The notes below the pieces were generated by a model. That model worked only from the letters and a program-made list of their open reading frames with translations, did no database searches and was not told where the DNA came from. The position numbers and the translations under genes are program-made. Positions 1 through 64,000 of a DNA stretch of 64,000 nt are shown one piece after another; positions within the stretch are counted from its first letter, which is position 1, and each line of letters opens with the position of its first letter. Origin of the DNA: an uncultured Lachnospiraceae bacterium (GTDB taxonomy: Bacteria; Bacillota; Clostridia; Lachnospirales; Lachnospiraceae); NCBI GenBank assembly GCA_900317555.1, contig ONHF01000003.1:82329-146328 (forward strand). The letters run 5' to 3'.

Positions 1-149
1 GCCGCAAGCGCGTTCTGCCCCACAAAGCGGCCGACGATGATCGTATCCGCCATGTTGTAAAGCTGCTGAAAAACATTGCCGATAAAAAGCGGCAGCATGA
101 ACCGGAGCAGCGCCGGCGCTATTTTACCTGTTGTAAGCGAATTGTTCAT
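1..149 (-). CDS. MATE-family efflux transporter, N-terminal part only
   Basis: This is the first 49 codons of a multidrug/toxin extrusion (MATE) type antiporter; the rest lies outside the window. The visible protein begins MNNSLTTGKIAPALLRF and continues with the Q-Q-L-Y-N-M-A-D-T-I-I-V-G-R stretch typical of the first membrane segment of MATE proteins. The start at 149 is chosen because AGGGGG lies 6 bases upstream. It follows another MATE gene on the same strand with about 33 bp between, so the two are probably co-transcribed and may act as a pair. The substrate cannot be predicted. Confidence 0.8.
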   Translation of the reverse strand, partial: MNNSLTTGKIAPALLRFMLPLFIGNVFQQLYNMADTIIVGRFVGQNALA

Positions 150-182
150 AATGACCCCCTGCGGCAGCCGCCGGTTTATCAA

Positions 183-1580
183 TTACGTCACCTCATGGTT
201 CAGCCATCTGCCGGAAAGAAAACGTTTTGTATAAATGACTCCGCGGATTGCCCAGTCCGCCGACATGCCGATCCAGACCGCGATCGGGCCGACCCCGAAC
301 ATTCGGATCAGGATGATCGTCAGCGTCACGCGGAACGTCCACATCGTGATCATGGACGAAATCATGCAGAATTTCACATCGCCCGCCGCGCGCAGGCCGT
401 AAGCGATCACGAACGAAAGCGACCAGAAAAACGGCTTGCAGATCATGATGTAAATGACCATGTCAAAACAGAGCTTTGCGGCAGCCGGCTCCAGCCCCGC
501 GAGCCAGTTGATGCCGGGCGTGAGCGCCAGCAGAAGCAGCGAACACAACGTTACGCAGACCTCCGAGATCTCGGTCAGTTTGACAATGTAATATTTCGCC
601 TCCTCCGTGCGGCCTGCCCCGAGACATTGCCCGACGATCGTCATCATGCCGATGCCGATGCCGATTCCCACAACGCCGCTTAAACTCTCCAGAAGACTGG
701 CCATCGCGTTCGCCGCGATCGCGGTCGTGCCAAGCGTGGATACGCTCGATTGAATCACGAGTTTTCCGAACTGGAACATGCTGTTCTCAAGGCCGGACGG
801 AATGCCGATCGCGAGCACTCTCTTAATCAGATACGGATCCGGGCGGATCAGATAATGCCGGATCACGATCTCCTGACTGCCTCTTCGAAGCGCGGCCATG
901 ATCCAGATCATGCCGATAATGCGCGAAAGCAGCGTCGAGAGCGCGGCACCCGCGACTCCCCAGCCGAAGCCGAAGATAAAGACCGCGTTTCCCACGATAT
1001 TCATCACATTTGTGCTCACCGAAATCAGCATCGGAAAACGGCTGTTACCGCAGGCTCTGTAAAACGCGCCGCCTGCCTGAAACAGCGCAAAGAACGGAAA
1101 AGAAACCGTAGTGAAGGAGAAGTACGTAACGGCATCTCTCATGACTTCTTCGTCCACACTGCCGAAGATCAGGCGCAGGAGCGGCTCATTGAAGGCAAAA
1201 CAAAACGCCCCCGCAGCACACGAGAGCACCGCGATTGTAAGGAGGATCTGCTGTGCGGCGCGGTTTGTTTTGCCGATATCGCCCTGCCCGATGAAATGCG
1301 AGCAGATAATCGTGCCGCCGGCGGCGAGAGCCGCGAAGAGCTGGATGAACAGCACGTTGATTGAGTCAGTCAAAGACACGGCCGAGATAGCGGCACTCCC
1401 CGCTCTTGCGACCATCATCGAATCCGCGGTGCCCATGAAGGCAGAGAGAAGCTGCTCGATCACAACGGGCATAAGAAGCGCAAAAAGCGCGTGCCGGTCG
1501 AATAAAAGATTATCGAAATCGACCTTGTCCGCGTCAAAAAATCGTCTGTTTAATTGCCGAATATATTGTTTATTTTTCAT
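183..1580 (-). CDS. MATE-family efflux transporter
   Basis: Complete MATE antiporter of 465 residues, the normal size for the family, predicted to export organic cations or drugs with Na+ or H+. The sequence is hydrophobic throughout, with about 12 membrane segments. It contains the family-typical MPVVIEQLLSAFMGTADSMMV in the first segment and an internally repeated half starting near residue 240. The start at 1580 (MKNKQY) fits other MATE proteins best, but its ribosome site is weak; an upstream ATG at 1613 would add 11 residues. It is followed by a second MATE gene (1-149) and diverges from tcdA, with only about 57 bp for both promoters. Substrate unknown. Confidence 0.88.
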   Translation of the reverse strand: MKNKQYIRQLNRRFFDADKVDFDNLLFDRHALFALLMPVVIEQLLSAFMGTADSMMVARAGSAAISAVSLTDSINVLFIQLFAALAAGGTIICSHFIGQGDIGKTNRAAQQILLTIAVLSCAAGAFCFAFNEPLLRLIFGSVDEEVMRDAVTYFSFTTVSFPFFALFQAGGAFYRACGNSRFPMLISVSTNVMNIVGNAVFIFGFGWGVAGAALSTLLSRIIGMIWIMAALRRGSQEIVIRHYLIRPDPYLIKRVLAIGIPSGLENSMFQFGKLVIQSSVSTLGTTAIAANAMASLLESLSGVVGIGIGIGMMTIVGQCLGAGRTEEAKYYIVKLTEISEVCVTLCSLLLLALTPGINWLAGLEPAAAKLCFDMVIYIMICKPFFWSLSFVIAYGLRAAGDVKFCMISSMITMWTFRVTLTIILIRMFGVGPIAVWIGMSADWAIRGVIYTKRFLSGRWLNHEVT

Positions 1581-1637
1581 CACCCACGTATAATACGCTA
1601 TTGCGGCAAACATTCCAAGTATAAATTAAGGAGACTT

Positions 1638-2435
1638 ATGCTCAATCAATATTCCAGAACAGAACTGGTTTTAGGCCCCGAAGCCATGAAAATCATCTCC
1701 GGCAGCCGGGTGGCCATTTTCGGGATCGGCGGCGTCGGCGGCAGCGTTGTGGAAGCGCTCGCACGCTGCGGGATCGGCACGCTCGATCTGATCGACGACG
1801 ACAGAATCTGCCTGACAAATCTCAACCGTCAGGTGCTCGCAACGCGGAGCTCGGTCGGCAAATACAAGGTCGATGTCGCGAAAGAACGCGTCCACGACCT
1901 CGATCCGCAGATTCAGGTGAATACGTACAAGATGTTTTACCTGCCGGAAAACGCGGACCAGCTGGACTTCACGCAATTCGACTACGTGGTGGACGCGCTG
2001 GACACGGTCACGGCCAAGATCGACATCATCCTGCGCGCGCAGAAATGCGGCGTTCCGGTTCTTTCGGTCATGGGCTGCGGCAACCGCGTCGACCCGACAA
2101 AACTGACCGTTACAGACATCTACAAGACCACGATGGACCCGCTTGCCCGCGTGATGCGCTACGAACTTCGAAAGCGCCATGTGAAGAAGCTCAAGGTCGT
2201 CTATTCGACCGAACCCGCGATCCGTCCGGTCAATGACAAGGACAATTCATGCCTGTATCACTGCATCTGCCCGCCGGGTACCAAGAGAAAATGCACCGAG
2301 CGCCGCGATATTCCGGGCTCGACTTCCTTTGTCCCGCCTGCCGCCGGCGCGATTGCGGCGTCGGAAGTGATCCGGGGGCTGACCTGTTTTGACCCGTCCT
2401 CACGCGTTAAAGGCGGAAAGGGAACAAAGTCATGA
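1638..2435 (+). CDS. tcdA: tRNA threonylcarbamoyladenosine dehydratase (TcdA/CsdL, ThiF/E1 fold)
   Basis: Cytoplasmic E1-like enzyme expected to use ATP to close the t6A37 side chain of ANN-decoding tRNAs into the cyclic ct6A form. The 265-residue protein has the nucleotide-binding GIGGVGG loop at residues 29-35 and the D-D-D-R-x(5)-N-x-N-R-Q segment that follows in ThiF/TcdA proteins. It also has conserved C-terminal cysteines, C-L-Y-H-C-I-C and later K-R-K-C. The start at 1638 is set by AAGGAG at 1628. Its stop overlaps the ATG of the following sugar kinase (ATGA), so the two are translationally coupled. Length and motifs fit TcdA better than other E1 relatives such as MoeB or ThiF. Confidence 0.9.
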   Translation: MLNQYSRTELVLGPEAMKIISGSRVAIFGIGGVGGSVVEALARCGIGTLDLIDDDRICLTNLNRQVLATRSSVGKYKVDVAKERVHDLDPQIQVNTYKMFYLPENADQLDFTQFDYVVDALDTVTAKIDIILRAQKCGVPVLSVMGCGNRVDPTKLTVTDIYKTTMDPLARVMRYELRKRHVKKLKVVYSTEPAIRPVNDKDNSCLYHCICPPGTKRKCTERRDIPGSTSFVPPAAGAIAASEVIRGLTCFDPSSRVKGGKGTKS

Positions 2436-3367
2436 TCGTAACACTGACGATGAATCCGGCGGTTGACAAAACCGTTTATATCGACTGGCTGCGCACGGGG
2501 CAGCTCAACCGGATCAGCCGGAAGGCCCTTGACGCCGGCGGTAAAGGCATCAACGCGGCGCGTATGCTGAGAGTTCTCGGCTGCGAGTGCATCGCTGCCG
2601 GTATCGCGGGCGGCTCCGCCGGGCGTTTTATCGAAGATACGCTGGAGAACGAAGGCATCCGCACGGACTTTCTTCATATTGAAGAGGAAACGAGAACAAA
2701 CGAAAAGATCATCGAGGAAAACGGAACGATGACCGAGCTCAATGAGCCGGGGCCGCTCCTCACGCCGGAAATTCTCGGCCGCTGTCAGGAAAAGCTGTCT
2801 GCCTATGCGGGCCCGGATACGGTTTTTGTGATCTCGGGCAGCATCCCGCAGGGCGTCTCCCCGGACTATTATGCCCATCTGATCCGGCTTCTGAAAAGGA
2901 AAGGCAGCCGGGTCATTCTCGATGCCGACGGAGAACTGCTGCGGCTTGGCATCGAAGCGCAGCCGGACGCTGTAAAGCCCAATCTGCAGGAGCTGTCCTC
3001 GTATTTCGGGCTGGGCGCAGGGCACGCGCTTTCCGAAGAGGAGCTGATGCTCTGCGCACTGCAGCTCTCGGGCAAAGGCATTCCTCTTGCCGCCATCTCC
3101 CTCGGGGCGCAGGGCGCGCTGTTTGTCAAAGGCCGGCAGCTGATCCGCTGTCCCGGTCTTACAGTCAAGGCGCTCTCTCCGGTCGGCGCAGGCGACGCGA
3201 TGGCGGCGTCTCTTGCGTACTGTCTGGAGCGCGGCGTTTCCTTTGAGGATACCGCAAGGCTCTGCATCGCGGCTTCCGCGGCAAGCGCGACAACGCCGGG
3301 CACGAGGCCTCCGGAAAAGGCGCTGATCGATCAGCTTCTTCCGAAGGTCGAGCTGATCCGCGCATAA
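2432..3367 (+). CDS. 1-phosphofructokinase / LacC-type PfkB sugar kinase
   Basis: A 311-residue PfkB-family kinase of the FruK/LacC branch, which phosphorylates fructose-1-phosphate or tagatose-6-phosphate with ATP. Visible features are the N-terminal TLTMNPAVDKT signature, the GGKGINAARML substrate loop near residue 37, and the GAGD anion-hole motif at 252-255, in which D255 is the predicted catalytic base. It starts inside the tcdA stop codon (ATGA), so it is expressed with tcdA. No PTS transporter or FruR-type regulator is next to it, so the substrate cannot be read from context; fructose-1-phosphate is the most common case. Confidence 0.82.
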   Translation: MIVTLTMNPAVDKTVYIDWLRTGQLNRISRKALDAGGKGINAARMLRVLGCECIAAGIAGGSAGRFIEDTLENEGIRTDFLHIEEETRTNEKIIEENGTMTELNEPGPLLTPEILGRCQEKLSAYAGPDTVFVISGSIPQGVSPDYYAHLIRLLKRKGSRVILDADGELLRLGIEAQPDAVKPNLQELSSYFGLGAGHALSEEELMLCALQLSGKGIPLAAISLGAQGALFVKGRQLIRCPGLTVKALSPVGAGDAMAASLAYCLERGVSFEDTARLCIAASAASATTPGTRPPEKALIDQLLPKVELIRA

Positions 3368-3404
3368 AATCTTTCTGAAATGTACCTTTTTTTCCGCTAT
3401 TCGT

Positions 3405-3412
3405 GCTATAGT
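3405..3412 (+). promoter_or_regulatory. Probable -10 element for the L,D-transpeptidase gene
   Basis: TATAGT at 3407-3412 lies about 46 bases before the transpeptidase start, in the 91-bp gap after the sugar kinase. No good -35 hexamer is seen at the right distance, so this is only a candidate. Confidence 0.3.
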
Positions 3413-3458
3413 AATGCTCTTATAAAGATCTTACAGCATTTTTATGGAAGCATATACG

Positions 3459-5234
3459 ATGAAAAAGGGATTTTTGATTTTATTTGCGCTGCCCGTCGCG
3501 GCAGCGGTGATTTATCTGGAGGGTGCGTTGTTTTTCGCGAACCGCTTCCAGTTCCATACGTCTTTGAACGGACGAAATGTTTCGCTCATGACCGCGCGGC
3601 AGACAGAAGCAGGCCTGCAGGGCAGCGCGGACAGCTACAAGCTGACCATCCAGGGGCGGGACGGTCTTTCGGACACAATTACGGCGAAGGACATTGACCT
3701 GACGGCGACGCCCGGGCCGCATGTGCGCAGTGCCCTCGGCAGAACCAACATTTTCCTCTGGCCCGTTTCTTTATTCCATTCCACATCCTATAAGATCGAC
3801 GAGGACGTGGAATTCAGCGAACCTGCCCTTGAGAAGAAAATCAGCACGCTTACGTTTTTCGACGAGGCAAACGTGCGCGCGCCTGAAAACGCCGCGGCAA
3901 AGGTTGTGGACGGTAAGTTCCAGATTGTAAATGGGGATGCGGGAACGCAGCTTAACAGCGACAAAACACTCGCCGCCATCACCGAAGCCATCACGGCGCA
4001 GTCGCCTTCCCTTTCTCTGGAAGATGCCGGCTGCTATGAGAGCGCGGCGGTCAGCGCGGACAACGAACAGCTGATCGCGGATACCGAAATGTTAAACCGC
4101 TTCGCCGCGGTTACGATCACGATTCCGTTTGGCCAGGACAAAGAAGTTGCCGGACCTGATGTCGTTTCCGGATGGCTGAACGGCCTCTCCGACAGCAGCA
4201 GCGAAAACAACGCCGCCCTGACCGTTGCCGACGTATTCAACCGTGACAAGATTGCTTCTTATGTCGCGGAGCTTTCCAAAAAATACGATACTTACGGGCA
4301 GAAACGTACTTTTACCACCGCGTCAGGAGATACGATTTCGATCACGGCCGGCGACTATGGCTGGTGGATGGACCAGTCTTCGACTGTTGATGCGATCATC
4401 AAGGCGATTGAAACCGGAGAAGACAGCGAAGTTGAGCCTGTCTACTTCCAGAAGGCTTTCCAGTACGGAAGCGTGGACTGGGATCCGGACAATTTTGCCG
4501 AGGTCGATCTGGATAAGCAGCATGTGTACATCCATAAAGACGGGAAAATTGTTTTCGACACCGACTGTGTCTCCGGGAAGGCTCTCGCAGGGAACGGCAC
4601 ACCGGACGGCATTTATTCTCTCAAATTCAAGCAACGCGACACAGTTCTTCGCGGCGACAACTACGCGTCTCCGGTCAGCTACTGGATGCCGTTCAACCGC
4701 GGCGTCGGATTCCACGACGCTTCCTGGCGCAGCAAATTCGGCGGTGACATCTATGTTACCAGAGGATCCCACGGCTGTGTAAATCTGCCTGTGGACGCGG
4801 CGGACGACGTCTACGCGAATGTTTCCTCTGGTGAAGCCGTGATTGTCTACGGCGGTTTAAGTCAGGCACAGGCTGTCTCTTATTCCGGCAAGCCCGCAAC
4901 CTCGGACGGTCAGTCCGATCTGACAGCCAACACGGCCGGAAATGATCCTGCGGCGCAGGCAGATCCTGCCGCGGCGCAGGCGGCTGCGGATGCTGTTAAC
5001 AAAGCGCAGAGTGCAGATGCCAAGGCGCAAGGCGCGGATGCCACCGCGCAGGCCAAAGCGCAGGCGGATGCGCAGGCACAGGCGAACGCGCAGGTTGCGC
5101 AGATCGCGGCGCAGCTGCAGGCAGCCTATATGGCGCAGGGCATGACGCCCGAGCAGGCCGCTGCAAGGGCGCAGGCCGATATTGCGGCCGCGCAGGCCAA
5201 AGCGCAGGCGGCCGCGCCCGCGGCCGGGCAGTAA
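3459..5234 (+). CDS. L,D-transpeptidase (YkuD domain) with Ala/Gln-rich C-terminal tail
   Basis: Cell-envelope enzyme predicted to make 3-3 cross-links in peptidoglycan or attach proteins to it. The 591-residue protein has a single N-terminal membrane anchor (residues about 3-22), a large extracytoplasmic region resembling the peptidoglycan-binding domain found before clostridial YkuD domains, then the YkuD catalytic domain (about 345-470). The active-site motif is S-H-G-C-V-N-L-P, with Cys440 as nucleophile, and an upstream conserved His lies in G-F-H-D-A-S-W. After residue about 475 comes a low-complexity tail rich in Ala, Gln and Lys (repeated AQA/QAQA units). The start at 3459 has GGAAG 8 bases upstream; an in-frame ATG at 3444 lacks one. 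Confidence 0.9.
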   Translation: MKKGFLILFALPVAAAVIYLEGALFFANRFQFHTSLNGRNVSLMTARQTEAGLQGSADSYKLTIQGRDGLSDTITAKDIDLTATPGPHVRSALGRTNIFLWPVSLFHSTSYKIDEDVEFSEPALEKKISTLTFFDEANVRAPENAAAKVVDGKFQIVNGDAGTQLNSDKTLAAITEAITAQSPSLSLEDAGCYESAAVSADNEQLIADTEMLNRFAAVTITIPFGQDKEVAGPDVVSGWLNGLSDSSSENNAALTVADVFNRDKIASYVAELSKKYDTYGQKRTFTTASGDTISITAGDYGWWMDQSSTVDAIIKAIETGEDSEVEPVYFQKAFQYGSVDWDPDNFAEVDLDKQHVYIHKDGKIVFDTDCVSGKALAGNGTPDGIYSLKFKQRDTVLRGDNYASPVSYWMPFNRGVGFHDASWRSKFGGDIYVTRGSHGCVNLPVDAADDVYANVSSGEAVIVYGGLSQAQAVSYSGKPATSDGQSDLTANTAGNDPAAQADPAAAQAAADAVNKAQSADAKAQGADATAQAKAQADAQAQANAQVAQIAAQLQAAYMAQGMTPEQAAARAQADIAAAQAKAQAAAPAAGQ

Positions 5235-5305
5235 CGCGCCGGGCGGCTGCCGACAAACTCATTTGTACAATATTAGGGAATTCTGCCGCCGTGAATTAGC
5301 TGTCA

Positions 5306-5460
5306 TTTCTTGCAGAACCGAAGATTTTTAGGATTTGCAAGAAACCCTTCTTTGCAAATCCGGAATCCGGCACTTTTGCAAGAAGAATTTCTACTTATTT
5401 GGATTCTCTTTCTTGCAAATTTCTGAAATTCAGGTTTTTGCAAGAAACTCTTCTTGCAGC
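5306..5460. repeat. Array of hairpins built on TTGCAAGAA / TTCTTGCAA
   Basis: The convergent gap between the transpeptidase and rsmH holds at least three consecutive dyads with the arm TTGCAAGAA and its complement. One is centred near 5347, with GGATTTGC extending the stem. One is centred near 5395, TTTTGCAAGAA pairing with TTCTTGCAAA. One is near 5446, TGCAAGAA-ACTC-TTCTTGCA. A single TTTCTTGCAG precedes them at 5306. None is followed by a clear T tract, so simple intrinsic terminators are unlikely. The array may still stop or stabilise the two convergent transcripts, or be a residue of a palindromic element. Confidence 0.7.
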
Positions 5461-5522
5461 ACGCCTGCGGCCGGGCAGTAGCGCCGGCAGCTTTTACTTG
5501 CGGCGCGCCCGGCGAGTCAGCG

Positions 5523-6563
5523 CTAGCCGCGGACCGCATAACGCAGCTTTGTCGAATGCGCCCTCGGATTACGGAAACACTCTTCCGCCGACGGCCGGAT
5601 CACGTCCTTCGCGATCTCCGCGTAGACGCCTTCGCGAAGACCTTCCCGGAATGCTTTCTTAACGAGCCTGTCCTCTCCCGAATGGAATGTTAAAATCGCA
5701 ATCCTTGCGCCGGGCGCCGTAACAAGCGGGAGCTTGTCAAGAAATGTCTGCAGGTTCGAAAGCTCGCCGTTGACTTCCATCCGCAGCGCCTGAAAACACC
5801 GCTGACTCGACTTCCGCACCGCTTCCTTTCTCTCTTCTCCTTCGGGCAGAAATGACAATGCCCGCGAAATCGCGGCATGCAACTGCATAGTTGTGCGGAC
5901 CGCGCCGTCCTTGTGGCGCGTATGATCAATTTCCTTCGCGATCCGCTCCGCATAGGGTTCGTCCGAGTTCGCGCTAAAGAGCGCAGCCATTTCATCCGCG
6001 TTCATTTTCTTTAGAAGCACCGACGCAGGCTCTCCCTTCGTCGGGTCCATCCGAAGGTCCAGCGGGCCGTCCTCTTTAAATGTAAAACCGCGCTCCGGAT
6101 CATCGATCTGCATCGAGGAGACGCCCAAATCAGCAAGGACGAAATCAAATTTTTGTTCCGGTGCTGTTTTGTCGATATCCGCGAAGTTCGTATGCAATAC
6201 CGTCAAAACATCCTCCCCGAACCCCTTTTCGAGCAGCCGCTTTCTGGTTTTCTCCGATTCAATGGGGTCCAGATCGCAGGCATACAGGTGTCCGCTGCCC
6301 TGCAGCTGTTCCAGAAGCTTTTCTGTATGGCCGCCGTACCCCAGCGTTGCGTCAAGTCCGGTTTCGCCTTTCTGAATCCGGAGAACCTGCAGAATCTCGT
6401 TCACCATGATCGGGATATGCATGCCAGCAGGCGTATTTCCCTTGCGGATGATCTTCTCGATTTCTCCCTGATATTTCTCCGGGTTGTGTTCTTTATATTT
6501 CTCTTCAAAGCGGCGTGGATAACGGCCGCTGTAGTGTGCTCTTCTTTTATGCTGTTCTTCCAC
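5523..6563 (-). CDS. rsmH: 16S rRNA (cytosine-1402-N4)-methyltransferase RsmH, long form
   Basis: SAM-dependent enzyme that methylates N4 of C1402 in the ribosomal decoding centre. The 346-residue protein shows family motifs HIPIMVNEIL, DATLGYGGHT (SAM loop, near residues 75-84), DFVLADLGVSSMQ, RGFTFKEDGPLDLRM and ILTFHSGEDR. It carries about 45 extra basic residues at the N terminus that the usual MraZ-linked RsmH lacks. It is not in a cell-division (dcw) cluster, which suggests the second, long-form RsmH seen in many Lachnospiraceae. It lies downstream of an ABC-F gene with 164 bp between. Confidence 0.88.
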   Translation of the reverse strand: MEEQHKRRAHYSGRYPRRFEEKYKEHNPEKYQGEIEKIIRKGNTPAGMHIPIMVNEILQVLRIQKGETGLDATLGYGGHTEKLLEQLQGSGHLYACDLDPIESEKTRKRLLEKGFGEDVLTVLHTNFADIDKTAPEQKFDFVLADLGVSSMQIDDPERGFTFKEDGPLDLRMDPTKGEPASVLLKKMNADEMAALFSANSDEPYAERIAKEIDHTRHKDGAVRTTMQLHAAISRALSFLPEGEERKEAVRKSSQRCFQALRMEVNGELSNLQTFLDKLPLVTAPGARIAILTFHSGEDRLVKKAFREGLREGVYAEIAKDVIRPSAEECFRNPRAHSTKLRYAVRG

Positions 6564-6656
6564 GTCTGTGCCTCCATCTATTGGTTGTGACTGCCCGCGG
6601 TACGTGTCCGGCGTCTGGCACGATGCTTCGGCTTGCCGCGACGCGAGCCTCAGCGT

Positions 6657-6690
6657 GAGCCACAGCGGTGCTCCAGCGCCGCTGTGGCTC
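6657..6690. other. Strong hairpin between the ABC-F gene and rsmH
   Basis: A perfect 12-bp stem (GAGCCACAGCGG at 6657-6668 and its complement at 6679-6690) with a 10-base loop. On the minus strand, the transcribed one here, no T tract follows, so it is more likely a processing or partial attenuation hairpin than a full terminator. GCGAGCC at 6643-6649 could compete for the right arm. Confidence 0.5.
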
Positions 6691-6727
6691 GCATTCTTTC
6701 GGCAGGCAGCCCGGCATCTGCCTGCAC

Positions 6728-8581
6728 TTATCGTACATCACCGCGCAGCGCGTCCACCATATCCTGCAATTCAAGATAGCGCTCCATCTTCCTGTCGATC
6801 TCCGCGTCTGTCTCGTCTTTCTTTGCGGAAAGCTCCGCGAGCTTTTCAAAATCCGTCGCGTTTTCCTGTATCTGCGCCGCAAGATCGTCCGACTGCGCCT
6901 GCAGTCTGTCGATTTCTTCCTCAATCGTATCGTATTCTCGCTGGTCTTTATAGGATAGCTTTCCTCTGCGGGCAGGAGCGTTTCCCGAAGCATCTCCCTG
7001 CAGCCTGCCTTTTCCATCCGCGCCAGAGGCTTCTCTGCTGCCAGTAGGCCCGGAGGGTGCGCTGCTCCAGAGGCTGTCCTCCCTGCCGCGAAGCGCTTCC
7101 CGATGTTCCCTGTACTCCGAATATCCGCCTTCGCTCTTAAAGAGCGTTCCGTCCTTCTCGAAGGCAAAGAGTCTCGTCACGACCCGGTCCAGAAAATACC
7201 TGTCATGCGAAACCGTGATAATGATCCCCGCAAACCTGTCAAGGTAGTCTTCCAGCACCTGCAATGTCGTAATATCCAGATCATTCGTCGGCTCGTCCAG
7301 CACCAGCACGTTCGGCGCTTCCATCAGAACACGCAGCAGATACAGCCTTCGTTTCTCTCCGCCCGAAAGCTTGCTGATCCGCGCATACTGCATCTCCGGC
7401 GAAAACAAAAAACGCTCGCACATAGCAGAAGCCGACACCAGTCCGTCCGCCGTCCGGATATACTCCGCGGTATCGCGGATGTAGTCGATGACACGCTTGT
7501 CTTCATCCAGTGTTTCATTTTCCTGACTGAAATATCCGATACGGATTGTCTGTCCGATCTCCACGCTGCCGCTTGCAGGCGGTATTATGCCGAGAAGGGT
7601 TTTGAGGAGTGTTGTTTTGCCGCAGCCGTTCGGGCCGATGATGCCGACACGGTCTGTTTTGGTGAACATATAAGTAAAGTCATGAAACAGAACGAATCCG
7701 CCGTACCCGCCCGAAACCGCATGCGCTTCGATCGTCTTTCCACCGATGCGGGAAGGCAGGGAATTGATTTCTACCTGTCTGTCCTGCACGATTTTGTCGC
7801 GGTCCCGCAGTGCCTCGAAGCGCTGGATGTGTGCCTTTTGCTTTGTCGATCGGGCTCTCGCGCCGCGCTGCATCCATGCGAGATCCTTTTTGTAAAGCGC
7901 CGCCATCTTGCGTTCCGCCGCGAGCGCGTAGTCAAAACGCTGCTGCCGCAGTTCCAGATAGCCGGAATATCCCGCGTCGTAACGATACGCGCTGCCCTTG
8001 TCGATTTCGAGAATTTCTCCGGTCACCTCGTCCAGAAAATAACGGTCGTGCGTGACCATCAGAAGCGCGCCCCTGTAATTCTGCAGGAAATCCTGCAGCC
8101 AGAGGATCATGTCCTCGTCGAGGTGGTTGGTCGGCTCGTCGAGGATCAGAAGGTCCGACGGCGTCAAAACAGCCGCCACCAGAGCCGCCCTCTTCTTCTG
8201 CCCGCCGGAAAGCTGTGCGGGGTGCAGCGAAGGATCGGCGATACCGAAGCGCTGCAGCATGACTCTGACTTCGCCTTCGGTGTCCCAGTGGGATTCCTTG
8301 CCGGATACGCGTGCGGCGACGTTTTCCAGAATTGTCAGATCATCGTCGAAAACCGGGTTCTGTGGAAGGCAGGAGACCTTCAACCCGTTCGACAAAACAA
8401 TCCTCCCCTCATCCGGCTCCAGCTCCCCCGATGCGAGCTTTAAAAAGGTGGATTTCCCGGTGCCGTTGATACCGATCACGCCGACCTTGTCGTGCTCGTC
8501 CATGCCGAACGAGACACCCCGCAGCACCGGCTTGATGCCAAAATTCAAAGATACATTGTCAAAAATGAGTATGTTGCCCAT
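6728..8581 (-). CDS. ABC-F family ATPase, Uup type
   Basis: Soluble tandem ATPase of 617 residues that acts on ribosomes or on replication/recombination intermediates rather than in transport. Two nucleotide-binding domains are visible: Walker A GINGTGKST near residue 37 with AQLSGGQKKR and ILDEPTNHLDED, and a second Walker A GPNGCGKTT with KLSGGEKRR and VLDEPTNDLD. The inter-domain linker contains the W-M-Q-R-G-A-R-A-R-S-T-K-Q-K-A segment typical of Uup. A C-terminal coiled coil (about 535-615, rich in E, K and Q) completes the Uup layout. Nothing indicates an antibiotic-resistance (ARE) ABC-F. Start ATG at 8581. Confidence 0.88.
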   Translation of the reverse strand: MGNILIFDNVSLNFGIKPVLRGVSFGMDEHDKVGVIGINGTGKSTFLKLASGELEPDEGRIVLSNGLKVSCLPQNPVFDDDLTILENVAARVSGKESHWDTEGEVRVMLQRFGIADPSLHPAQLSGGQKKRAALVAAVLTPSDLLILDEPTNHLDEDMILWLQDFLQNYRGALLMVTHDRYFLDEVTGEILEIDKGSAYRYDAGYSGYLELRQQRFDYALAAERKMAALYKKDLAWMQRGARARSTKQKAHIQRFEALRDRDKIVQDRQVEINSLPSRIGGKTIEAHAVSGGYGGFVLFHDFTYMFTKTDRVGIIGPNGCGKTTLLKTLLGIIPPASGSVEIGQTIRIGYFSQENETLDEDKRVIDYIRDTAEYIRTADGLVSASAMCERFLFSPEMQYARISKLSGGEKRRLYLLRVLMEAPNVLVLDEPTNDLDITTLQVLEDYLDRFAGIIITVSHDRYFLDRVVTRLFAFEKDGTLFKSEGGYSEYREHREALRGREDSLWSSAPSGPTGSREASGADGKGRLQGDASGNAPARRGKLSYKDQREYDTIEEEIDRLQAQSDDLAAQIQENATDFEKLAELSAKKDETDAEIDRKMERYLELQDMVDALRGDVR

Positions 8582-8662
8582 AGAATATGTTTTGCCTCAT
8601 TCTATATTTACGCGCAGCAGGCTGCGCGGCCCGTCGCGGCACATGTACCTCGGCGGCTTTCC

Positions 8663-9244
8663 TCACGCGCGGCCCAGCGCACCGCCAAACGCTCCCAGCA
8701 TGACCGCGCAGCACAAAACCGCAAGCGCAGCCGCCATAAACAGCAGGAAGCCGAAGGCAAAGCTGCGCAGGTTCCTGTTCTTTGTCCGCAGTGCGATGAT
8801 AATCAGCAGCAGGACTCCTGCCACCGGAATACAGAAAAGCAGTGCATACCCAAAGTACGCAAAAGCACTGAGCGGACGGCCGTCTTCCTGCGCGGCCTGC
8901 TCTTCGTGCCTCCGGCTGTCCGGGGCGTTCTGTGATACAGAGTGTGCGCTGGCTGCAGAGCTTGAATACACGGGACGCAAGTTTCCTTCCTGCTCTCCCG
9001 GAGTACGGGTATGTTCCGGGCGGTTTTCGTTTTCAGGCATCGCGGAGTGTTTTTCCGGCTCTTTTCCATAGAAATTTATGTCCTGCCCCTCTTCATCCGG
9101 ATCGATCTCATCGCCGATCTCCGGCAGATCCCAGTCATCCGCCTCACTGTCATCAATGTCTTTCGCGGCTGTCCAGTCCTCTTCGTTGTCCCAAAGTTTA
9201 TCTGTGTATGTTTTCTTCAAATCGTTTGTCTTGTCTGTCATCAT
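8663..9244 (-). CDS. Hypothetical protein with acidic N-terminus and two membrane segments
   Basis: A 193-residue protein I do not recognise as a named family. Residues 1-110 are hydrophilic, acidic and probably disordered (E-D-W-T-A-A-K-D-I-D-D and similar). Residues about 125-150 and 163-190 are two hydrophobic helices separated by a short basic loop, R-T-K-N-R-N-L-R, giving a hairpin in the membrane. It starts with two consecutive ATG codons behind a weak AGGAAA. A TATAAT-like -10 lies near 9335, so it is probably transcribed on its own. Function unknown. Confidence 0.6.
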   Translation of the reverse strand: MMTDKTNDLKKTYTDKLWDNEEDWTAAKDIDDSEADDWDLPEIGDEIDPDEEGQDINFYGKEPEKHSAMPENENRPEHTRTPGEQEGNLRPVYSSSAASAHSVSQNAPDSRRHEEQAAQEDGRPLSAFAYFGYALLFCIPVAGVLLLIIIALRTKNRNLRSFAFGFLLFMAAALAVLCCAVMLGAFGGALGRA

Positions 9245-9346
9245 GATTTCCTGTTAACTCCCGCCGCTGCGGGTTTCAAATGCCGCTGATGTTCTTCTGA
9301 CTGCCACGGTCTTTCATGCGGCATTATGACGTGATTATACAACAAA

Positions 9347-9384
9347 ATTCCGCAGCATATGATGCTTTTCATACGCTGCGGAAT
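9347..9384 (-). terminator. Intrinsic terminator after bioY
   Basis: Arms ATTCCGCAGCATATG (9347-9361) and CATACGCTGCGGAAT (9370-9384) form a stem of about 14 bp. On the minus strand it is followed by TTTTGTTG. It lies 45 bases past the bioY stop codon. Confidence 0.8.
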
Positions 9385-9429
9385 CTACTGTTTATCTTAG
9401 CTGTGTGACTACTTTATAACTCTGCGAAC

Positions 9430-9999
9430 TCAGCTGTTTTGCGCCGCCTGTACGCCTGCTCGCGCGAGCCCTTTCTCCAACTGGGGAACCAGAAGCGCAA
9501 TGACGATCATCTTCATCGCGTCTCCCGGAAGGAACGGAATCACGCACATACCAAGCGCTTCAACAAGACCTGTATGCATCAGAACGCAGAACCAGGCCGT
9601 TCCAATCACATAAAGGACAACTGTTCCGAGAACCATTCCTCCAAGCAGAACACCATATTTGACCGCGCCTTTCCTCTTTTTGCCAAACCGGAAGTAAATC
9701 GCTCCCTCAATGGCAGCCAAAGCAAGATACCCGACAAGATACCCGCCCGTCGGTCCTGCAAGCCTGGCAAGTCCTGCGGAATATCCCGCAAAAACAGGCA
9801 CTCCGACCGCACCGATCAGAAGATAGAGCGCAGTGGCAGCTGTTCCTGCCTTGCCTCCGAGCAATGCCGCGGACAGCATAATCGCAAATGTGGAAAGTGA
9901 AATCGGCACCGGTCCGATCGGTACCGCGATCGGCGCGAGCACACAAATCAAAGCAGTGCAAACCGCGCACATTACCATCGTTTTCGTAGAAGTCTTCAT
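9430..9999 (-). CDS. bioY: BioY biotin ECF transporter S component
   Basis: Integral membrane protein of 189 residues that binds biotin and, usually with a shared EcfA/A'/T module, imports it. It has about six hydrophobic segments and the BioY signatures LSTFAIMLSAALLGGKAG, LLIGAVGVPVFAGYSAG and GPTGGYLVGY. The start at 9999 follows AGGGGG. The coding frame stays open much further upstream, but that part is low-quality and contains the promoter. A BirA-type operator overlaps the -35 box (10175-10228), in agreement with the biotin assignment. Its energising module may be shared with other S components. Confidence 0.92.
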   Translation of the reverse strand: MKTSTKTMVMCAVCTALICVLAPIAVPIGPVPISLSTFAIMLSAALLGGKAGTAATALYLLIGAVGVPVFAGYSAGLARLAGPTGGYLVGYLALAAIEGAIYFRFGKKRKGAVKYGVLLGGMVLGTVVLYVIGTAWFCVLMHTGLVEALGMCVIPFLPGDAMKMIVIALLVPQLEKGLARAGVQAAQNS

Positions 10000-10411
10000 G
10001 ACAGATCTGCCCCCTGAAATAGAATATTGTATCGCAGAGCTTTTATCTTGCCCCGCGTAAGCTGCCGGCGTGGCTTCGAAAGCCGGCCGGATGAACTGCC
10101 GGTATAATTTCACCGTCGGCCGCATTACCTGCCGGCGTGGCCTTTCACAGCCGCCGCACTTATGACACAGGCGAAGGATAGCATGTGGGCGGTCAATTGT
10201 CAACTTATATTTATCGTATGGTTTACAATTGTGTTGGGTGAGCAGAAAGGTGCTGGTGCCAGGTTGCACACAAGCCACCGCTGGACAGGCTTTTCCGGCG
10301 CGCGATAAGGTCAATGGCGTGTCGGAGGATTCCGGCGCGTCTTGCCGGGCTCAATAAAGGACTCTATTGCTTCTCTCCTGCGGTATTTTGGAATAATAGT
10401 TCACACAAACA
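10000..10411. other. Gap between the AbiEii gene and bioY
   Basis: About 410 bp holding the bioY promoter and BirA box (10175-10228) and a GC-rich leader with the sequence CTGCCGGCGTGGC twice, near 10062 and 10130. These units and the nearby GCCGGCC can pair in several ways, so the leader may fold, but I do not recognise a riboswitch. No coding region with a ribosome site is seen here. Confidence 0.5.
10175..10228 (-). promoter_or_regulatory. bioY promoter with overlapping BirA operator
   Basis: On the minus strand a -35 TTGACA (10198-10203) and a -10 TATCCT (10175-10180) are spaced by exactly 17 bases. A dyad, TTGTCAACT at 10197-10205 and GGTTTACAA at 10220-10228 with 14 bases between, matches the known BirA box layout TTGTAAACC-N14-GGTTTACAA with two mismatches in one arm. 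It covers the -35. Biotin-loaded BirA should therefore repress bioY. The leader from here to the start is about 170 bases long. Confidence 0.8.
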
Positions 10412-11350
10412 TTATAGTCTGCATTTCCAAAGAGCCATCGGATGCGTTTTGATCCTTTCTACAATTTCATAATCTCCGAATAGTAATTCCGGTCTGTACT
10501 CTTTTGAAATAAAGCGTTCTATATATTCTTTCTCACCATTTTGAAGCTTCATGACAGAGGCAATGAATTCTTTTGCCTGCCGCTTTTTTTCTTCCAGCGC
10601 AAATTTCTTGTCAACTCCAAGTACCGGAAAAAGATCTGTTCGGATTCTTGAAAAACTGAGTTTGTCGATTGCTTCGGTGCTAAATGACAGATTAACTTCC
10701 TTGGTAGAAATCGTAGCATAGAATACCGTACATTTTCGGAACATATCTTCCTGCCCACAGATGGTATTCTGATCAACCATATTACAGAAGTCGTACAAAT
10801 CTCTTGCAGCAGCTCTGCTCATTAAAGCATTTACTTTAGCCGCAAAGATCTCCGCCGCCGCAACTGTTCTTACTGATATCGGTTCTCCAAAAGCATCGGT
10901 GAGCAGTCCTCTCTCTTCCGGCCGAAACACATGTGCCCTAAGAGAATAGTTGATTTCAATCTTAATCATATCTCTGTTACCGGCAGCATTTATGTAATAA
11001 TAATGAAATGCATCCAGACTGTGACTGAATCTTGAAGCATCGGACAGGATATACCCCTGTTCTGTCATGTGTCTGCGTATAATATCGCTTACCATCTCCC
11101 GTGCGCTCATCGTTTCTTTTCGGGGAAGATTGGGCACGAAATCCAAGTCAATATCTACCGACAATCTTGGAAGATTAAAGATGGTCATGTTTATAGCTGT
11201 TCCGCCTTTGAGAAGCAGATGCTCTTTCAAATAATCCTGTGAATTTAAATATTCCAGTATTGTTTTAAGCCGAAGAACCTTCTCGAATGTATCGCGATTA
11301 AACCCATATTGTCTGGATCTCTTATCTAATTCTCGTCTGTTAAATTGCAG
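10412..11350 (-). CDS. abiEii: AbiEii/AbiGii nucleotidyltransferase toxin
   Basis: Type IV toxin with a nucleotidyltransferase fold; family members arrest growth by modifying tRNA or nucleotides. The motif LLKGGTAINM followed by LSVDIDLDFV (the G-G-T-A then D-x-D active site) is clear, as is the C-terminal R-A-A-A-R-D-L-Y-D-F segment. The coding frame continues upstream of the core with N-R-R-E-L-D-K-R-S-R-Q-Y-G-F-N-R-D, the usual N-terminus of this family. However, no ATG, GTG or TTG lies there; CTG at 11350 is the best start and would overlap the antitoxin gene by 11 bp. A TTG at 11230 would remove the N-terminal helices. Low GC suggests transfer. Confidence 0.82.
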   Translation of the reverse strand: MQFNRRELDKRSRQYGFNRDTFEKVLRLKTILEYLNSQDYLKEHLLLKGGTAINMTIFNLPRLSVDIDLDFVPNLPRKETMSAREMVSDIIRRHMTEQGYILSDASRFSHSLDAFHYYYINAAGNRDMIKIEINYSLRAHVFRPEERGLLTDAFGEPISVRTVAAAEIFAAKVNALMSRAAARDLYDFCNMVDQNTICGQEDMFRKCTVFYATISTKEVNLSFSTEAIDKLSFSRIRTDLFPVLGVDKKFALEEKKRQAKEFIASVMKLQNGEKEYIERFISKEYRPELLFGDYEIVERIKTHPMALWKCRL

Positions 11351-12107
11351 TATCGTCCATCACTCCGTTCTTCATTTCTTTTATATATTTCGGATAAACA
11401 AGGTTCCAATCTCCCGCATAAGCAGGATTTATAATATCGTTAACAAGGTATCTTTTAGAACTGCCCTTCCGCTGTTTGCATACATTTATAAAATCATCAC
11501 TGACATTTAACTCATCCTGGTACTGAACGGCTATAAAACCCATTTTCTGATATAAGAATGGATTACTATAGATTTCAAGATATTCTAACAGTTTCGCTTC
11601 ATCCATATCAGTCACAGAGCTGATGCATGTGATCGTTTCTTCCAACCCTGCGATCAGATTCATATCCTTAATAGAGTCCAGAATAGTCCTCTCTTTATCT
11701 GTCACTTTTACTCCGCCCCCGAAGCGGGGGGAGATCACGCCCTGCTGCATCCGGGATTTTACAAAATGATAGGTATAACCATCGAATTCAAAATCATGAA
11801 AGCGCATTTCAGAGCTTACATATACATCATAAAAAACCTGATCACTAATGCCATAAAACTCAAACGCAGAATGATGGGACACATAAGCGGAAGGGTGAAT
11901 GGCACCGGCTATTTGAAATCGATCAGCTACAGGTCCTCCATTTTTGCCGCTTACACAAGTGTAAAGACTGTTGCGTATCTTCAAAACCATACCTTTCTTA
12001 ACCAGTTTTCCTAGAGCAGTCCTTGCTGTACGTTCACTTGAATATAAAGCATTGACTTCCTTCATAGAGAAAACAGGAAATTGAAGCAATTCATAATAAA
12101 GATTCAT
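11340..12107 (-). CDS. abiEi: AbiEi antitoxin
   Basis: A 255-residue DNA-binding antitoxin of the AbiE system. The N terminus is a winged helix (PVFSMKEVNALY, then S-S-E-R-T-A-R-T-A-L-G-K-L-V-K-K-G). The middle, HPSAYVSHHSAFEFYGI, is typical of AbiEi (COG5340). In characterised systems AbiEi binds repeats in the operon promoter and represses it. A start ATG at 12107 with GGTGGAG is clear. The gene and its partner are visibly richer in A and T than the flanks and sit beside a long palindromic element (12261-12432), which suggests a mobile defence island. Confidence 0.87.
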   Translation of the reverse strand: MNLYYELLQFPVFSMKEVNALYSSERTARTALGKLVKKGMVLKIRNSLYTCVSGKNGGPVADRFQIAGAIHPSAYVSHHSAFEFYGISDQVFYDVYVSSEMRFHDFEFDGYTYHFVKSRMQQGVISPRFGGGVKVTDKERTILDSIKDMNLIAGLEETITCISSVTDMDEAKLLEYLEIYSNPFLYQKMGFIAVQYQDELNVSDDFINVCKQRKGSSKRYLVNDIINPAYAGDWNLVYPKYIKEMKNGVMDDTAI

Positions 12108-12260
12108 TTCTCCACCGTCAGTTAATAATAAGTATTTATTTGTTCTTTTTCATAATAATATCATACATATTTTTAACTTAGTGGGCATCTTGCCTCATGT
12201 CAAGTTAATATTGCATATGTTTTAACGCTGTTTTTGCGTATATTTCACTTGTTTTCTCAA

Positions 12261-12432
12261 TTCATGCAATATTGGCGGAACTCTGCGTACAGCATAGAAA
12301 ATTCAAGACGAATTGTGTGTGCGGGCGCATATTGCATAGAAAAAGGCAAAATCTATGCAATACGCGTCCGCTTTGCTAATATGTCTTGAATAATCTATGC
12401 AGGAAAGCAAGTCGCGCCGACATTGCATAGAA
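12261..12432. repeat. Nested palindromic element, copy 1
   Basis: A 172-bp region made of inverted repeats inside each other. From outside in: TTCATGCAAT (12261) with ATTGCATAGAA (12422); GCATAGA (12292-12298) with TCTATGC (12394-12400); ATTCAAGAC (12301-12309) with GTCTTGAAT (12383-12391); GCGGGCGCA with CGCGTCCGC; and TATTGCATAGA (12330-12340) with TCTATGCAATA (12352-12362). A second element with the same plan is at 29940-30104. It fits a non-coding palindromic repeat family of the MITE/REP kind. It occupies most of the 358-bp gap between the AbiEi gene and the HRDC gene. Confidence 0.8.
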
Positions 12433-12465
12433 ATGCGAGAAGAATCGCCGCGCGCCACCATGAAA

Positions 12466-13080
12466 TCATCCCGCAGTTTCGCTGCTGCCGGCTTCTTTGC
12501 TGCCGGCTCCTTTCTTATGCTTCTCAATGCAGGAAATGAACTCCTCGCCGCAGATAACACTGTTCTTCGGACCCATCCCCTTGATCTTCCGCAGGCTTTC
12601 CATGGAATCCGGAAGCTCACGGCAGATCATTTCCAGCGATACGTTCGATGCTACGGCATACGCGGGCATGCCGGTTTCCCGCGATTTTTTCGCGCGGACC
12701 CTGCGAAGCTCATCAAAGAGAGGCAAAAGCTCCGCAGGAAGCTGCTTTCTGCATTCGTCTAATGTTTTTACCTTGCGGCGAAGCATGCCTGCCTCCGAAA
12801 GAATCTTCCGCAGAACTGAAAGAACCGCGTTCCAGTTCTCCACGCGATACTGCCGGAAAAGATCTTTCAGCATGATATCCGCAAAGATGATATACTCCTG
12901 ACGATCTTTCACCAGTGAAAGCACCACGGCCGCATCATCGCCGTCGATCCCTTCCTCCAGAAACTCCGCAGGGAGCGGAATCTGCGACTCCTTTGAAGTC
13001 CGCTCCTCGATGATGATTCCCTCTTCCGCGTTCGTGCTGAGCCAGTCCTGCACCTGCATGCTGAATTCCCAATACTTCAA
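12466..13080 (-). CDS. HRDC-domain protein
   Basis: A 204-residue protein whose C-terminal part is an HRDC nucleic-acid-binding domain of the kind found in RecQ and RNase D: LFDELRRVRAKKSRETGMPA, then LPDSMESLRKIKGMGPKNS (about residues 120-185). The N-terminal half (VQDWLSTNAEEG, then D-D-A-A-V-V-L-S-L-V) matches nothing I can name; no helicase or nuclease domain is present. The start is TTG at 13080, chosen because AAGGAGGG lies 4 bases upstream, a much better site than the internal ATG at 13059. A TATAAT-type -10 near 13288-13293 could drive it. Role probably in nucleic acid handling. Confidence 0.75.
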   Translation of the reverse strand: MKYWEFSMQVQDWLSTNAEEGIIIEERTSKESQIPLPAEFLEEGIDGDDAAVVLSLVKDRQEYIIFADIMLKDLFRQYRVENWNAVLSVLRKILSEAGMLRRKVKTLDECRKQLPAELLPLFDELRRVRAKKSRETGMPAYAVASNVSLEMICRELPDSMESLRKIKGMGPKNSVICGEEFISCIEKHKKGAGSKEAGSSETAG

Positions 13081-13474
13081 TGCACCCTCCTTCCGAAAAG
13101 CAGGCAGGACGCAGCCGCCGGAAATTTCCCAAGCCTTGCGATGCCGCGGCAGACAGACGATCCTCTTCCGCGAAAAGTAAAGACAAAGCCGGCAGGTCGC
13201 GGGACAGCCTCTTTTCATTCATCATATAAGCTGAAATCAGTTACGGCAGAACGCCGCAGCCGGGGCAGCAGAACGCTGCCTGAAAACATTATAGCAAAGA
13301 TCAGGTGATATGGATGTGTATTATATAGAAAATTTCATATAGAAAAACCAGCTGCCTCCGCCCGAGACAACTGGTCTATGTAAAATCTGCGCCGGCGTCG
13401 AGCCGCCACTCATCGCGCCACCAAGCATCCGTCCGCCGCGCCGCAATCCGTGCCGGACTCTCTCCCGCCGCGCC
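13081..13474. other. Gap between the HRDC and YfcE-type genes
   Basis: About 390 bp. It holds the probable -10 (ATTATA on the plus strand, 13288-13293) of the HRDC gene, two copies of TATAGAAAA-like sequence near 13323 and 13338, and a dyad, ACCAG with CTGGT, near 13345-13375. The rest is GC-rich with no coding region that has a ribosome site. Confidence 0.4.
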
Positions 13475-13768
13475 CTATATACGCACCTCATGATACACGC
13501 CGCCCGAAAGATCCTTATAAACGAACACACCATCCTCCAGCGTCATATAGCTGTGCGGGGAGTTTTGTTTTGGCAGAGAAAGCGATCCGGGATTCAGATA
13601 CAGGTTGTGATCACCGAAATGCGTCCACGCCGGCACATGGGTATGCTCGTGCAGCAGGATGTCCCCAAGAAACAGAATTCTGTCCGCCTCTTCGCGCTGG
13701 AAGGCTTCCAGCAGCTTCTCACAGTAATAAGCCGAGCCGTGCAGGTCCGACGCGATCAGTAGTTTCAT
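13475..13768 (-). pseudogene. YfcE-type metallophosphodiesterase with internal deletion
   Basis: Only 97 residues remain of a phosphoesterase that is normally about 180. The N-terminal part, MKLLIASDLHGSAYYCEKLL, then ADRILFLGDILLH, carries the first metal motif D-x-H and the second G-D. It is joined directly to the C-terminal part, EHTHVPAW, then LYLNPGSLSLPK. In intact relatives the sequence GDIL-x-HG occurs first at this point, and a second G-D-I/V-L-L-x-G-H-T-H-x-P occurs about 85 residues later. Here one has fused into the other, removing the G-N-C-D motif and the middle His residues. The frame is intact and an ATG with GGGAG is present, but hydrolase activity is unlikely. Confidence 0.75.
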
Positions 13769-13830
13769 CCGTACTCCCTTCCGCGGCAGGCCGGAACGGC
13801 GCTGCCGCGCTATCTGTGTTCCGGTCGCTG

Positions 13831-13904
13831 CACGCTTACCGCGCGCCCCGGCTGCTGCCGGGCTGACCGCCCTCCCAAACGAGCTGCGGTCACGCTTACC
13901 GCGC
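13831..13904. repeat. Short direct repeat, 60-bp spacing
   Basis: The 14-base sequence CACGCTTACCGCGC occurs at 13831-13844 and again at 13891-13904, in the gap between the P-type ATPase and the YfcE-type gene. No function is apparent. Confidence 0.55.
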
Positions 13905-13916
13905 CGTTTCCGGCCT

Positions 13917-15800
13917 TCACTTCGCCGCATGCAGGCACCGCACCGCGTTCAAAACCGCGATGATCATGACGCCGACATCCGCGAAGATCGCAAGCCACAT
14001 GTTGCCGATACCGACCGCAGTCAGAAGAAGGCAGAGGAGTTTGACGCCGATCGCGAACCAGATATTTTCCCGGACTATGCGGAGGCACTTTCTCGAAATC
14101 CGGATCGCGGTTACGATCCGCAGAGGATCATCATCCATCAAAACAATATCCGCCGCCTCAATCGCCGCATCCGACCCCATCGCGCCCATCGCGATGCCGA
14201 TATCCGCTCTCGCAAGCACCGGCGCGTCATTGATGCCGTCTCCGACAAAGGCCACTTTGTCCTTCGGCGACTTTTTCGAAGCGATCAGCTCCTCGACCTT
14301 CGCGACCTTGTCCGCCGGAAGCAGCTCCGCATGCACCTCATCGACAGAGAGCTTCGAAGCGACCTGGTCGGCAGCTGCTTTCGCGTCGCCGGTCAGCATC
14401 ACGGTCTTCGTGACGCCGTTTTTCTTAAGCTCCCGGATAGCCTGCGCCGAATGCTCCTTGATGACATCAGAGATTACGATATGACCTTCGTACTCTCCGT
14501 CAATCGCCACATGAATAATCGTACCGCTCTGCTCGCAGGGCTTCCACTTCGCGCCGATGTCGTCCATCATGCGCGCGTTGCCGACACAGACGGTTTTACC
14601 GCTCACCTTCGCGCGGATGCCGCGCCCCGCAATCTCCGTCACATCTTCAACACTGCAGCCGTCCTTCTCGTCAGGATAAGCTTCCCGCAGTGCCGCCGCG
14701 ATCGGATGTGTGGAATAGCGTTCCACATGCGCCGCCATATGCAGCAGCTCCTTCTGGTCCAGCCGCTCCGGATGCACCGCGGTGACGGCGAATTTACCGC
14801 GTGTGAGCGTGCCTGTTTTATCGAAAACAACGGTCTTCGTCTGCGAAAGAATCTCCAGATAATTCGACCCTTTCACAAGAATGCCTTCTTTCGACGCGCC
14901 GCCGATGCCCGCAAAGAACGAAAGCGGAATACTGATGACCAGCGCGCAAGGGCAGCTGACTACCAGGAACGTAAGCGCCCTGTATGCCCAGGTTCCCCAT
15001 GCGGGGTCCATGCCAAGCGCAAGGAGCAGAAGCGGCGGAAGTACCGCGAGCGCAATTGCCGCATAAACCACTGCCGGCGTATAAATTCTGGCGAACTTCG
15101 TGATGAAATCCTCGGATTTCGACTTGCGGGAGCCCGCGTCTTCGATCAGCTCGAGAATCTTTGATGCTGTGGACTCCTCGAATTCCTTTGTCGTCCGGAT
15201 CTTCAACAGCCCGCTCAAATTGATGCAGCCCGAGATGACTTCGTCGCCCGTAGCCACATCGCGGGGCATCGACTCGCCTGTAAGCGCGGCGGTGTCAAGG
15301 CTCGATGTGCCCTGCAGAACAACACCGTCTATCGGTACTTTCTCCCCCGGCTGCACGACGATTGTCGTTCCGATTTCCACATCATCCGGGTCGACCTGCG
15401 TCAGTTCCCCGTTTCCGCTCTCGATATTCGCGTAATCGGGGCGGATATCCATCAGGTCGGAAATGCTTCTTCGGCTTTTGCCGACCGCGTAAGACTGGAA
15501 CCACTCGCCGATCTGGTAAAACAGCATCACCGCGACCGCCTCGGTATAATCCCCGCTTTTTACAAGGCCGAGCGCGATCGCGCCAATCGTCGCCACCGCC
15601 ATCAGGAAGCATTCGTCAAACGGCTGACGGTTTACAAGGCCCTTAAACGCTTTGATCAGGATGTCATACCCGATGATCAGGTATGGAATCATATAGAGAA
15701 GAAAGCGGGGCCACCCGGTCACCGGCACAAAATGCAATGCGATGATCAGCGCTGCGCTGAGCAGGATGCGCAGCAGGTTTTTCTTTTGTTTTGCAGTCAT
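13917..15800 (-). CDS. Zn/Cd/Pb-type heavy-metal P1B ATPase
   Basis: Membrane pump of 627 residues that exports Zn2+, Cd2+ or Pb2+ at the cost of ATP. It has the metal-binding CPC motif in a membrane helix (283-285), the phosphorylated Asp327 in DKTGTLT, the T-G-E-S actuator loop, the S-T-H-P motif of P1B enzymes, and GDGINDAP. There is no N-terminal metal-binding domain; instead a separate small HMA protein is encoded 42 bp upstream. The final helices contain K-L-L and D-V-G-V, expected for the Zn/Cd subgroup rather than copper pumps. The divergent ArsR regulator and shared operator region indicate metal-induced expression. Confidence 0.9.
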   Translation of the reverse strand: MTAKQKKNLLRILLSAALIIALHFVPVTGWPRFLLYMIPYLIIGYDILIKAFKGLVNRQPFDECFLMAVATIGAIALGLVKSGDYTEAVAVMLFYQIGEWFQSYAVGKSRRSISDLMDIRPDYANIESGNGELTQVDPDDVEIGTTIVVQPGEKVPIDGVVLQGTSSLDTAALTGESMPRDVATGDEVISGCINLSGLLKIRTTKEFEESTASKILELIEDAGSRKSKSEDFITKFARIYTPAVVYAAIALAVLPPLLLLALGMDPAWGTWAYRALTFLVVSCPCALVISIPLSFFAGIGGASKEGILVKGSNYLEILSQTKTVVFDKTGTLTRGKFAVTAVHPERLDQKELLHMAAHVERYSTHPIAAALREAYPDEKDGCSVEDVTEIAGRGIRAKVSGKTVCVGNARMMDDIGAKWKPCEQSGTIIHVAIDGEYEGHIVISDVIKEHSAQAIRELKKNGVTKTVMLTGDAKAAADQVASKLSVDEVHAELLPADKVAKVEELIASKKSPKDKVAFVGDGINDAPVLARADIGIAMGAMGSDAAIEAADIVLMDDDPLRIVTAIRISRKCLRIVRENIWFAIGVKLLCLLLTAVGIGNMWLAIFADVGVMIIAVLNAVRCLHAAK

Positions 15801-15842
15801 GGGAATCCTTTCAGGGCGCGGCAGCTGCCGTGCGGCAAATCA

Positions 15843-16064
15843 TTACTTCAGAAAGATCTCGCAGTCGGACTCGACCTTTTTGCAGTTTTTGCGGACATTC
15901 TCCATCACCTGCGCGGGATCGGCGCCTTCTGCAAAATCCACTTTCATTTTCAAAGCCATGAAGTTCACGGACGCGTCCGCAACGCCTTCGGTCTTCTTCG
16001 CCGCGTCTTCCATCTTGAGCGCGCATGCCGCGCAGTCCACGTCGATTTTGTAACTCTTCTTCAT
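15843..16064 (-). CDS. Small HMA heavy-metal-binding protein
   Basis: A 73-residue soluble HMA (ferredoxin-like fold) protein, probably passing metal ions to the ATPase encoded next on the same strand. The metal site is D-C-A-A-C (Cys11 and Cys14), in place of the usual G-M-T-C-x-x-C. It lies exactly where a fused N-terminal domain would be if the ATPase were of the standard ZntA layout. Start ATG at 16064 with AGGAGG 8 bases upstream. An operator-like palindrome (16103-16120) lies 39 bases upstream, so it is the first gene of the operon. Confidence 0.85.
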   Translation of the reverse strand: MKKSYKIDVDCAACALKMEDAAKKTEGVADASVNFMALKMKVDFAEGADPAQVMENVRKNCKKVESDCEIFLK

Positions 16065-16102
16065 AACACAAGCCTCCTGTGTATTACGGTTTACAGTATA
16101 CG

Positions 16103-16120
16103 ATTAAACGTTTGTTTAAT
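16103..16120. promoter_or_regulatory. ArsR/SmtB-type operator candidate
   Basis: ATTAAAC-GTTT-GTTTAAT is a perfect 7-bp dyad with a 4-base centre, in the divergent region between the HMA gene and arsR. It resembles CadC/SmtB operator half sites and lies over the predicted HMA/ATPase promoter (TATACT on the minus strand near 16096-16101). ArsR binding here could control both directions, but the arsR promoter (TATAAT at 16165-16170) is 45 bp away. Confidence 0.65.
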
Positions 16121-16199
16121 TGATAGTTTGAATATACTCCAGCACACAGCTGTTGTCAATGGGTTATAATAATAGCAATATATCTAATGGAGGCGCGCC

Positions 16200-16568
16200 A
16201 TGAGCGGAGAACTGATCCTTCCCCACCATCACCACGATATCGAAGAGGAACAGAAAATTGTCGACAAAATGCCGGACGAAACCAGAATCGCCGCTGTCGC
16301 CGAAGCGATGAAGCAGCTCGGTGACCCGACGAGGCTGCGCATTTTCTGGCTGCTCTGCCATACCGAAGAGTGTGTGATTGATATTGCGGCCCTGACCGGC
16401 ATGTCCAGTCCCGCGGTCTCGCACCATCTGCGGATTCTCAAATCCGCGGGCCTTCTGACATCGAGACGGGAAGGCAAGGAAATGTATTACCGGGCGGCCG
16501 ATACAAAGCTGGTCCTCAAACTCCACCATACCATAGAAGACGTGGCAGAGATCTCCTGCCCCGACTGA
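16200..16568 (+). CDS. ArsR/SmtB-family metal-responsive repressor
   Basis: A 122-residue winged-helix repressor that releases DNA on binding metal. It has a His4 stretch at residues 9-12 near the N terminus, the ArsR DNA-binding core (GDPTRLRIFWLL, then SSPAVSHHLRILKSAGLL, then EGKEMYYR), and cysteines 53 and 58. The sequence E-C-V-I-D at 57-61 sits where the ELCVCD metal motif of CadC and ArsR occurs. His residues at the C-terminal helix (K-L-H-H-T-I) fit an alpha-5 zinc site. Start 16200 follows ATGGAGG. It is 14 bp from the ABC exporter genes and diverges from the Zn/Cd pump, so it probably controls both. Confidence 0.88.
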   Translation: MSGELILPHHHHDIEEEQKIVDKMPDETRIAAVAEAMKQLGDPTRLRIFWLLCHTEECVIDIAALTGMSSPAVSHHLRILKSAGLLTSRREGKEMYYRAADTKLVLKLHHTIEDVAEISCPD

Positions 16569-16582
16569 GCAATGAATGCATC

Positions 16583-18370
16583 ATGAAACAACAGCAGATT
16601 AAAGATCCTTCGCGGATCATTTCTTATTTCAAGGCAGACTGGCTAACGCTATTGATCGTTACCGCCTCCGGCATTATCTACAACATCGGTCTGCTGGCCG
16701 GTCCCTGGTTCGAGGGGCATATGGCGCAGCGGCTTCTGGATATTTTCCGGCACAGAAAAACATTCCGTTCCATGGCTGTGCTTGCGGCAGGGTATGTTCT
16801 GGCGATTGCGGCGGTGCAGACCGCAAGATTCGTAAAACGCCTTTATGTCCGCAAATTCTGCAATCATACCAACCGTTCTATGAAAGAGATTCTGTACGCG
16901 GGACTCGTGGACCTTTCCGCCACCGACCTCTCGAAAGAAGACACCGGAAACATGATCACAAAGGCAATCTCCGATGTCGACGACTGTGCCGAGGGGATGC
17001 GCAAATTCACGACCGAGATTTTCGACACCGGCATCGCGCTGACCGGTTATGTGTGCATGCTGCTTTACTATGATTTCCGGCTTGCTCTGCTGTGTCTTGT
17101 GTTTCCGCCGGTCTCTTATTTCATCGCGGAGAAAATGAAAGCCGTTGTTCAAAAGGCGCAGTCCCGCTTCAAAACAACGTCCGCCCGCCTCTCCTCCGCC
17201 ACGCTGGACCGTGTCAGCGCGGCTCTGACTTACCGCGTTTTCGGCGTCGAGCCTTTGCGGGACAAGGCCTATGAAGCCTGCCTTAACGACTATGAGCGTG
17301 ACTCGGCCGCGGCCGGCGTCTTTGTCTCCGCGATGCCGCCGCTCTATCAGATCATTTCGATGTTCAGCTCGGTACTGATTCTGTATTTCGGTTCCCGGAA
17401 TGTCCTTGGGGACGGATACGCGGCCTGGGATATTGCCGCTTTCACAACGTTTATGTCCTGTTACGCGAAGCTTTCTCTCAAATCGTCCAAAGCGGCCAAG
17501 CTTTTCAACAGCGTGCAGAAGGCGCAGGTTTCGTGGCGTCGTATCCGCCCGCTGATGCAGCGCGCGGCGCGGCAGAGCGCGGTGGCAGGCTGCACCGCGA
17601 ACAGCGCTGCGGCGCCTGCCGCCGGCAGCCTCTGCCTTTGCGTGCGCGGCCTCTCGTTCTCCTACGACGGGAGCAGCCGGATTTTCAAAGGAATCAGCTT
17701 CGACGCACAGGCTGGTGAAATTATCGGCGTGACCGGTCCTGTCGCCTGCGGCAAATCAACATTCGGAAAAGTATTTCTGTGCGAACACCCTTATGAAGGC
17801 TCCATTCAGATAAACGGGCAGGAACTCTCTTCTCTTCCGCGGGCTGTCCGCAGCACACTCTTCGGGTATCTCGGGCATGATCCGGAGCTGTTGAACGACA
17901 CCATCGAAAACAATGTTCTCATGGGCCGCCCCGGCAGCGTCTGGCCGTGGCTGCGCGCTGTATGTCTCGATCAGGAAGTCCTTGCGATGCAGCAGAAAGA
18001 AAAAACCGTTGTCGGCAGCACCGGCGTCCGTCTCTCCGGCGGGCAGGCGCAGCGGCTTGCTCTTGCGCGGACGCTCGCAGGGCGCCGTCCTGTTTACATT
18101 CTCGACGATCCCTTTTCCGCGCTGGACAAAGAGACAGAACAGGAAATTTTCCGTAACATACAGTCCCTGTGCCGGGACAGCATCGTCATTTTGATTTCGC
18201 ACAGGCTGTATTGTTTTGACCGGACAGCAAAGGTAATCTGGCTGGCCGGTGACGCGGCGCAGGGCAGCAGCGCGCTCATCGGCGCGAATGCCGCGCTTCG
18301 AAAACAATGTGAAGAGTACGACAGACTCTGGAGACTGCAGGAAGGAGAGCCCGTCCATGAGCAGCAGTAA
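16583..18370 (+). CDS. ABC exporter, first half (membrane domain plus ATPase)
   Basis: A 595-residue half-transporter with about six N-terminal membrane segments (residues 15-310) and a C-terminal ATPase. The ATPase has a slightly unusual Walker A, G-P-V-A-C-G-K-S-T (near 383), a normal L-S-G-G-Q-A-Q-R signature, and Walker B ILDDPFSALDKE with Asp in place of the catalytic Glu. Its partner follows with a 14-bp overlap, so the two should form a heterodimer in which this subunit supplies the degenerate catalytic site and a good signature. The position 14 bp after arsR links it to metal stress; its substrate is not known. Confidence 0.85.
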   Translation: MKQQQIKDPSRIISYFKADWLTLLIVTASGIIYNIGLLAGPWFEGHMAQRLLDIFRHRKTFRSMAVLAAGYVLAIAAVQTARFVKRLYVRKFCNHTNRSMKEILYAGLVDLSATDLSKEDTGNMITKAISDVDDCAEGMRKFTTEIFDTGIALTGYVCMLLYYDFRLALLCLVFPPVSYFIAEKMKAVVQKAQSRFKTTSARLSSATLDRVSAALTYRVFGVEPLRDKAYEACLNDYERDSAAAGVFVSAMPPLYQIISMFSSVLILYFGSRNVLGDGYAAWDIAAFTTFMSCYAKLSLKSSKAAKLFNSVQKAQVSWRRIRPLMQRAARQSAVAGCTANSAAAPAAGSLCLCVRGLSFSYDGSSRIFKGISFDAQAGEIIGVTGPVACGKSTFGKVFLCEHPYEGSIQINGQELSSLPRAVRSTLFGYLGHDPELLNDTIENNVLMGRPGSVWPWLRAVCLDQEVLAMQQKEKTVVGSTGVRLSGGQAQRLALARTLAGRRPVYILDDPFSALDKETEQEIFRNIQSLCRDSIVILISHRLYCFDRTAKVIWLAGDAAQGSSALIGANAALRKQCEEYDRLWRLQEGEPVHEQQ

Positions 18371-20105
18371 AATCATCCGGCTGGCCATCCGGCGGCATCT
18401 CTTTCTTGCCGCTCTGATTCTTCTTTCGACCGCCGTATCCGTCATCACCGCGCTGATCCCGCCGGTCATTCTGGGCCGCATTGTGGACCGTCTGAGCCGC
18501 TCGCTGGATATCTCTCTGCTGATGATTTTCTCCTATTTCGGCCTGATTCTGATCAGCGGCGTGTTTGAAAGCGGACGCGAGAGCCTGCTGGTCATTTTCG
18601 GACAAAAGGTCACGCACACGCTGCGAAGCGCTCTTTGCGCGAAGCTGAAAAGGCTTCCCGCTGATTGTTTTGTCAAAACACAGCCCGGCGTTACCGCCTC
18701 CCGCTTCGTCGGCGATGTCGATACGGTGGAAGAGCTTTTTACTTCCGGCATCATCAGCATGTTCGCGGATCTGTGCAAGGTCATCAGTCTGTTTGTCATG
18801 ATTTCCCTGCGCAGCAAAGGGCTTGCGCTTGTGCTGGTTCTGATCCTGCCGCTCATTTTCATTTTCACGAGGGCTGTGCAGAAACGCATGCTCCGCGCAC
18901 AGATCGACAACCGCGCGGCGCAGGGACTTGTCACGGCAATGGTTCCCGAAACGATCCACAGCATCCGGACGATTCATACGCTCGGCTGTGAAGGCTTCAT
19001 GCGGGAGCGCTACAGCCGCGGCGTTCTGCAAAGCTATCAGGCAGTTGAGAAGACCAATTTTTACGATGCGGTCTATTCCCCCGTCATCAACATCATCAGC
19101 GCGGCTGTCATCGCCCTCATCTATCTTCTCGCAGCGTCCGGCAGTCATTCTGTACAGGCATTTTTCGGGATGTCAGTCGGCGGCGCCGTAACGATCGTCT
19201 CGTGGGTTTCCCAGATCTTCGCGCCGCTTGATTCAATCGGCATGGAAATTCAGACCATCCAGTCCGCGGCTGCAGGCGTCCACCGGATCGACGAGTTTCT
19301 TGCGCAGCCCGAGCGTCCCGCAAAGGAGGAGGTGCCGCAGGCGGCGGCCGGGACTGCGGAAAACGCAGGCGTGACCGACGCAGGCATGGCGCGCGCAGCC
19401 ACAGGCGCCGCAGCCACAGGCGCCGCCGCGGCAGAAATGCCCGCTCCGGAAGCAGACGCGGGCGCCGGCAAGAATACGGCCGCCATCCTGCTCTCCCACG
19501 TAACCTTCCGCTACGCGGACGGAGAGGATGTCCTGCGTGATCTGTCGCTTCGCGTGAACAAAGGCGAGCGGGTCTATCTCTCCGGCAGAACCGGCGCCGG
19601 AAAATCGACGATTTTCAAACTGATACTGGGACTGTACCCTGCGAATGAGGGGCAGGTACTTGTAAACGGACAGGATGCGTACAGGATACCGGACAGCGCG
19701 CACCGGAAGATTTTCGGATATGTCGAACAGAGCTTTCGTATGGTTCCCGGAAATATCCGGGATCAGATTACGCTGTTTGATCCGTCCGTTACGCAGGAAA
19801 TGGTCTGCGCCGCTGCAGAGACCGTAGGACTGGACTCTGTCATTGAAAAGCTGGAAAAGGGATATGATACACCCTGCAGAGAAGATCTGTTTTCGCAGGG
19901 GCAGTGGCAGCTGCTTTCGATCGCACGCGCGGTCGCGGCAGACCCGGAAATTCTGCTGCTCGATGAGATCACCGCAAATCTTGACGCCGAAACAGAGCTT
20001 ACGGTCCTGCACGCGCTTTCAAGAGCTGCCGCGAACAGGACCGTACTGTCGATTTCCCACAGGCTCTATGAAGAAGAAGGGAACAGGGAAATCAGGATCA
20101 GCTGA
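18357..20105 (+). CDS. ABC exporter, second half (membrane domain plus ATPase)
   Basis: A 582-residue partner of the preceding half-transporter. The membrane part is followed by an Ala-rich, probably flexible linker (about 325-375: repeats of A-A-T-G-A and A-E-M-P-A-P-E), then an ATPase with a standard Walker A, GRTGAGKST (410-418), and Walker B LLLDEITANLDAE with the catalytic Glu. The signature motif is altered: F-S-Q-G-Q-W-Q instead of LSGGQ. The two halves are therefore complementary, as in heterodimeric exporters such as TM287/288. Start ATG 18357 with GGAGAG. It ends S-H-R-L-Y-E-E-E-G-N-R-E-I-R-I-S, apparently without the short C-terminal helix of many relatives. Confidence 0.85.
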   Translation: MSSSKIIRLAIRRHLFLAALILLSTAVSVITALIPPVILGRIVDRLSRSLDISLLMIFSYFGLILISGVFESGRESLLVIFGQKVTHTLRSALCAKLKRLPADCFVKTQPGVTASRFVGDVDTVEELFTSGIISMFADLCKVISLFVMISLRSKGLALVLVLILPLIFIFTRAVQKRMLRAQIDNRAAQGLVTAMVPETIHSIRTIHTLGCEGFMRERYSRGVLQSYQAVEKTNFYDAVYSPVINIISAAVIALIYLLAASGSHSVQAFFGMSVGGAVTIVSWVSQIFAPLDSIGMEIQTIQSAAAGVHRIDEFLAQPERPAKEEVPQAAAGTAENAGVTDAGMARAATGAAATGAAAAEMPAPEADAGAGKNTAAILLSHVTFRYADGEDVLRDLSLRVNKGERVYLSGRTGAGKSTIFKLILGLYPANEGQVLVNGQDAYRIPDSAHRKIFGYVEQSFRMVPGNIRDQITLFDPSVTQEMVCAAAETVGLDSVIEKLEKGYDTPCREDLFSQGQWQLLSIARAVAADPEILLLDEITANLDAETELTVLHALSRAAANRTVLSISHRLYEEEGNREIRIS

Positions 20106-20202
20106 ATGCCTCGGAACGCGTCTGTCTGCTTTATCATGATTCCTCCGTTACCTTTTTGGTGTCCGGCGCGCTGTCATGGACACCGGTGATCGAAAAAACA
20201 AC

Positions 20203-20820
20203 CTACTCCGCGATATTCGTCGCATGATCGGCGATTCTCTCGAGATATTTCGCGACCATGATCACGTCAATTGCGTGCTGTGCCGAAGTGAGATCTCTGC
20301 CCGAGCTTTGCGCGATGCGCTCAATCAGCTCCTTTTTTACGGATTCAAACAAAAGGTCAACTACATCGTCGTTGGCTTCCACACGGCCTGCCAGCTCCAT
20401 GTCCCGATTGACATAAGCGGAGACACTGTCTGACACCATGCGCTGGGCTTCCCTGCTCATTTCCCCGATTTTCGGGAAGTCTGTCGTCTCCGAGATTTTT
20501 GCGGAGATGATGATTTCCGCGATATCCGATGTCTGGTCGCCGATGCGCTCCATATCCGTAATCATTTTCAAGGCGGCGGAAATCTGCCGCAGGTCTCTCG
20601 CCACCGGCTGCTGCTGCAGCAGGAGCTTGAGACACAGCCGCTCGATATCCCGTTCGGACTGGTCGATCTCCGCGTCTTTTTCGATGACAAGCTTTGCCTT
20701 TTCCATGTCGCCGTCCTGCAGCGCCTTTGTCGCGTTCTCAATCGCTGTTTCGCAAAGCTGTCCCATCTGCGTCAGCTGCTCATTCAGCGAAACAAGTTCT
20801 CTGTCAAATCTGTTGCGCAT
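20203..20820 (-). CDS. phoU: PhoU phosphate-system regulator, truncated by an amber codon
   Basis: PhoU is a helical cytoplasmic protein that links the Pst transporter to the phosphate sensor kinase. The 205 residues here show both three-helix halves with the E-R-I-G-D-Q and E-R-I-A-D-H metal-site motifs. The frame stops at TAG (20203-20205) straight after N-I-A-E. In PhoU proteins this is followed by W-V-x-F-S-I-T-G; here the codons after the TAG read V-V-F-S-I-T-G-V-H-D and continue in frame for 22 residues to TGA at 20134-20136. A single change TGG to TAG explains this. It is the last gene of the pst operon, 23 bp after pstB. Confidence 0.9.
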   Translation of the reverse strand: MRNRFDRELVSLNEQLTQMGQLCETAIENATKALQDGDMEKAKLVIEKDAEIDQSERDIERLCLKLLLQQQPVARDLRQISAALKMITDMERIGDQTSDIAEIIISAKISETTDFPKIGEMSREAQRMVSDSVSAYVNRDMELAGRVEANDDVVDLLFESVKKELIERIAQSSGRDLTSAQHAIDVIMVAKYLERIADHATNIAE

Positions 20821-20843
20821 TTTATACTTCCTCCTGCCCGTGA

Positions 20844-21596
20844 TCAGCCGAATCTTCCTGTAATATAATCCTCGGTTCGCTTGTCCGCCGGAATCGAGAA
20901 GAGTCTTTCCGTATTGTTGTACTCAATTAACTCACCAAGAAGGAAGAAGGCGGTGTTGTCCGAGATACGGCTTGCCTGCTGCATGTTGTGAGTGACAATG
21001 ACAATCGTATATTTGTCCTTAAGGTCGATTGCGAGATCTTCGATACGGCTTGTGGAAATCGGATCCAGCGCGGAAGTCGGCTCATCCATCAGAATTACTT
21101 CCGGCTCCACCGCAAGCGTTCTCGCGATGCACAGTCTCTGCTGCTGGCCGCCGGAGAGCCCCAGCGCCGATTTGTTCAGTCTGTCCTTGAGTTCGTCCCA
21201 GATCGCCGCCTGCCGCAGACTCCGCTCAACAATTTCATCCAGTTCCTGTTTTCTGTGGATCCCGTTGATACGGGGACCGTAGGCCACATTTTCATAGATG
21301 CTCTTCGGAAACGGGTTCGGCTGCTGGAAAACCATACCAACGCGCTTTCGAAGCTCGATCGCATCCATATCCTTATAGATATCTGTTCCATCCAGGGTGA
21401 CCTTGCCTTCGATCCGCACTCCCTCTTCGAGATCGTTCATGCGGTTGAGTGTCTTTAAAAATGTGGACTTGCCGCAGCCCGACGGCCCGATGAGCGCGGT
21501 GATTTCGTGCTCGGGAATATCGAGGGTGATGTTTTTCAGCGCGTGAAATTCACCATAATACAAATTCAGGGCATTGATGCTGAATTTACTGCTCAT
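20844..21596 (-). CDS. pstB: Phosphate ABC transporter ATPase PstB
   Basis: The 250-residue ATPase of the high-affinity phosphate importer. Walker [10 protein letters not shown] (about 37-45), the PstB-specific K-T-L-N-R-M-N-D-L segment, signature [10 protein letters not shown] and Walker [13 protein letters not shown] are present, and the C-terminal [10 protein letters not shown] is the usual PstB end. Its ATG overlaps the pstA stop (ATGA). Regulated with the operon from the PhoP-type promoter before pstS. Confidence 0.96.
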
Positions 21597-22492
21597 GCTT
21601 TCTCTCCCATCTGTTTCTTACCGTATCTTCCTGCCAGATATCTCGCCGTCATTGAAAAAGCAAGAACAATGATGACAAGCACCGCAGCTGAAAAGTTCGC
21701 GATTTTCTCCGAATTCGGATTCAGCGCTCCTTCTGTCCGCATAACCCAGATATGCAGCGCCAGCGTTTCACCGGGACGGAACGGATTCAAAGGACAGGTG
21801 ACCGAAGAAAGATTCCAGTTATTCCACACGATTCTGGTGCTCTGTCCTGCTGTATACAAAAGCGCGGCGGCCTCGCCGAAGCCTCTTCCTGCTGCGAGGA
21901 TGACGCCGGTGACAATCCGGGGCGTGCAGGCGGGAAGCAGGACCTTTACAATCGTTACCCAGTGTGTAGCGCCAAGCGCCATACTGCCCGCCTTGTAACT
22001 CTTCGGAAGGGAACGCATCGCATCCTCGGTTGTCGTTGTGACAGACGGAAGACTCAGAATCGAAACCGCGAGCGCGCCGGCAAACAGGTTCCATCTGGCG
22101 CCGGTCATCAGAATAAAGACCAGATAGCCGAACAAACCGATGACGATCGAAGGGAGCGAGGAGAGCGACTCAATGCAGACACGGATGAATCTCGTGAGTT
22201 TCGTGTCGCCCGCGTATTCCGCCATGTAAATGCCAGCGAGCACGCCCAGAGGAACGCTGATGAGAAGCGCCCAGAATACCAGATAGACGGTGTTGAAAAG
22301 CTGATTGCCGATTCCCTTGGACGTGAAACTTAAAAGTCCCGGGTAGTAACTCATCAGGCCGTGTATGATAATATATCCCGCCAAAACAATGATGAGCCCC
22401 AGAAAAAATCCTCCGATACCCGTAAAAACACCGGTCATCAGCGCGTTGATTCTCTTGGCCCTCTGAATTCTGTGCCTTAGCTTTTCACTCAT
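21593..22492 (-). CDS. pstA: Phosphate ABC transporter permease PstA
   Basis: Membrane permease of 299 residues with about six membrane segments; pairs with PstC to form the phosphate channel. The [17 protein letters not shown] region and the EAA-type loop ([16 protein letters not shown]) are typical of PstA. The start ATG at 22492 overlaps the pstC stop (ATGA), and the gene likewise overlaps pstB, so all are translationally coupled. The frame is open further upstream but only as a shadow of pstC. Confidence 0.94.
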
Positions 22493-23382
22493 TCTTTTCT
22501 TTCCTTTCCAAGCGCGTGAATCAGCACGATGAAGATCATGGAAATCACATACAGAAGAAGCGCCATGGTCCAGAGCGCCATGTTCTGTTCTCCGCCGCTC
22601 GCCGAGTTGCCCATATCCGCCGCGATCGCCGCGGTCAGATTGTTGGTCGGAGAGAGGATGTTTTTCGGAAATGCGCGTGTTTTGCCGATAACCATCGCAA
22701 CCGCGAGCGCTTCGCCGAACGCTCGCGAAAGTCCCAGAATGACGCCGGTCAGAATGCCTGTCTTCGCGGCCGGCAGAACGATCTTGTAAATTGTCTGCCA
22801 TCTGGTGGAGCCGAGTCCGTAGGCGGCCTTCCTGTAATAATCGGGAACGCTGCGGATCGAGTCCGCCGCGACCGTTGTGATCGTCGGGAAGATCATGACT
22901 GCGAGAACGATACCCGCCGCCAGAACGCTGTAACCGCCCATCTTTGCGTGAAAAACATCACGAATGAACGGAACCAGAATCGTAAGGCCGATCCAGCCGT
23001 AGACAACCGAAGGAATTCCGACGAAAATCTCGACTGCCGGCTGCAGAAGCCGTGTGCCCCATTTGGGTGAGATTTCGGTCATGAAAACAGCGGCGCCGAT
23101 CGCAAACGGTGTTGCGATCAGAAGTGCGAGTCCGCAGGTCATGAGCGATCCCGCGATATAAACCGCACTGCCGACGCTTCCGCCGCCCTCGGTCGCATTG
23201 TCCATCGGACTCCAGTCCGATGAAAACAAGAATTCAAACAGGCTGTGATGAAATTTATAGAAGGTTCCTGTCCCCTGATAGATCAGGAATGCGCCGATGG
23301 CCAGCGTGATTGCGATGATCAGAAGGCCGCATATCGTAACGAGTCCTCTGCCCGCATATTCTTTTCGAAACCTCTCTGACAC
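22489..23382 (-). CDS. pstC: Phosphate ABC transporter permease PstC
   Basis: The second permease, 297 residues, with about six membrane segments and the PstC-typical stretches FLFSSDWSP, GWIGLTILVPFIR and the EAA loop V-P-D-Y-Y-R-K-A-A-Y-G-L-G-S-T-R. It starts with GTG at 23382, preceded by AAAGGAG. It follows pstS after an 83-bp gap that contains a strong hairpin, which probably sets the ratio of binding protein to permease. Confidence 0.94.
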   Translation of the reverse strand: MSERFRKEYAGRGLVTICGLLIIAITLAIGAFLIYQGTGTFYKFHHSLFEFLFSSDWSPMDNATEGGGSVGSAVYIAGSLMTCGLALLIATPFAIGAAVFMTEISPKWGTRLLQPAVEIFVGIPSVVYGWIGLTILVPFIRDVFHAKMGGYSVLAAGIVLAVMIFPTITTVAADSIRSVPDYYRKAAYGLGSTRWQTIYKIVLPAAKTGILTGVILGLSRAFGEALAVAMVIGKTRAFPKNILSPTNNLTAAIAADMGNSASGGEQNMALWTMALLLYVISMIFIVLIHALGKERKE

Positions 23383-23403
23383 AGTGCGTGCTCCTTTCTG
23401 ATG

Positions 23404-23436
23404 AAGCCCGGCGCACTTTTTGTGTGCGCCGGGCTT
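23404..23436 (-). other. Intercistronic hairpin between pstS and pstC
   Basis: AAGCCCGGCGCAC (23404-23416) pairs with GTGCGCCGGGCTT (23424-23436): 13 bp with a 7-base loop and no T tract on the transcribed minus strand. Such hairpins after binding-protein genes commonly protect the upstream message or reduce read-through, giving more binding protein than permease. Confidence 0.7.
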
Positions 23437-23465
23437 TCTGTTTTATCGCTGTGCTTGCTGTCCGC

Positions 23466-24476
23466 TTAGTTGCTCTTGTGGCTGTTTACTGCATCCTCGG
23501 ACATCTTGGAAGCTACACCGTATCCCATCGACTCAACCGAATCCGCGAACTTGTCGCCTGTGATGTAGTCAATGAAGGCTTTCGCAGCATCGCTGCCCTC
23601 GCCGTTCGTGTACATGTGCTCGTAGCCCCAGACCTTGTATGTTCCGTTATAAGTATTCTCAAGAGAAGGCTCTACATCATCAATCGAAACCGCCTGCACA
23701 TCCGCGTTGTTTACGAGGTAGGAAAGAGCGACATATCCGATTGCACCCTTGTTCTGCTCTACGGTCTGCAGAAGTGTGCCGGAATCATCGGTTTCCAGTG
23801 CCTCGTTGGAAGCTTCCTCTGCTCCGTTCAGTGCCCATGTCTTGAACAGTGCCCTTGTTCCGGAGGAGCTGGGACGGGTTACAAGAACGATCGCTTCATC
23901 AGGGCCGCCGACTTCTTTCCAGTTTGTTGTTTTGCCGGTAAAGATCGAAACCAGCTGGTCTGTCGTCAGATTTGTAACGCCGAGGTCCTTGTTGACAACC
24001 GGTGCCATCGTGATTGTCGCCACTTCATGGTCAACAAGCTTTGCCGCCGCGTCCGCGTCGAGCTTTTCCTCCGCAAAAACATCCGAGTTGCCGATATCAA
24101 TCGATCCGTCCGCTACCTGTTTGAGGCCTTCGCCGGAACCACCGCCGTTTACTGTAACAGTGCAGTCCGGATTCGTGTCCATAAACTTCTCTGCCGCTGC
24201 CTGTACAAGAGGAAGCAGAGCCGAAGAACCTGCTGCCGTAACTTCGCCGGAAACCTGCGTTGCTTCATCCGCGGAAGCGCTTTCCGCCTGCGCTGCTGCC
24301 TCTGTGTCCGCAGCCTGCGTATCTGCGGCCTGTGTGTCTGCCGCCTGTGTGTCTGCCGCAGCCTGCGTAGCAGCTGTCGAAGCCGCCTTGTCCGCGCTTC
24401 CCGAGGCGCCGCAGCCCGCAAGAAGGGAAGCCGTCATAACGATTGCCGATACAATAGCCAATGATTTCTTTTTCAT
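23466..24476 (-). CDS. pstS: Phosphate-binding lipoprotein PstS
   Basis: Extracellular phosphate-binding protein of 336 residues. It has a lipoprotein signal (MKKKSLAIVSAIVMTASLLAGC, lipidated Cys in L-A-G-C-G), then a linker with about four tandem Q-A-A-D-T units, then the PBP domain with AAGSSALLPLVQAAAEKF, the G-G-G-S-G-E-G loop and T-R-P-S-S-S-G-T-R, which bind phosphate. First gene of pstSCAB-phoU. AAAGGAG precedes the ATG, and a PhoP box lies upstream (24561-24588). Confidence 0.95.
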   Translation of the reverse strand: MKKKSLAIVSAIVMTASLLAGCGASGSADKAASTAATQAAADTQAADTQAADTQAADTEAAAQAESASADEATQVSGEVTAAGSSALLPLVQAAAEKFMDTNPDCTVTVNGGGSGEGLKQVADGSIDIGNSDVFAEEKLDADAAAKLVDHEVATITMAPVVNKDLGVTNLTTDQLVSIFTGKTTNWKEVGGPDEAIVLVTRPSSSGTRALFKTWALNGAEEASNEALETDDSGTLLQTVEQNKGAIGYVALSYLVNNADVQAVSIDDVEPSLENTYNGTYKVWGYEHMYTNGEGSDAAKAFIDYITGDKFADSVESMGYGVASKMSEDAVNSHKSN

Positions 24477-24548
24477 AATAAAAATCGCTCCTTTACTGTT
24501 GCTGTATCTTTCAACACAAACAATCGTAAAGGAGCAATGTAAAATCTG

Positions 24549-24588
24549 ATTACACAGTTCTGTTATGATATTGTCATATCTATGTTAA
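24549..24588 (-). promoter_or_regulatory. PhoP box and promoter of the pst operon
   Basis: On the minus strand TTAACA, ATGACA and ATAACA (plus-strand 24583-24588, 24572-24577, 24561-24566) recur at exactly 11-bp steps, matching the TT(A/T)ACA-N5 tandem repeats bound by PhoP of Firmicutes. A -10-like TGTAAT (24549-24554) follows 6 bases later with no separate -35, as expected for an activated promoter. Phosphate limitation should therefore switch on pstSCAB-phoU. The phoP/phoR genes are not in the window. Confidence 0.8.
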
Positions 24589-24633
24589 GCAAACCGAAAA
24601 CGGTGCAGAATTCTGTCCCGCGGGGCAGACGGA

Positions 24634-24660
24634 CGCTCCGGGCTTTTCACGCCCGGAGCG
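24634..24660 (-). terminator. Hairpin downstream of enolase, possible terminator
   Basis: CGCTCCGGGC (24634-24643) and GCCCGGAGCG (24651-24660) form a perfect 10-bp stem with a 7-base loop, 40 bases after the enolase stop. There is no T tract on the minus strand, so termination may be weak or factor-dependent. Confidence 0.55.
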
Positions 24661-24700
24661 CCCGATACTCCGTTTCAGCGTCCTCTCGGCGGCCCGGCGT

Positions 24701-26020
<1,320 letters not shown>

Positions 26021-26035
26021 CTAAAAGTGAACTGC

Positions 26036-26731
26036 TTACTTCTCCAGCTGCAGCAGAAGAGCCATCTTGAACTTGTGGTCCGCTGTCACGGAATGCCTTC
26101 CCTGCTTGTCGAACTTGAAATTCTCACCGGCGTGAATGCGGTGCTCCTTGCCTTCATAACCGATGACCGCTTCGCCGTCGAGCGCGAAGATCAGTGCTTC
26201 TCCGGGCGCCGCGTGTTCCGCAAGTCCCGTGCCTTCGTCAAAACACATTATAACAAACTTTAAATCCGGTTCGTTAATCAGATCCATATTTACGATCTTG
26301 CCTTCCTGATAAGGAAGAAGATCCTTCAGCGCAAAAACATTACCGGCCTTCAACACCTTATTCATCCTTGTATCCTCCCTGAGTGAAATTTCCGTATAGA
26401 CGCTGTCCGTGTCCGCCTGAATTCCTACCGGCACGTTCACCGGCGTGATGTACATCTGTCCCTGTTCGAGCGGCTGCACGGTGGCTGCCGCCTGATCCGT
26501 CCCGCTCTCCTTCTGCAGCGGCTTTGTAAACGCGCGCATCCTGCCGCCTGCCGCGATCCAGAGCTTGGGATAAGCATAGCTTTCGGCGCTGATGTCCGTT
26601 CCTTCCGCGATGGAGAAGTAGGAAATATCTGCCCCTTCTCCGGAGCTTACCGCCTTGCTGATTGTGCAGCCGGGCACCGGCCTGTTCTCATCATAGATCG
26701 AAAAAACATTTCCCGCCTTTTCTTTCATCAT
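26036..26731 (-). CDS. Cupin-domain protein
   Basis: About 231 residues with two cupin-like halves; the second (A-P-G-E-A-L-I-F-A-L-D-G-E-A, then H-R-I-H-A-G-E-N-F-K-F) is the clearer beta barrel. Few metal-binding His residues are kept, so it may be a sensor or sugar-binding cupin rather than an enzyme. The start is uncertain: ATGATG at 26728-26731 gives a compact protein, while an ATG at 26791 adds a poorly structured 20-residue lead; neither has a strong ribosome site. It lies 69 bp after lactate dehydrogenase and 30 bp before enolase, so a central-carbon role is possible but unproven. Confidence 0.65.
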   Translation of the reverse strand: MMKEKAGNVFSIYDENRPVPGCTISKAVSSGEGADISYFSIAEGTDISAESYAYPKLWIAAGGRMRAFTKPLQKESGTDQAAATVQPLEQGQMYITPVNVPVGIQADTDSVYTEISLREDTRMNKVLKAGNVFALKDLLPYQEGKIVNMDLINEPDLKFVIMCFDEGTGLAEHAAPGEALIFALDGEAVIGYEGKEHRIHAGENFKFDKQGRHSVTADHKFKMALLLQLEK

Positions 26732-26800
26732 CCTGTTCACCGCTCTTTCCTGAAATCTCTGTCCGGCATTGTTTTGCCGCATTGCCGTCATTCTGTTGTA

Positions 26801-27760
26801 TTACTGTTTCCCGAAGACGTCTGTGATTACGCCCCGGAGCGTATCGGCCGACTTCCGCAGCTTCTCCTGTTCCTCTCCGGAAAGAGAAATCGGCACGAGC
26901 TTCTCGACGCCGTCCGCGCCGACGATCGCGGGCATCGAAAGCGGAAGGCCTTCAATACCGAAAGCGCCTTTCTGCATACTGGAAACCGGAAGAATGGATT
27001 TCTCATCCCGCACGATTGCCTCGCAGATTCTGCGCACCGACATCGCGATGCCGTAATAGGTTGCGCCTTTCTTGTTGATGATTTCGTAGGCGCTGTTTTT
27101 CACATCTTCCGCGATCGTGCGCATCGCTTCCTCGTGCTTCATGAAGCCGCGCATCTCGCAGAAACGGCTGAGAGGAACGCCGGATACATTCGCGCTGCTC
27201 CATGCGGCGATCTCGCTGTCGCCATGCTCGCCGATAATAAAAGCATGTACGGAGCGGCTGTCGACGCCAAGGTGCTCTCCCAGAAGGTACTTGAGCCTTG
27301 CGGTATCGAGCACTGTCCCGGAACCGAAAACGCGGTTATCCGGATACCCGCTGAGGGCCTTCGCCGTGTATGTCAGAATGTCGACCGGATTCGCGACGAC
27401 CAGCATGATCGCATCCTTATTATATTTCGCGATCTCGGGAATCACCTGCCGGAAGATGCCGACATTCTTCTTTACAAGATCAAGTCTTGTCTCTCCGGGC
27501 TTCTGGCCGGCGCCTGCCGTCACAATGATGACGCCCGCGTCGCCGATGTCTTCGTAGCCGCCGGCGTAAATCTTCATCGGCTTGGCAAACGGAAGTCCGT
27601 GGCTGATATCAAGGGCCTCCCCTTCTGCCTTGTCTTTGTTGGCATCAATCAGTACCAGCTCGGAAAAGAGTCCGCTCTCCATCAGGGCGAACGCCGAAGC
27701 CGATCCGACGAAACCACATCCTATGATTGCTGCTTTTCTGCTGTTCAAACCATTTGCCAT
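26801..27760 (-). CDS. ldh: L-lactate dehydrogenase
   Basis: NAD-dependent enzyme of 319 residues that reduces pyruvate to L-lactate, re-oxidising NADH in fermentation. The Rossmann motif A-A-I-I-G-C-G-F-V-G-S, the substrate loop G-A-G-Q-K-P-G-E-T-R-L-D-L, V-A-N-P-V-D-I-L-T and the catalytic G-E-H-G-D-S with His near residue 180 are all present. Gln in the G-Q-K-P position points to lactate, not malate, dehydrogenase. ATG at 27760 with GGAGG. Upstream, a short dyad, GTAAC-CTGT-GTTAC (27828-27841), is a possible operator; no Rex box is evident. Confidence 0.93.
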   Translation of the reverse strand: MANGLNSRKAAIIGCGFVGSASAFALMESGLFSELVLIDANKDKAEGEALDISHGLPFAKPMKIYAGGYEDIGDAGVIIVTAGAGQKPGETRLDLVKKNVGIFRQVIPEIAKYNKDAIMLVVANPVDILTYTAKALSGYPDNRVFGSGTVLDTARLKYLLGEHLGVDSRSVHAFIIGEHGDSEIAAWSSANVSGVPLSRFCEMRGFMKHEEAMRTIAEDVKNSAYEIINKKGATYYGIAMSVRRICEAIVRDEKSILPVSSMQKGAFGIEGLPLSMPAIVGADGVEKLVPISLSGEEQEKLRKSADTLRGVITDVFGKQ

Positions 27761-27959
27761 TGTTGCCGCCTCCGTTTCTCTCTTACTTTATCTAGTTACA
27801 TAGTAGGTTTTATCCATGAAAGTGACTGTAACCTGTGTTACGCAGAAACGAGTTTTAGAATCTTTTAAGTTTTACTCTCTAACGGTGAACCGGGGTACCG
27901 CATTGCGATTGCCGCAAGCTTTGCTGCAGAGCGACTGCTGATAGTTTGCCGCATTGTAA

Positions 27960-27987
27960 TTGACAGTGCAAGAACGAGTAGTATCAT
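27960..27987 (+). promoter_or_regulatory. Promoter of the YcxB-like gene
   Basis: TTGACA (27960-27965), a 16-base spacer and TATCAT (27982-27987). It lies about 105 bases before the start of the gene at 28092. Confidence 0.55.
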
Positions 27988-28091
27988 GGTGGAAAAAGTC
28001 CAGAAGCTTTCCATCTGTTTGTGGAAATGAAGCCGGAGAATGCCGGCAAATATGCCAATGATATTGCGGCTAACCAAGGAGATTACAATAA

Positions 28092-29867
28092 ATGAGTGAC
28101 GAACTCCATAATCGTGACCTGCACGCGAAAGATAGCCATGACCTGCACAGCGAAGACGGGCGTGATCTGCATAACGAAGACGGCATCTGCAATGCCGGTT
28201 CTGCATCTGCCGGCGATTGTCTGTTTACCGTACGCCCGGAAATCACGTTTAAAGATTATTTGGCTGCGAACCGTCTTGTGAACAGGCGGCTCATTCTTGA
28301 GGCAGGGCTTTATCTGTCTGCTCTGCTGCTTCTGCTGGGCGGTGTCATGCTGCTGTTCCATGCAAAAGTTCCCGGACTTTTCCTGTGTGCAGCGGCCGCG
28401 CTCTTTCCTCTTCTTATGCGCCTTTCATGGCTTTTTCTGATTCGCAAGGGCTATCAGAAAAACTTATCGCAGTTTGCGGAAGCGCCGCAGTATACCTTCT
28501 ATTCCGATCACTTTGAAAGTCTCCGTGCGTCCGGCTCCGTAAGTTATTCGTATAAAGATCTATGCGCGCTCGATTCAAATCAGGACATTGTTGTGCTCGT
28601 ACTGAAAAGCCGCCGTGTCTGCATTCTGAAACGTGATCCGCAGGTTGAGCCGGAGATTGAGGAACTACTGTCTGTTTTGCGCCCACAGATCGCGTCTGTC
28701 TCCTCGAACAAATCTACTTTGCTGCCGCTCATTCTCTTTCTGACCGCTTCCGCTATGATGGCAGTTTTCTCGGGCATCGCGGGGCTGGCACCGGCGGGCT
28801 GCATTCTGAAGCCGTGGCTTCACAAGTATGTTCTGGCGGATAGCGCTCTCTTTATCTTTGTCGCAGTTCCCGCTGTGATTCAGCGGGTGCGGGAGTACCG
28901 GAGGAAAAAGCGGGCTGGCGAGGCGGCAGCGGCGGAGGATGCGGCCGGCGCAGAAGCCGGAAGTACGCAGGCAGATCAGGCGGCGCCTGCCGGCGCAGGA
29001 TTCAGTTTATCTGTCCGAAGGCGTCTTGTCCTTTTTGTTGTTCTCTTATTTGGCGCCATAATTGCCCTGACTCTGCTTCGTTCTTCGGACAATTCCATAT
29101 ATCAATGGCTGTTTGCTCCGCAGCAAATCATACAAAATCCGAATGGCACGTATACGCGTGTATTGTTTTACCGTGACGGTGGGAAGAATACTGAAGCCGG
29201 CATTTCTTATACACTTTATAAAGACGCCGGAATATTCTATCTGCAGGAGCTTCGTCCGATGTCCGATCTGATGGATACTGATCCCGGAATCAGCCGGGAA
29301 GACTGGCTGAAGGCAGAGGCGCAAAAGCAGGCTGCCGCTTACCCTGACACAGGCCGGCAGACTTCCGGTGTGATGTCTGGTAATAGCTCCGGCACTGCGA
29401 CGGATGCGGCCGGCACTTCGGATACGGCTTTAACCGATGACAATAGCGATGCAGAGCGGACGGCAGATAACAGCAATTCCGGAGAGACGGATGCCGGGTA
29501 CGACACTGGTGACCCGGAAGAAGCGTTCATAGACAAGGGTTATCAGGCAATCCATGACAAATATTTCCAGTCTGATAATTTTAAGATGGATTACAATGCG
29601 AAGGGAAATTCCTATGTCATTCTCAAGAAGGAGTCCGGTTCTCTGACTTACCTGATCTATGACCGCGACTCCGCGAATAATAAGTGCGGCTTGTATGTGT
29701 TATTCGAGACGCCGGTAGCTGACGACGGAAGTTACTCTCTCACGGATGCCACCATGCAGGACATGTATGCCTATGATTACAACACCGGGGCGATTGCCGC
29801 GAGTGGCAAGAAAGACTGGTCGGATACCGGAAGTGAGGAATTTCAGGAGCTTGCCGGCGAACCGTAG
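28092..29867 (+). CDS. Large YcxB-like membrane protein
   Basis: A 591-residue protein of unknown function. It begins with an imperfect tandem repeat of D-L-H-x-E-D-G-type units (residues about 8-31), then a pair of membrane helices (about 68-110). The segment TFYSDHFESLRASGSVSYSYKDL, shortened here to its core F-Y-S-D-H-F-E and Y-K-D-L, matches the YcxB-like C-terminal domain. Two more helices (about 212-270), an Ala-rich stretch, another helix near 310-335, and a long extracytoplasmic C-terminal domain (about 340-591) with a Thr/Ser/Asp-rich linker follow. ATG with AAGGAG at 28079. Probably single-gene transcription; no informative neighbours. Confidence 0.7.
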   Translation: MSDELHNRDLHAKDSHDLHSEDGRDLHNEDGICNAGSASAGDCLFTVRPEITFKDYLAANRLVNRRLILEAGLYLSALLLLLGGVMLLFHAKVPGLFLCAAAALFPLLMRLSWLFLIRKGYQKNLSQFAEAPQYTFYSDHFESLRASGSVSYSYKDLCALDSNQDIVVLVLKSRRVCILKRDPQVEPEIEELLSVLRPQIASVSSNKSTLLPLILFLTASAMMAVFSGIAGLAPAGCILKPWLHKYVLADSALFIFVAVPAVIQRVREYRRKKRAGEAAAAEDAAGAEAGSTQADQAAPAGAGFSLSVRRRLVLFVVLLFGAIIALTLLRSSDNSIYQWLFAPQQIIQNPNGTYTRVLFYRDGGKNTEAGISYTLYKDAGIFYLQELRPMSDLMDTDPGISREDWLKAEAQKQAAAYPDTGRQTSGVMSGNSSGTATDAAGTSDTALTDDNSDAERTADNSNSGETDAGYDTGDPEEAFIDKGYQAIHDKYFQSDNFKMDYNAKGNSYVILKKESGSLTYLIYDRDSANNKCGLYVLFETPVADDGSYSLTDATMQDMYAYDYNTGAIAASGKKDWSDTGSEEFQELAGEP

Positions 29868-29939
29868 AAATAATTGTGTTGCCGCGGCGGGCTGCTTGCA
29901 CGCTTGCAACGCTGTGTTGGCGACGAGGCATCCTGCCCT

Positions 29940-30104
29940 ATGCAATAGCGGCATTGCCCCGGAATTTGCCTGGAGAATTCAAGACGTTTGACAAGGCACG
30001 GAGCGTATTGCCTAAATTTGGGCCGAATTTAGGCAATACCGCGACGTGTGATAGAAATGTCTTGAAATTTTCATGCAAGAGGATGCAGTGACGGCGTATT
30101 GCAT
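29940..30104. repeat. Nested palindromic element, copy 2
   Basis: A 165-bp element with the same plan as the one at 12261-12432. Outer arms ATGCAATA (29940-29947) and TATTGCAT (30097-30104); middle arms ATTCAAGAC (29977-29985) and GTCTTGAA (30059-30066); inner arms GTATTGCCTAAATT (30005-30018) and its exact complement (30026-30039). The middle arms are identical in both copies while the inner arms differ in sequence but are kept complementary, which indicates that structure is conserved. Confidence 0.8.
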
Positions 30105-30373
30105 GAAAGCCTGGCCGATGTCCGGCCAATGCTCTGCCGATGCCTAGACAAATGCCCGGTGATGCAGCCTCGCTGCCTTGGCTCCTCCGCCCATAGGTGC
30201 CGGGTTGTTACCTTCGCTGCGGCGCGGTGGCCGGCTATTCCTCCTATACGAGAAAAATCTTGTTCAGATGACAGGCCAGTAGGCTCTCTTTCTCCGAAAT
30301 GCGTCTCTATTTGAGGAATTGTCCATCTTCAGGCAGATTTTCATTTGCGGAATGCTTGCGAAACAGCGTCTGC

Positions 30374-30660
30374 CTGGAAAATTTCCTTCTGTATAACAAT
30401 TCTGCCATCCAGAGGATACTAAGATTTCTCTTCTCTATCCTGCTTTCATGATAAATTCCTACCGGATCTCGAAAAACAATTACAGAAGGAAGTCTGCGTC
30501 CTTCTACAGCTCAAATTTGATGTGTGGATGGCTGTTAGCATGAATATATGATAGTCCCTGGCACTAATTTTCTTCTCACAGAAGGAATTTGCGTCGCCAT
30601 GCCGGAATGCACATCAGTCTCTGCCACCAATTTTCACCCTACAGATGGAATTCGAGCACA
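30374..30660. repeat. Degenerate repeat family around ACAGAAGGAA
   Basis: Four related units: an inverted one at about 30376-30412 (TTCCTTCTGTA at 30382-30392), and direct ones near 30470-30500 (TACAGAAGGAA at 30481-30491), 30558-30596 and 30622-30660. The last two align over about 35 bases as T-G-G/C-C-A-C-Y then AATTTTC then ACAGAWGGAATT. The first two form an 11-bp perfect inverted repeat. The spacing is irregular and there is no leader or cas gene, so this is not a CRISPR. Confidence 0.55.
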
Positions 30661-30799
30661 GAACAAGCTACTTCCATACTTGATTTAGCTACCATGCCAC
30701 CAACGGCGATAGCATAGTGCTCTGCCTCGCAGCTTCAGACCCTCCGCCCGCAGGCGCCCGCACCACGCACCCCACATATCTCCCCGCCCCTCCAAACTC

Positions 30800-30831
30800 A
30801 AAGGGGAGCCCCGTCTCCGGGGCTCCCCTTT
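30800..30831 (-). terminator. Terminator after the membrane GH3 gene
   Basis: AAAGGGGAGCCCCG (30800-30813) and its complement (30818-30831) form a perfect 14-bp stem with a 4-base loop, 41 bases after the stop. The 3' arm on the minus strand ends in TTT followed by GAGTTT, a modest T tract. Confidence 0.75.
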
Positions 30832-30871
30832 GTTCTCGCCGGATCATCTCCGGTTTGTGTTATTTCCAGAA

Positions 30872-33800
30872 TTACTTATTCTCTTCATCCGCCTTGCGCG
30901 CTTCCGAAGCTGCCTGTGCCGTCGAAGCATCAGCCGCAGCTTCTGCTGTGGTTTCTGCTGCCGGTGCCGCCGCTGCAGCCGCAGCCTGCTCAGCCTTGAA
31001 CGCCGCGGAATCCTTCTTGTATCTGCGAAGCGCGAGTACAAGCTTGAGTACCAGCAGCGCGCCGATCACGATATCCGCGATGATCATAATGATCTTCCAT
31101 ACGGGCATACCCATATTGAGATTTGCGGGATCGTATGCGCGGCTGTTAACTACAACATAAAGAATGTTCTTTGTTGCGGTTCTCATAGCCTGCTGCGCGC
31201 CGTTCGTGTCGCGGAACTGCACGTTGTTGGTCTGTGTCGGATAGTTAACCAGCATCAGATCCGTGCCGTTGCGGATCGCCTGATCGGAGCTCATGTATCC
31301 GTATACGCCGAAGTAGTCGGTTTCTACAAATCCGTCAAATCCCCACTCATCGCGAAGCACATTCTCAAGCAGCGACTTGCTGCCGCCTGCCCAGCGGTTT
31401 CCGATGTAGTTGAAGGAGCTCATGGCTGCCTGCGCGTGTCCTTCCTTTACGGACATTTCGAAAGGCTTGAGATAAATCTCACGGATTGCCTGCTCGTCAG
31501 CCCATGTGCAGAGCATATCGCAGCGGTTGCCTTCCTGATCGTTTAAAGCGAAATGCTTCATGTAGGAGTATACGCCGTTCTCTGCCGCGCCTTTGATTGC
31601 GTCTGCCGCAATCGCGCCGGAAAGGAAGCCGTCTTCCGAATAATACTCGAAGTTCCGTCCCGCAAAAGCAGTTCTGTGGATGTTCATCGCCGGAGCGTAC
31701 CAGCCGGATACATCCATTTCATTCGCCATCTTGCCGATGGAATCGCCGAAAGCGTGTGCCAGATCCGTATTCCATGTTGCCGCGATAACAACGCCTACCG
31801 GGAAGCCGATCGAGCCGACCTTCGTGAAGTTGTTGTTGATCGAAGCGGGGCCATCGCAGTCATTCGTGCGTACTTTGCCGATCGCGTCAACGCTGTTCGT
31901 CTGATAGCCGCCAAGAGAAATGATCGCGTTCATTTCATCCAGCGTAAGCTGATCCATGAACTGATCCCACTTCGGATCGTCTTTCTCAAGACCGCGCATG
32001 TCTTTGAGCTTGAGGCCGTTCTTTGCGCCGGTTGTGATTGCCGCAGCATCCGGATCTTCATCCTGCGCCGTAACTTCTGCCGTCAGGTAATTGCTGATGT
32101 TATAGAAGGTCTTCTTCTGGTCTTCGGGCATCTCGAAGTTTGTAGGAGCTGCCGTTGCTTCCTCATAGTTCGCGAAGCCGTCTTTTCTCGAAAGGTAAGT
32201 AAGGTCGCCTTCCGCGTAATCGAACTGGTTGGTTGCGGTTACTTTATCGGAGGAACGCTTGTTGTCTCCGTCGTACGTTACCGTTGTCTTAACCTTATAG
32301 GTCTTCGAATCAATAACGTTATGAGAATCCCTGTTGATCGAAAGGACATAATCACCTGCTTCGAGGACATATGCCTTCGCGTTCTGATAATCATAAGAAG
32401 CAAGGTCTTCCACATTGATGCTGATTGTCAGCTTCTGGGATGCGCCGGGATCGAGCAGGTCTGTTTTGTCGAATGCCACGAGGTTCGCGGAAGCCTTTTC
32501 AATGCCGCCGTTCTTGTACGGAGGATTGTCATAAACTTCTACGACGTCCTTGCCGGCAACATCGCCTGTGTTCGTAACTGTTACATCGAAGGAAAGAACG
32601 CCGTCCTTCTCGGTGATATCGCCCATCTTCTGATCGAAGGTCGTGTAGGAAAGACCATAGCCGAACGGATACTGCACAACATCGTCATACTTGATGAGGC
32701 CTTCCTGCGCTGCTGTCTCGTAGAACTTGTATCCTACATAGATACCTTCCGTATAGTTGATGAAGCTCGGAACTGCCAGTGTATCTTCGCCTGTCGCGAA
32801 CGACTTTCCGGGAACATTGAACTCATCCATGTTGGTGTAGTTGAAGTCGCCGAAGTTGTTCCACCAGGGTGTCTTTGTAAGATCATAAACATAGGTGTCG
32901 ATCGTTCTCGCGGACGGGTTTACTTCGCCGGTAACGATTTTGCCAAGGGCTGTCATGCCGACATGTCCCATGCCTGCTGCCCAGAGCACGGACTTGATCT
33001 GCGGATGATCTTTTACGAAGCCAAGTTCGAAAGCATTGGCGCCGTTATAAACGAGGATAACCTTGTCAAAGTTCTTGCAGACAAGATCGACCATCTCTTT
33101 TTCACGGTTGTCCAGCTCAAGGTACGTATCGCCCTTGTTCCAGTCATTGCCGTCATTGAGTGTATCGTCGTAGGTTGCTGCCCTGTAGGTTGTGCCGTCA
33201 CTGTAAGAGCCGTCCACAACCGCTGTCATGTCATTCGGAAGATCCGCGCCTTCGCCGCCGGATCTGGAGATAACGATCATCGCGGTGTCGGAAAAGCTCT
33301 TCGCGTTCTTCATAAGATCATCGGAATACCTGGAAACGTTCGGTTCCGGCAGGGTCCAGTCCTGTGCCCACATGCCTACGACCGGACGGTCTGCTTTATA
33401 ATCCGTGTAGAACTTGGTCAGCTCTTCGTTGGTTTCAATGCCTGCGTCTTTCAGACTCTGCAGAATGCCGACCGTAGCGTACGCATCGTTCAGAGAGCCG
33501 GAGCCTGCGCCGCCGAGGATCGGATTGATCGAAGCCCAGCCGAATACGTTCAGCTTGCTGCCGGACGCAAGAGGAAGCTGCTTGTCATCATTCTGCAGAA
33601 GAGCGATACCCTCCTCGCCGATCTGTACCGCCAGATCCTGCGCGGACTTGGAAGTATCCTCCGTAATAGTTCCTCTGCCGGTCACGAGCGAAAGCATCGT
33701 GCTCATAGGACCTGTGCAGATCATATTGATCGTGGTTACGATCGCGACAAGAGCCGCGGTCCAGGTAATGCTGCGCGTCAGCTTCTTCTTCGGCTTCTGC

Positions 33801-33919
33801 ATCTTGATCACGGCGATGCTGATAATGATCGCCAGAGCAAGGATGACACCGATGGCAATCAGATGCGGACGCATGGACGTCAATACTTTTATGACGTCAT
33901 CCCAGTTAATTGCTAACAT
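30872..33919 (-). CDS. Membrane-anchored, circularly permuted GH3 beta-glycosidase
   Basis: A 1015-residue family 3 glycosidase. Two N-terminal membrane helices (about 15-38 and 48-68) and one near the C terminus (about 938-960) tether it, with an Ala-rich tail after the last. The domains are in reversed order. The alpha/beta C-domain sequence (EEGIALLQNDDKQLPL) comes first, then a fibronectin-III-like domain (YPFGYGLSYTTF), then the TIM barrel with DGPASIN, RNFEYYSEDG, KHFALNDQEGNR and the nucleophile Asp868 in F-V-E-T-D-Y-F-G. Reversed order is known from Ruminococcus albus and Butyrivibrio GH3 enzymes. It follows gtrA and another GH3 on the same strand, probably as an operon. The substrate is presumably a beta-glucoside at the cell surface. 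Confidence 0.88.
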   Translation of the reverse strand: MLAINWDDVIKVLTSMRPHLIAIGVILALAIIISIAVIKMQKPKKKLTRSITWTAALVAIVTTINMICTGPMSTMLSLVTGRGTITEDTSKSAQDLAVQIGEEGIALLQNDDKQLPLASGSKLNVFGWASINPILGGAGSGSLNDAYATVGILQSLKDAGIETNEELTKFYTDYKADRPVVGMWAQDWTLPEPNVSRYSDDLMKNAKSFSDTAMIVISRSGGEGADLPNDMTAVVDGSYSDGTTYRAATYDDTLNDGNDWNKGDTYLELDNREKEMVDLVCKNFDKVILVYNGANAFELGFVKDHPQIKSVLWAAGMGHVGMTALGKIVTGEVNPSARTIDTYVYDLTKTPWWNNFGDFNYTNMDEFNVPGKSFATGEDTLAVPSFINYTEGIYVGYKFYETAAQEGLIKYDDVVQYPFGYGLSYTTFDQKMGDITEKDGVLSFDVTVTNTGDVAGKDVVEVYDNPPYKNGGIEKASANLVAFDKTDLLDPGASQKLTISINVEDLASYDYQNAKAYVLEAGDYVLSINRDSHNVIDSKTYKVKTTVTYDGDNKRSSDKVTATNQFDYAEGDLTYLSRKDGFANYEEATAAPTNFEMPEDQKKTFYNISNYLTAEVTAQDEDPDAAAITTGAKNGLKLKDMRGLEKDDPKWDQFMDQLTLDEMNAIISLGGYQTNSVDAIGKVRTNDCDGPASINNNFTKVGSIGFPVGVVIAATWNTDLAHAFGDSIGKMANEMDVSGWYAPAMNIHRTAFAGRNFEYYSEDGFLSGAIAADAIKGAAENGVYSYMKHFALNDQEGNRCDMLCTWADEQAIREIYLKPFEMSVKEGHAQAAMSSFNYIGNRWAGGSKSLLENVLRDEWGFDGFVETDYFGVYGYMSSDQAIRNGTDLMLVNYPTQTNNVQFRDTNGAQQAMRTATKNILYVVVNSRAYDPANLNMGMPVWKIIMIIADIVIGALLVLKLVLALRRYKKDSAAFKAEQAAAAAAAPAAETTAEAAADASTAQAASEARKADEENK

Positions 33920-33941
33920 TGTTTCTTCCTCCCCTTTTCCT

Positions 33942-34451
33942 TTACTGCTTCGGCTTATCCGAAGGCATGATCCAGAACTTTAGCAGCGGGAAGCTGACGA
34001 CAACCGCAAGCAGCGTATTGACGACCGAAGCGATCGTTGCCGCAAGGCCGGAGCCAAGTCCCAGTGTGTTAATGCAGAAGTTCGTTACGTATCCGGGCAG
34101 CACCAGATTGACGACAACGATCAGAACTGCAAGAACGGCATATTTAGGTGCGGATTTTCCGAAATCGGCATTCGATTTGAAAACCCAGTTCTTCTGGACG
34201 AAGAAGTTGACGACCTGCGCCATGACTTCCGCGACCAGGAATGTCAGAAAGCCACCGAGTCCGTGGGAGCCTTCCGTTGTATAATCGAAAATCGCCAGCT
34301 TGAACGGCGATGTCAGCTGCATGGCTGATACAAAAAGCGCTGTGCCGACCCATGTCAGGACGAAACGGGTGATCGTCGAAATGTTCGAGAGAAGATTGAA
34401 CATAATGAACTGCCAGAGGTCTGGATGTTCCTTCGTGAAATTCTTAAGCAT
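33942..34451 (-). CDS. GtrA-family membrane protein
   Basis: A 169-residue protein with four predicted membrane segments of the GtrA/DPMS family, which is thought to flip or anchor polyprenyl-phosphate sugars. The signature Q-F-I-M-F-N-L-L-S near the N terminus and V-N-F-F-V-Q-K-N-W-V-F-K in the middle are typical. It lies between two GH3 genes: directly after the stop of the upstream one (adjacent bases) and 22 bp before the next. This three-gene order suggests the GtrA protein works with the membrane-bound GH3. Confidence 0.85.
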   Translation of the reverse strand: MLKNFTKEHPDLWQFIMFNLLSNISTITRFVLTWVGTALFVSAMQLTSPFKLAIFDYTTEGSHGLGGFLTFLVAEVMAQVVNFFVQKNWVFKSNADFGKSAPKYAVLAVLIVVVNLVLPGYVTNFCINTLGLGSGLAATIASVVNTLLAVVVSFPLLKFWIMPSDKPKQ

Positions 34452-36914
34452 TTATTTGTCCTCCTTACCGCTGATCTTGCGCAGGTATTTCCTGTTCTCG
34501 CTGCTATTTTTGAAAAATCCTCCGATTACACCGCCAAGTCCCCGGAAGAAATGGCCGTTTACCATGAGGACAATGCTCTCCACCATGGACATCGAAACCA
34601 TGCCGCCTGTCATCTTCGCGATCGCCCGAAACGGCATGTTGTACTGGAACATGGTGTTCAGATCCGGCACGCCGCCGGCTTCCTGCGATTTCCTGAGCTT
34701 GTTGTCAAGCACCTTGTAGATCTTCCTCGCAAGGCCGCTCTTCGCGTAATACATCTGGCAGAGCGCGTCGTTGATGCCGATACTGTCATGATTCCATGCG
34801 CCGGAAGGAACCGCATGTCCTAAAATCTGTGCAAACTCCGCGTCGCTGATCTTGGAAACATCCGCCGTATAGTAAGGAACAATCTTGTCCGCATCGTACG
34901 GAAGCTCCCGCATTGTTCCCTCCTTCACAAGATCCGCGCTTAATAGGATCTGCCTTGAATTGCAGCCGATGCTGATCATGTATGTTCCGCCCTCGATTTC
35001 CCAGCGGTTTGTGCGGATGTTCCAGAAGCGGAATGTTTTGTCGTCAAACGGGATCGTAACCGTCTTCTCTTCGCCGGCTTTAAGGAACACCTTGCGGAAG
35101 CCCTTGAGCTCTCTCTTTGCCCGGAAAACTCTCGCGTCCCGCATGCCGACATAGAGCTGCGCGACCTCGGCGCCGTCGTATCTGCCGGTGTTTTTCAGCT
35201 TGAAAGTCACGCCCTGATCCGTAACCGCAAGATCCGTATAACGGAATGTCGTATACGAAAGGCCGAAGCCGAACGGATAAACCACCGGAACGTCCGCGCT
35301 CTCATAGTAGCGGTAGCCGACATAAATGGCCTCGCGGTACTCGGAGCTGCGCTCGACGGCCGGATAATACGGGTACGAAGGTGTATCCTCGTACTTCTTG
35401 AGGATGGTCTCGGCAAGCTTTCCGGAAGGATTGATCTTTCCGGTCAAAACATCCATGACCGCAGAAGCCCCCGCCTGCCCCGAAAGGTATCCGTGCAGCA
35501 GGCCTTTGAAGTGGTGGTGCCAGGGCATCTCGATCGCGGAGCCCGCGCTGATGATGCCGACCGTGTTCTCATTGACCTTATGAATTTCCTGCATCAGAGC
35601 GATCTGATTCTGCGGAATCCGAAGATGTGTTCTGTCAAGTCCTTCGGACTCGGACTGCTCGTTCAGCCCGAAGAAAACCAGTACGACATCCGCGTTTTTC
35701 GCAAGCGTAATCGCTTCCTGCGTCATGTTGATGTCTTCGGTGCCGTCGCGCTTATAGCCTCTTGCCATCCCCGCGATCTGCAGATCGTAATTTCCGATCA
35801 CTTCCTTGATGGACTCCACATGCGTCGCGTTGACCATGGAAGACCCGGCGCCCTGATATCTGGGCTCAAAAGCGAAATCACCGATCACCGCGACTCTTGT
35901 GCCGCTGGCAAGCGGAAGAATCTTGTCTTCATTTTTCAGAAGGACAATGCTCTCCTGCGCGGCGCGCCTTGCGAGCTCGTGATTGCCCTTGTGCAGCGCC
36001 TCCTTATCGAGAGACGCCCGTTTCTCTTTATTAAATTTATCTGCGTTTTCCGAAAGCCGGATCACAACGTCCAGCAGCTCATCAACGCGATCGTCGATGT
36101 CACTTTGCGAAATCTTTCCGGATTTCACAGCGGCGAGAAGCTCCCGCGCAGAATCAAGGCCCGGATTGGGCATTTCCAGATTCGAGCCGTTCTTAACGCC
36201 TAGCGCGTGGTCGTTCGAAGCGCCCCAGTCCGTTACCACATAGCCGTCAAATCCCCACTCTTTCCGGAGGATGTCCATCAGAAGATGCCGGTTTTCGTTC
36301 GCGTATACACCATTTACCTCGTTGTAGCTGGACATCACGGACATCGGATGGCTTTCCTTCACCGCGATCTCGAACGCTGTCAGATAAATCTCCCGAAGCG
36401 TTCGTTCATCCAGAACAGAATTCATCGCCATACGGCGAGTCTCCTGCGAATTCACTGCAAAGTGTTTGCAGCAGGCGGAAACGCCTTCCGACTGGATGCC
36501 GCGGATTTCGGCCGCTGCCATTTTGCCGGTCAGATACGGATCTTCCGAGAAATACTCGAAGTTTCTTCCGCACAGAGGGTTGCGCTTGATGTTCATTCCG
36601 GGGCCCAGAAGCACATTGACACCTTCGGCCATGGCCTCTTTTCCAAGCCCCTCTCCGACCTGCTGTGCGAGGTCTTCATCCCAGCTGTTGCAGACCGTCG
36701 CAGAGGAGGGAAAACAAGTCGCAGGTACCGACGGATTCAGCCCCAGATGATCGCCTTCACCTGCCTGCTTGCGGATGCCGCTCGGACCGTCCGACATAAA
36801 AATCGAAGGAATCCCCAGCCGGTCAAAGTTCCAGGACTCCCATTCATTCTTTCCCGATAGAAACGCTGCTTTTTCTTCGGCAGTCATTCTGCTGATGATA
36901 TCCGCATGCTTCAT
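34452..36914 (-). CDS. Family 3 beta-glucosidase
   Basis: A soluble GH3 enzyme of 820 residues with the standard order of domains. First comes the barrel with MSDGPSGIRKQ, GRNFEYFSEDP, CCKHFAVNSQE and nucleophile Asp229 in V-V-T-D-W-G-A-S. Next is the alpha/beta domain (ESIVLLKNEDKILPL). Last is the fibronectin-III-like domain (YPFGFGLSYTTF), with a C-terminal extension. No signal peptide, so it is cytoplasmic and should act on imported oligosaccharides. The start at 36914 is set by GAGGAG. First gene of the GH3-gtrA-GH3 group; lies after the terminator of the two-component system. Confidence 0.9.
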   Translation of the reverse strand: MKHADIISRMTAEEKAAFLSGKNEWESWNFDRLGIPSIFMSDGPSGIRKQAGEGDHLGLNPSVPATCFPSSATVCNSWDEDLAQQVGEGLGKEAMAEGVNVLLGPGMNIKRNPLCGRNFEYFSEDPYLTGKMAAAEIRGIQSEGVSACCKHFAVNSQETRRMAMNSVLDERTLREIYLTAFEIAVKESHPMSVMSSYNEVNGVYANENRHLLMDILRKEWGFDGYVVTDWGASNDHALGVKNGSNLEMPNPGLDSARELLAAVKSGKISQSDIDDRVDELLDVVIRLSENADKFNKEKRASLDKEALHKGNHELARRAAQESIVLLKNEDKILPLASGTRVAVIGDFAFEPRYQGAGSSMVNATHVESIKEVIGNYDLQIAGMARGYKRDGTEDINMTQEAITLAKNADVVLVFFGLNEQSESEGLDRTHLRIPQNQIALMQEIHKVNENTVGIISAGSAIEMPWHHHFKGLLHGYLSGQAGASAVMDVLTGKINPSGKLAETILKKYEDTPSYPYYPAVERSSEYREAIYVGYRYYESADVPVVYPFGFGLSYTTFRYTDLAVTDQGVTFKLKNTGRYDGAEVAQLYVGMRDARVFRAKRELKGFRKVFLKAGEEKTVTIPFDDKTFRFWNIRTNRWEIEGGTYMISIGCNSRQILLSADLVKEGTMRELPYDADKIVPYYTADVSKISDAEFAQILGHAVPSGAWNHDSIGINDALCQMYYAKSGLARKIYKVLDNKLRKSQEAGGVPDLNTMFQYNMPFRAIAKMTGGMVSMSMVESIVLMVNGHFFRGLGGVIGGFFKNSSENRKYLRKISGKEDK

Positions 36915-36983
36915 ATACGTCTCCTCACTCGCCGTTCCGTGCAAAAAACACATAACTCTCAGGTTTCATCGTGCAGTATAAAC

Positions 36984-37054
36984 AAAAAATATCCCTTGGA
37001 ACCATACATGACACGAACAGTACGATTTCTGTCATGAATGGTTTCAAGGGATAT
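36984..37054 (-). terminator. Long-stem terminator after the two-component genes
   Basis: Arms of 25 bases (36989-37013 and 37030-37054) pair with two short mismatches around a 16-base loop. On the minus strand the stem is followed directly by TTTTTTG (plus-strand A tract 36984-36989). It separates the sensor kinase from the GH3 operon. The stem is longer than most intrinsic terminators. Confidence 0.88.
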
Positions 37055-37071
37055 CCGTCTTCCCGTAAATC

Positions 37072-38400
37072 TTATTCCTGCGCGGCCTCCGGTACCGGAA
37101 TCAGCAGCTTCATTTCGAAGAAGTTGTTTTGCAGGGCAAAACTGACACTGCCGCCATATTTCTGCGCCGTATAAGAGATGCTCTTGACGCCGAAGCCGTG
37201 ATTTTCCCTGTCCTGCTTACTGGTCACCGGCTGTCCGCCGCGGAAGCGCACCTCGTGATCGCAGTAATCGTCCACCTCGATGTAGACGAACTTTTTTCTC
37301 GGCGCAATCGTCATGTGAATCAGCCGTTTTTCCGGATCCTCCTGCGTAACCACGCTCTCGATCGCGTTGTCGAGCGCGTTTCCGAAGATCGTGCAGATAT
37401 CCGTCACATGCATGAAATCCAGCAGCTTTCCGTCGGCGACGCAGGTGAACTTGATCTTGTTGTTGCGAATAAGCGGCATTTTCTGGTCGAGGATGCCGTC
37501 CAGAACCCGGTTTCCCGTCTGCGTCTCCGGCTTGTAAGCCTGCAGCTCCTTGCTCATCGCGTCGATCCACGCAGCCCGTTTCTCGGGATCGGCTTCGGCG
37601 CGCAGGCCTGCCAGCTGGTGCTTCAAATCATGATATTTGTAATTGATCAAATCAATGCTCTCCTGATAGTTGCGGTAATGTTCGTACTGGGCTTTGAGCA
37701 TCGCGTTGATGTTCATCAGTTCCTTTTCCGCCGCTGTTTCGTATACATGACTTTGATACGCAAAAACAAACGCGAGCCCGGTCAGATCCACGAGCGTTCG
37801 GATATTGAAAATATCCGGACGGAAGTTCCCGCTGAACGGCGTCTGGATATCAAGGAATGACAGATTGCTCGCAAAGAAGGAGAGCAGCACTATCAGCATG
37901 GTCATCACAAGATCCTGCGGTCCGATCTCGATCAGAAAGTCTCCCTGATGCATCTGCTTCTCGAAAAGGAAGGCGATATAGGAAACAAGAAGATAAATCA
38001 CAGGAACAAATACAGCTCCCGCAGCGCGCGGAAGCCCCGAAACTTCTCGGAAGAAGCAGTCGATCTGCCATTCCAGCGACGCCATGAATTCCGCGATCAG
38101 AAGCGCTTTCAGCATCGTGTAGACGATGCCCCGGGAATCGCCCTCGAGCATGTAGCGCAGGTACAGAAGCATCAGTCCCATCGCCGCGAACATACAGGGA
38201 ATCCAGAAAACGTCCGGAACATCATCAGTCAGGATCAGCCAGAAGGCATCCGCTGCAAAAAAAAGTGCTGTCGCCGCGATAAACACAAGCGGCTTCCTTT
38301 TCTTTCTCGGCAGAACCACGCAGTATAAAAGACAGGCCGCGCACTCGGCGATCGCCGTATATAATCTCGGTATATCGGTATAGATTTCTGCCGAATTCAT
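37072..38400 (-). CDS. GHKL-type sensor histidine kinase (AgrC/LytS-like)
   Basis: A 442-residue membrane sensor kinase. About six hydrophobic segments fill residues 10-225, followed by the dimerisation helix N-Y-K-Y-H-D-L-K-H-Q with probable phospho-His257 and a C-terminal GHKL ATPase (I-F-G-N-A-L-D-N-A-I-E-S N box; H-G-F-G-V-K-S-I G box). It belongs to the AgrC-like class that pairs with LytTR regulators, and its partner is encoded 33 bp upstream. No agrB or agrD peptide gene was found nearby, so the signal is not known. Confidence 0.88.
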   Translation of the reverse strand: MNSAEIYTDIPRLYTAIAECAACLLYCVVLPRKKRKPLVFIAATALFFAADAFWLILTDDVPDVFWIPCMFAAMGLMLLYLRYMLEGDSRGIVYTMLKALLIAEFMASLEWQIDCFFREVSGLPRAAGAVFVPVIYLLVSYIAFLFEKQMHQGDFLIEIGPQDLVMTMLIVLLSFFASNLSFLDIQTPFSGNFRPDIFNIRTLVDLTGLAFVFAYQSHVYETAAEKELMNINAMLKAQYEHYRNYQESIDLINYKYHDLKHQLAGLRAEADPEKRAAWIDAMSKELQAYKPETQTGNRVLDGILDQKMPLIRNNKIKFTCVADGKLLDFMHVTDICTIFGNALDNAIESVVTQEDPEKRLIHMTIAPRKKFVYIEVDDYCDHEVRFRGGQPVTSKQDRENHGFGVKSISYTAQKYGGSVSFALQNNFFEMKLLIPVPEAAQE

Positions 38401-38433
38401 GGGATTGTTCCTCCGGTAATGTTTTGCATTGAT

Positions 38434-39132
38434 TCATCCCATATGCTGCGCGAGCGCTGTCAGAAATTCGTTCTTTCTGGCCCGCGCGATCAGAAGCTTC
38501 TGCCCGTGCACCAGACAGCACCCGTCCTGCACGCCGTCCACCGCATCCAGATTGACGAGATAGCCTTTGTTGCTGCGGAAAAAGCCAACCGGCGCAAGCT
38601 CCTCCTCGCGGTCCTGCATCTTTCCGCGCTCCCTGTAGTCTCCGCCTTTTGTGTGGAAAATCAGGTTGTGCCCTTCACTTTCAATATAGTAGATATCTTC
38701 TGCGATGATCCGGTATACGCCGGCCGCGCTGTTCACCGTCACAGCATGCACATCATCTTTCGGAAGGCGGTTGATTGCCCGCTGCAGCTTCTGCGCGAAC
38801 GAGAAATACGAGACCGGCTTCACTATATAATCAAGAGCGTCCACCTGATAGCCCCGGATCGCGTATTGCATCATATTGGTGATAAACATGATGATGACCT
38901 TCTGATCGAGCGCTCTGATCTTTTCGGCCGCTGTCATCCCGTCCATGAACTGCATCTGAATGTCCATCAGAATGATGTCATACTCCGGCTTATACGAAAC
39001 CGCAATATCTTCTCCGTCGCGGAAAAAGGTCAGCCGGATCTGTTCGCCGGTTTCCTTCATGAAGCGGTCCATATATTCTGCCAGCTGGTCCGCGTACAGC
39101 TGCTCATCTTCTACAATCGCGATCCGGATCAT
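38434..39132 (-). CDS. LytTR-family response regulator
   Basis: A 232-residue regulator. The receiver domain (1-120) has the acidic pocket E-D-E, phospho-acceptor Asp57 in L-M-D-I-Q-M, and V-K-P-V-S-Y. The LytTR DNA-binding domain (about 135-230) has the motifs E-D-I-Y-Y-I-E-S-E-G-H and F-F-R-S-N-K-G-Y-L-V-N-L. The start at 39132 has GGAGG upstream. It is co-transcribed with the kinase that follows and is the most likely regulator of the adjacent GH3 operon, though no clear LytTR repeat is visible there. Confidence 0.9.
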   Translation of the reverse strand: MIRIAIVEDEQLYADQLAEYMDRFMKETGEQIRLTFFRDGEDIAVSYKPEYDIILMDIQMQFMDGMTAAEKIRALDQKVIIMFITNMMQYAIRGYQVDALDYIVKPVSYFSFAQKLQRAINRLPKDDVHAVTVNSAAGVYRIIAEDIYYIESEGHNLIFHTKGGDYRERGKMQDREEELAPVGFFRSNKGYLVNLDAVDGVQDGCCLVHGQKLLIARARKNEFLTALAQHMG

Positions 39133-39216
39133 GCGGTGTCCTCCAGATTTTGCAGTGCCTGGCACTTCTGCCCGGTGCGGGCAGGTGCCTCTGCCCGTTA
39201 AATCAATGTCCGCCTG

Positions 39217-39891
39217 TCAAAACAATGTCTGCTCGTTAATAATCAGATGAAACTCCATCTGCAGATAGGCCGCGGCTCTTCTGCAAAGAAGCATCCGCTC
39301 CATGAAGATTTCCAGGAATTCCCCGATTTCTCCGTACTTGGTGTCGATCTCCAGCTTCAGCTTGATCGCCGTATGGCTCTTGTTGATCTTGAGCTGCGAC
39401 TGCGTGACGGAATAATTGACGCGGTCATGGATATCAAACGAGGCAAAGTCCTCGTTCTGCACGCGGCTCCTTCGGACATCCGACTTGTCCGCCAGAATCA
39501 GAGCCGCCGAAATCCGGCTGACCGGAACGCCCGTACCCTCGTCATGATTGCCGATCGCGCAGATAATCTTCGCGACATCCTCCGCCGGAACCTGCATGCC
39601 GCGCAGAATTTCGAATGCCATCATGGCACCGGACTGGCTGTGATCTTTCCGGTTCACAATATTGCCGATATCGTGCAGCCACGCAGCGGTCAGCGCGAGA
39701 TCAATTGTATGGTCGGAGTCGCCCAGCTCTTCGAGAATCTCCGCAGTTCGGTCGGCAACAACCTTGACATGTGCCTGCGAGTGCTCTGTGAAACCAAGCG
39801 CTTTCATGGCGATGTTCTGCTCGCTGATGTAAACCTTGACATCCGGATCATGTCTGACTTTGTTAAATAAAGGATACCTGCTCTCGTCCAT
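39217..39891 (-). CDS. HD-domain phosphohydrolase
   Basis: A 224-residue HD-superfamily protein with the metal motif spread over H-S-Q-A-H, W-L-H-D-I-G-N and A-I-G-N-H-D-E-G, indicating a metal-dependent phosphatase or nucleotide/phosphodiesterase. Substrate unknown. Start ATG at 39891 with GGAAAG. It is followed by the two-component genes with 84 bp between, and may be in the same transcript. Confidence 0.8.
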   Translation of the reverse strand: MDESRYPLFNKVRHDPDVKVYISEQNIAMKALGFTEHSQAHVKVVADRTAEILEELGDSDHTIDLALTAAWLHDIGNIVNRKDHSQSGAMMAFEILRGMQVPAEDVAKIICAIGNHDEGTGVPVSRISAALILADKSDVRRSRVQNEDFASFDIHDRVNYSVTQSQLKINKSHTAIKLKLEIDTKYGEIGEFLEIFMERMLLCRRAAAYLQMEFHLIINEQTLF

Positions 39892-39987
39892 CGTCTCTTC
39901 CTTTCGGTTCTATTCACTCTCTGTTCATCTGTCTTATTGTAACACACGGGCAAGAGACGCGGCACCGGATGGATGTTAAGGCCACGT

Positions 39988-40021
39988 AAAAACAGACGGC
40001 TCCCGAAGGAACCGCCCGCTG
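39988..40021 (-). terminator. Terminator with UUCG loop
   Basis: An 11-bp stem (39993-40003 with 40008-40018, including G-U pairs) closed by a TTCG tetraloop on the minus strand and followed by a T tract (A tract 39988-39992). It lies just after the FeoB-associated peptide gene. Confidence 0.82.
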
Positions 40022-40026
40022 TAAAA

Positions 40027-40206
40027 CTATTTCTTCAATTTGAATCTCTCCGGAATTTCGGACGGATGGCAGCAGCTGTGTGAAGGGCAGCTGCTGCAGC
40101 CACAGCCGCAGGAACCAGCGCCGGTCTTTTTGTCTCTCACAATCTTCCGGATCGCAAGTGTGACAAGACTGACGAGAATGGCAATGATAATTATATTGGC
40201 AAGCAT
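40027..40206 (-). CDS. FeoB-associated Cys-rich membrane peptide
   Basis: A 59-residue peptide with an N-terminal membrane helix (A-N-I-I-I-I-A-I-L-V-S-L-V), a basic stretch, and a cysteine cluster, G-S-C-G-C-G-C-S-S-C then S-C-C-H (Cys33, 35, 37, 40, 45, 46). This is the layout of the FeoB-associated Cys-rich proteins normally encoded after feoA/feoB. No feo gene is in the window, so it is an orphan. It may bind iron or another metal at the membrane. ATG at 40206 with AAGGAG 9 bases upstream; a terminator follows directly. Confidence 0.82.
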   Translation of the reverse strand: MLANIIIIAILVSLVTLAIRKIVRDKKTGAGSCGCGCSSCPSHSCCHPSEIPERFKLKK

Positions 40207-40356
40207 AACGCATGACTCCTTTCTTCACTTGTTAGTATAGACTAACTCAGGTGAATCCAAAAGTCAAGCAATTCCGCCCTCCTGGCAGACGCCGCCGTCC
40301 TTTTGGAAGGCGCCCGCAATCTCTCTAAAAGCCGCCTTCGTTCCCGCAGGGAGGTG

Positions 40357-40908
40357 TCAGTCCTCTTTGGAAAGAGATGAGCTCTTGCCCGCCATCTTTG
40401 AATACGCGGCAAGAAGGAGTGATCCAAGTACGCCGATAATAATGATATTGCCGAGGAAAGCAAAAATGCCCTGAATAAAGACTTTATTCGCAGGTTCCGC
40501 GTATACGAGGATATCGAGCACCGGCGCGCACAGAATCCATGCGAGTGCATTTGCGATTATCTGTACTACGTTGAAGAGCACAATGTTTTTCTTGTCAAAA
40601 CCGCCCTCGCGAACAGCGAACTTCTTGGCAAATGCGCCGATCGCGATACCGACAACCGCTTCCGGGAATACCCAGCTCCACCATACGCTTCCATAGAACA
40701 GTGCATCGCCGAGTGCGTGTCCCAAAAGGCCGATGACCGCGCCGACAAGCGGTCCGAAAATCGCGGACAGGAACGCCAGAACCGCCATACGAGGCTGCAG
40801 GGATGTGTTCGGAATTCCGATCGGAATTTGTACTTCTGTCAGCACAACAAACAGCGCGGTGCCGATGCCCATCGCGACGACTTCCTTAATGCCGAATTTC
40901 TTGTTCAT
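40357..40908 (-). CDS. ECF transporter S component (UPF0397-like)
   Basis: A 183-residue integral membrane substrate-binding subunit for a vitamin-type ECF importer. About five or six hydrophobic helices, and the family segment PNTSLQPRMAVLAFLSAIFG followed by GHALGDALFYG, match the UPF0397 branch of the PF07155 family; its ligand is not established. The ATG at 40908 is preceded by GAGGAG. The matching ATPase and T genes are divergent, 168 bp away, so this is a dedicated, group I type ECF system split over two transcripts. Confidence 0.82.
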   Translation of the reverse strand: MNKKFGIKEVVAMGIGTALFVVLTEVQIPIGIPNTSLQPRMAVLAFLSAIFGPLVGAVIGLLGHALGDALFYGSVWWSWVFPEAVVGIAIGAFAKKFAVREGGFDKKNIVLFNVVQIIANALAWILCAPVLDILVYAEPANKVFIQGIFAFLGNIIIIGVLGSLLLAAYSKMAGKSSSLSKED

Positions 40909-41027
40909 TTCCTTTACTCCTCTCACTCATAAGATAAGAAACTGTTACATTCCAAAGGATAACATTTTCCGGTACCGGAGGCTACGGATAAATTCAGCGG
41001 ACTGTCCAATTCTGGCGCGGATTATGG

Positions 41028-41047
41028 TATGATTTGACTAATGTCAA
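41028..41047 (+). promoter_or_regulatory. Possible promoter and operator of the ECF ATPase operon
   Basis: TATGAT (41028-41033) may be a -10. The dyad TTGAC-TAAT-GTCAA (41034-41047) lies directly after it, where a repressor would block transcription. There is no convincing -35, and I recognise no riboswitch in the 168-bp divergent region. Confidence 0.4.
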
Positions 41048-41076
41048 TGTAGTCTCTCAACAGAAAGGCGCACGCT

Positions 41077-42783
41077 TTGGAACCAATCATCGAGTTCAGC
41101 CACTATTCTTTCAGATACCGCTCGCAGAAAGAGCCGACACTCACCGATATCAATCTGAAGATTTATCCCGGTGAAAAAATCCTGATCACCGGCCCTTCGG
41201 GCTGCGGAAAATCGACGCTCGCGCACTGTATAAACGCACTGATTCCATGTTCTTTCGCGGGGGAAACGCAGGGGACCCTCCGGGTAGGCGGCCTTGATCC
41301 AAAAGAGGCGGGCGTCTTTGGCATGTCGAAGGTTGTCGGCACTGTTTTGCAGGACACAGACGGGCAGTTCATCGGACTGACCGTAGCGGAGGATCTCGCG
41401 TTCGCTCTTGAAAATGACGCGGTCGCGCAGGATGAAATGTTCCGTAAGGTGGACCGCGTCGCGGACATTGTCGATATGAAAAACTTTCTCCGCCACTCGC
41501 CTTCCGAGCTCTCGGGCGGACAGAAGCAGCGCGTTTCGCTGGGCGGAGTTCTTGTTGACGATGTAAAAGTGCTTCTTTTTGACGAGCCGCTCGCAAACCT
41601 TGATCCCGCGACCGGCAAACATACGATTGCCCTCATCGACGACATCCGGAAATCCCAGAATGTGACGGTTGTGATCATCGAGCATCGTGTGGAAGATGTT
41701 CTTTATAAAGATGTGGACCGGATCATCGTCATGAGCGAGGGGCGGATCGCCGCGGACATGCGTCCGGACGAACTGCTCTGCACGGACATCCTGCCTTCGC
41801 ACGGCGTCCGGGAGCCTTTGTATATTGCCGCGCTCAAACACGCCGGCTGTCGCCTCGCACCCGAAGATCATCCGCAGCATATCGAGACGATGCGTGTGGA
41901 TCGTTATACGCAGCAGGTGCAAAACTGGTTCCACGCGGCTCCCCTGCCTGTCCGGACAAATACAAATCCGGCGGCTCTCGAGCTTCGCGGTATCAGTTTT
42001 TCCTATCAGCCGGGCGAGCCTGTGCTGAACGATATCTCGTTCATGATCCGCAAGGGGGAAATGGTCAGTATTGTCGGTAAAAACGGCGCCGGCAAATCCA
42101 CAACCGCCTCGCTGATCTGTGGTTTTCACAAGCCGGACCGCGGCGAGATTCTTCTGAACGGGCAGGACATTTCCCCTCTTTCCATTAAGGAACGAGGGGA
42201 AAAGATCGGTTTTGTCATGCAAAGCCCCAATCAGATGATCAGTAAAGCCATGATTTCCGAGGAAGTAGGTCTCGGGCTTGCTGTCCGCGGCGTACCGCAG
42301 TCGGAGATAACAGAGCGTGTGAACGAGACACTCAAAATCTGCGGCCTGTATCCGATGCGGAACTGGCCGGTAAATGCCCTCAGCTTCGGACAGAAAAAGC
42401 GCGTTTCCATTGCGTCAATTCTCGTCATGCACCCTGAAATTCTGATTCTGGATGAACCGACGGCCGGTCAGGATTATCGTCATTATACCGGCATCATGGA
42501 GTTTTTAAAGCAGCTGAACGAGCAGCTCGGCCTGACCATCCTCATGATCACGCATGACATGCATCTGATGCTCGAATATACCGACAGGGCGATCGTCCTC
42601 GCGGACGGTCAGCTGATTATGGATTCCACCCCCGCAAAGGTACTGACCGACGAGAAGGCTGCGGACCGCGCCTATCTTAAAAAGACATCTTTGTATGATC
42701 TGGCAGTAAAATGCGGCCTGAAACCGGATGAATTTGCGGAACGTTTCATCGATTACGAACGCGCGGAAGGAGCAGAGAAATGA
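41077..42783 (+). CDS. ECF transporter duplicated ATPase (EcfA-A' fusion)
   Basis: A 568-residue protein with two full ABC ATPase domains in one chain. The first has Walker [10 protein letters not shown], signature LSGGQKQR and Walker B LLFDEPLANLDP. The second has Walker A GKNGAGKST, a changed signature L-S-F-G-Q-K-K-R and Walker B LILDEPTAGQD. Such fusions power ECF importers. It starts with TTG at 41077 behind AAAGG, and its end overlaps the EcfT start (ATGA). Confidence 0.88.
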   Translation: MEPIIEFSHYSFRYRSQKEPTLTDINLKIYPGEKILITGPSGCGKSTLAHCINALIPCSFAGETQGTLRVGGLDPKEAGVFGMSKVVGTVLQDTDGQFIGLTVAEDLAFALENDAVAQDEMFRKVDRVADIVDMKNFLRHSPSELSGGQKQRVSLGGVLVDDVKVLLFDEPLANLDPATGKHTIALIDDIRKSQNVTVVIIEHRVEDVLYKDVDRIIVMSEGRIAADMRPDELLCTDILPSHGVREPLYIAALKHAGCRLAPEDHPQHIETMRVDRYTQQVQNWFHAAPLPVRTNTNPAALELRGISFSYQPGEPVLNDISFMIRKGEMVSIVGKNGAGKSTTASLICGFHKPDRGEILLNGQDISPLSIKERGEKIGFVMQSPNQMISKAMISEEVGLGLAVRGVPQSEITERVNETLKICGLYPMRNWPVNALSFGQKKRVSIASILVMHPEILILDEPTAGQDYRHYTGIMEFLKQLNEQLGLTILMITHDMHLMLEYTDRAIVLADGQLIMDSTPAKVLTDEKAADRAYLKKTSLYDLAVKCGLKPDEFAERFIDYERAEGAEK

Positions 42784-43607
42784 ATCGTCTCCTGTCATTT
42801 AAAGAAAAGGACACCTGGATTCACCGTCTGTCCGGTGTCACGAAGCTTTTGTTTTTCCTGCTCTGGTGCATTACAAGCGCGCTGACCTACGATACAAGAG
42901 TGCTGATCGCGATGATTATTATCAGTCTTACGATCTTTGTGATCTCGAAAACCGAGTGGAAGCAGGTCAGTACGGTGTTCAAGCTGGTGATGTTTTTCAT
43001 GGTCCTGAACGTCATCGCGATTTTCATAATGTCTCCGTATCAGGGCTGCGCAATTTACGGGAGCAAAACTATTCTCGCCCCATTCCTCCCCGGCCATGCG
43101 CTGACGCGGGAAGAGCTTTTCTATCTGTTTAATGTCGTCATCAAATATTTCACGGTGACGCCGGCGATCTTCATCTTTATGGTGACGACAGATCCTTCGG
43201 AATTCGCCGCGTCCATGAACGGCGTCGGTATTCCGTATTCGATTGCGTATTCGGTGGCGATCGCGCTGCGCTATATCCCGGATATTCAGGATGAATATCA
43301 TAAGATCAAAAACGCACAGGAAGCGCGCGGCATCGAAATGAGTGCAAAGGCGAAGCTCACAGACAGAATCCGGCGTACCTCGAGCATCATCTTTCCGCTA
43401 TTGTTCTCAACCATGGAGCGGATTGATGTCGTGAGCAATGCCATGGAGCTGCGCGGCTTCGGCAAGAAGAAAAAGAGAACCTGGTACGCGCATAAGGATC
43501 TGCGTCTTGCAGATTATCTGGTGATTGTGTTCACGGTTGTGTTCTGCGTGGCAGCGCTGGTGCTGACGTTTGCGGACGGGAACCGGTTCTGGAATCCGTT
43601 CGGGTGA
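42780..43607 (+). CDS. ecfT: ECF transporter transmembrane component EcfT
   Basis: A 275-residue membrane scaffold that couples the S component to the ATPases. About five or six membrane helices, plus two coupling-helix motifs: A-Q-E-A-R-G-I-E, and A-M-E-L-R-G-F-G (the Ala-Arg-Gly-type motifs of T components). Its ATG overlaps the ATPase stop codon. Confidence 0.88.
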   Translation: MNRLLSFKEKDTWIHRLSGVTKLLFFLLWCITSALTYDTRVLIAMIIISLTIFVISKTEWKQVSTVFKLVMFFMVLNVIAIFIMSPYQGCAIYGSKTILAPFLPGHALTREELFYLFNVVIKYFTVTPAIFIFMVTTDPSEFAASMNGVGIPYSIAYSVAIALRYIPDIQDEYHKIKNAQEARGIEMSAKAKLTDRIRRTSSIIFPLLFSTMERIDVVSNAMELRGFGKKKKRTWYAHKDLRLADYLVIVFTVVFCVAALVLTFADGNRFWNPFG

Positions 43608-43679
43608 GGCTGCGCGCGGTTCTATGATATAGTAATATAAAATTCATTTTTCCGAAGACATACAATAGAGGTCCCGAAC

Positions 43680-45347
43680 TTGAATACCCGCAAACTGACC
43701 AGCCGCAAAATATCTGCAGCAATACTCGCTATCGTCATAGCCTTACAGATTCTGCTTGTATTTCATGTGCAGAAAACCGTCGTAAATAACAATGACGGCA
43801 TCTTCACCTTTACATTGTCGAATACACCTTATAGCTACAACTATATTGATCATATGTACAAGCGTTTTCCTCTTGGTGAGAACGGCTGGCTCTCCGGAGA
43901 ATTTCTTCGCAGCAATTATATGGTCGAAACTGCTGACAGGTTTGATTATAGTGCTGTCTATTTCCATCAGCGACTGGATAACCACCCTCTCCTGTACTAC
44001 TCTCTGGTTCACACAATCTGCTCGTTTTTCCCCGAAACCTATTCGGTGCAGTACGCACTTGTAATCAACCTGTTCGGTATGCTCGGGATTGACACTGTCT
44101 TGATTCTGCTGTCCCGGAAACTCTATCACGCCGGGGCTTTTGCTCTCATCCCCATCGCCGGTATGTCGCTGATCTCCGCATTTCTCGATCTTTATACGCT
44201 GCCGAGAATGTACACCTTGCTTGCGTTCATGACACTCTGGTACCAGTATCTCCAGCTGTCATTCCAGACAAGGAATGTTTTGCGAAAATCCGATTATATT
44301 CTGATGACTGTCTGTGTTTTTCTCGGAACGCAGACGCACTATTATTTCTATGTATATGCTTTCTTTGCTTCCCTGATAACTGCAGTCATCCTCATCAGAA
44401 AGCACCGGCTTCTGAGACTGATCAATTATATCTGCGCCGGAATCAGCGGTATCTGCATGTCAGTCATCCTGTTCCCCTGGGTCGTCTGGCACATTCTGTA
44501 CAATCAGATGGACAAACATACCAATGTGCAGGGCTGGTCACTGCAAGGCATGAAAGAATACATTTCTTTTGTCAATAAAGCTGCGTTCAACGGTCATTTT
44601 GTAAGAATGCTGATTGTTTTCGGAGTCATCGCAGCAGCAGTGAAGGTTATTGATGTGGCAAAACAGAAAAGCGGTTCACAGTCAATTTCAGAAGCGGGAA
44701 GCCGTCTCTGCGCAGATTACCAAAAATATCTCGCCGGAATATTCCTCACCGGAGTTTTATATTCCGTTGTAATCTTTACACTGGATGGCGGTAACTGGTA
44801 TTACGAAACCGGTATGTATCTGCCATTCCTGATCTGTTTGAGCGCAGTGGCAGCATTTCTTGGACAAAGCGTGTCTGACCGTCTCTTTTTAATGAACAGC
44901 GTGGAGGACAAAAAATCCAAGGCATCTCCCGGGGCCAGCACTTTCAATGGCGTGCTTGTTTCTCTCTTTATCATCGTTGTCATCCTAGGGACTTCCTCTG
45001 TCCGGGATAATATCTGTTCCCGTTCTGCCGCTTTCCGGCAGTCAGAAGTTTTTCATATGATTCCGGACAGGTATGCTGCCAGTGCCTGCATTTACATAGA
45101 AGAAAAGCAGGATAATCTGCTGTCTAATCTTCTGCTGGATGTTTCCCGCTATGCTGAGTTCAAGAAGATCACTGCAGACGACTATCGTTCTCATGGGCTG
45201 ACAAAGGCAGATATCGCAGGGAAAACAGCTGCCGGTCCCGTCATCCTCTACATCCCCTCGGAGCTATCAGTCAAAGAAATCAAAGGAAAAACCGAACTTC
45301 TCGCAGCAGACGGAGCATTTAACATAATACGTTGGGATGCGGAATAA
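43680..45347 (+). CDS. GT-C type membrane glycosyltransferase (PMT/GT39-like)
   Basis: A 555-residue protein with about 10-12 membrane segments. After the first helix comes an extracellular loop containing R-L-D-N-H-P-L-L-Y-Y, which matches the acidic D/E-x-H-P-P-L-Y-Y-type loop of polyprenyl-phosphate-sugar dependent GT-C enzymes. The soluble C-terminal region (about 440-555) follows. It likely transfers a sugar to a surface polymer or protein. The start is TTG at 43680 behind GAGGT. The gene is AT-richer than its neighbours and stands alone between a -10-like TATAGT and a terminator (45355-45384), which suggests later acquisition. Confidence 0.75.
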   Translation: MNTRKLTSRKISAAILAIVIALQILLVFHVQKTVVNNNDGIFTFTLSNTPYSYNYIDHMYKRFPLGENGWLSGEFLRSNYMVETADRFDYSAVYFHQRLDNHPLLYYSLVHTICSFFPETYSVQYALVINLFGMLGIDTVLILLSRKLYHAGAFALIPIAGMSLISAFLDLYTLPRMYTLLAFMTLWYQYLQLSFQTRNVLRKSDYILMTVCVFLGTQTHYYFYVYAFFASLITAVILIRKHRLLRLINYICAGISGICMSVILFPWVVWHILYNQMDKHTNVQGWSLQGMKEYISFVNKAAFNGHFVRMLIVFGVIAAAVKVIDVAKQKSGSQSISEAGSRLCADYQKYLAGIFLTGVLYSVVIFTLDGGNWYYETGMYLPFLICLSAVAAFLGQSVSDRLFLMNSVEDKKSKASPGASTFNGVLVSLFIIVVILGTSSVRDNICSRSAAFRQSEVFHMIPDRYAASACIYIEEKQDNLLSNLLLDVSRYAEFKKITADDYRSHGLTKADIAGKTAAGPVILYIPSELSVKEIKGKTELLAADGAFNIIRWDAE

Positions 45348-45354
45348 ATAAAAA

Positions 45355-45384
45355 ACTGCAGCAATTCATTTCGAATGCTGCAGT
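45355..45384 (+). terminator. Terminator after the glycosyltransferase gene
   Basis: ACTGCAGC (45355-45362) pairs with GCTGCAGT (45377-45384), extended by ATTC/GAAT inside, loop ATTTC. CACACTTTTAC follows. It lies 8 bases after the stop. Confidence 0.7.
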
Positions 45385-45411
45385 CACACTTTTACTGTAA
45401 GAGGTATAAGC

Positions 45412-45705
45412 ATGAAAAGTCATGTAGAATCTGATTCAAATACTCTTCAATTCAGTTACCAGGATGTTTTTTATGAGTATCTGCCATATGGGGTAGTGCT
45501 CCTGCTCGTCTTTGCCGCAGCCGGAAGTTTTCTTGGCGCGACATATGAAAGCCATCTGCCTCTGGTCGGCGGAAGTGAAAGTCTCCTGCCCGCGAGTATG
45601 CAAAATCGCTGGTATAATTTTGCTGGTGCCGGGGCAGGCGCCGCAGCCGGTTTTATCTTCTATGCACTGATTGTTATCCTGCTTCGCCGATTAAAGAACC
45701 GCTGA
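45412..45705 (+). CDS. Small two-helix membrane protein, unknown
   Basis: A 97-residue protein of no recognised family. A hydrophilic start (residues 1-23) is followed by two hydrophobic helices (about 26-45 and 68-90), the second Gly/Ala-rich (A-G-A-G-A-G-A-A-A-G-F), and a basic end, R-R-L-K-N-R, that should stay in the cytoplasm. AGAGGT precedes the ATG. It lies after the terminator of the glycosyltransferase and convergent with the next gene. Confidence 0.6.
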   Translation: MKSHVESDSNTLQFSYQDVFYEYLPYGVVLLLVFAAAGSFLGATYESHLPLVGGSESLLPASMQNRWYNFAGAGAGAAAGFIFYALIVILLRRLKNR

Positions 45706-45731
45706 TACACCCTGTTTCAATATACAAGTGG

Positions 45732-46382
45732 TTACTCCGCCGTCTTCCCGAAACAGTCCTGCCCGAACCGCACCTTTGCATACGCGATGATCTCCTCCAC
45801 GGTTCCTTCAAAGCCAAGCCTTGAAGAATCCAGACAAAGGTCATAATTTCGCGCATCATACCAAGTCTGGCCGGTATGATACTCATAATACGCGGCCCTG
45901 TGACGGTCGGTCTGCTCAATGAATTTCTCGAGCTCTTTCCCGCGCATCGGCTGCTTCTTAGCCGCCTGCTCCATCAGAAAATCCATCGGCGCATGGACAA
46001 AACAACGCACAGAATGATCGCAGTCCTTCAAAATATAGTCCGCGCAGCGGCCGACAATCACACACGACTCTGTCTGCGCCAGTTTCTTGATGATCTCCGC
46101 CTGATAATTGAACAGGTTCTCCTCCGACGTGAAATCTCTGTTGTCCGGTGAAAGAAGCTGTCCGGAGTATACGTTCTTCGCGATTCTCGCAAGCGGGCTG
46201 AGCGTCTTTACATTCTCATCGGCCTTTACGAACATGCGCTCGGAAATGCCGCTCTCCTCTGCCGCGAGCTTCATCAGCTCCTTGTCATAATAGTGGATGC
46301 CAAGTCTCTCCGCCAGCATATTTCCGACAGTCCGTCCGCCGGAGCCATACTGACGGGCAATGGTGATCACGATATTCTTCAT
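45732..46382 (-). CDS. Cytidylate-kinase-like protein
   Basis: A 216-residue P-loop protein of the cytidylate kinase-like family common in Clostridia. The N-terminal I-A-R-Q-Y-G-S-G-G-R-T-V-G is a P-loop-like motif in which the canonical G-x-x-G-x-G-K-(S/T) is modified; H-Y-Y-D-K-E-L and the Asp-Arg rich lid region R-G-K-E-L-E-K then D-R-H-R-A-A-Y-Y-E-Y-H follow. It may not be the housekeeping CMP kinase, since its substrate in these family members is not established. ATG at 46382 with GGGGGAAAG. It follows livF on the same strand. Confidence 0.8.
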   Translation of the reverse strand: MKNIVITIARQYGSGGRTVGNMLAERLGIHYYDKELMKLAAEESGISERMFVKADENVKTLSPLARIAKNVYSGQLLSPDNRDFTSEENLFNYQAEIIKKLAQTESCVIVGRCADYILKDCDHSVRCFVHAPMDFLMEQAAKKQPMRGKELEKFIEQTDRHRAAYYEYHTGQTWYDARNYDLCLDSSRLGFEGTVEEIIAYAKVRFGQDCFGKTAE

Positions 46383-46450
46383 CTTTCCCCCTGCCGCCGC
46401 GCAGCTGCACCCCGAAAGAGTATCCTCCCGCGGGAGCACCGGCGCGTCTT

Positions 46451-47164
46451 TTATTCTCCGAGATAGGCTTTCTGAATCGCCTCATCATGCAGAAGATCCG
46501 AAGCCTTCCCTTCCATTGTAATCCTTCCGGTCTCCAGAACATAGGCTCTGTCAGCAACCTTAAGCGCTTTTTTCGCGTTCTGCTCTACCAGAAGTACAGT
46601 TGTCCCGTCCGCGTGCACCTTCTCAATGATATTGAAAATCTCTCCGACCATGATCGGGGAAAGGCCCATTGACGGTTCATCCATCAGAATAATATCCGGA
46701 TGCGACATCAGCGCTCTTCCCATCGCCAGCATCTGCTGCTCGCCGCCGGAGAGCGTGCCGGAAACCTGCTTCTGTCTTTCCTTCAGCCGCGGGAAGCGTT
46801 CATAAACCATCGAAAGCGTTTCGTCTATTTCATTTTTGTCTTTTCTTGTAAAAGCACCCAGACGCAGGTTCTGTTCGACTGTCAGATCCGCAAAAACACG
46901 TCTCCCCTCGGGAACCTGCGCCATGCCCATTGATACAATTTTGTGTCCGGGCATTCGCGCGATTTCCTTATCCTGATAAAGAATACTGCCGCTCTGCGGC
47001 CGCAGAAGGCCGGAAAGCGTGTGGAGTGTCGTTGTTTTGCCGGCACCGTTCGCGCCGATCAGAGCGACAACCTCCCCCTTGTTAACATGAAACGAGACAT
47101 CCTTCAGGGCATGAATGACGCCGTAATATACATTCAGATTCTTTACTTCAAGCAGTGCTCCCAT
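46451..47164 (-). CDS. livF: Branched-chain amino acid ABC transporter ATPase LivF
   Basis: A 237-residue ATPase with Walker A GANGAGKTT, signature TLSGGEQQML and Walker B ILMDEPSMGLSP, the LivF form. Its start overlaps the livG stop by one base (TAATG). Last of the livKHMGF genes; energises import of Leu, Ile, Val or related ligands. Confidence 0.94.
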   Translation of the reverse strand: MGALLEVKNLNVYYGVIHALKDVSFHVNKGEVVALIGANGAGKTTTLHTLSGLLRPQSGSILYQDKEIARMPGHKIVSMGMAQVPEGRRVFADLTVEQNLRLGAFTRKDKNEIDETLSMVYERFPRLKERQKQVSGTLSGGEQQMLAMGRALMSHPDIILMDEPSMGLSPIMVGEIFNIIEKVHADGTTVLLVEQNAKKALKVADRAYVLETGRITMEGKASDLLHDEAIQKAYLGE

Positions 47165-47925
47165 TATTCGTCTCCCAGATATGCCTTGACTACTTCCGGA
47201 TTGGATAAAACAGTCTTCGTATCGCCCTCCGCCAGAATCCGTCCGAAATTGAGTACCGTCAGTTTCTCGCAGATACCGGAAACCAGCTTCATATCGTGCT
47301 CGATCAGAAGAATTGTGATGCCGAACTTGTCGCGGATCAGTTCAATGGTGTCCATCAGCTCCTTGGTTTCGTTCGGATTCATGCCGGCTGCCGGCTCATC
47401 CAGAAGAAGGAGCTTCGGGTCCGTCGCCATGGCTCTCGCGATCTCGAGCTTTCTCTGCTGTCCGTAAGGAAGGTTCGATGACAGCAGATCCGGTTCCTTG
47501 TCCAGACCGAACACCTTCAGAAGATCCATCGCCCGCGCAGTCATCTCCTTTTCAACCTTGCCATATCTGCCGAGGTGCGTCAAAGATTCGAGCAGGCTGT
47601 ATTGATACTGGTTTTCCAGCGCCGCTTTGACATTGTCGAGAATGCTCATCTGATGAAACAGACGAATGTTCTGGAAGGTTCTCGCAATGCCGTCATGGTT
47701 GATTTCCATGGTTTTATGGCCGGTGATGTCTTTTCCGTCCAGACGGATGATCCCTTCATTCGGCGTGTAAACGCCGGTCAGGAGGTTGAAGACCGTTGTT
47801 TTTCCGGCGCCGTTCGGGCCGATCAGGCCATGCAGCTCTCCCTTTTCAATACTGATATGGAAATCGTCTACGGCGCGCAGGCCACCGAAAGAGATGCAGA
47901 GATTATTGACTTCAAGCAGTGCCAT
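47164..47925 (-). CDS. livG: Branched-chain amino acid ABC transporter ATPase LivG
   Basis: A 253-residue ATPase with Walker A GPNGAGKTT, signature L-P-Y-G-Q-Q-R-K (the LivG variant of LSGGQ) and Walker B LLLDEPAAGMNP. It lies 2 bp after livM and one base overlaps livF. Pairs with LivF in the transporter. Confidence 0.94.
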   Translation of the reverse strand: MALLEVNNLCISFGGLRAVDDFHISIEKGELHGLIGPNGAGKTTVFNLLTGVYTPNEGIIRLDGKDITGHKTMEINHDGIARTFQNIRLFHQMSILDNVKAALENQYQYSLLESLTHLGRYGKVEKEMTARAMDLLKVFGLDKEPDLLSSNLPYGQQRKLEIARAMATDPKLLLLDEPAAGMNPNETKELMDTIELIRDKFGITILLIEHDMKLVSGICEKLTVLNFGRILAEGDTKTVLSNPEVVKAYLGDE

Positions 47926-47927
47926 CT

Positions 47928-48983
47928 TTACGCCTCCTTCTTTTCCGTGCTCTTCGCCGGATGGAATTTTGCGGCGAGCTTTTCACGTTTTTCTATTGCC
48001 GCCGGTGCCCAGTTCACGATCATGACGACAATGAGCACGATCGAATAGATCAGCATCCGGTACTTGTTGAGGCCTCGCAAAAGCTCGGGCAGCAGATACA
48101 GAATGCAGGCCGCGATGACCGATCCGCGGATGTTGCCGATGCCGCCGAGGACGACATAAACGAGAATCAGAATCGAAACATTGTATCCGAAATACTGGCT
48201 GGTCGCCTGAATCGTGGAAATATTGTGGGAAAACAGTACGCCCGCCATGCCGGCAATCGCCGCGGAAATCGTAAACGCCATCATTTTATAGCGGACGACG
48301 TTGATGCCGATCGACTGTGCGGCAATTCTGTTGTCGCGGATCGACATAATCGCCCTGCCCTGTTTGCTGTGTATCAGATTCTGTGCAATAAACAACGCGA
48401 GCAGCAGCAGAACAACCGACAGCGTGAAGTTACTGTCATGCGGAATTCCCGTAACACCCATGGCACCGTTAATCAGTGTCTGTCCGTCCGGCTGCAGCCC
48501 AAGAGCCATCTGATTCTGCATGGATACATGAACGCCTGCGGAATCAACGCCAAGATAAATCGCGTTTAGAAGGTTCTTGATGATTTCACCAAATGCCAGC
48601 GTAACAATCGCAAGATAGTCGCCGTTCAGCCGCAGTACCGGAATTCCGATCAGGAAACCGATGAGTGCGGTCACTGCGGTTCCGACCACAAGGGCAAGGA
48701 AAAAACGCAGGCCGCCCGGCAGGACATCTGCGGTCAGCAGGGAAAACAAAGCGCTCGAGAACGCGCCAACGCACATAAAACCCGCGTGTCCGAGAGAGAG
48801 CTCTCCGAGAATGCCGACGCAGATATTCAGGGCAACCGCTGTAATTGCGTAATAGACCATCGGGACCAGAAGTCCCTGCAGATGGCTGGACAGAAGGCCT
48901 GCCCGCATCAGGATTTCGATGACTGCCCATACCGCGATAACAATCGCGTAGGTGGTCAGTGTTCTTTTCTTTTCTTTCGTCAT
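47928..48983 (-). CDS. livM: Branched-chain amino acid ABC transporter permease LivM
   Basis: A 351-residue permease with about ten hydrophobic segments and LivM motifs LSLGHAGFMCVGAF and R-D-N-R-I-A-A-Q-S-I-G-I-N (the coupling loop). The start at 48983 (MTKEKK) has an AGGAG ribosome site. It lies 22 bp after livH. Confidence 0.93.
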   Translation of the reverse strand: MTKEKKRTLTTYAIVIAVWAVIEILMRAGLLSSHLQGLLVPMVYYAITAVALNICVGILGELSLGHAGFMCVGAFSSALFSLLTADVLPGGLRFFLALVVGTAVTALIGFLIGIPVLRLNGDYLAIVTLAFGEIIKNLLNAIYLGVDSAGVHVSMQNQMALGLQPDGQTLINGAMGVTGIPHDSNFTLSVVLLLLALFIAQNLIHSKQGRAIMSIRDNRIAAQSIGINVVRYKMMAFTISAAIAGMAGVLFSHNISTIQATSQYFGYNVSILILVYVVLGGIGNIRGSVIAACILYLLPELLRGLNKYRMLIYSIVLIVVMIVNWAPAAIEKREKLAAKFHPAKSTEKKEA

Positions 48984-49005
48984 GATCTGTCTCCTCTCCT
49001 GCTGC

Positions 49006-49890
49006 TCAGACCTTCTCCTGTACGACCTTGCCGAGAAGTCCGGTCGGTTTGAACAAAAGCACGACAATCAGGATGCCGAATACAATCGCGTCGGAAAGCT
49101 GCGATGAAATATATGTTTTGGCGAGAATTTCAATAATTCCCAGAACAAGTCCGCCGATCATGGCGCCGGGAATGGAGCCGATGCCTCCCAGAACCGCGGC
49201 GACGAAAGCCTTGATGCCGGGCATCGCGCCTGTGTAAGGAGAGAGCGAGGGATACGCGCTGCAAAGAAGCGCGCCGGCGACTGCCGCGAGGCCCGAACCA
49301 ATTGCGAACGTAAGAGAAATTGTCCGGTTGACATCAATTCCCATCAGAGTAGCCGCGCCCTGATCCTGCGAAGCGGCGAGCATAGCCTGTCCGCTGCGGG
49401 TCCTGTGAATGAACAGCTGCAGAGCGACCAGAACAACAACGCTGACGGCAATCGTGACAATTGTAACACCCTGAATATGGAGCTGGCCGCCAAAAAGACT
49501 GATCCCGTTCCAGGGGATGACGCTCGTAAACGCCTTGGCGTCCGCACCGAAGATCAGGAGCGCCAGATTTTCGAGAAGATAGGACACGCCGATCGCGGTA
49601 ATCAGAACGGCAAGCGGGGAAGCCGCGTGCCGCAGCGGTCTATAGGCGACTCTCTCTGTCGCAACGCCGAGCAGCGTGCAGAGAACAATCGCCGCGATCA
49701 CGCCCAGCACCGGAGAACTGCCCCAGGTCGAGGCGACGGTGAAAATAATGTAACAACCTACCATAATAAAGTCGCCATGCGCGAAATTCAGCATCTTGGC
49801 AATGCCGTAAACCATGGTGTAGCCAAGCGCGATGATGGCATAGATACTGCCCAGACTAAGTCCGCTGACCAGTGCTGTCAAAAAGCTCAT
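49006..49890 (-). CDS. livH: Branched-chain amino acid ABC transporter permease LivH
   Basis: A 294-residue permease with about eight helices and the LivH-typical G-L-S-L-G-S-I-Y-A-I-I-A-L-G-Y-T-M-V-Y-G start, MLNFAHGDFIM and the coupling loop S-Q-D-Q-G-A-A-T-L-M-G-I-D. It follows livK after a 91-bp gap with a hairpin. Confidence 0.93.
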   Translation of the reverse strand: MSFLTALVSGLSLGSIYAIIALGYTMVYGIAKMLNFAHGDFIMVGCYIIFTVASTWGSSPVLGVIAAIVLCTLLGVATERVAYRPLRHAASPLAVLITAIGVSYLLENLALLIFGADAKAFTSVIPWNGISLFGGQLHIQGVTIVTIAVSVVVLVALQLFIHRTRSGQAMLAASQDQGAATLMGIDVNRTISLTFAIGSGLAAVAGALLCSAYPSLSPYTGAMPGIKAFVAAVLGGIGSIPGAMIGGLVLGIIEILAKTYISSQLSDAIVFGILIVVLLFKPTGLLGKVVQEKV

Positions 49891-49927
49891 GCTCTTTCTC
49901 CTTGCAATATTCCGTAAAAACAGCAGA

Positions 49928-49956
49928 AGGGAGGAACGATGATTCCATTCCTCCCT
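49928..49956 (-). other. Intercistronic hairpin between livK and livH
   Basis: AGGGAGGAA (49928-49936) and TTCCTCCCT (49948-49956) form a perfect 9-bp stem with an 11-base loop. On the minus strand CTGCTGTTTTTA follows, so it may terminate partially. It parallels the pstS-pstC hairpin in position. Confidence 0.65.
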
Positions 49957-49981
49957 GAGTGGTTACTGCAATCTGTGTGAA

Positions 49982-51214
49982 TTACTGTGCGGATACGTAC
50001 TTGCCGTCCTTGATAACAACAGCCTTCGGCTCCTTGTTCGGCTCGCCGGTAGCTTCCCATGTCATCTTTTCGGAAGTCAGACCCTTCAGTGTGATCTGTG
50101 TCATAGCTTCCTTCATCTTGTCGCAGATATCGGAAACGCTCATATCCGGTGTAAGGTTCGCCTTCTCAGCCGCTGCCTTGATCGCGTAGATCGCGTCGTA
50201 GCTGTCTGCCGCGAACTGGTTCGGTGTAAGATTGTACTTCGCCTCATAAGCCTTTACAAAATTCTGTGTCAGATCATCCTGTGCGTCCGCAGCGAAAGGT
50301 GTCAGAAGCATAGCGCCCTCAGCAAGAGACGTATCGAAGTTCTTGACTGTCAGGATGCCGTCAAAGCCGTCGCAGCCGAAGTACAGAGGCTTGTAGCCCA
50401 TCTTGTCCGCCTGCTGGAAGATCAGCGCTGCCTGCTGATAATAGATCGGCAGGAACAGGAGATCCGCGCCGCCGTCCTTTGCCTTCTGCAGCTGTACGGA
50501 GAAATCCGTCTTGCTGTCTGCCGTGAAAGCTTCCTGCGAAACAACGGTCAGACCCTGCTTCTGTGCTTCCTGAACAAACGCCTGATAGATACCGTTCGAA
50601 TAAACATCGGAGCTGTCGTAGATGATGCCGATCTTTGTTCCGAGCTTGTGCGCTGCGATGTACTGTGCGGAAGCCGTGCCCTGTGCAGGATCAGCAAAGC
50701 ATACACGGAATACGTTGTCATTCTTCACGCAGTCCGGAGCGGAGCCGGAAGGTGTGATCTGGAACATGTTGTCCTGCTTCGTGTAATCCGCGACGGCGAT
50801 CGAGCAGGCAGACGTTGTGGAGCCGTCAAGGAACTGCATGCCCCAGTCCTTCAGTGTATTATAAGCGTTGACCGACTTCTGGTTATCTGTCTCGTCATCT
50901 TCGCTCTTTAACTCCACCTGATATCCGTTGATACCGCCGTTCTTATTGATCTCGTCAACCGCGATCTCGGCGCCGTACTGTACGGCAAGGCCGTAAGCCG
51001 CGTTATCTCCGGTCAGAGGTCCGATTGTGCCAATCTTGAATGTGCCGCCGGCAGCTGCAGCGCTGTCTGTCGATGCCGCGCCTGTCTCCGTGCCCGCTGC
51101 AGCGGACTGTGTGTCCGCGGTCGCTGCGCTCTTGGATGAGCCGCAGCCTGCAAGAACGGAAGCAGTCATCGCGGATGCCATCATGACACCCATAACCTTC
51201 TTAAAGTTTTTCAT
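49982..51214 (-). CDS. livK: Branched-chain amino acid binding lipoprotein LivK
   Basis: A 410-residue extracellular binding protein. Lipoprotein signal ending A-S-V-L-A-G-C (Cys at about 24), an Ala/Thr/Ser-rich linker, then the periplasmic-binding fold with IGPLTGDNAAYGLAV and E-L-K-S-E-D-D-E-T-D, typical for Leu/Ile/Val-binding family members. The ATG at 51214 has GGAGGAG. A TATAAT-type -10 on the minus strand (51276-51281) drives it; a short palindrome TTCGTA-CTA-TACGAA (51230-51244) lies in the leader. Confidence 0.93.
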   Translation of the reverse strand: MKNFKKVMGVMMASAMTASVLAGCGSSKSAATADTQSAAAGTETGAASTDSAAAAGGTFKIGTIGPLTGDNAAYGLAVQYGAEIAVDEINKNGGINGYQVELKSEDDETDNQKSVNAYNTLKDWGMQFLDGSTTSACSIAVADYTKQDNMFQITPSGSAPDCVKNDNVFRVCFADPAQGTASAQYIAAHKLGTKIGIIYDSSDVYSNGIYQAFVQEAQKQGLTVVSQEAFTADSKTDFSVQLQKAKDGGADLLFLPIYYQQAALIFQQADKMGYKPLYFGCDGFDGILTVKNFDTSLAEGAMLLTPFAADAQDDLTQNFVKAYEAKYNLTPNQFAADSYDAIYAIKAAAEKANLTPDMSVSDICDKMKEAMTQITLKGLTSEKMTWEATGEPNKEPKAVVIKDGKYVSAQ

Positions 51215-51359
51215 AACATTCTCCTCCGATTCGTACTATACGAAATTCGCATAACGATATCTTTTGCATATGCTTATTATACCGTTTTTGAATTGTTACA
51301 AATAATAGTTCATGATTTCGTATACGTCAAGGAGGAATTTTATCTTTTTTGGTTATTTC

Positions 51360-51554
51360 TCAGGAAATGTCAAATTCCGGCTCTTCATCGAGGTTTTCAG
51401 ATACATATTTACCGTTTTTTCTGCGCTGTTTGACGCATTCCGTCAGAAGATATTCGATCTGTCCGTTCACGGAACGGAAGTCGTCTTCCGCCCATGCGGC
51501 GATCGCATTGTATAAGTTTTCGCTGAGCCGCAGCGGGATTTGTTTTTTCGCCAT
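51360..51554 (-). CDS. Ribbon-helix-helix (Arc-type) DNA-binding protein
   Basis: A 64-residue protein with the Arc/MetJ fold: the strand K-K-Q-I-P-L-R-L and two helices (S-E-N-L-Y-N-A-I-A-A-W-A, then S-V-N-G-Q-I-E-Y-L-L-T-E-C-V). It likely binds DNA as a dimer. It is 26 bp after the SPFH gene and co-transcribed, so it may bind the palindrome in the operon promoter (52693-52715) and act as its autorepressor. No toxin domain is recognisable next to it. Confidence 0.8.
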   Translation of the reverse strand: MAKKQIPLRLSENLYNAIAAWAEDDFRSVNGQIEYLLTECVKQRRKNGKYVSENLDEEPEFDIS

Positions 51555-51580
51555 GATTACCTTTCTGCTGACAAAGCGCG

Positions 51581-52606
51581 TCAGTACAGACTTCCGGAGT
51601 TCACTACCGGCTGCGCGTCATGATTGCCGCACAGTACCACAAGGAGATTGGAAACCATCGCGGCCTTTCTCTCTTCGTCGAGATCCACCACACCGTTTTC
51701 CTTCAGACGTTCGAGAGCCATTTCAACCATGCCGACCGCGCCGTCGACAATCATCTTGCGCGCGTCAATGACCGCGGACGCCTGCTGCCTCTGCAGCATG
51801 ACCGAAGCGATTTCGGGAGCATAAGCAAGATATGTGATTCTGGCTTCCAGTATTTCCAGTCCGGCGTTCTCAACCTTCTGCTGGATCATACTCCGGATTC
51901 TCTCCGCGACGACTGTCGTGGAACCGCGCAGGCTTCCGTCGTCCGCTTTCCCGTCCCCTGTCGTGTCGATTCCCGGCGCTATATCGTATGGGTAGATCTT
52001 GACGATGTCTCTGACAGCGGTGTCAACCTGCAACGAAAGGTATTCCTTGTAGTTATCTACATTGAATACCGCTTTCGCGGTGTCGTCAACCTTCCACATG
52101 ACCGCGACGCCGATTTCCACCGGATTACCCAGAACATCGTTGACTTTCTGCCGCGCATTGTTGAGCGTCATGACCTTGAGCGAGATCTTCTTATTAACGT
52201 ACGACCCGCTCACCTTCTCCGCGTTTCCGGCAATCAGAATTTTCTTTCCGATACCCTCATCCCCGACATCGCCGCTCTGACCAAGCCGCGTCGCGGCTGC
52301 CGGATTCACCGCCGTGCAGAACGGATTGACATAATAGAATCCTTCTCCCTTGAGTGTCCCGACATAATTACCGAACAGCGTAAGGACGAGCGCTTCATTC
52401 GGCTTCAATACCTTAAGGCCGAGAAACGGAAACCAGCCCGCGCACATCCAGATGAATCCGGGCAAAAACAAAGACAGCCTCGGTTCATCCGTGCTTCCCA
52501 GCCGGATTCCCTGCACAAACAATACAATAGCAAACACGTACAACCCGATCAGCAGGACAAGAAACAGCATACCGTTTTTCCGAGCAGATAAAATTTTTTC
52601 GTTCAT
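51581..52606 (-). CDS. SPFH/Band 7 membrane protein
   Basis: A 341-residue stomatin/prohibitin-type scaffold. Two hydrophobic helices (about 14-35 and 48-70) lead into an SPFH domain with the typical L-K-P-N-E-A-L-V-L-T-L-F-G-N-Y-V-G-T and A-R-I-T-Y-L-A-Y-A-P-E-I-A segments, and a coiled helical end. It may organise membrane microdomains or associate with a protease. Start ATG at 52606 with AAAGGATG. In Lachnospiraceae this gene is commonly followed by an Arc-type protein, as here. Confidence 0.85.
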   Translation of the reverse strand: MNEKILSARKNGMLFLVLLIGLYVFAIVLFVQGIRLGSTDEPRLSLFLPGFIWMCAGWFPFLGLKVLKPNEALVLTLFGNYVGTLKGEGFYYVNPFCTAVNPAAATRLGQSGDVGDEGIGKKILIAGNAEKVSGSYVNKKISLKVMTLNNARQKVNDVLGNPVEIGVAVMWKVDDTAKAVFNVDNYKEYLSLQVDTAVRDIVKIYPYDIAPGIDTTGDGKADDGSLRGSTTVVAERIRSMIQQKVENAGLEILEARITYLAYAPEIASVMLQRQQASAVIDARKMIVDGAVGMVEMALERLKENGVVDLDEERKAAMVSNLLVVLCGNHDAQPVVNSGSLY

Positions 52607-52685
52607 GGTGACATCCTTTCCGGCCTGCCTTTGGCAGAGCCAATCGCGGATTAATTTGACGGCCTGCTTTTGGCTGGCTGTCACT

Positions 52686-52715
52686 ATTATGTTTTGATAT
52701 CATTATGATATCAAA
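52686..52715 (-). promoter_or_regulatory. Promoter with operator palindrome for the SPFH-RHH operon
   Basis: On the minus strand a -35 TTGATA (52709-52714) and a -10 CATAAT (52686-52691) are spaced by 17 bases. A perfect 10-bp palindrome, TTTGATATCA on each side of TTA (52693-52715), covers the -35 and spacer, an ideal repressor site. The RHH protein of the same operon is the natural candidate. Confidence 0.72.
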
Positions 52716-52805
52716 TTTTATCTCGTCTGTAAACCACTTTCCATTAAAAACCCGTTCCCGCTCCGGAGTCTTCTCCAAAGAGGGAACGGGTTTATGCCGT
52801 CTTTT

Positions 52806-53549
52806 TTATTTGTTGGCGGAAGCTTTCAGAAATGCCGCCGTCCGTTCGCTCGCAGGATGCAGGAACAGCTCTTCCGGCGTTCCTTCCTCCTCAATGCGCC
52901 CCTGATCCATGAAAACAACCCGGTCCGCAACATCCCTCGCGAAATTCATCTCGTGCGTGACGATAATCATCGTAAGCCCTTCCTGCGCGAGCTTTTTCAT
53001 GACATTCAGCACTTCTCCGACCATCTCCGGATCCAGCGCCGATGTCGGCTCGTCGAACAGCATGAGCTTCGGGTCCATGCAGAGGGCGCGCGCAATCGCG
53101 ACACGCTGTTTCTGGCCGCCGGAGATCGTTCTTACATCCGCATCGGCGAAGTTCTCCATGCCAACCTCGCGCAGATGCTTCATAGCTGTTTCCTGTGCCT
53201 CTTTCTTCGATCTGCCAAGCACCTTGATCTGCGGCGTCACGCAGTTTTTCAAAACGTTCATGTTGTTGAACAGATTGAACTGCTGGAAACACATGCCTAC
53301 CTTCGCCCGGTACGCGTTGACGTTTTTCGTATGGAGAATGTCTTCCCCGAACACCTTGATCGTGCCGCTGTCCGCGTGCTCGAGCAGGTTGATGCAGCGA
53401 AGGAGCGTCGATTTTCCGGAGCCGGAACGGCCGATCAGACAGACGACCTCTCCCTCCGAAACCGAAAAGTCTACACCCTTCAGCACTTCCAGCGGGCCGA
53501 AGCTCTTATGAATGTCCTTGATTTCCACGAGCGTATTTGTTTTGGCCAT
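52806..53549 (-). CDS. Amino acid ABC transporter ATPase (lysine-type by riboswitch)
   Basis: A 247-residue GlnQ/HisP-type ATPase with Walker [10 protein letters not shown], signature [11 protein letters not shown] and Walker [14 protein letters not shown]. Third gene of a binding protein-permease-ATPase operon that starts with a lysine riboswitch (55451-55600), so lysine is the likely cargo. It lies 14 bp after the permease. Confidence 0.92.
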
Positions 53550-53563
53550 CGTATGCTCCTCCT

Positions 53564-54325
53564 TTACTTCACTCTTTTGATGAGCGGCGCGTTCGAAGGA
53601 TCCGTATCGCTCATCGGCAGGCTCAGAGAAGCCTTCGACCGGTTCATTCGTTTTTCAATCACGTTCAAAACAACGCTCGCCACCGACGTCATCAGAAGAT
53701 AAATCATCGCTTCGAGGAAGTACGTCTCGGTGAAATGGTACGTGGAGCCCGCGATGCTCTTTGCCTGAAACATCAGTTCCGTAATGGAAATGATCATCAG
53801 CACGGAGGAGTCCTTGATATTGACGATCAGCTCGTTCCCGATTGCAGGAAACGCGTTGCGGATCGCCTGTGGAAGGACAACCGTCATCATTGTCTGCGCA
53901 TTGGACATGCCGAGTGATCTGGAGGCTTCGGTCTGCCCGGGGTCGACTGCCTGAATGCCCGAGCGGATAATTTCCGCCATGTAAGCGCCAGTATTGATGC
54001 TGATGACAACAATTGCGGCGGTCAGTGTATCCCAGTGAATCACGTTGAGCAGCGCGTAGTAAATGAAAACCGCCTGCACCATCATCGGCGTTCCGCGGAA
54101 TACCGTGATATAGATATTCGCGATTACATCAAAAAGCTTCTTCCAGAAGCGCGCACCTGCGCCTGCCGTGAAATCCAGTTTCACAGCGCGGAAGCCGCCG
54201 ACGATCAGGCCGAGAACCAGGCCGAAAGCGGTGCCGGTCAGAGCGACGAGGAGCGATGTCCGTACGCCGATTAAAAGGCTCGAGCCGTATCTGGTCAGAA
54301 TTTCAATACAGTTGGCAATAAACAT
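53564..54325 (-). CDS. Amino acid ABC transporter permease
   Basis: A 253-residue polar amino acid permease of the HisM/GlnP family: about five helices, the [14 protein letters not shown]-x-x-V-V-L-P-Q-A coupling loop, and the family signature Y-F-R-G-T-P-type segment here as [10 protein letters not shown]. It lies 30 bp after the binding protein gene. Specificity likely lysine or a basic amino acid. Confidence 0.91.
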
Positions 54326-54355
54326 GGTGAATCATCCTTTGACTTATGCGTTCCA

Positions 54356-55279
54356 TCAGTTGTTGGCAGGCTGTCTTTCAACAGCTGCTTCCATCAACTG
54401 GTTGCGCTCGTCCGTAGAAATCGCGGCAAGGCCCTTTTCCAGCTGATCTTTCAGCGCGGTGTCGTCCTTGCGGACCGCGATCGAAACGGAAGTATCCGCG
54501 TCAAATCCCTTTCCTTCATCAAAACGGACGATAGCAAGGTCAGGATTGGCAGCGACAACACCGTTCGCGACAGGAAGTTCGGATACAACGCCGTCAACAG
54601 CGCCGGACTGCAGTGCCTGAATAGCTGCCGGGAAAGTTTCTGCCGCGGGCTGATGCTTGACGCCCTTGATCTGATCGATGACCGTATCATAGATTGTGTT
54701 CATCTGACCCTGTACGGTAGCGCCGGAAAAATCCTGAATGTCCTTCGCGGAAGCGTACTTTCCATCCTTCTTGACAATGACGACTTCTTCCGATGTGTAA
54801 TATGGCGAGGTGAAGCTGACTTCCTTCTCACGATCGGGCGTATCGGTCATGCCGGCGATAATGGCATCAATCTGATTATTCTGCAGGGAAAGGATCAGGT
54901 TGTCCCAGTCCAGCTTGACAATCTGTACCTGCATGCCGGCTGCTTCTGCAAGTTTGGACGCGATGACAACATCATACCCGTCCGCGTAGTCCGAGCCGGA
55001 CAGTGGCTGCGTAAACTCTCCCTTCGTTGTCGTCGTCCAGTTGAACGGCGCGTAGTTGCATTCCATGCCGACGCGGAGAACGCCGTTTCCGCCGGCCGCC
55101 TGATCCGCTGTGGCAGCGGCGGCTGCTTCTGTTCCCGCCGGAGCTGCCGCCCCGGTTTCTGCTGCGGCTGCCGTCTTATCTGCCGAATCCTTACTGCCGC
55201 AGCCTGCAAGCACCGCCGCACACATTGCCACAGCCGCGGCTAATGCGATCATTTTTCCTGCTGCCATCTGTTTTCTCAT
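54356..55279 (-). CDS. Amino acid binding lipoprotein (lysine-type by riboswitch)
   Basis: A 307-residue extracellular binding protein: signal with lipobox (A-V-L-A-G-C-G), an Ala-rich linker, then the SBP_bac_3 domain with V-G-M-E-C-N-Y-A-P-F-N-W and D-G-Y-D-V-V-I-A-S-K-L-A. It ends with A-V-E-R-Q-P-A-N-N. The start at 55279 has AGGAGG. Its leader carries a lysine riboswitch with a terminator (55392-55419), so this transporter should be switched off by lysine. A signal from the leader, rather than the binding pocket, is the basis for the specificity. Confidence 0.92.
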   Translation of the reverse strand: MRKQMAAGKMIALAAAVAMCAAVLAGCGSKDSADKTAAAAETGAAAPAGTEAAAAATADQAAGGNGVLRVGMECNYAPFNWTTTTKGEFTQPLSGSDYADGYDVVIASKLAEAAGMQVQIVKLDWDNLILSLQNNQIDAIIAGMTDTPDREKEVSFTSPYYTSEEVVIVKKDGKYASAKDIQDFSGATVQGQMNTIYDTVIDQIKGVKHQPAAETFPAAIQALQSGAVDGVVSELPVANGVVAANPDLAIVRFDEGKGFDADTSVSIAVRKDDTALKDQLEKGLAAISTDERNQLMEAAVERQPANN

Positions 55280-55384
55280 AATAATTGTCCTCCTCTGACC
55301 GTCAGGCGATACACATTCGAGTGCCTGTCGGAAACGCAGCGGGTACTGCGCCTTCATAATCAGAAGGAGGCGCGGACCAGAGAA

Positions 55385-55419
55385 AAGAAAAACCGTATGT
55401 GCTATTCAACACATACGGT
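55385..55419 (-). terminator. Riboswitch expression-platform terminator
   Basis: ACCGTATGTG (55392-55401) and CACATACGGT (55410-55419) form a perfect 10-bp stem with an 8-base loop; on the minus strand it is followed by TTTTCTTTTC. It lies between the lysine aptamer and the start codon, 113 bases from the ATG. Confidence 0.88.
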
Positions 55420-55450
55420 CCTGTCAGATCTCATGTAAAATAGCGCCTCT

Positions 55451-55600
55451 TCAATAACGAAGGAGTGATACAGATTTTATCTGCATCCCCACGGCTGCGC
55501 CTGCCGGCACAAACCGTTCGGCGGTGATTGCCTTTCTCCCCGTTCCCAGCCTGCCGGCTCCCGGGGGTACTTATCTGCACCGCTACCTCTATATTTGTTT
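55451..55600 (-). ncRNA. Lysine riboswitch (L box)
   Basis: The minus-strand leader shows the conserved lysine-aptamer order: AGAGG near 55590, AAGTAC, then GGGGAGAAAGGCAA, CACCGCCGAACGG (the CGCCGAA core), GGCAGGC, the hairpin GATGCAGAT-AAA-ATCTGTATC and ATCACTCC. The order and core agree with lysine aptamers such as those of Thermotoga maritima asd and Bacillus subtilis lysC. The start is placed at the expected transcription start; the 3' limit is approximate. Binding of lysine should favour the terminator that follows, shutting off the transporter. Confidence 0.83.
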
Positions 55601-55605
55601 TGTAT

Positions 55606-55635
55606 ACTATAATACGCGGCGATACGGGGTGTCAA
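55606..55635 (-). promoter_or_regulatory. Promoter of the lysine-riboswitch operon
   Basis: On the minus strand TTGACA (55630-55635), an 18-base spacer and TATAGT (55606-55611). Transcription should begin near 55600, directly at the riboswitch. Confidence 0.8.
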
Positions 55636-55654
55636 TGGTTTTTGCGGAAAGCGC

Positions 55655-56230
55655 TCATGCCTTCCAGCATGGCGGAAGCTCTTTTCCCTCCGCCCGCACC
55701 GGCTCCGGCCAGACGGCTCCGCCGGTATCTACCCTGCAGCTGCGGATCCTCTGCGGTTCCACAGGCCGATTGATCTCAACGCCCGTAATCGGAAAATCCG
55801 TCACCGGGACTGTTTTCACCTTCTCTATGCGCCGCAGCTCTTCCATCCCTTCCAGCACTTTGCCGAGAACCGGATACACGCCCTTGAATTCCGGACAGGC
55901 ACGCAGTGGGAAGAAGACTTCGCAGCCCGCAAGGCCGAGATCTCCATAGCCTCCCATGCACATGGTTCCGGCATCCGGCGATAAAGGCTCTATTTCCGGA
56001 TGCAGATCATATTCCTTCGGAAGCAGGTACATGGCATCTTTCCTGTGAAATGCGCTGTAGCTCAGATCAATCCAGCTGCCCGGCACAATCCGCTCAATCG
56101 CATGGCCGTCATAGACGCCCCGGCGCGCCGCGCAGATAAACGAGCTGACCGCGTTCGGCGCCGATTCCGGCATCAAAAGGACGCGAATCACCGCGCCGTT
56201 TTCCATTGTAAATACCGCTTCCGGCCGCAT
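55655..56230 (-). CDS. Cyclophilin-type peptidyl-prolyl isomerase-like protein
   Basis: A 191-residue divergent cyclophilin-like protein. The N-terminal half shows the fold (N-G-A-V-I-R-V-L-L-M-P-E-S-A-P-N-A-V-S-S-F and Y-D-G-H-A-I-E-R-I-V-P), followed by G-D-L-G-L-A-G-C-E-V-F-F-P and V-L-G-K-V-L-E-G-M-E. It lacks several residues of the classical isomerase active site (the F-H-R-V-I motif is I-E-R-I-V), so activity is uncertain. The start at 56230 has GGAGG. It lies 11 bp after the oppC gene and may belong to the peptide-transport operon. Confidence 0.75.
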   Translation of the reverse strand: MRPEAVFTMENGAVIRVLLMPESAPNAVSSFICAARRGVYDGHAIERIVPGSWIDLSYSAFHRKDAMYLLPKEYDLHPEIEPLSPDAGTMCMGGYGDLGLAGCEVFFPLRACPEFKGVYPVLGKVLEGMEELRRIEKVKTVPVTDFPITGVEINRPVEPQRIRSCRVDTGGAVWPEPVRAEGKELPPCWKA

Positions 56231-56240
56231 CTGCCGCCTC

Positions 56241-57077
56241 CTACATCTGTTTGCGCAGCTTCGGGTCCAGAATATCACGCAGACCGTCGCCGATAAAGTT
56301 CGCGCCAACCGCCATCGTAAAGATTGCGAGTCCCGGGAACCCTGCCACCCAGAATTTGTTGAAATAACTGACTCCGTCCGAAACCATCATGCCCCATTCC
56401 GGCGTCGGCGGCGCGGAGCCAAGGCCGAGGAAACTGAGCGTGGAAAACATCAGGATCTGGTTCCCGAGGTCCGTCGTTGCCATGACAATGATCGAGCTGA
56501 TGCTGTTCGGGAAGATTTCATGCAGGAGAATGCGCATCCTCGAAGCGCCCAGCGCTTCGGCCGCCTCGATGTACTGATTCTCCTTGACCGTCAGCACAAC
56601 GCTGCGCATCAGTCTCGCATAGGACGGCCACGCAACGATAATCAGCGCAAACATGGTATTGAACAGATTTGAACCGAGTGCCGCGTTGATGCACATCGCG
56701 AGGATGAGCGATGGAAACGACAGAATCATTTCGGAAATCCGCATCATGACATTGTCGATAGCGCCGCCGATATAACCCGCGGCTGCGCCGTAAACCGAAC
56801 CGATTGCCATTGCGATCAGCACCGTCAGAATGCCCGCCATTAAAGAATAGCGTCCGCCGTAGATCACGCGGCTGAAAATATCCCGGCCGAAATTGTCCGT
56901 GCCGAACAAATGCGCTGCCGACGGCGCCTGCAGCTTCACCGACAGATTCTGCGCAATCGGATCATAAGGAGCGATTATATGCGCGAAAACAGCCATCACC
57001 ACCCAGAACAGACAGATCACGCAGCCGGCGGTGAAGAGGTAGTTTCCGCGAAACAGATTTTTCAAGCCTTTCTGCAT
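56241..57077 (-). CDS. Oligo/dipeptide ABC transporter permease (OppC/DppC)
   Basis: A 278-residue permease with about six helices, the DppC/OppC N-terminal H-I-I-A-P-Y-D-P-I-A-Q-N segment and the coupling loop Y-I-E-A-A-E-A-L-G-A-S-R-M-R-I. Last permease of the peptide operon in order ATPase, ATPase, binding protein, permease, permease. Dipeptide or nickel specificity cannot be decided. Confidence 0.9.
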   Translation of the reverse strand: MQKGLKNLFRGNYLFTAGCVICLFWVVMAVFAHIIAPYDPIAQNLSVKLQAPSAAHLFGTDNFGRDIFSRVIYGGRYSLMAGILTVLIAMAIGSVYGAAAGYIGGAIDNVMMRISEMILSFPSLILAMCINAALGSNLFNTMFALIIVAWPSYARLMRSVVLTVKENQYIEAAEALGASRMRILLHEIFPNSISSIIVMATTDLGNQILMFSTLSFLGLGSAPPTPEWGMMVSDGVSYFNKFWVAGFPGLAIFTMAVGANFIGDGLRDILDPKLRKQM

Positions 57078-57088
57078 ACTCTCCTCCT

Positions 57089-58108
57089 TCAGCGCCGTCT
57101 GACGCGCGGATCAATCACGCCGTAAAGAATATCCACGATCGTATTGATCACCATATAGTTCAAGGCAATCAGAAGCGATACGCCGATGATGGACGGGTAG
57201 TCCAGTGCTTTGACGGATTCATAAGCGAACTGGCCTACGCCGGGCCAGCTGAAAATCGTCTCGACAAGCACCATGCCGCCCAGCAGATTCCCCAGCCCGA
57301 GGCCGATCACCGTCAGCACCGGAATCATCGCATTTCCAAGCGCGTGATGAAAAACGACCCTCCTTTTCGGAGCGCCTTTGGCTCTTGCCGTACGGATATA
57401 GTCCGTGGACATGACGTCCAGCATATTCGATCTGGTCGTCCTTGTAATCAGGCCCATCGTGAACGCGGCCAGCACGCACCCCGGCAGAATCAGATGCATC
57501 AGGGCATCGCCGAACTTCATGATATTTCCCTGCAGCAGCGCGTCAATCGTGTAAAAGCCGGTTACGGTCGGCGGCGCCGCGTAGAAGCTTGAAAGCCGCC
57601 CCGGGCCAGGCATGGCCCGGAGTTTGTAATAAAATACGAACAAAACAATCAGAGCGAACCAGAACGACGGAATGCTGACGCCGACGACCGAAATCGCGCG
57701 TACAATCTGGTCGATGACACTGTTTCTTCTAAGCGCGGATATGATTCCGAACAATACGCCGAAAACAGCTGCCACCAGAATCGCGAAAATCGCGAGCTCC
57801 ATCGTTGCCGGGTAGCAGCGCTTCAGCTCCTCCAGAACCGGCCGGTTCGTCCGGATCGATGTGCCGAGGTCCAGCCGCAGCAGATTTCTGATGTAATAGA
57901 AATACTGCACGATCACCGGCTTATCGAGTCCGTACCGCACCTTATACGCTTCCACGATCTTCGGATCGCTCAGAGAGCGCTGACTCAGATTGGCTGTCAC
58001 AGGATCTCCCGGCACCAGCTTAGTCAGTATGAAAACAATGGTCGCCACACCGATCAGCATGATCAGCAGTGTAACCAGGCGTTTGCCGATGAATTTGAGC
58101 CGTTCCAT
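57089..58108 (-). CDS. Oligo/dipeptide ABC transporter permease (OppB/DppB)
   Basis: A 339-residue permease with the DppB pattern: F-I-G-K-R-L-V-T-L-L at the N terminus, L-V-P-G-D-P-V, A-R-A-K-G-A-P-K-R-R-V in the coupling loop, and a C-terminal D-P-R-V-R-R-R. The start at 58108 (MERLKF) has AGGAC upstream. It is 11 bp before oppC. Confidence 0.9.
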   Translation of the reverse strand: MERLKFIGKRLVTLLIMLIGVATIVFILTKLVPGDPVTANLSQRSLSDPKIVEAYKVRYGLDKPVIVQYFYYIRNLLRLDLGTSIRTNRPVLEELKRCYPATMELAIFAILVAAVFGVLFGIISALRRNSVIDQIVRAISVVGVSIPSFWFALIVLFVFYYKLRAMPGPGRLSSFYAAPPTVTGFYTIDALLQGNIMKFGDALMHLILPGCVLAAFTMGLITRTTRSNMLDVMSTDYIRTARAKGAPKRRVVFHHALGNAMIPVLTVIGLGLGNLLGGMVLVETIFSWPGVGQFAYESVKALDYPSIIGVSLLIALNYMVINTIVDILYGVIDPRVRRR

Positions 58109-58225
58109 TCGTCCTGCCTTTCCTGACCTGCGCCTGCCCGCGCATGCACGCCCGCCGGACCCGCGCACCGTACGCTCCCGGCGCAGGTCTGCGCGGCTTC
58201 TTTTCCCATGCGCTTTCGCGCAGTC

Positions 58226-59899
58226 TTACTTCACGTTTACTTCCGTCAGATCCAGACGGATATCATCGCGGAACTGTACGCCGCTCAGACGGTTTCTGTA
58301 GCCGATGTGGCACGGCGCCTGCGCGATGAAAATAAACGGAGAATCCGCGTCCATCTGCTCCTGCGCTTTCTTTAAAAGCTCCGCTCTCGTGTCGTCATCG
58401 GTCGCGGCAAGGATCTGATTGTAAAGATCCTTGTAGACGCTGTCGTCTTTCCACGAAGCACGAAGGCCTACAGTCTGCCCCGGCAGGAACGCGAGCTGCA
58501 CGTTCGGATCATTGTAATCAATGCCCCAGTACATGACAGTGAAGCCGAGCTTGCCTTCTCTGTACGCGTCGCCGTATCCGCCGGACCAGTTCTGCTGCAC
58601 GATATTGACATTGATGCCGACTTTCGCGAGATCTTCCTTGACCTTCTGGGCAAGGTCAAGAAGTGGAACACCTTCCATATCCAGATCGCAGACTGTCAGA
58701 TCCACATCAAACCCGTCCGGGTAACCGGCTTCTGCAAGAAGCTTTTTCGCCTTCTCTATGTCGGTAGCCGTATCCGCGTCCAGCTGCCCCTCGCTTCCAA
58801 GAAAACCGTCCTGAATGAACGACTTCGGCGTTACAGTACCTACACCGGTTACGTTCTGGATGCCTTTATAATCCACGGCGTAACGGATTGCCTGCTGCAC
58901 TTTGCTGTCGGATACCGGCCCTCCGATCGACTCGTCCTCATTCATCATGAGGAACGCCACTGTTTTGGTTGCCGTATTGCTTGTCGTCACATCCGCGTTG
59001 CCCGAAAGCTCGGAAATCGTATCGTCGTTCAGGTTCATCGCGATATCGACATCACCTGTGGAAAGGCCCATCATCTGCGCGTTCGAATCATCCGTAAGCT
59101 TGATGACGACGCGGTCGATATTGTTGGCTTTTCCCCAGTAGTTCGGGTTCTTAACCAAATCGATCTCTTCGTCCGGCGTATAGCTTTCCAGCGTGTACAA
59201 GCCGGAGCCGGCGCTTGCCGTGTTGAGATAGTTCTGCGCTTTGTCCGCCGCAGCCGCATCTTCCGCGTCCGTACCACCCTGTTCCTTTACAACCTTGCTG
59301 TCCAGAATCGAGCAGGCCGAATAGCAGAGCTTGCTCAAAATCGCGGAGTCCGGCGTTTTCTGGTGAATCACGACCGTGTCGTCATCCGGGCAGTCAATGC
59401 TGTCGATATTGTCCACAATGAAGGACGGATTTCCTTTCAGGTTCTTGCAGCGAAGCAGGGAAAAGGCGACATCCGCGCTTGTAACGTCATTGCCGCTCGC
59501 GAACTTCGCGTCCTTGTTCAGCTTGATCGTCAGATCCTTCGCATCGTCCGAGAAGGAATAACTCTCGGCAAGGAGCGGTGAAGGAGAGTCTTCGCCGGTC
59601 TTGATCTTGAACAGCGTTTCATAGCACGCATTGATGACAAGCGGCGGATTCTGCTCATAGACATAGCTCGGATCGAGCGTGGAAAAACCGGAACCCATGT
59701 TGATCACGATCTGGTTTCCGCTTCCCGCGGCGGGAGTGCTGCTCTCTCCCGTACCCGCGGATTCCGATCCGCCCGCCTGCGCTTCGGCGCTTGTCTTGCC
59801 GGCGCCGGCGTCCGCGTACTTGCCGTCCGCTGATCCGCAGGCAGCAAGAGCGGCTGCCAGCATGACCGATAGGATGGCTGACATCAGTTTCTTTTTCAT
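58226..59899 (-). CDS. Peptide-binding lipoprotein (OppA/DppA family)
   Basis: A 557-residue extracellular binding protein. Lipobox A-A-L-A-A-C-G, a Gly/Ser/Ala linker, then the SBP_bac_5 fold with F-S-T-L-D-P-S-Y-V-Y-E and A-I-R-Y-A-V-D-Y-K-G-I-Q. The start at 59899 follows AAGGAGGAG. It lies between the ATPase genes and the permeases. Ligand is probably short peptides; nickel or sugar-type ligands are also possible in this family. Confidence 0.9.
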   Translation of the reverse strand: MKKKLMSAILSVMLAAALAACGSADGKYADAGAGKTSAEAQAGGSESAGTGESSTPAAGSGNQIVINMGSGFSTLDPSYVYEQNPPLVINACYETLFKIKTGEDSPSPLLAESYSFSDDAKDLTIKLNKDAKFASGNDVTSADVAFSLLRCKNLKGNPSFIVDNIDSIDCPDDDTVVIHQKTPDSAILSKLCYSACSILDSKVVKEQGGTDAEDAAAADKAQNYLNTASAGSGLYTLESYTPDEEIDLVKNPNYWGKANNIDRVVIKLTDDSNAQMMGLSTGDVDIAMNLNDDTISELSGNADVTTSNTATKTVAFLMMNEDESIGGPVSDSKVQQAIRYAVDYKGIQNVTGVGTVTPKSFIQDGFLGSEGQLDADTATDIEKAKKLLAEAGYPDGFDVDLTVCDLDMEGVPLLDLAQKVKEDLAKVGINVNIVQQNWSGGYGDAYREGKLGFTVMYWGIDYNDPNVQLAFLPGQTVGLRASWKDDSVYKDLYNQILAATDDDTRAELLKKAQEQMDADSPFIFIAQAPCHIGYRNRLSGVQFRDDIRLDLTEVNVK

Positions 59900-60046
59900 A
59901 ACGAACTCCTCCTTCTTTCCGGAGAGCTGCCTCTGCTCTCCATCATTTACCATAACGGCAGGTGGTCTGCCGGTGGTTTCCCTAACCGCAGCGCCGTTTC
60001 TGATATTCTCCCGTAACTCGGGGCGGCGCCGTGCGCTTTGTTTTCC

Positions 60047-61045
60047 TCAAATCTTCTCGTCATAGAGGTGGCAGGCTGCGAAATGATCCGGAAGGATCTC
60101 CCGCATCCCCGGCACTTCCTTCGAACAGATCGGGCAGGCTTTCGGGCAGCGGGTATGGAAATGGCACCCGGTCGGCGGATTCTGCGGGCTCGGCACTTCT
60201 CCCTGCAGAATAATGCGATTTTTCGTTCCCTCTCCTGTCCCCGGAATCGCCGAAAGCAGTGCCTCCGTATACGGATGAAAATGATTCTCGAACAGACTCC
60301 GGTATGGCGCGATCTCGACAATCCGTCCAAGATACATGACCGCGACGCGGTCACTGACCTGATAAATCACGTTCAGATTGTGCGAGATGAAGAAGTAGGT
60401 CAGCCCCATTTCCCCGCGAAGCCGCATCAGAAGATTCAGAACCTGCGCCTGCACCGAAACGTCCAGCGCGGAAACGCACTCGTCGCATACAATAAACTCC
60501 GGATGCAGCGTAAGCGCTCTGGCAATACCGATTCTCTGCTTCTGCCCGCCGGAAAGCTCGTGCGGATATCTGCTCAAATGGTACGGTGCGAGCCCGACCG
60601 CATCAATCAGCTTTCCGATTTCCTCATCAATCTTTTTCCGGTCCCTGATTCCGTGGATCAGATAAGGTTCCGTCAGAATCTCGCGGACCGTCCTCCGCGG
60701 ATTCAGGCAGGCCGACGGGTCCTGAAAGATAATCTGGATCTTTCTGCGCATTTCTTTCATCTGCGGCGCAGACAGCGTGGAAAGGTCCCTGCCGTCCGCA
60801 ATTACCTTGCCGCCGGATAACGGTACGAGTCCGAGGAGCGCTCTGCCTAGCGTGCTCTTTCCGCAGCCGCTTTCTCCGACGACGCCGAAGACTTCGCCGC
60901 GGCGTACCTCCAGACTCACCCCGTCCACCGCCTTCACCGTATCCCTGCTGCCCGGCGCCCGGAATGTTACACGGACATCCTGCGCACGGACGATGGGGTC
61001 CCGTTCTGTATTATTCCCGCTGGATTGCTCTTCGTGTCTTTTCAT
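60047..61045 (-). CDS. Oligopeptide ABC transporter ATPase (OppF/DppF)
   Basis: A 332-residue ATPase. Walker A GESGCGKST, signature ELSGGQKQRIGIARAL and Walker B FIVCDECVSALDVS, with the C-terminal oligopeptide-specific Cys motif C-H-F-H-T-R-C-P-K-A-C, which in this family binds an iron-sulphur cluster or zinc. It is 19 bp after the OppD gene. Confidence 0.92.
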   Translation of the reverse strand: MKRHEEQSSGNNTERDPIVRAQDVRVTFRAPGSRDTVKAVDGVSLEVRRGEVFGVVGESGCGKSTLGRALLGLVPLSGGKVIADGRDLSTLSAPQMKEMRRKIQIIFQDPSACLNPRRTVREILTEPYLIHGIRDRKKIDEEIGKLIDAVGLAPYHLSRYPHELSGGQKQRIGIARALTLHPEFIVCDECVSALDVSVQAQVLNLLMRLRGEMGLTYFFISHNLNVIYQVSDRVAVMYLGRIVEIAPYRSLFENHFHPYTEALLSAIPGTGEGTKNRIILQGEVPSPQNPPTGCHFHTRCPKACPICSKEVPGMREILPDHFAACHLYDEKI

Positions 61046-61064
61046 CTTTTAACCCGTCAAAACA

Positions 61065-62072
61065 TCACGCTTCCCCGTACCGCCAGCACTTGACCTGATG
61101 CATGCCAAGGATCACGGTCGGCGGATCTGCCTTTCTGCACTGCTCTGTCGCGTACGGACAGCGCGGCCAGAAGGTGCAGCCCTCAATCTTCTCTGTCGGA
61201 TTCGGAACCATGCCTTCAATCTGTTCAAGCCTGCCGCGCTCTTTCGTGATTCTGGGGATCGAACCGATCAGCCCCTTTGTGTACGGATGAAGCGGCTCCT
61301 TGAAAATCACATCGGCCGGCGCTCTTTCGACGACCTTGCCGGTATACATGACAATGACATTGTCGCTGATTTCCCGGATAACGCCGAAATCGTGCGTAAT
61401 CATCAGGACCGACATTCCCTTTTCTTCGTTCAGCTTCCGGATAAGATCCAGAATCTGTGCCTGAATTGTGACATCCAGCGCTGTCGTCGGTTCATCGCAG
61501 ATCAGGATTTCCGGCTCGCAGGCAAGCGCCATGGCAATCATGACACGCTGCTTCATACCACCGGAGAGTTGGTGCGGATATTCCTTCATTCTTTTCTCGG
61601 GACTCGCGATACCGACTTCCTGCATGAGGCGCAGCGCTTCCGAAAGCGCCTCTTTCTTCTTCATGCCCCGGTGCAGAACCAGAGATTCCGCGATCTGGCT
61701 TCCGCAGGTCAGAATCGGATTCAGCGACGTCATCGGTTCCTGAAAGATCATGGAAATCTTGTCACCGCGGATTTTATTCATCTCCTTGTCGGAAAGCTTT
61801 GTCAGATCGGTCCCGTGGAACAGAATCTGTCCCGAAACAATCTCGCCCGGCGGATTCGGAATCAGCCCCATAATTGCGAGCGAAGAGACGCTCTTGCCGC
61901 TGCCGGACTCACCGACGATTCCCTGCTTCTCGCCCGGCATCAAGGTATAGCTCAGGTCGTTGATGGCATGTACCGTTCCTTCCGCCGTATGGAAGTCAAC
62001 GCACAGATGACGCACTTCCAGAATCGGTTTCTGCTGTGCATCTTTCGGCGTCTTCTGCGGATCATAATTCAT
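61065..62072 (-). CDS. Oligopeptide ABC transporter ATPase (OppD/DppD)
   Basis: A 335-residue ATPase with Walker A GESGSGKSV, signature QLSGGMKQRV, Walker B LICDEPTTALDVT and the C-terminal C-T-F-W-P-R-C-P-Y-A-T-E-Q-C. First gene of the peptide operon. It lies 92 bp after the HAD gene terminator. Confidence 0.92.
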   Translation of the reverse strand: MNYDPQKTPKDAQQKPILEVRHLCVDFHTAEGTVHAINDLSYTLMPGEKQGIVGESGSGKSVSSLAIMGLIPNPPGEIVSGQILFHGTDLTKLSDKEMNKIRGDKISMIFQEPMTSLNPILTCGSQIAESLVLHRGMKKKEALSEALRLMQEVGIASPEKRMKEYPHQLSGGMKQRVMIAMALACEPEILICDEPTTALDVTIQAQILDLIRKLNEEKGMSVLMITHDFGVIREISDNVIVMYTGKVVERAPADVIFKEPLHPYTKGLIGSIPRITKERGRLEQIEGMVPNPTEKIEGCTFWPRCPYATEQCRKADPPTVILGMHQVKCWRYGEA

Positions 62073-62124
62073 TGTGGTACCTCTTTAGTGCTGTGCCCTT
62101 TTACCTTGCTAAATCGAAATGTCT

Positions 62125-62158
62125 AAAAAATCAGGAAGCAAGCGCCATTGCTTCCTGA
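62125..62158 (-). terminator. Terminator after the HAD phosphatase gene
   Basis: TCAGGAAGCAA (62131-62141) and TTGCTTCCTGA (62148-62158) form a perfect 11-bp stem with a 6-base loop; on the minus strand TTTTTTAG follows (A tract 62125-62130). It separates the upstream AlkD/HAD genes from the peptide operon. Confidence 0.93.
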
Positions 62159-62254
62159 ACATTTCTGAATTTTAAATGTTATTGTAAAAAATCTCTTTCC
62201 GGATGTCAATACTCTCTATGCATTCTTTATCCGGCGTAAGTTTCCATCAGATCT

Positions 62255-62941
62255 TTATCCGAGGCAATCCCTTACCTGATGCAGATTCGATATGACAAAA
62301 TCGGGCTTCTTATCCCGGGGCGCCGGCAGGCCATCCGGATTATACCAGCAGGTCCTGATGCCCGCATTGATGCCGCCCTGCATATCGCTGGTCAGGGAAT
62401 CGCCGACGATCAGAACCGACGAAAGGTCCGACGGCCCGATCTGCCGGAAAACCTCCTGAAAGAAACCGGCGTTCGGCTTTTCAACGCCGATTTCCTCGGA
62501 CAGGAAAACGCCGTCCATCAGCGCGCCGAAGCCGGATCTTTGGAGCTTCTTTGTCTGCGCGGCAATCGTTCCGTTCGATACGACGTATTGTTTTACCCGG
62601 GAACGCAGATCTTTTACAATCTGCAGGCTGTCATCCCGGTAAACAATTGTATCGCCAAGGCTCTGCTGATACTGCTCATTGAAGGCAGGGGCAAGCTCCG
62701 TATCTATGCCATACTCGCCGAAAAACTGTTCGAAGCGTCCGACAAGCACCTGTTTCTTACTGATTTCATTCCGCTCGAGCCTCTTCCAGAAGCCGTCATT
62801 GATGGCGGAATATCTCGCCACCATCCGGTCCGTGCATTCTCCGAGCCCGAACACCTTGAACAGCGATTTGATCGCCGCGTACTCCGCCGCCTTGAAGTCC
62901 AGCAGTGTTCCGTCCACATCCCACAGAATCGTGTTAATCAT
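62255..62941 (-). CDS. HAD-family phosphatase, YjjG-like
   Basis: A 228-residue haloacid dehalogenase phosphatase resembling YjjG, which hydrolyses non-canonical pyrimidine nucleotides. Motif I W-D-V-D-G-T-L-L-D-F, motif II V-S-N-G-T, and motif III/IV G-V-E-K-P then V-G-D-S-L-T-S-D are all present, with an alpha-helical cap. The start at 62941 (or 62950) overlaps the preceding gene by 8-17 bp. Substrate is not proven. Confidence 0.85.
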   Translation of the reverse strand: MINTILWDVDGTLLDFKAAEYAAIKSLFKVFGLGECTDRMVARYSAINDGFWKRLERNEISKKQVLVGRFEQFFGEYGIDTELAPAFNEQYQQSLGDTIVYRDDSLQIVKDLRSRVKQYVVSNGTIAAQTKKLQRSGFGALMDGVFLSEEIGVEKPNAGFFQEVFRQIGPSDLSSVLIVGDSLTSDMQGGINAGIRTCWYNPDGLPAPRDKKPDFVISNLHQVRDCLG

Positions 62942-63656
62942 CAATCCCATAATCCTCGTATCCGGGCCCCGTCCTCTTTCGCAGCGTTTTCAGATATTCT
63001 TTCCGTTCACCTGGAATCCGATAGCTTTCCACGGCTTTCTGAATTGCCTTTTTATGCGTCCAATCGTCCAGCCTGTGATTTTCGATATACGGCAGTACCG
63101 CGTCGTATTGTTTCGAAAGCGCCGTCGCGAAATACCATGCGATCATCATCCGCACATAGTAGTCTTCGTCCCGGACCGCGGCGACCATTTCCGGATACGC
63201 GGGATCAAACGCTTCATCCAGATAATAACGCATGAGCATGCCGATCGCGAAACGGACCGTATAAGTTTGCCCGGAGGCAAGCCAGCCGCGGATTTCACGC
63301 AGAAGCTCCTCCCTGTGCTTACCGAAAACCGAAGGAGAAAGCTGGTCGCAGGTTGCCCAGTTGTCAACAAACGGCAGAAACTTCCGGACCTTGCACATGC
63401 ACGCGTCATAATCGCGGATGCCGGAAATCAGAAAGGCGTGCAACTGATTTTCGTCAAAATATTGATGCGGCAGATCCTCCAGAAATTCCGCAATATCCTT
63501 CCGCTTCGAAAGCTCTTTCGCATATCTTCGCAGCTGCGGCGTCCTTACGCCGATCACGGTATCCGCCGGCAGCGTAGGGAAGAGCTTTGCCTGAAACTGC
63601 TGATACTGCGAATCCCGCAGCAAAAACAATTCCTTCCTGATTTCTTCACAGATCAT
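62934..63656 (-). CDS. AlkD-like DNA alkylation repair protein
   Basis: A 240-residue HEAT-repeat protein of the DNA alkylation repair (AlkD) family, which flips out and removes alkylated bases. The I-G-V-R-T-P-Q-L-R start, F-V-D-N-W-A-T-C-D (the W-D substrate patch), Y-Y-V-R-M-M-I-A-W-Y-F-A and the tail H-K-K-A-I-Q-K-A are typical. The start at 63656 is used because the upstream open frame is only the shadow of the next gene. It overlaps the HAD gene, so the two are coupled. Confidence 0.87.
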   Translation of the reverse strand: MICEEIRKELFLLRDSQYQQFQAKLFPTLPADTVIGVRTPQLRRYAKELSKRKDIAEFLEDLPHQYFDENQLHAFLISGIRDYDACMCKVRKFLPFVDNWATCDQLSPSVFGKHREELLREIRGWLASGQTYTVRFAIGMLMRYYLDEAFDPAYPEMVAAVRDEDYYVRMMIAWYFATALSKQYDAVLPYIENHRLDDWTHKKAIQKAVESYRIPGERKEYLKTLRKRTGPGYEDYGIDD

Positions 63657-63693
63657 CGGGTTCTCTCTCCGGCTTTTACTTTTACGATATAAA

Positions 63694-64000
63694 TCATTCC
63701 TTCCCGGAAACAAGCAGCTTTTCTCCGTTTGTCGCGATGACATCCCTGTACCAGTAACCGGAATCCTTGATCGTGCGCTTCTGCGTATTGTAGTCCACGT
63801 AGACCAGCCCGAAGCGCTCCGAATACCCGCTTGCCCACTCATAGTTATCCAGAAGGCTCCACTGAAAATATCCCTTTACAGGGACACCACTCTGCGCCGC
63901 GCGCCGCAGTTCCAGCAGATAGCGTTGCAGGAAATCAATACGCTGCGGATCATGCACCCTGCCGTCCAGACTGATCCAGTCCGTGCAGGACATACCGTTC
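63694..64000 (-). CDS. GH1 beta-glucosidase, C-terminal part
   Basis: The last roughly 102 codons of a family 1 beta-glucosidase or 6-phospho-beta-glucosidase. The window edge cuts directly before the motif E-N-G-M-S, whose Glu is the catalytic nucleophile; only its last base is visible. G-Y-F-Q-W-S-L-L-D-N-Y-E-W and the F-G-L-V-Y-V-D segment, with the aglycone-side Trp residues of GH1, follow. Partial gene; the remainder lies outside. Confidence 0.87.
   Translation of the reverse strand, partial: NGMSCTDWISLDGRVHDPQRIDFLQRYLLELRRAAQSGVPVKGYFQWSLLDNYEWASGYSERFGLVYVDYNTQKRTIKDSGYWYRDVIATNGEKLLVSGKE

Follow-up and report, generated by a model that had tools for sequence, protein, structure and literature searches.

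A lineage-restricted 169-bp palindromic repeat carrying six oriented motif copies, frequently located near gene 3′ ends in two Lachnospiraceae species

The window analysed here, a stretch of 64,000 nt on contig ONHF01000003.1 of an uncultured Lachnospiraceae bacterium, contains two intergenic palindromic elements. The first lies between the 3′ end of an HRDC-domain gene and the start of the next gene, and the second lies between two convergent genes. Both are present where the original prediction had located them (12261-12432 and 29940-30104), and in a covariance model derived from 17 copies they span 12262-12430 and 29938-30106, each being 169 bp long, on the + strand and in the same frame. 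The features of the two elements are as follows.

12262..12430, + strand: element copy 1, full length (169 model positions); model R1, 164.3 bits, E 2.9e-31
12264..12271, - strand: copy 1 arm a1 ATGCAATA (motif TATTGCAT reversed), outer left; sequence and column conservation in 49 copies
12291..12298, + strand: copy 1 arm a2 AGCATAGA, middle left; sequence and column conservation in 49 copies
12302..12309, + strand: copy 1 TTCAAGAC, middle left; sequence and alignment of copies
12330..12340, + strand: copy 1 arm a3 TATTGCATAGA, inner left; sequence, exact motif match
12352..12362, - strand: copy 1 arm a4 TCTATGCAATA, inner right; sequence, exact motif match
12383..12390, - strand: copy 1 GTCTTGAA, middle right; sequence and alignment of copies
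12394..12401, - strand: copy 1 arm a5 TCTATGCA, middle right; sequence and column conservation in 49 copies
12421..12430, + strand: copy 1 arm a6 CATTGCATAG, outer right; sequence and column conservation in 49 copies
29938..30106, + strand: element copy 2, full length (169 model positions); model R1, 146.3 bits, E 1.5e-27
29940..29947, - strand: copy 2 arm a1 ATGCAATA, outer left; sequence and column conservation in 49 copies
29967..29974, + strand: copy 2 arm a2 TGCCTGGA, middle left; sequence and column conservation in 49 copies
29978..29985, + strand: copy 2 TTCAAGAC, middle left; sequence and alignment of copies
30006..30038, unstranded: copy 2 inner palindrome TATTGCCTAAATTTGGGCCGAATTTAGGCAATA (arms a3 and a4); sequence, RNA and DNA folds
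30059..30066, - strand: copy 2 GTCTTGAA, middle right; sequence and alignment of copies
30070..30077, - strand: copy 2 arm a5 TTCATGCA, middle right; sequence and column conservation in 49 copies
30097..30106, + strand: copy 2 arm a6 TATTGCATGA, outer right; sequence and column conservation in 49 copies

As had been claimed, the middle arms (ATTCAAGAC/GTCTTGAA) are identical in the two elements, the outer arms (ATGCAAT/ATTGCAT) match, and the inner arms (TATTGCATAGA..TCTATGCAATA in copy 1, TATTGCCTAAATTTGGGCCGAATTTAGGCAATA in copy 2) differ in sequence and are each self-complementary. The spacings, described as similar, are so and in fact identical. Relative to dinucleotide shuffles, copies 1 and 2 fold much more stably, both as RNA (z -9.5 and -9.0, respectively) and as DNA (z -7.5 and -6.0), and a family with a fixed plan beyond chance is supported. 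Promoter and terminator scans at the two copies revealed no promoter-like site inside the element and gave counts near the shuffled means. Compared with its orthologous copy in the sister species, hereafter G004, copy 1 is 93% identical and copy 2 is 89% identical.

The original prediction spoke of a two-copy family, which is incorrect: the model found 23 distinct places in the own genome (G000, 87% complete) at E<=1.2e-5, spread over many contigs, and at least 40 copies in G004 (in 32 stretches covering 345 kb of about 2.5 Mb). Two own-genome DNA searches listed 28 and 13 matches, both strands counted, the best non-self matches having E values of 1e-41 and 1.2e-51. Because both these searches and the model gave more copies, a genome holding only the two, the outcome proposed as evidence for chance or local duplication, is not what is found. 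Additional partial copies are present at C27:63709, C32:25067 and C23:32660, among others, and such copies are under-counted because the model favours full-length matches.

Next to this abundance stands a narrow distribution. Across 62 genomes belonging to the genus, the model matched only the own genome and G004 and none of the other 60, and the same two genomes were the only ones matched among 61 genomes comprising 37 from the genus and 24 from other families of the order. Among 397 genomes sampled evenly across the family, only the own genome was matched and the 396 others were without the repeat; the larger genome scans used stricter filters with few candidates scored per genome, so that weak relatives could be missed. 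An exact-pattern scan of genome contigs returned 13 stretches, 4 of which hold the element according to the model (all from the JAQXUQ01 series, isolate SUG1538), and the model finds the element absent from the other 9; neither of two viral-contig stretches with the arm pattern matches the model. The listings returned by our literature searches contain no description of a ~169-bp six-arm family. Among the species scanned, the repeat family is confined to two.

The family is rigid in length and plan. Of 63 copies, 49 are exactly 169 bp long, with 7 at 170 bp, 3 at 168, 2 at 167, and one each at 166 and 160, so that 59 fall within 168-170 bp. In the 49 copies of exactly 169 bp, position i of an arm has position 170-i as its partner, and six arms of alternating orientation start near positions 3, 29, 69, 91, 133 and 160. 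All six arms carry one motif with the consensus TATTGCATRGA (R being A or G) and the core TTGCAT. Between the arms lie TTCAAGAC at 41-48, GTCTTGAA at 122-129, variable spacers and a GC-rich stem. The ends are terminal inverted repeats, with outer arms TATTGCAT paired across the element at 76.9% Watson-Crick over positions 1-10 in the 49 copies. The exact motif is present 32 times in the own genome (28 occurrences in model copies, 2 in partial ones and the remaining 2 elsewhere), while G004 has 58; four genomes of the genus without the repeat family contain it 2, 0, 1 and 0 times, and the reversed motif, used as a control, occurs 0 and 1 times in the two host genomes. The element is short, at about 169 bp, and non-coding, no reading frame being open in more than 14 of the 49 copies. 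Rickettsia palindromic elements are coding elements, and a coding element of this kind was rejected for the present repeat since no frame is consistently open. In one subfamily, the copies have in common a GGAAGGAATCGCCGC-like right extension in their right flanks (for example at 12431-12460 of the window) and a GCGCGGCTTGCTT-like left extension, which suggests a longer original unit.

We examined the gene context of the repeat using our own crude codon-score gene finder, taking a single copy from each locus and considering neighbouring genes up to 1000 bp away. For the 39 of 46 loci that could be typed, 14 copies are in tandem gaps in sense with the upstream gene, 4 in tandem gaps in antisense, 13 between convergent genes and 8 between divergent genes. 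The excess of sense over antisense (14:4, p 0.031) becomes 11:3 (p 0.057) within 300 bp, where 10 copies are convergent and 2 divergent. Furthermore, the left gene points towards the element in 27 of the 39 typed loci (p 0.024). An earlier and stricter gene finder, applied to all copies, gave 25 sense tandem, 5 antisense tandem, 20 convergent and 6 divergent. For gaps of 150-1200 bp, 18 of 52 with an element are convergent compared to 10 of 96 without (Fisher p 0.0007), a comparison in which the element itself lengthens the gaps and length is uncontrolled. The proposed location at gene ends is supported by the sense tandem and convergent counts, and overall the copies have a modest bias towards gene 3′ ends.

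The original prediction also held that pairing is conserved with changed sequence, and we compared pairing within each copy to pairing between halves swapped among copies. This part of the claim stands for the GC stem and the inner helix, which exceed the swap controls, and does not stand for the outer and core middle arms. For the GC stem, the mean is -12.5 kcal/mol within a copy against -8.5 with swapped halves (better in 54 of 63 copies) and the best register has 8.78 Watson-Crick pairs compared to 7.46, a value that none of 2000 permutations reached, while singly the stem beats 95% of swaps in only 5 of 49 copies. Watson-Crick pairing reaches 85.7% in the inner helix compared to 80.3% (sd 1.3) with swapped halves, and 42.0% compared to 32.5% at loop positions. 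The corresponding values across the 49 copies are 76.9 and 79.9% for the outer arms, and 83.1 and 82.8% as well as 83.7 and 84.2% for the middle arms, none of which exceeds the swaps. In the 17 own-genome copies, we found 20 cells in 7 pairs that changed on both sides, mostly in the inner helix and the inner foot of the middle helix; this number of cells was reached by 0 of 500 shuffles and the number of pairs by 55 of 500, and kinship within subfamilies can inflate such double-change counts. Stem comparisons between orthologues, counted both ways, number 301, of which 266 are unchanged, 17 mismatched, 9 GT, 7 AC and 2 compensated. Covariation across copies together with 2 compensated comparisons in 301 indicates that the palindrome is genuine and persisted through old changes, with little compensation since the two species split. 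The covariation of the inner helix fits a hairpin, of DNA or RNA, as well as it fits a binding array.

Orthologous copies in two species make constraint measurable site by site. The 34 full-length G004 copies have a mean identity of 61%, with 87% in the arms and 38% in the spacers. Within the G004 stretches fetched, 17 of the 23 own-genome copies have a flank that matches the neighbourhood of a G004 copy. At one of these loci (L141/L102) the two species hold different copies that are 60% identical, indicating that the family is not wholly static and leaving 16 orthologous pairs. The rate test used 14 pairs, omitting the L141/L102 pair and two with a truncated G000 copy; two of the 14 (L138:16380/L089 and L133/L107) were matched closely by one flank only. 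We found changes at 42 of 1011 arm sites (4.2%), 58 of 560 GC stem sites (10.4%), 99 of 560 spacer sites (17.7%) and 24 of 154 loop sites, compared to 657 of 2022 sites in the 80-bp flanks (32.5%), a divergence possibly overstated where these flanks are not truly orthologous; shuffled 80-mers, as a control, gave 59% mismatches. The elements contain 2 gap columns, whereas the flanks have 436 in 2458, and the spacers thus change without gaining or losing bases. At orthologous sites, the elements therefore change more slowly than their flanks, which argues that the copies are maintained. That exact length and layout are kept while the adjacent DNA changes suggests that the repeats probably still do something. 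The orthologue is the closest G004 copy in 10 of 11 pairs examined, and in 8 of 11 it also outranks every paralogue when spacers alone are considered; conversion between copies is thus possible at some loci.

Collectively, these observations lead us to favour, with a probability of about 0.42, the reading that a mobile-derived repeat is now selected at the DNA level as a palindromic array of sites for a postulated protein, frequently in the vicinity of gene 3′ ends. Under this hypothesis, a lineage-specific interspersed repeat of ~169 bp would have entered or arisen in the common ancestor of the two species, spread to dozens of intergenic sites, and then been kept in place by selection on DNA. 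The selected unit would be a dyad in which six oriented TATTGCATRGA motifs and an inverted TTCAAGAC pair surround, with fixed spacing, a pairing GC-rich core. Most plausibly, the motifs would be bound cooperatively by a DNA-binding protein, be it the former mobilising enzyme or one of the host, which would need the exact spacing and dyad symmetry; the centre of the repeat could possibly be extruded as a hairpin. Fixed spacing combined with free spacer sequence is the pattern expected of an array of protein-DNA sites.

An alternative is that the repeat is a plain selfish MITE, a non-autonomous element with a transposase encoded elsewhere, whose length would reflect what the enzyme can move and which would have no host function. 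We regard this as possible and on the unlikely side. It accounts for the inverted ends, the absence of a conserved reading frame noted above, the dozens of dispersed copies in two species only, the G004 copies at sites where G000 has none or a remnant only, and the locus with different copies in the two species. Yet we obtained no evidence for the transposase mobilisation suggested by the original prediction. We found no consistent target duplication in the 63 copies, the best of 7623 combinations of end offsets and lengths giving 8 against 2.0 expected, and for this reason the repeat is not filed as a MITE; target duplications can fade with age, according to an excerpt of PMC10969869. Likewise no clean empty site was seen, as the two G004 copies without a trace in G000 correspond to sites where some 320 and 380 bp are gone, flanks included; two other G004 copies survive in G000 as partial copies. 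The transposase search, for the Y1 family PF01797, gave 0 matches in G000 and G004. Moreover, orthologous copies keep arms and spacing while their flanks drift, which is unexpected of a dead insertion. As to a parent insertion sequence with matching ends, an arm-pattern search of both hosts gave mostly known copies and some partial ones, in an own genome that is 87% complete. We infer a mobile origin, and spread by an extinct or unsearched enzyme is likely, if unproved.

Several individual loci bear on the history of the repeat. In G004, two direct copies at L106:5033-6447 flank an ORF of 261 codons; G000 lacks about 1.4 kb that includes this ORF and retains part of the second copy. At L107:5165-7603, also in G004, a region of about 2.4 kb surrounding a second direct copy is nearly devoid of long ORFs and has a decayed appearance, and most of it is missing from G000. 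Two nearly identical copies lie 272 bp apart at L108:4954-5394, with a left flank sequence common to the L105 and L123 copies, so that some of the spread carried flanking DNA. For L120 and L142, the orthologous copy in G000 has kept its outer parts and lost its centre, an internal deletion. The G004 copy at C17:86998 is contained in about 416 bp between matched flanks, in place of which the window has 2.1 kb (43607-45733) holding an ORF of 555 codons (43680-45347) that reads like a membrane protein. PF01797 itself has 4 matches in G015 and 2 in G018, two members of the genus without the repeat in the model scans.

It is also possible, although on the unlikely side, that the repeat acts as RNA, being transcribed in the 3′ untranslated region of the upstream gene as one long hairpin that affects mRNA processing or decay. 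The fold of 60 of 63 copies has a z below -4 relative to mononucleotide shuffles, the inner helix and GC stem pair beyond the swap controls, and the gene context described above, with tandem-gap copies 14:4 in sense per locus and element gaps often convergent, is consistent with such a role. About half of the B. cereus bcr repeats are in mRNA and REPs are reported downstream of genes, as stated in extracts of PMC3446304 and PMC3733652, respectively. If the + strand were read as RNA, it should tolerate GT more than AC. This is the case at positions 49-56 (GT 60, AC 23), which favours RNA read from the + strand, and the pair 49-121 is mostly G-T on this strand (27 of 49 copies). The four arm regions, however, have no such asymmetry (GT 100 vs AC 120), and neither do orthologues to any extent (GT 9 vs AC 7, with 2 of 301 compensated). 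Furthermore, we found no strand preference in RNA stability, the + strand being better in 36 of 63 copies and the - strand in 27 (p 0.35), and the + strand being more stable in 20 of 40 copies in G004 alone. The outer and core middle arms do not covary, and no Rfam family scored above its gathering threshold anywhere in the window. Selection acting on RNA pairing along the entire hairpin was rejected as the main claim, as wobble and strand asymmetry are absent, although the inner helix does covary. Since the arms have no wobble asymmetry and the two strands are equally stable as RNA, we read the constraint as mainly at the DNA level, a reading that falls short of proof.

That the two palindromes result from chance resemblance or local duplication has nothing in its favour and practically no standing, and was rejected because DNA searches and the model gave dispersed copies in two genomes, at 23 own-genome places (E<=1.2e-5, many contigs) and 40 in G004.

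From the partial accounts available to us, bcr and other MITE-like intergenic repeats are the described kind that comes closest. Bcr1 is 167 bp long with an average of 39 bcr1 per strain in the excerpts of PMC6542083, PMC3446304 and PMC2267715, and the bcr1/bcr repeats of the Bacillus cereus group are, as outlined there, likewise from Bacillota, 100-400 bp, lineage-restricted, intergenic, present in tens of copies, foldable and MITE-like. In contrast, bcr mobility is tied to a TTTAT motif (PMC6542083, in extract) and nothing similar is found at the ends of the present repeat, whose six-fold motif array is also absent from those bcr descriptions, a comparison made by description. The Correia, ERIC, RUP and BOX MITEs are, in the excerpt of PMC10969869, similarly short, non-coding, intergenic inverted repeats forming a stable stem-loop if transcribed; for the present repeat, however, no target duplication was found, nor any parent transposon in the arm-pattern and PF01797 searches, and orthologous copies look constrained. 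REP/BIME sequences resemble it as extragenic palindromes found mainly downstream of genes and between convergent genes (PMC3733652, in extract). Unlike the REPs associated with RAYT (Y1), given as 20-40 bp in partial descriptions, it spans about 169 bp and neither host has a Y1 transposase (PF01797); inspection by eye of the printed copies showed no GTAG or CGTC tag at the ends.

Taken together, the array of DNA-level protein sites remains our preferred reading, and because the repeats often sit close to the 3′ ends of genes, they may affect read-through transcription or local DNA structure; we infer a role at gene ends on this basis. In a bolder version, to which we assign a low probability, the repeats would be docking sites of identical geometry across the chromosome for a DNA-binding protein confined to the two species, six motifs on a dyad lying mainly behind genes. 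What was once a mobile element would then serve as an architectural or transcription-boundary element, the protein having been selected along with it. Intergenic repeats of bacteria are usually classed as mobile debris in decay. Our reading, if true, would offer a mobile-type repeat recruited into host DNA architecture as a case open to testing, and its short motif could be used to pull down the protein.
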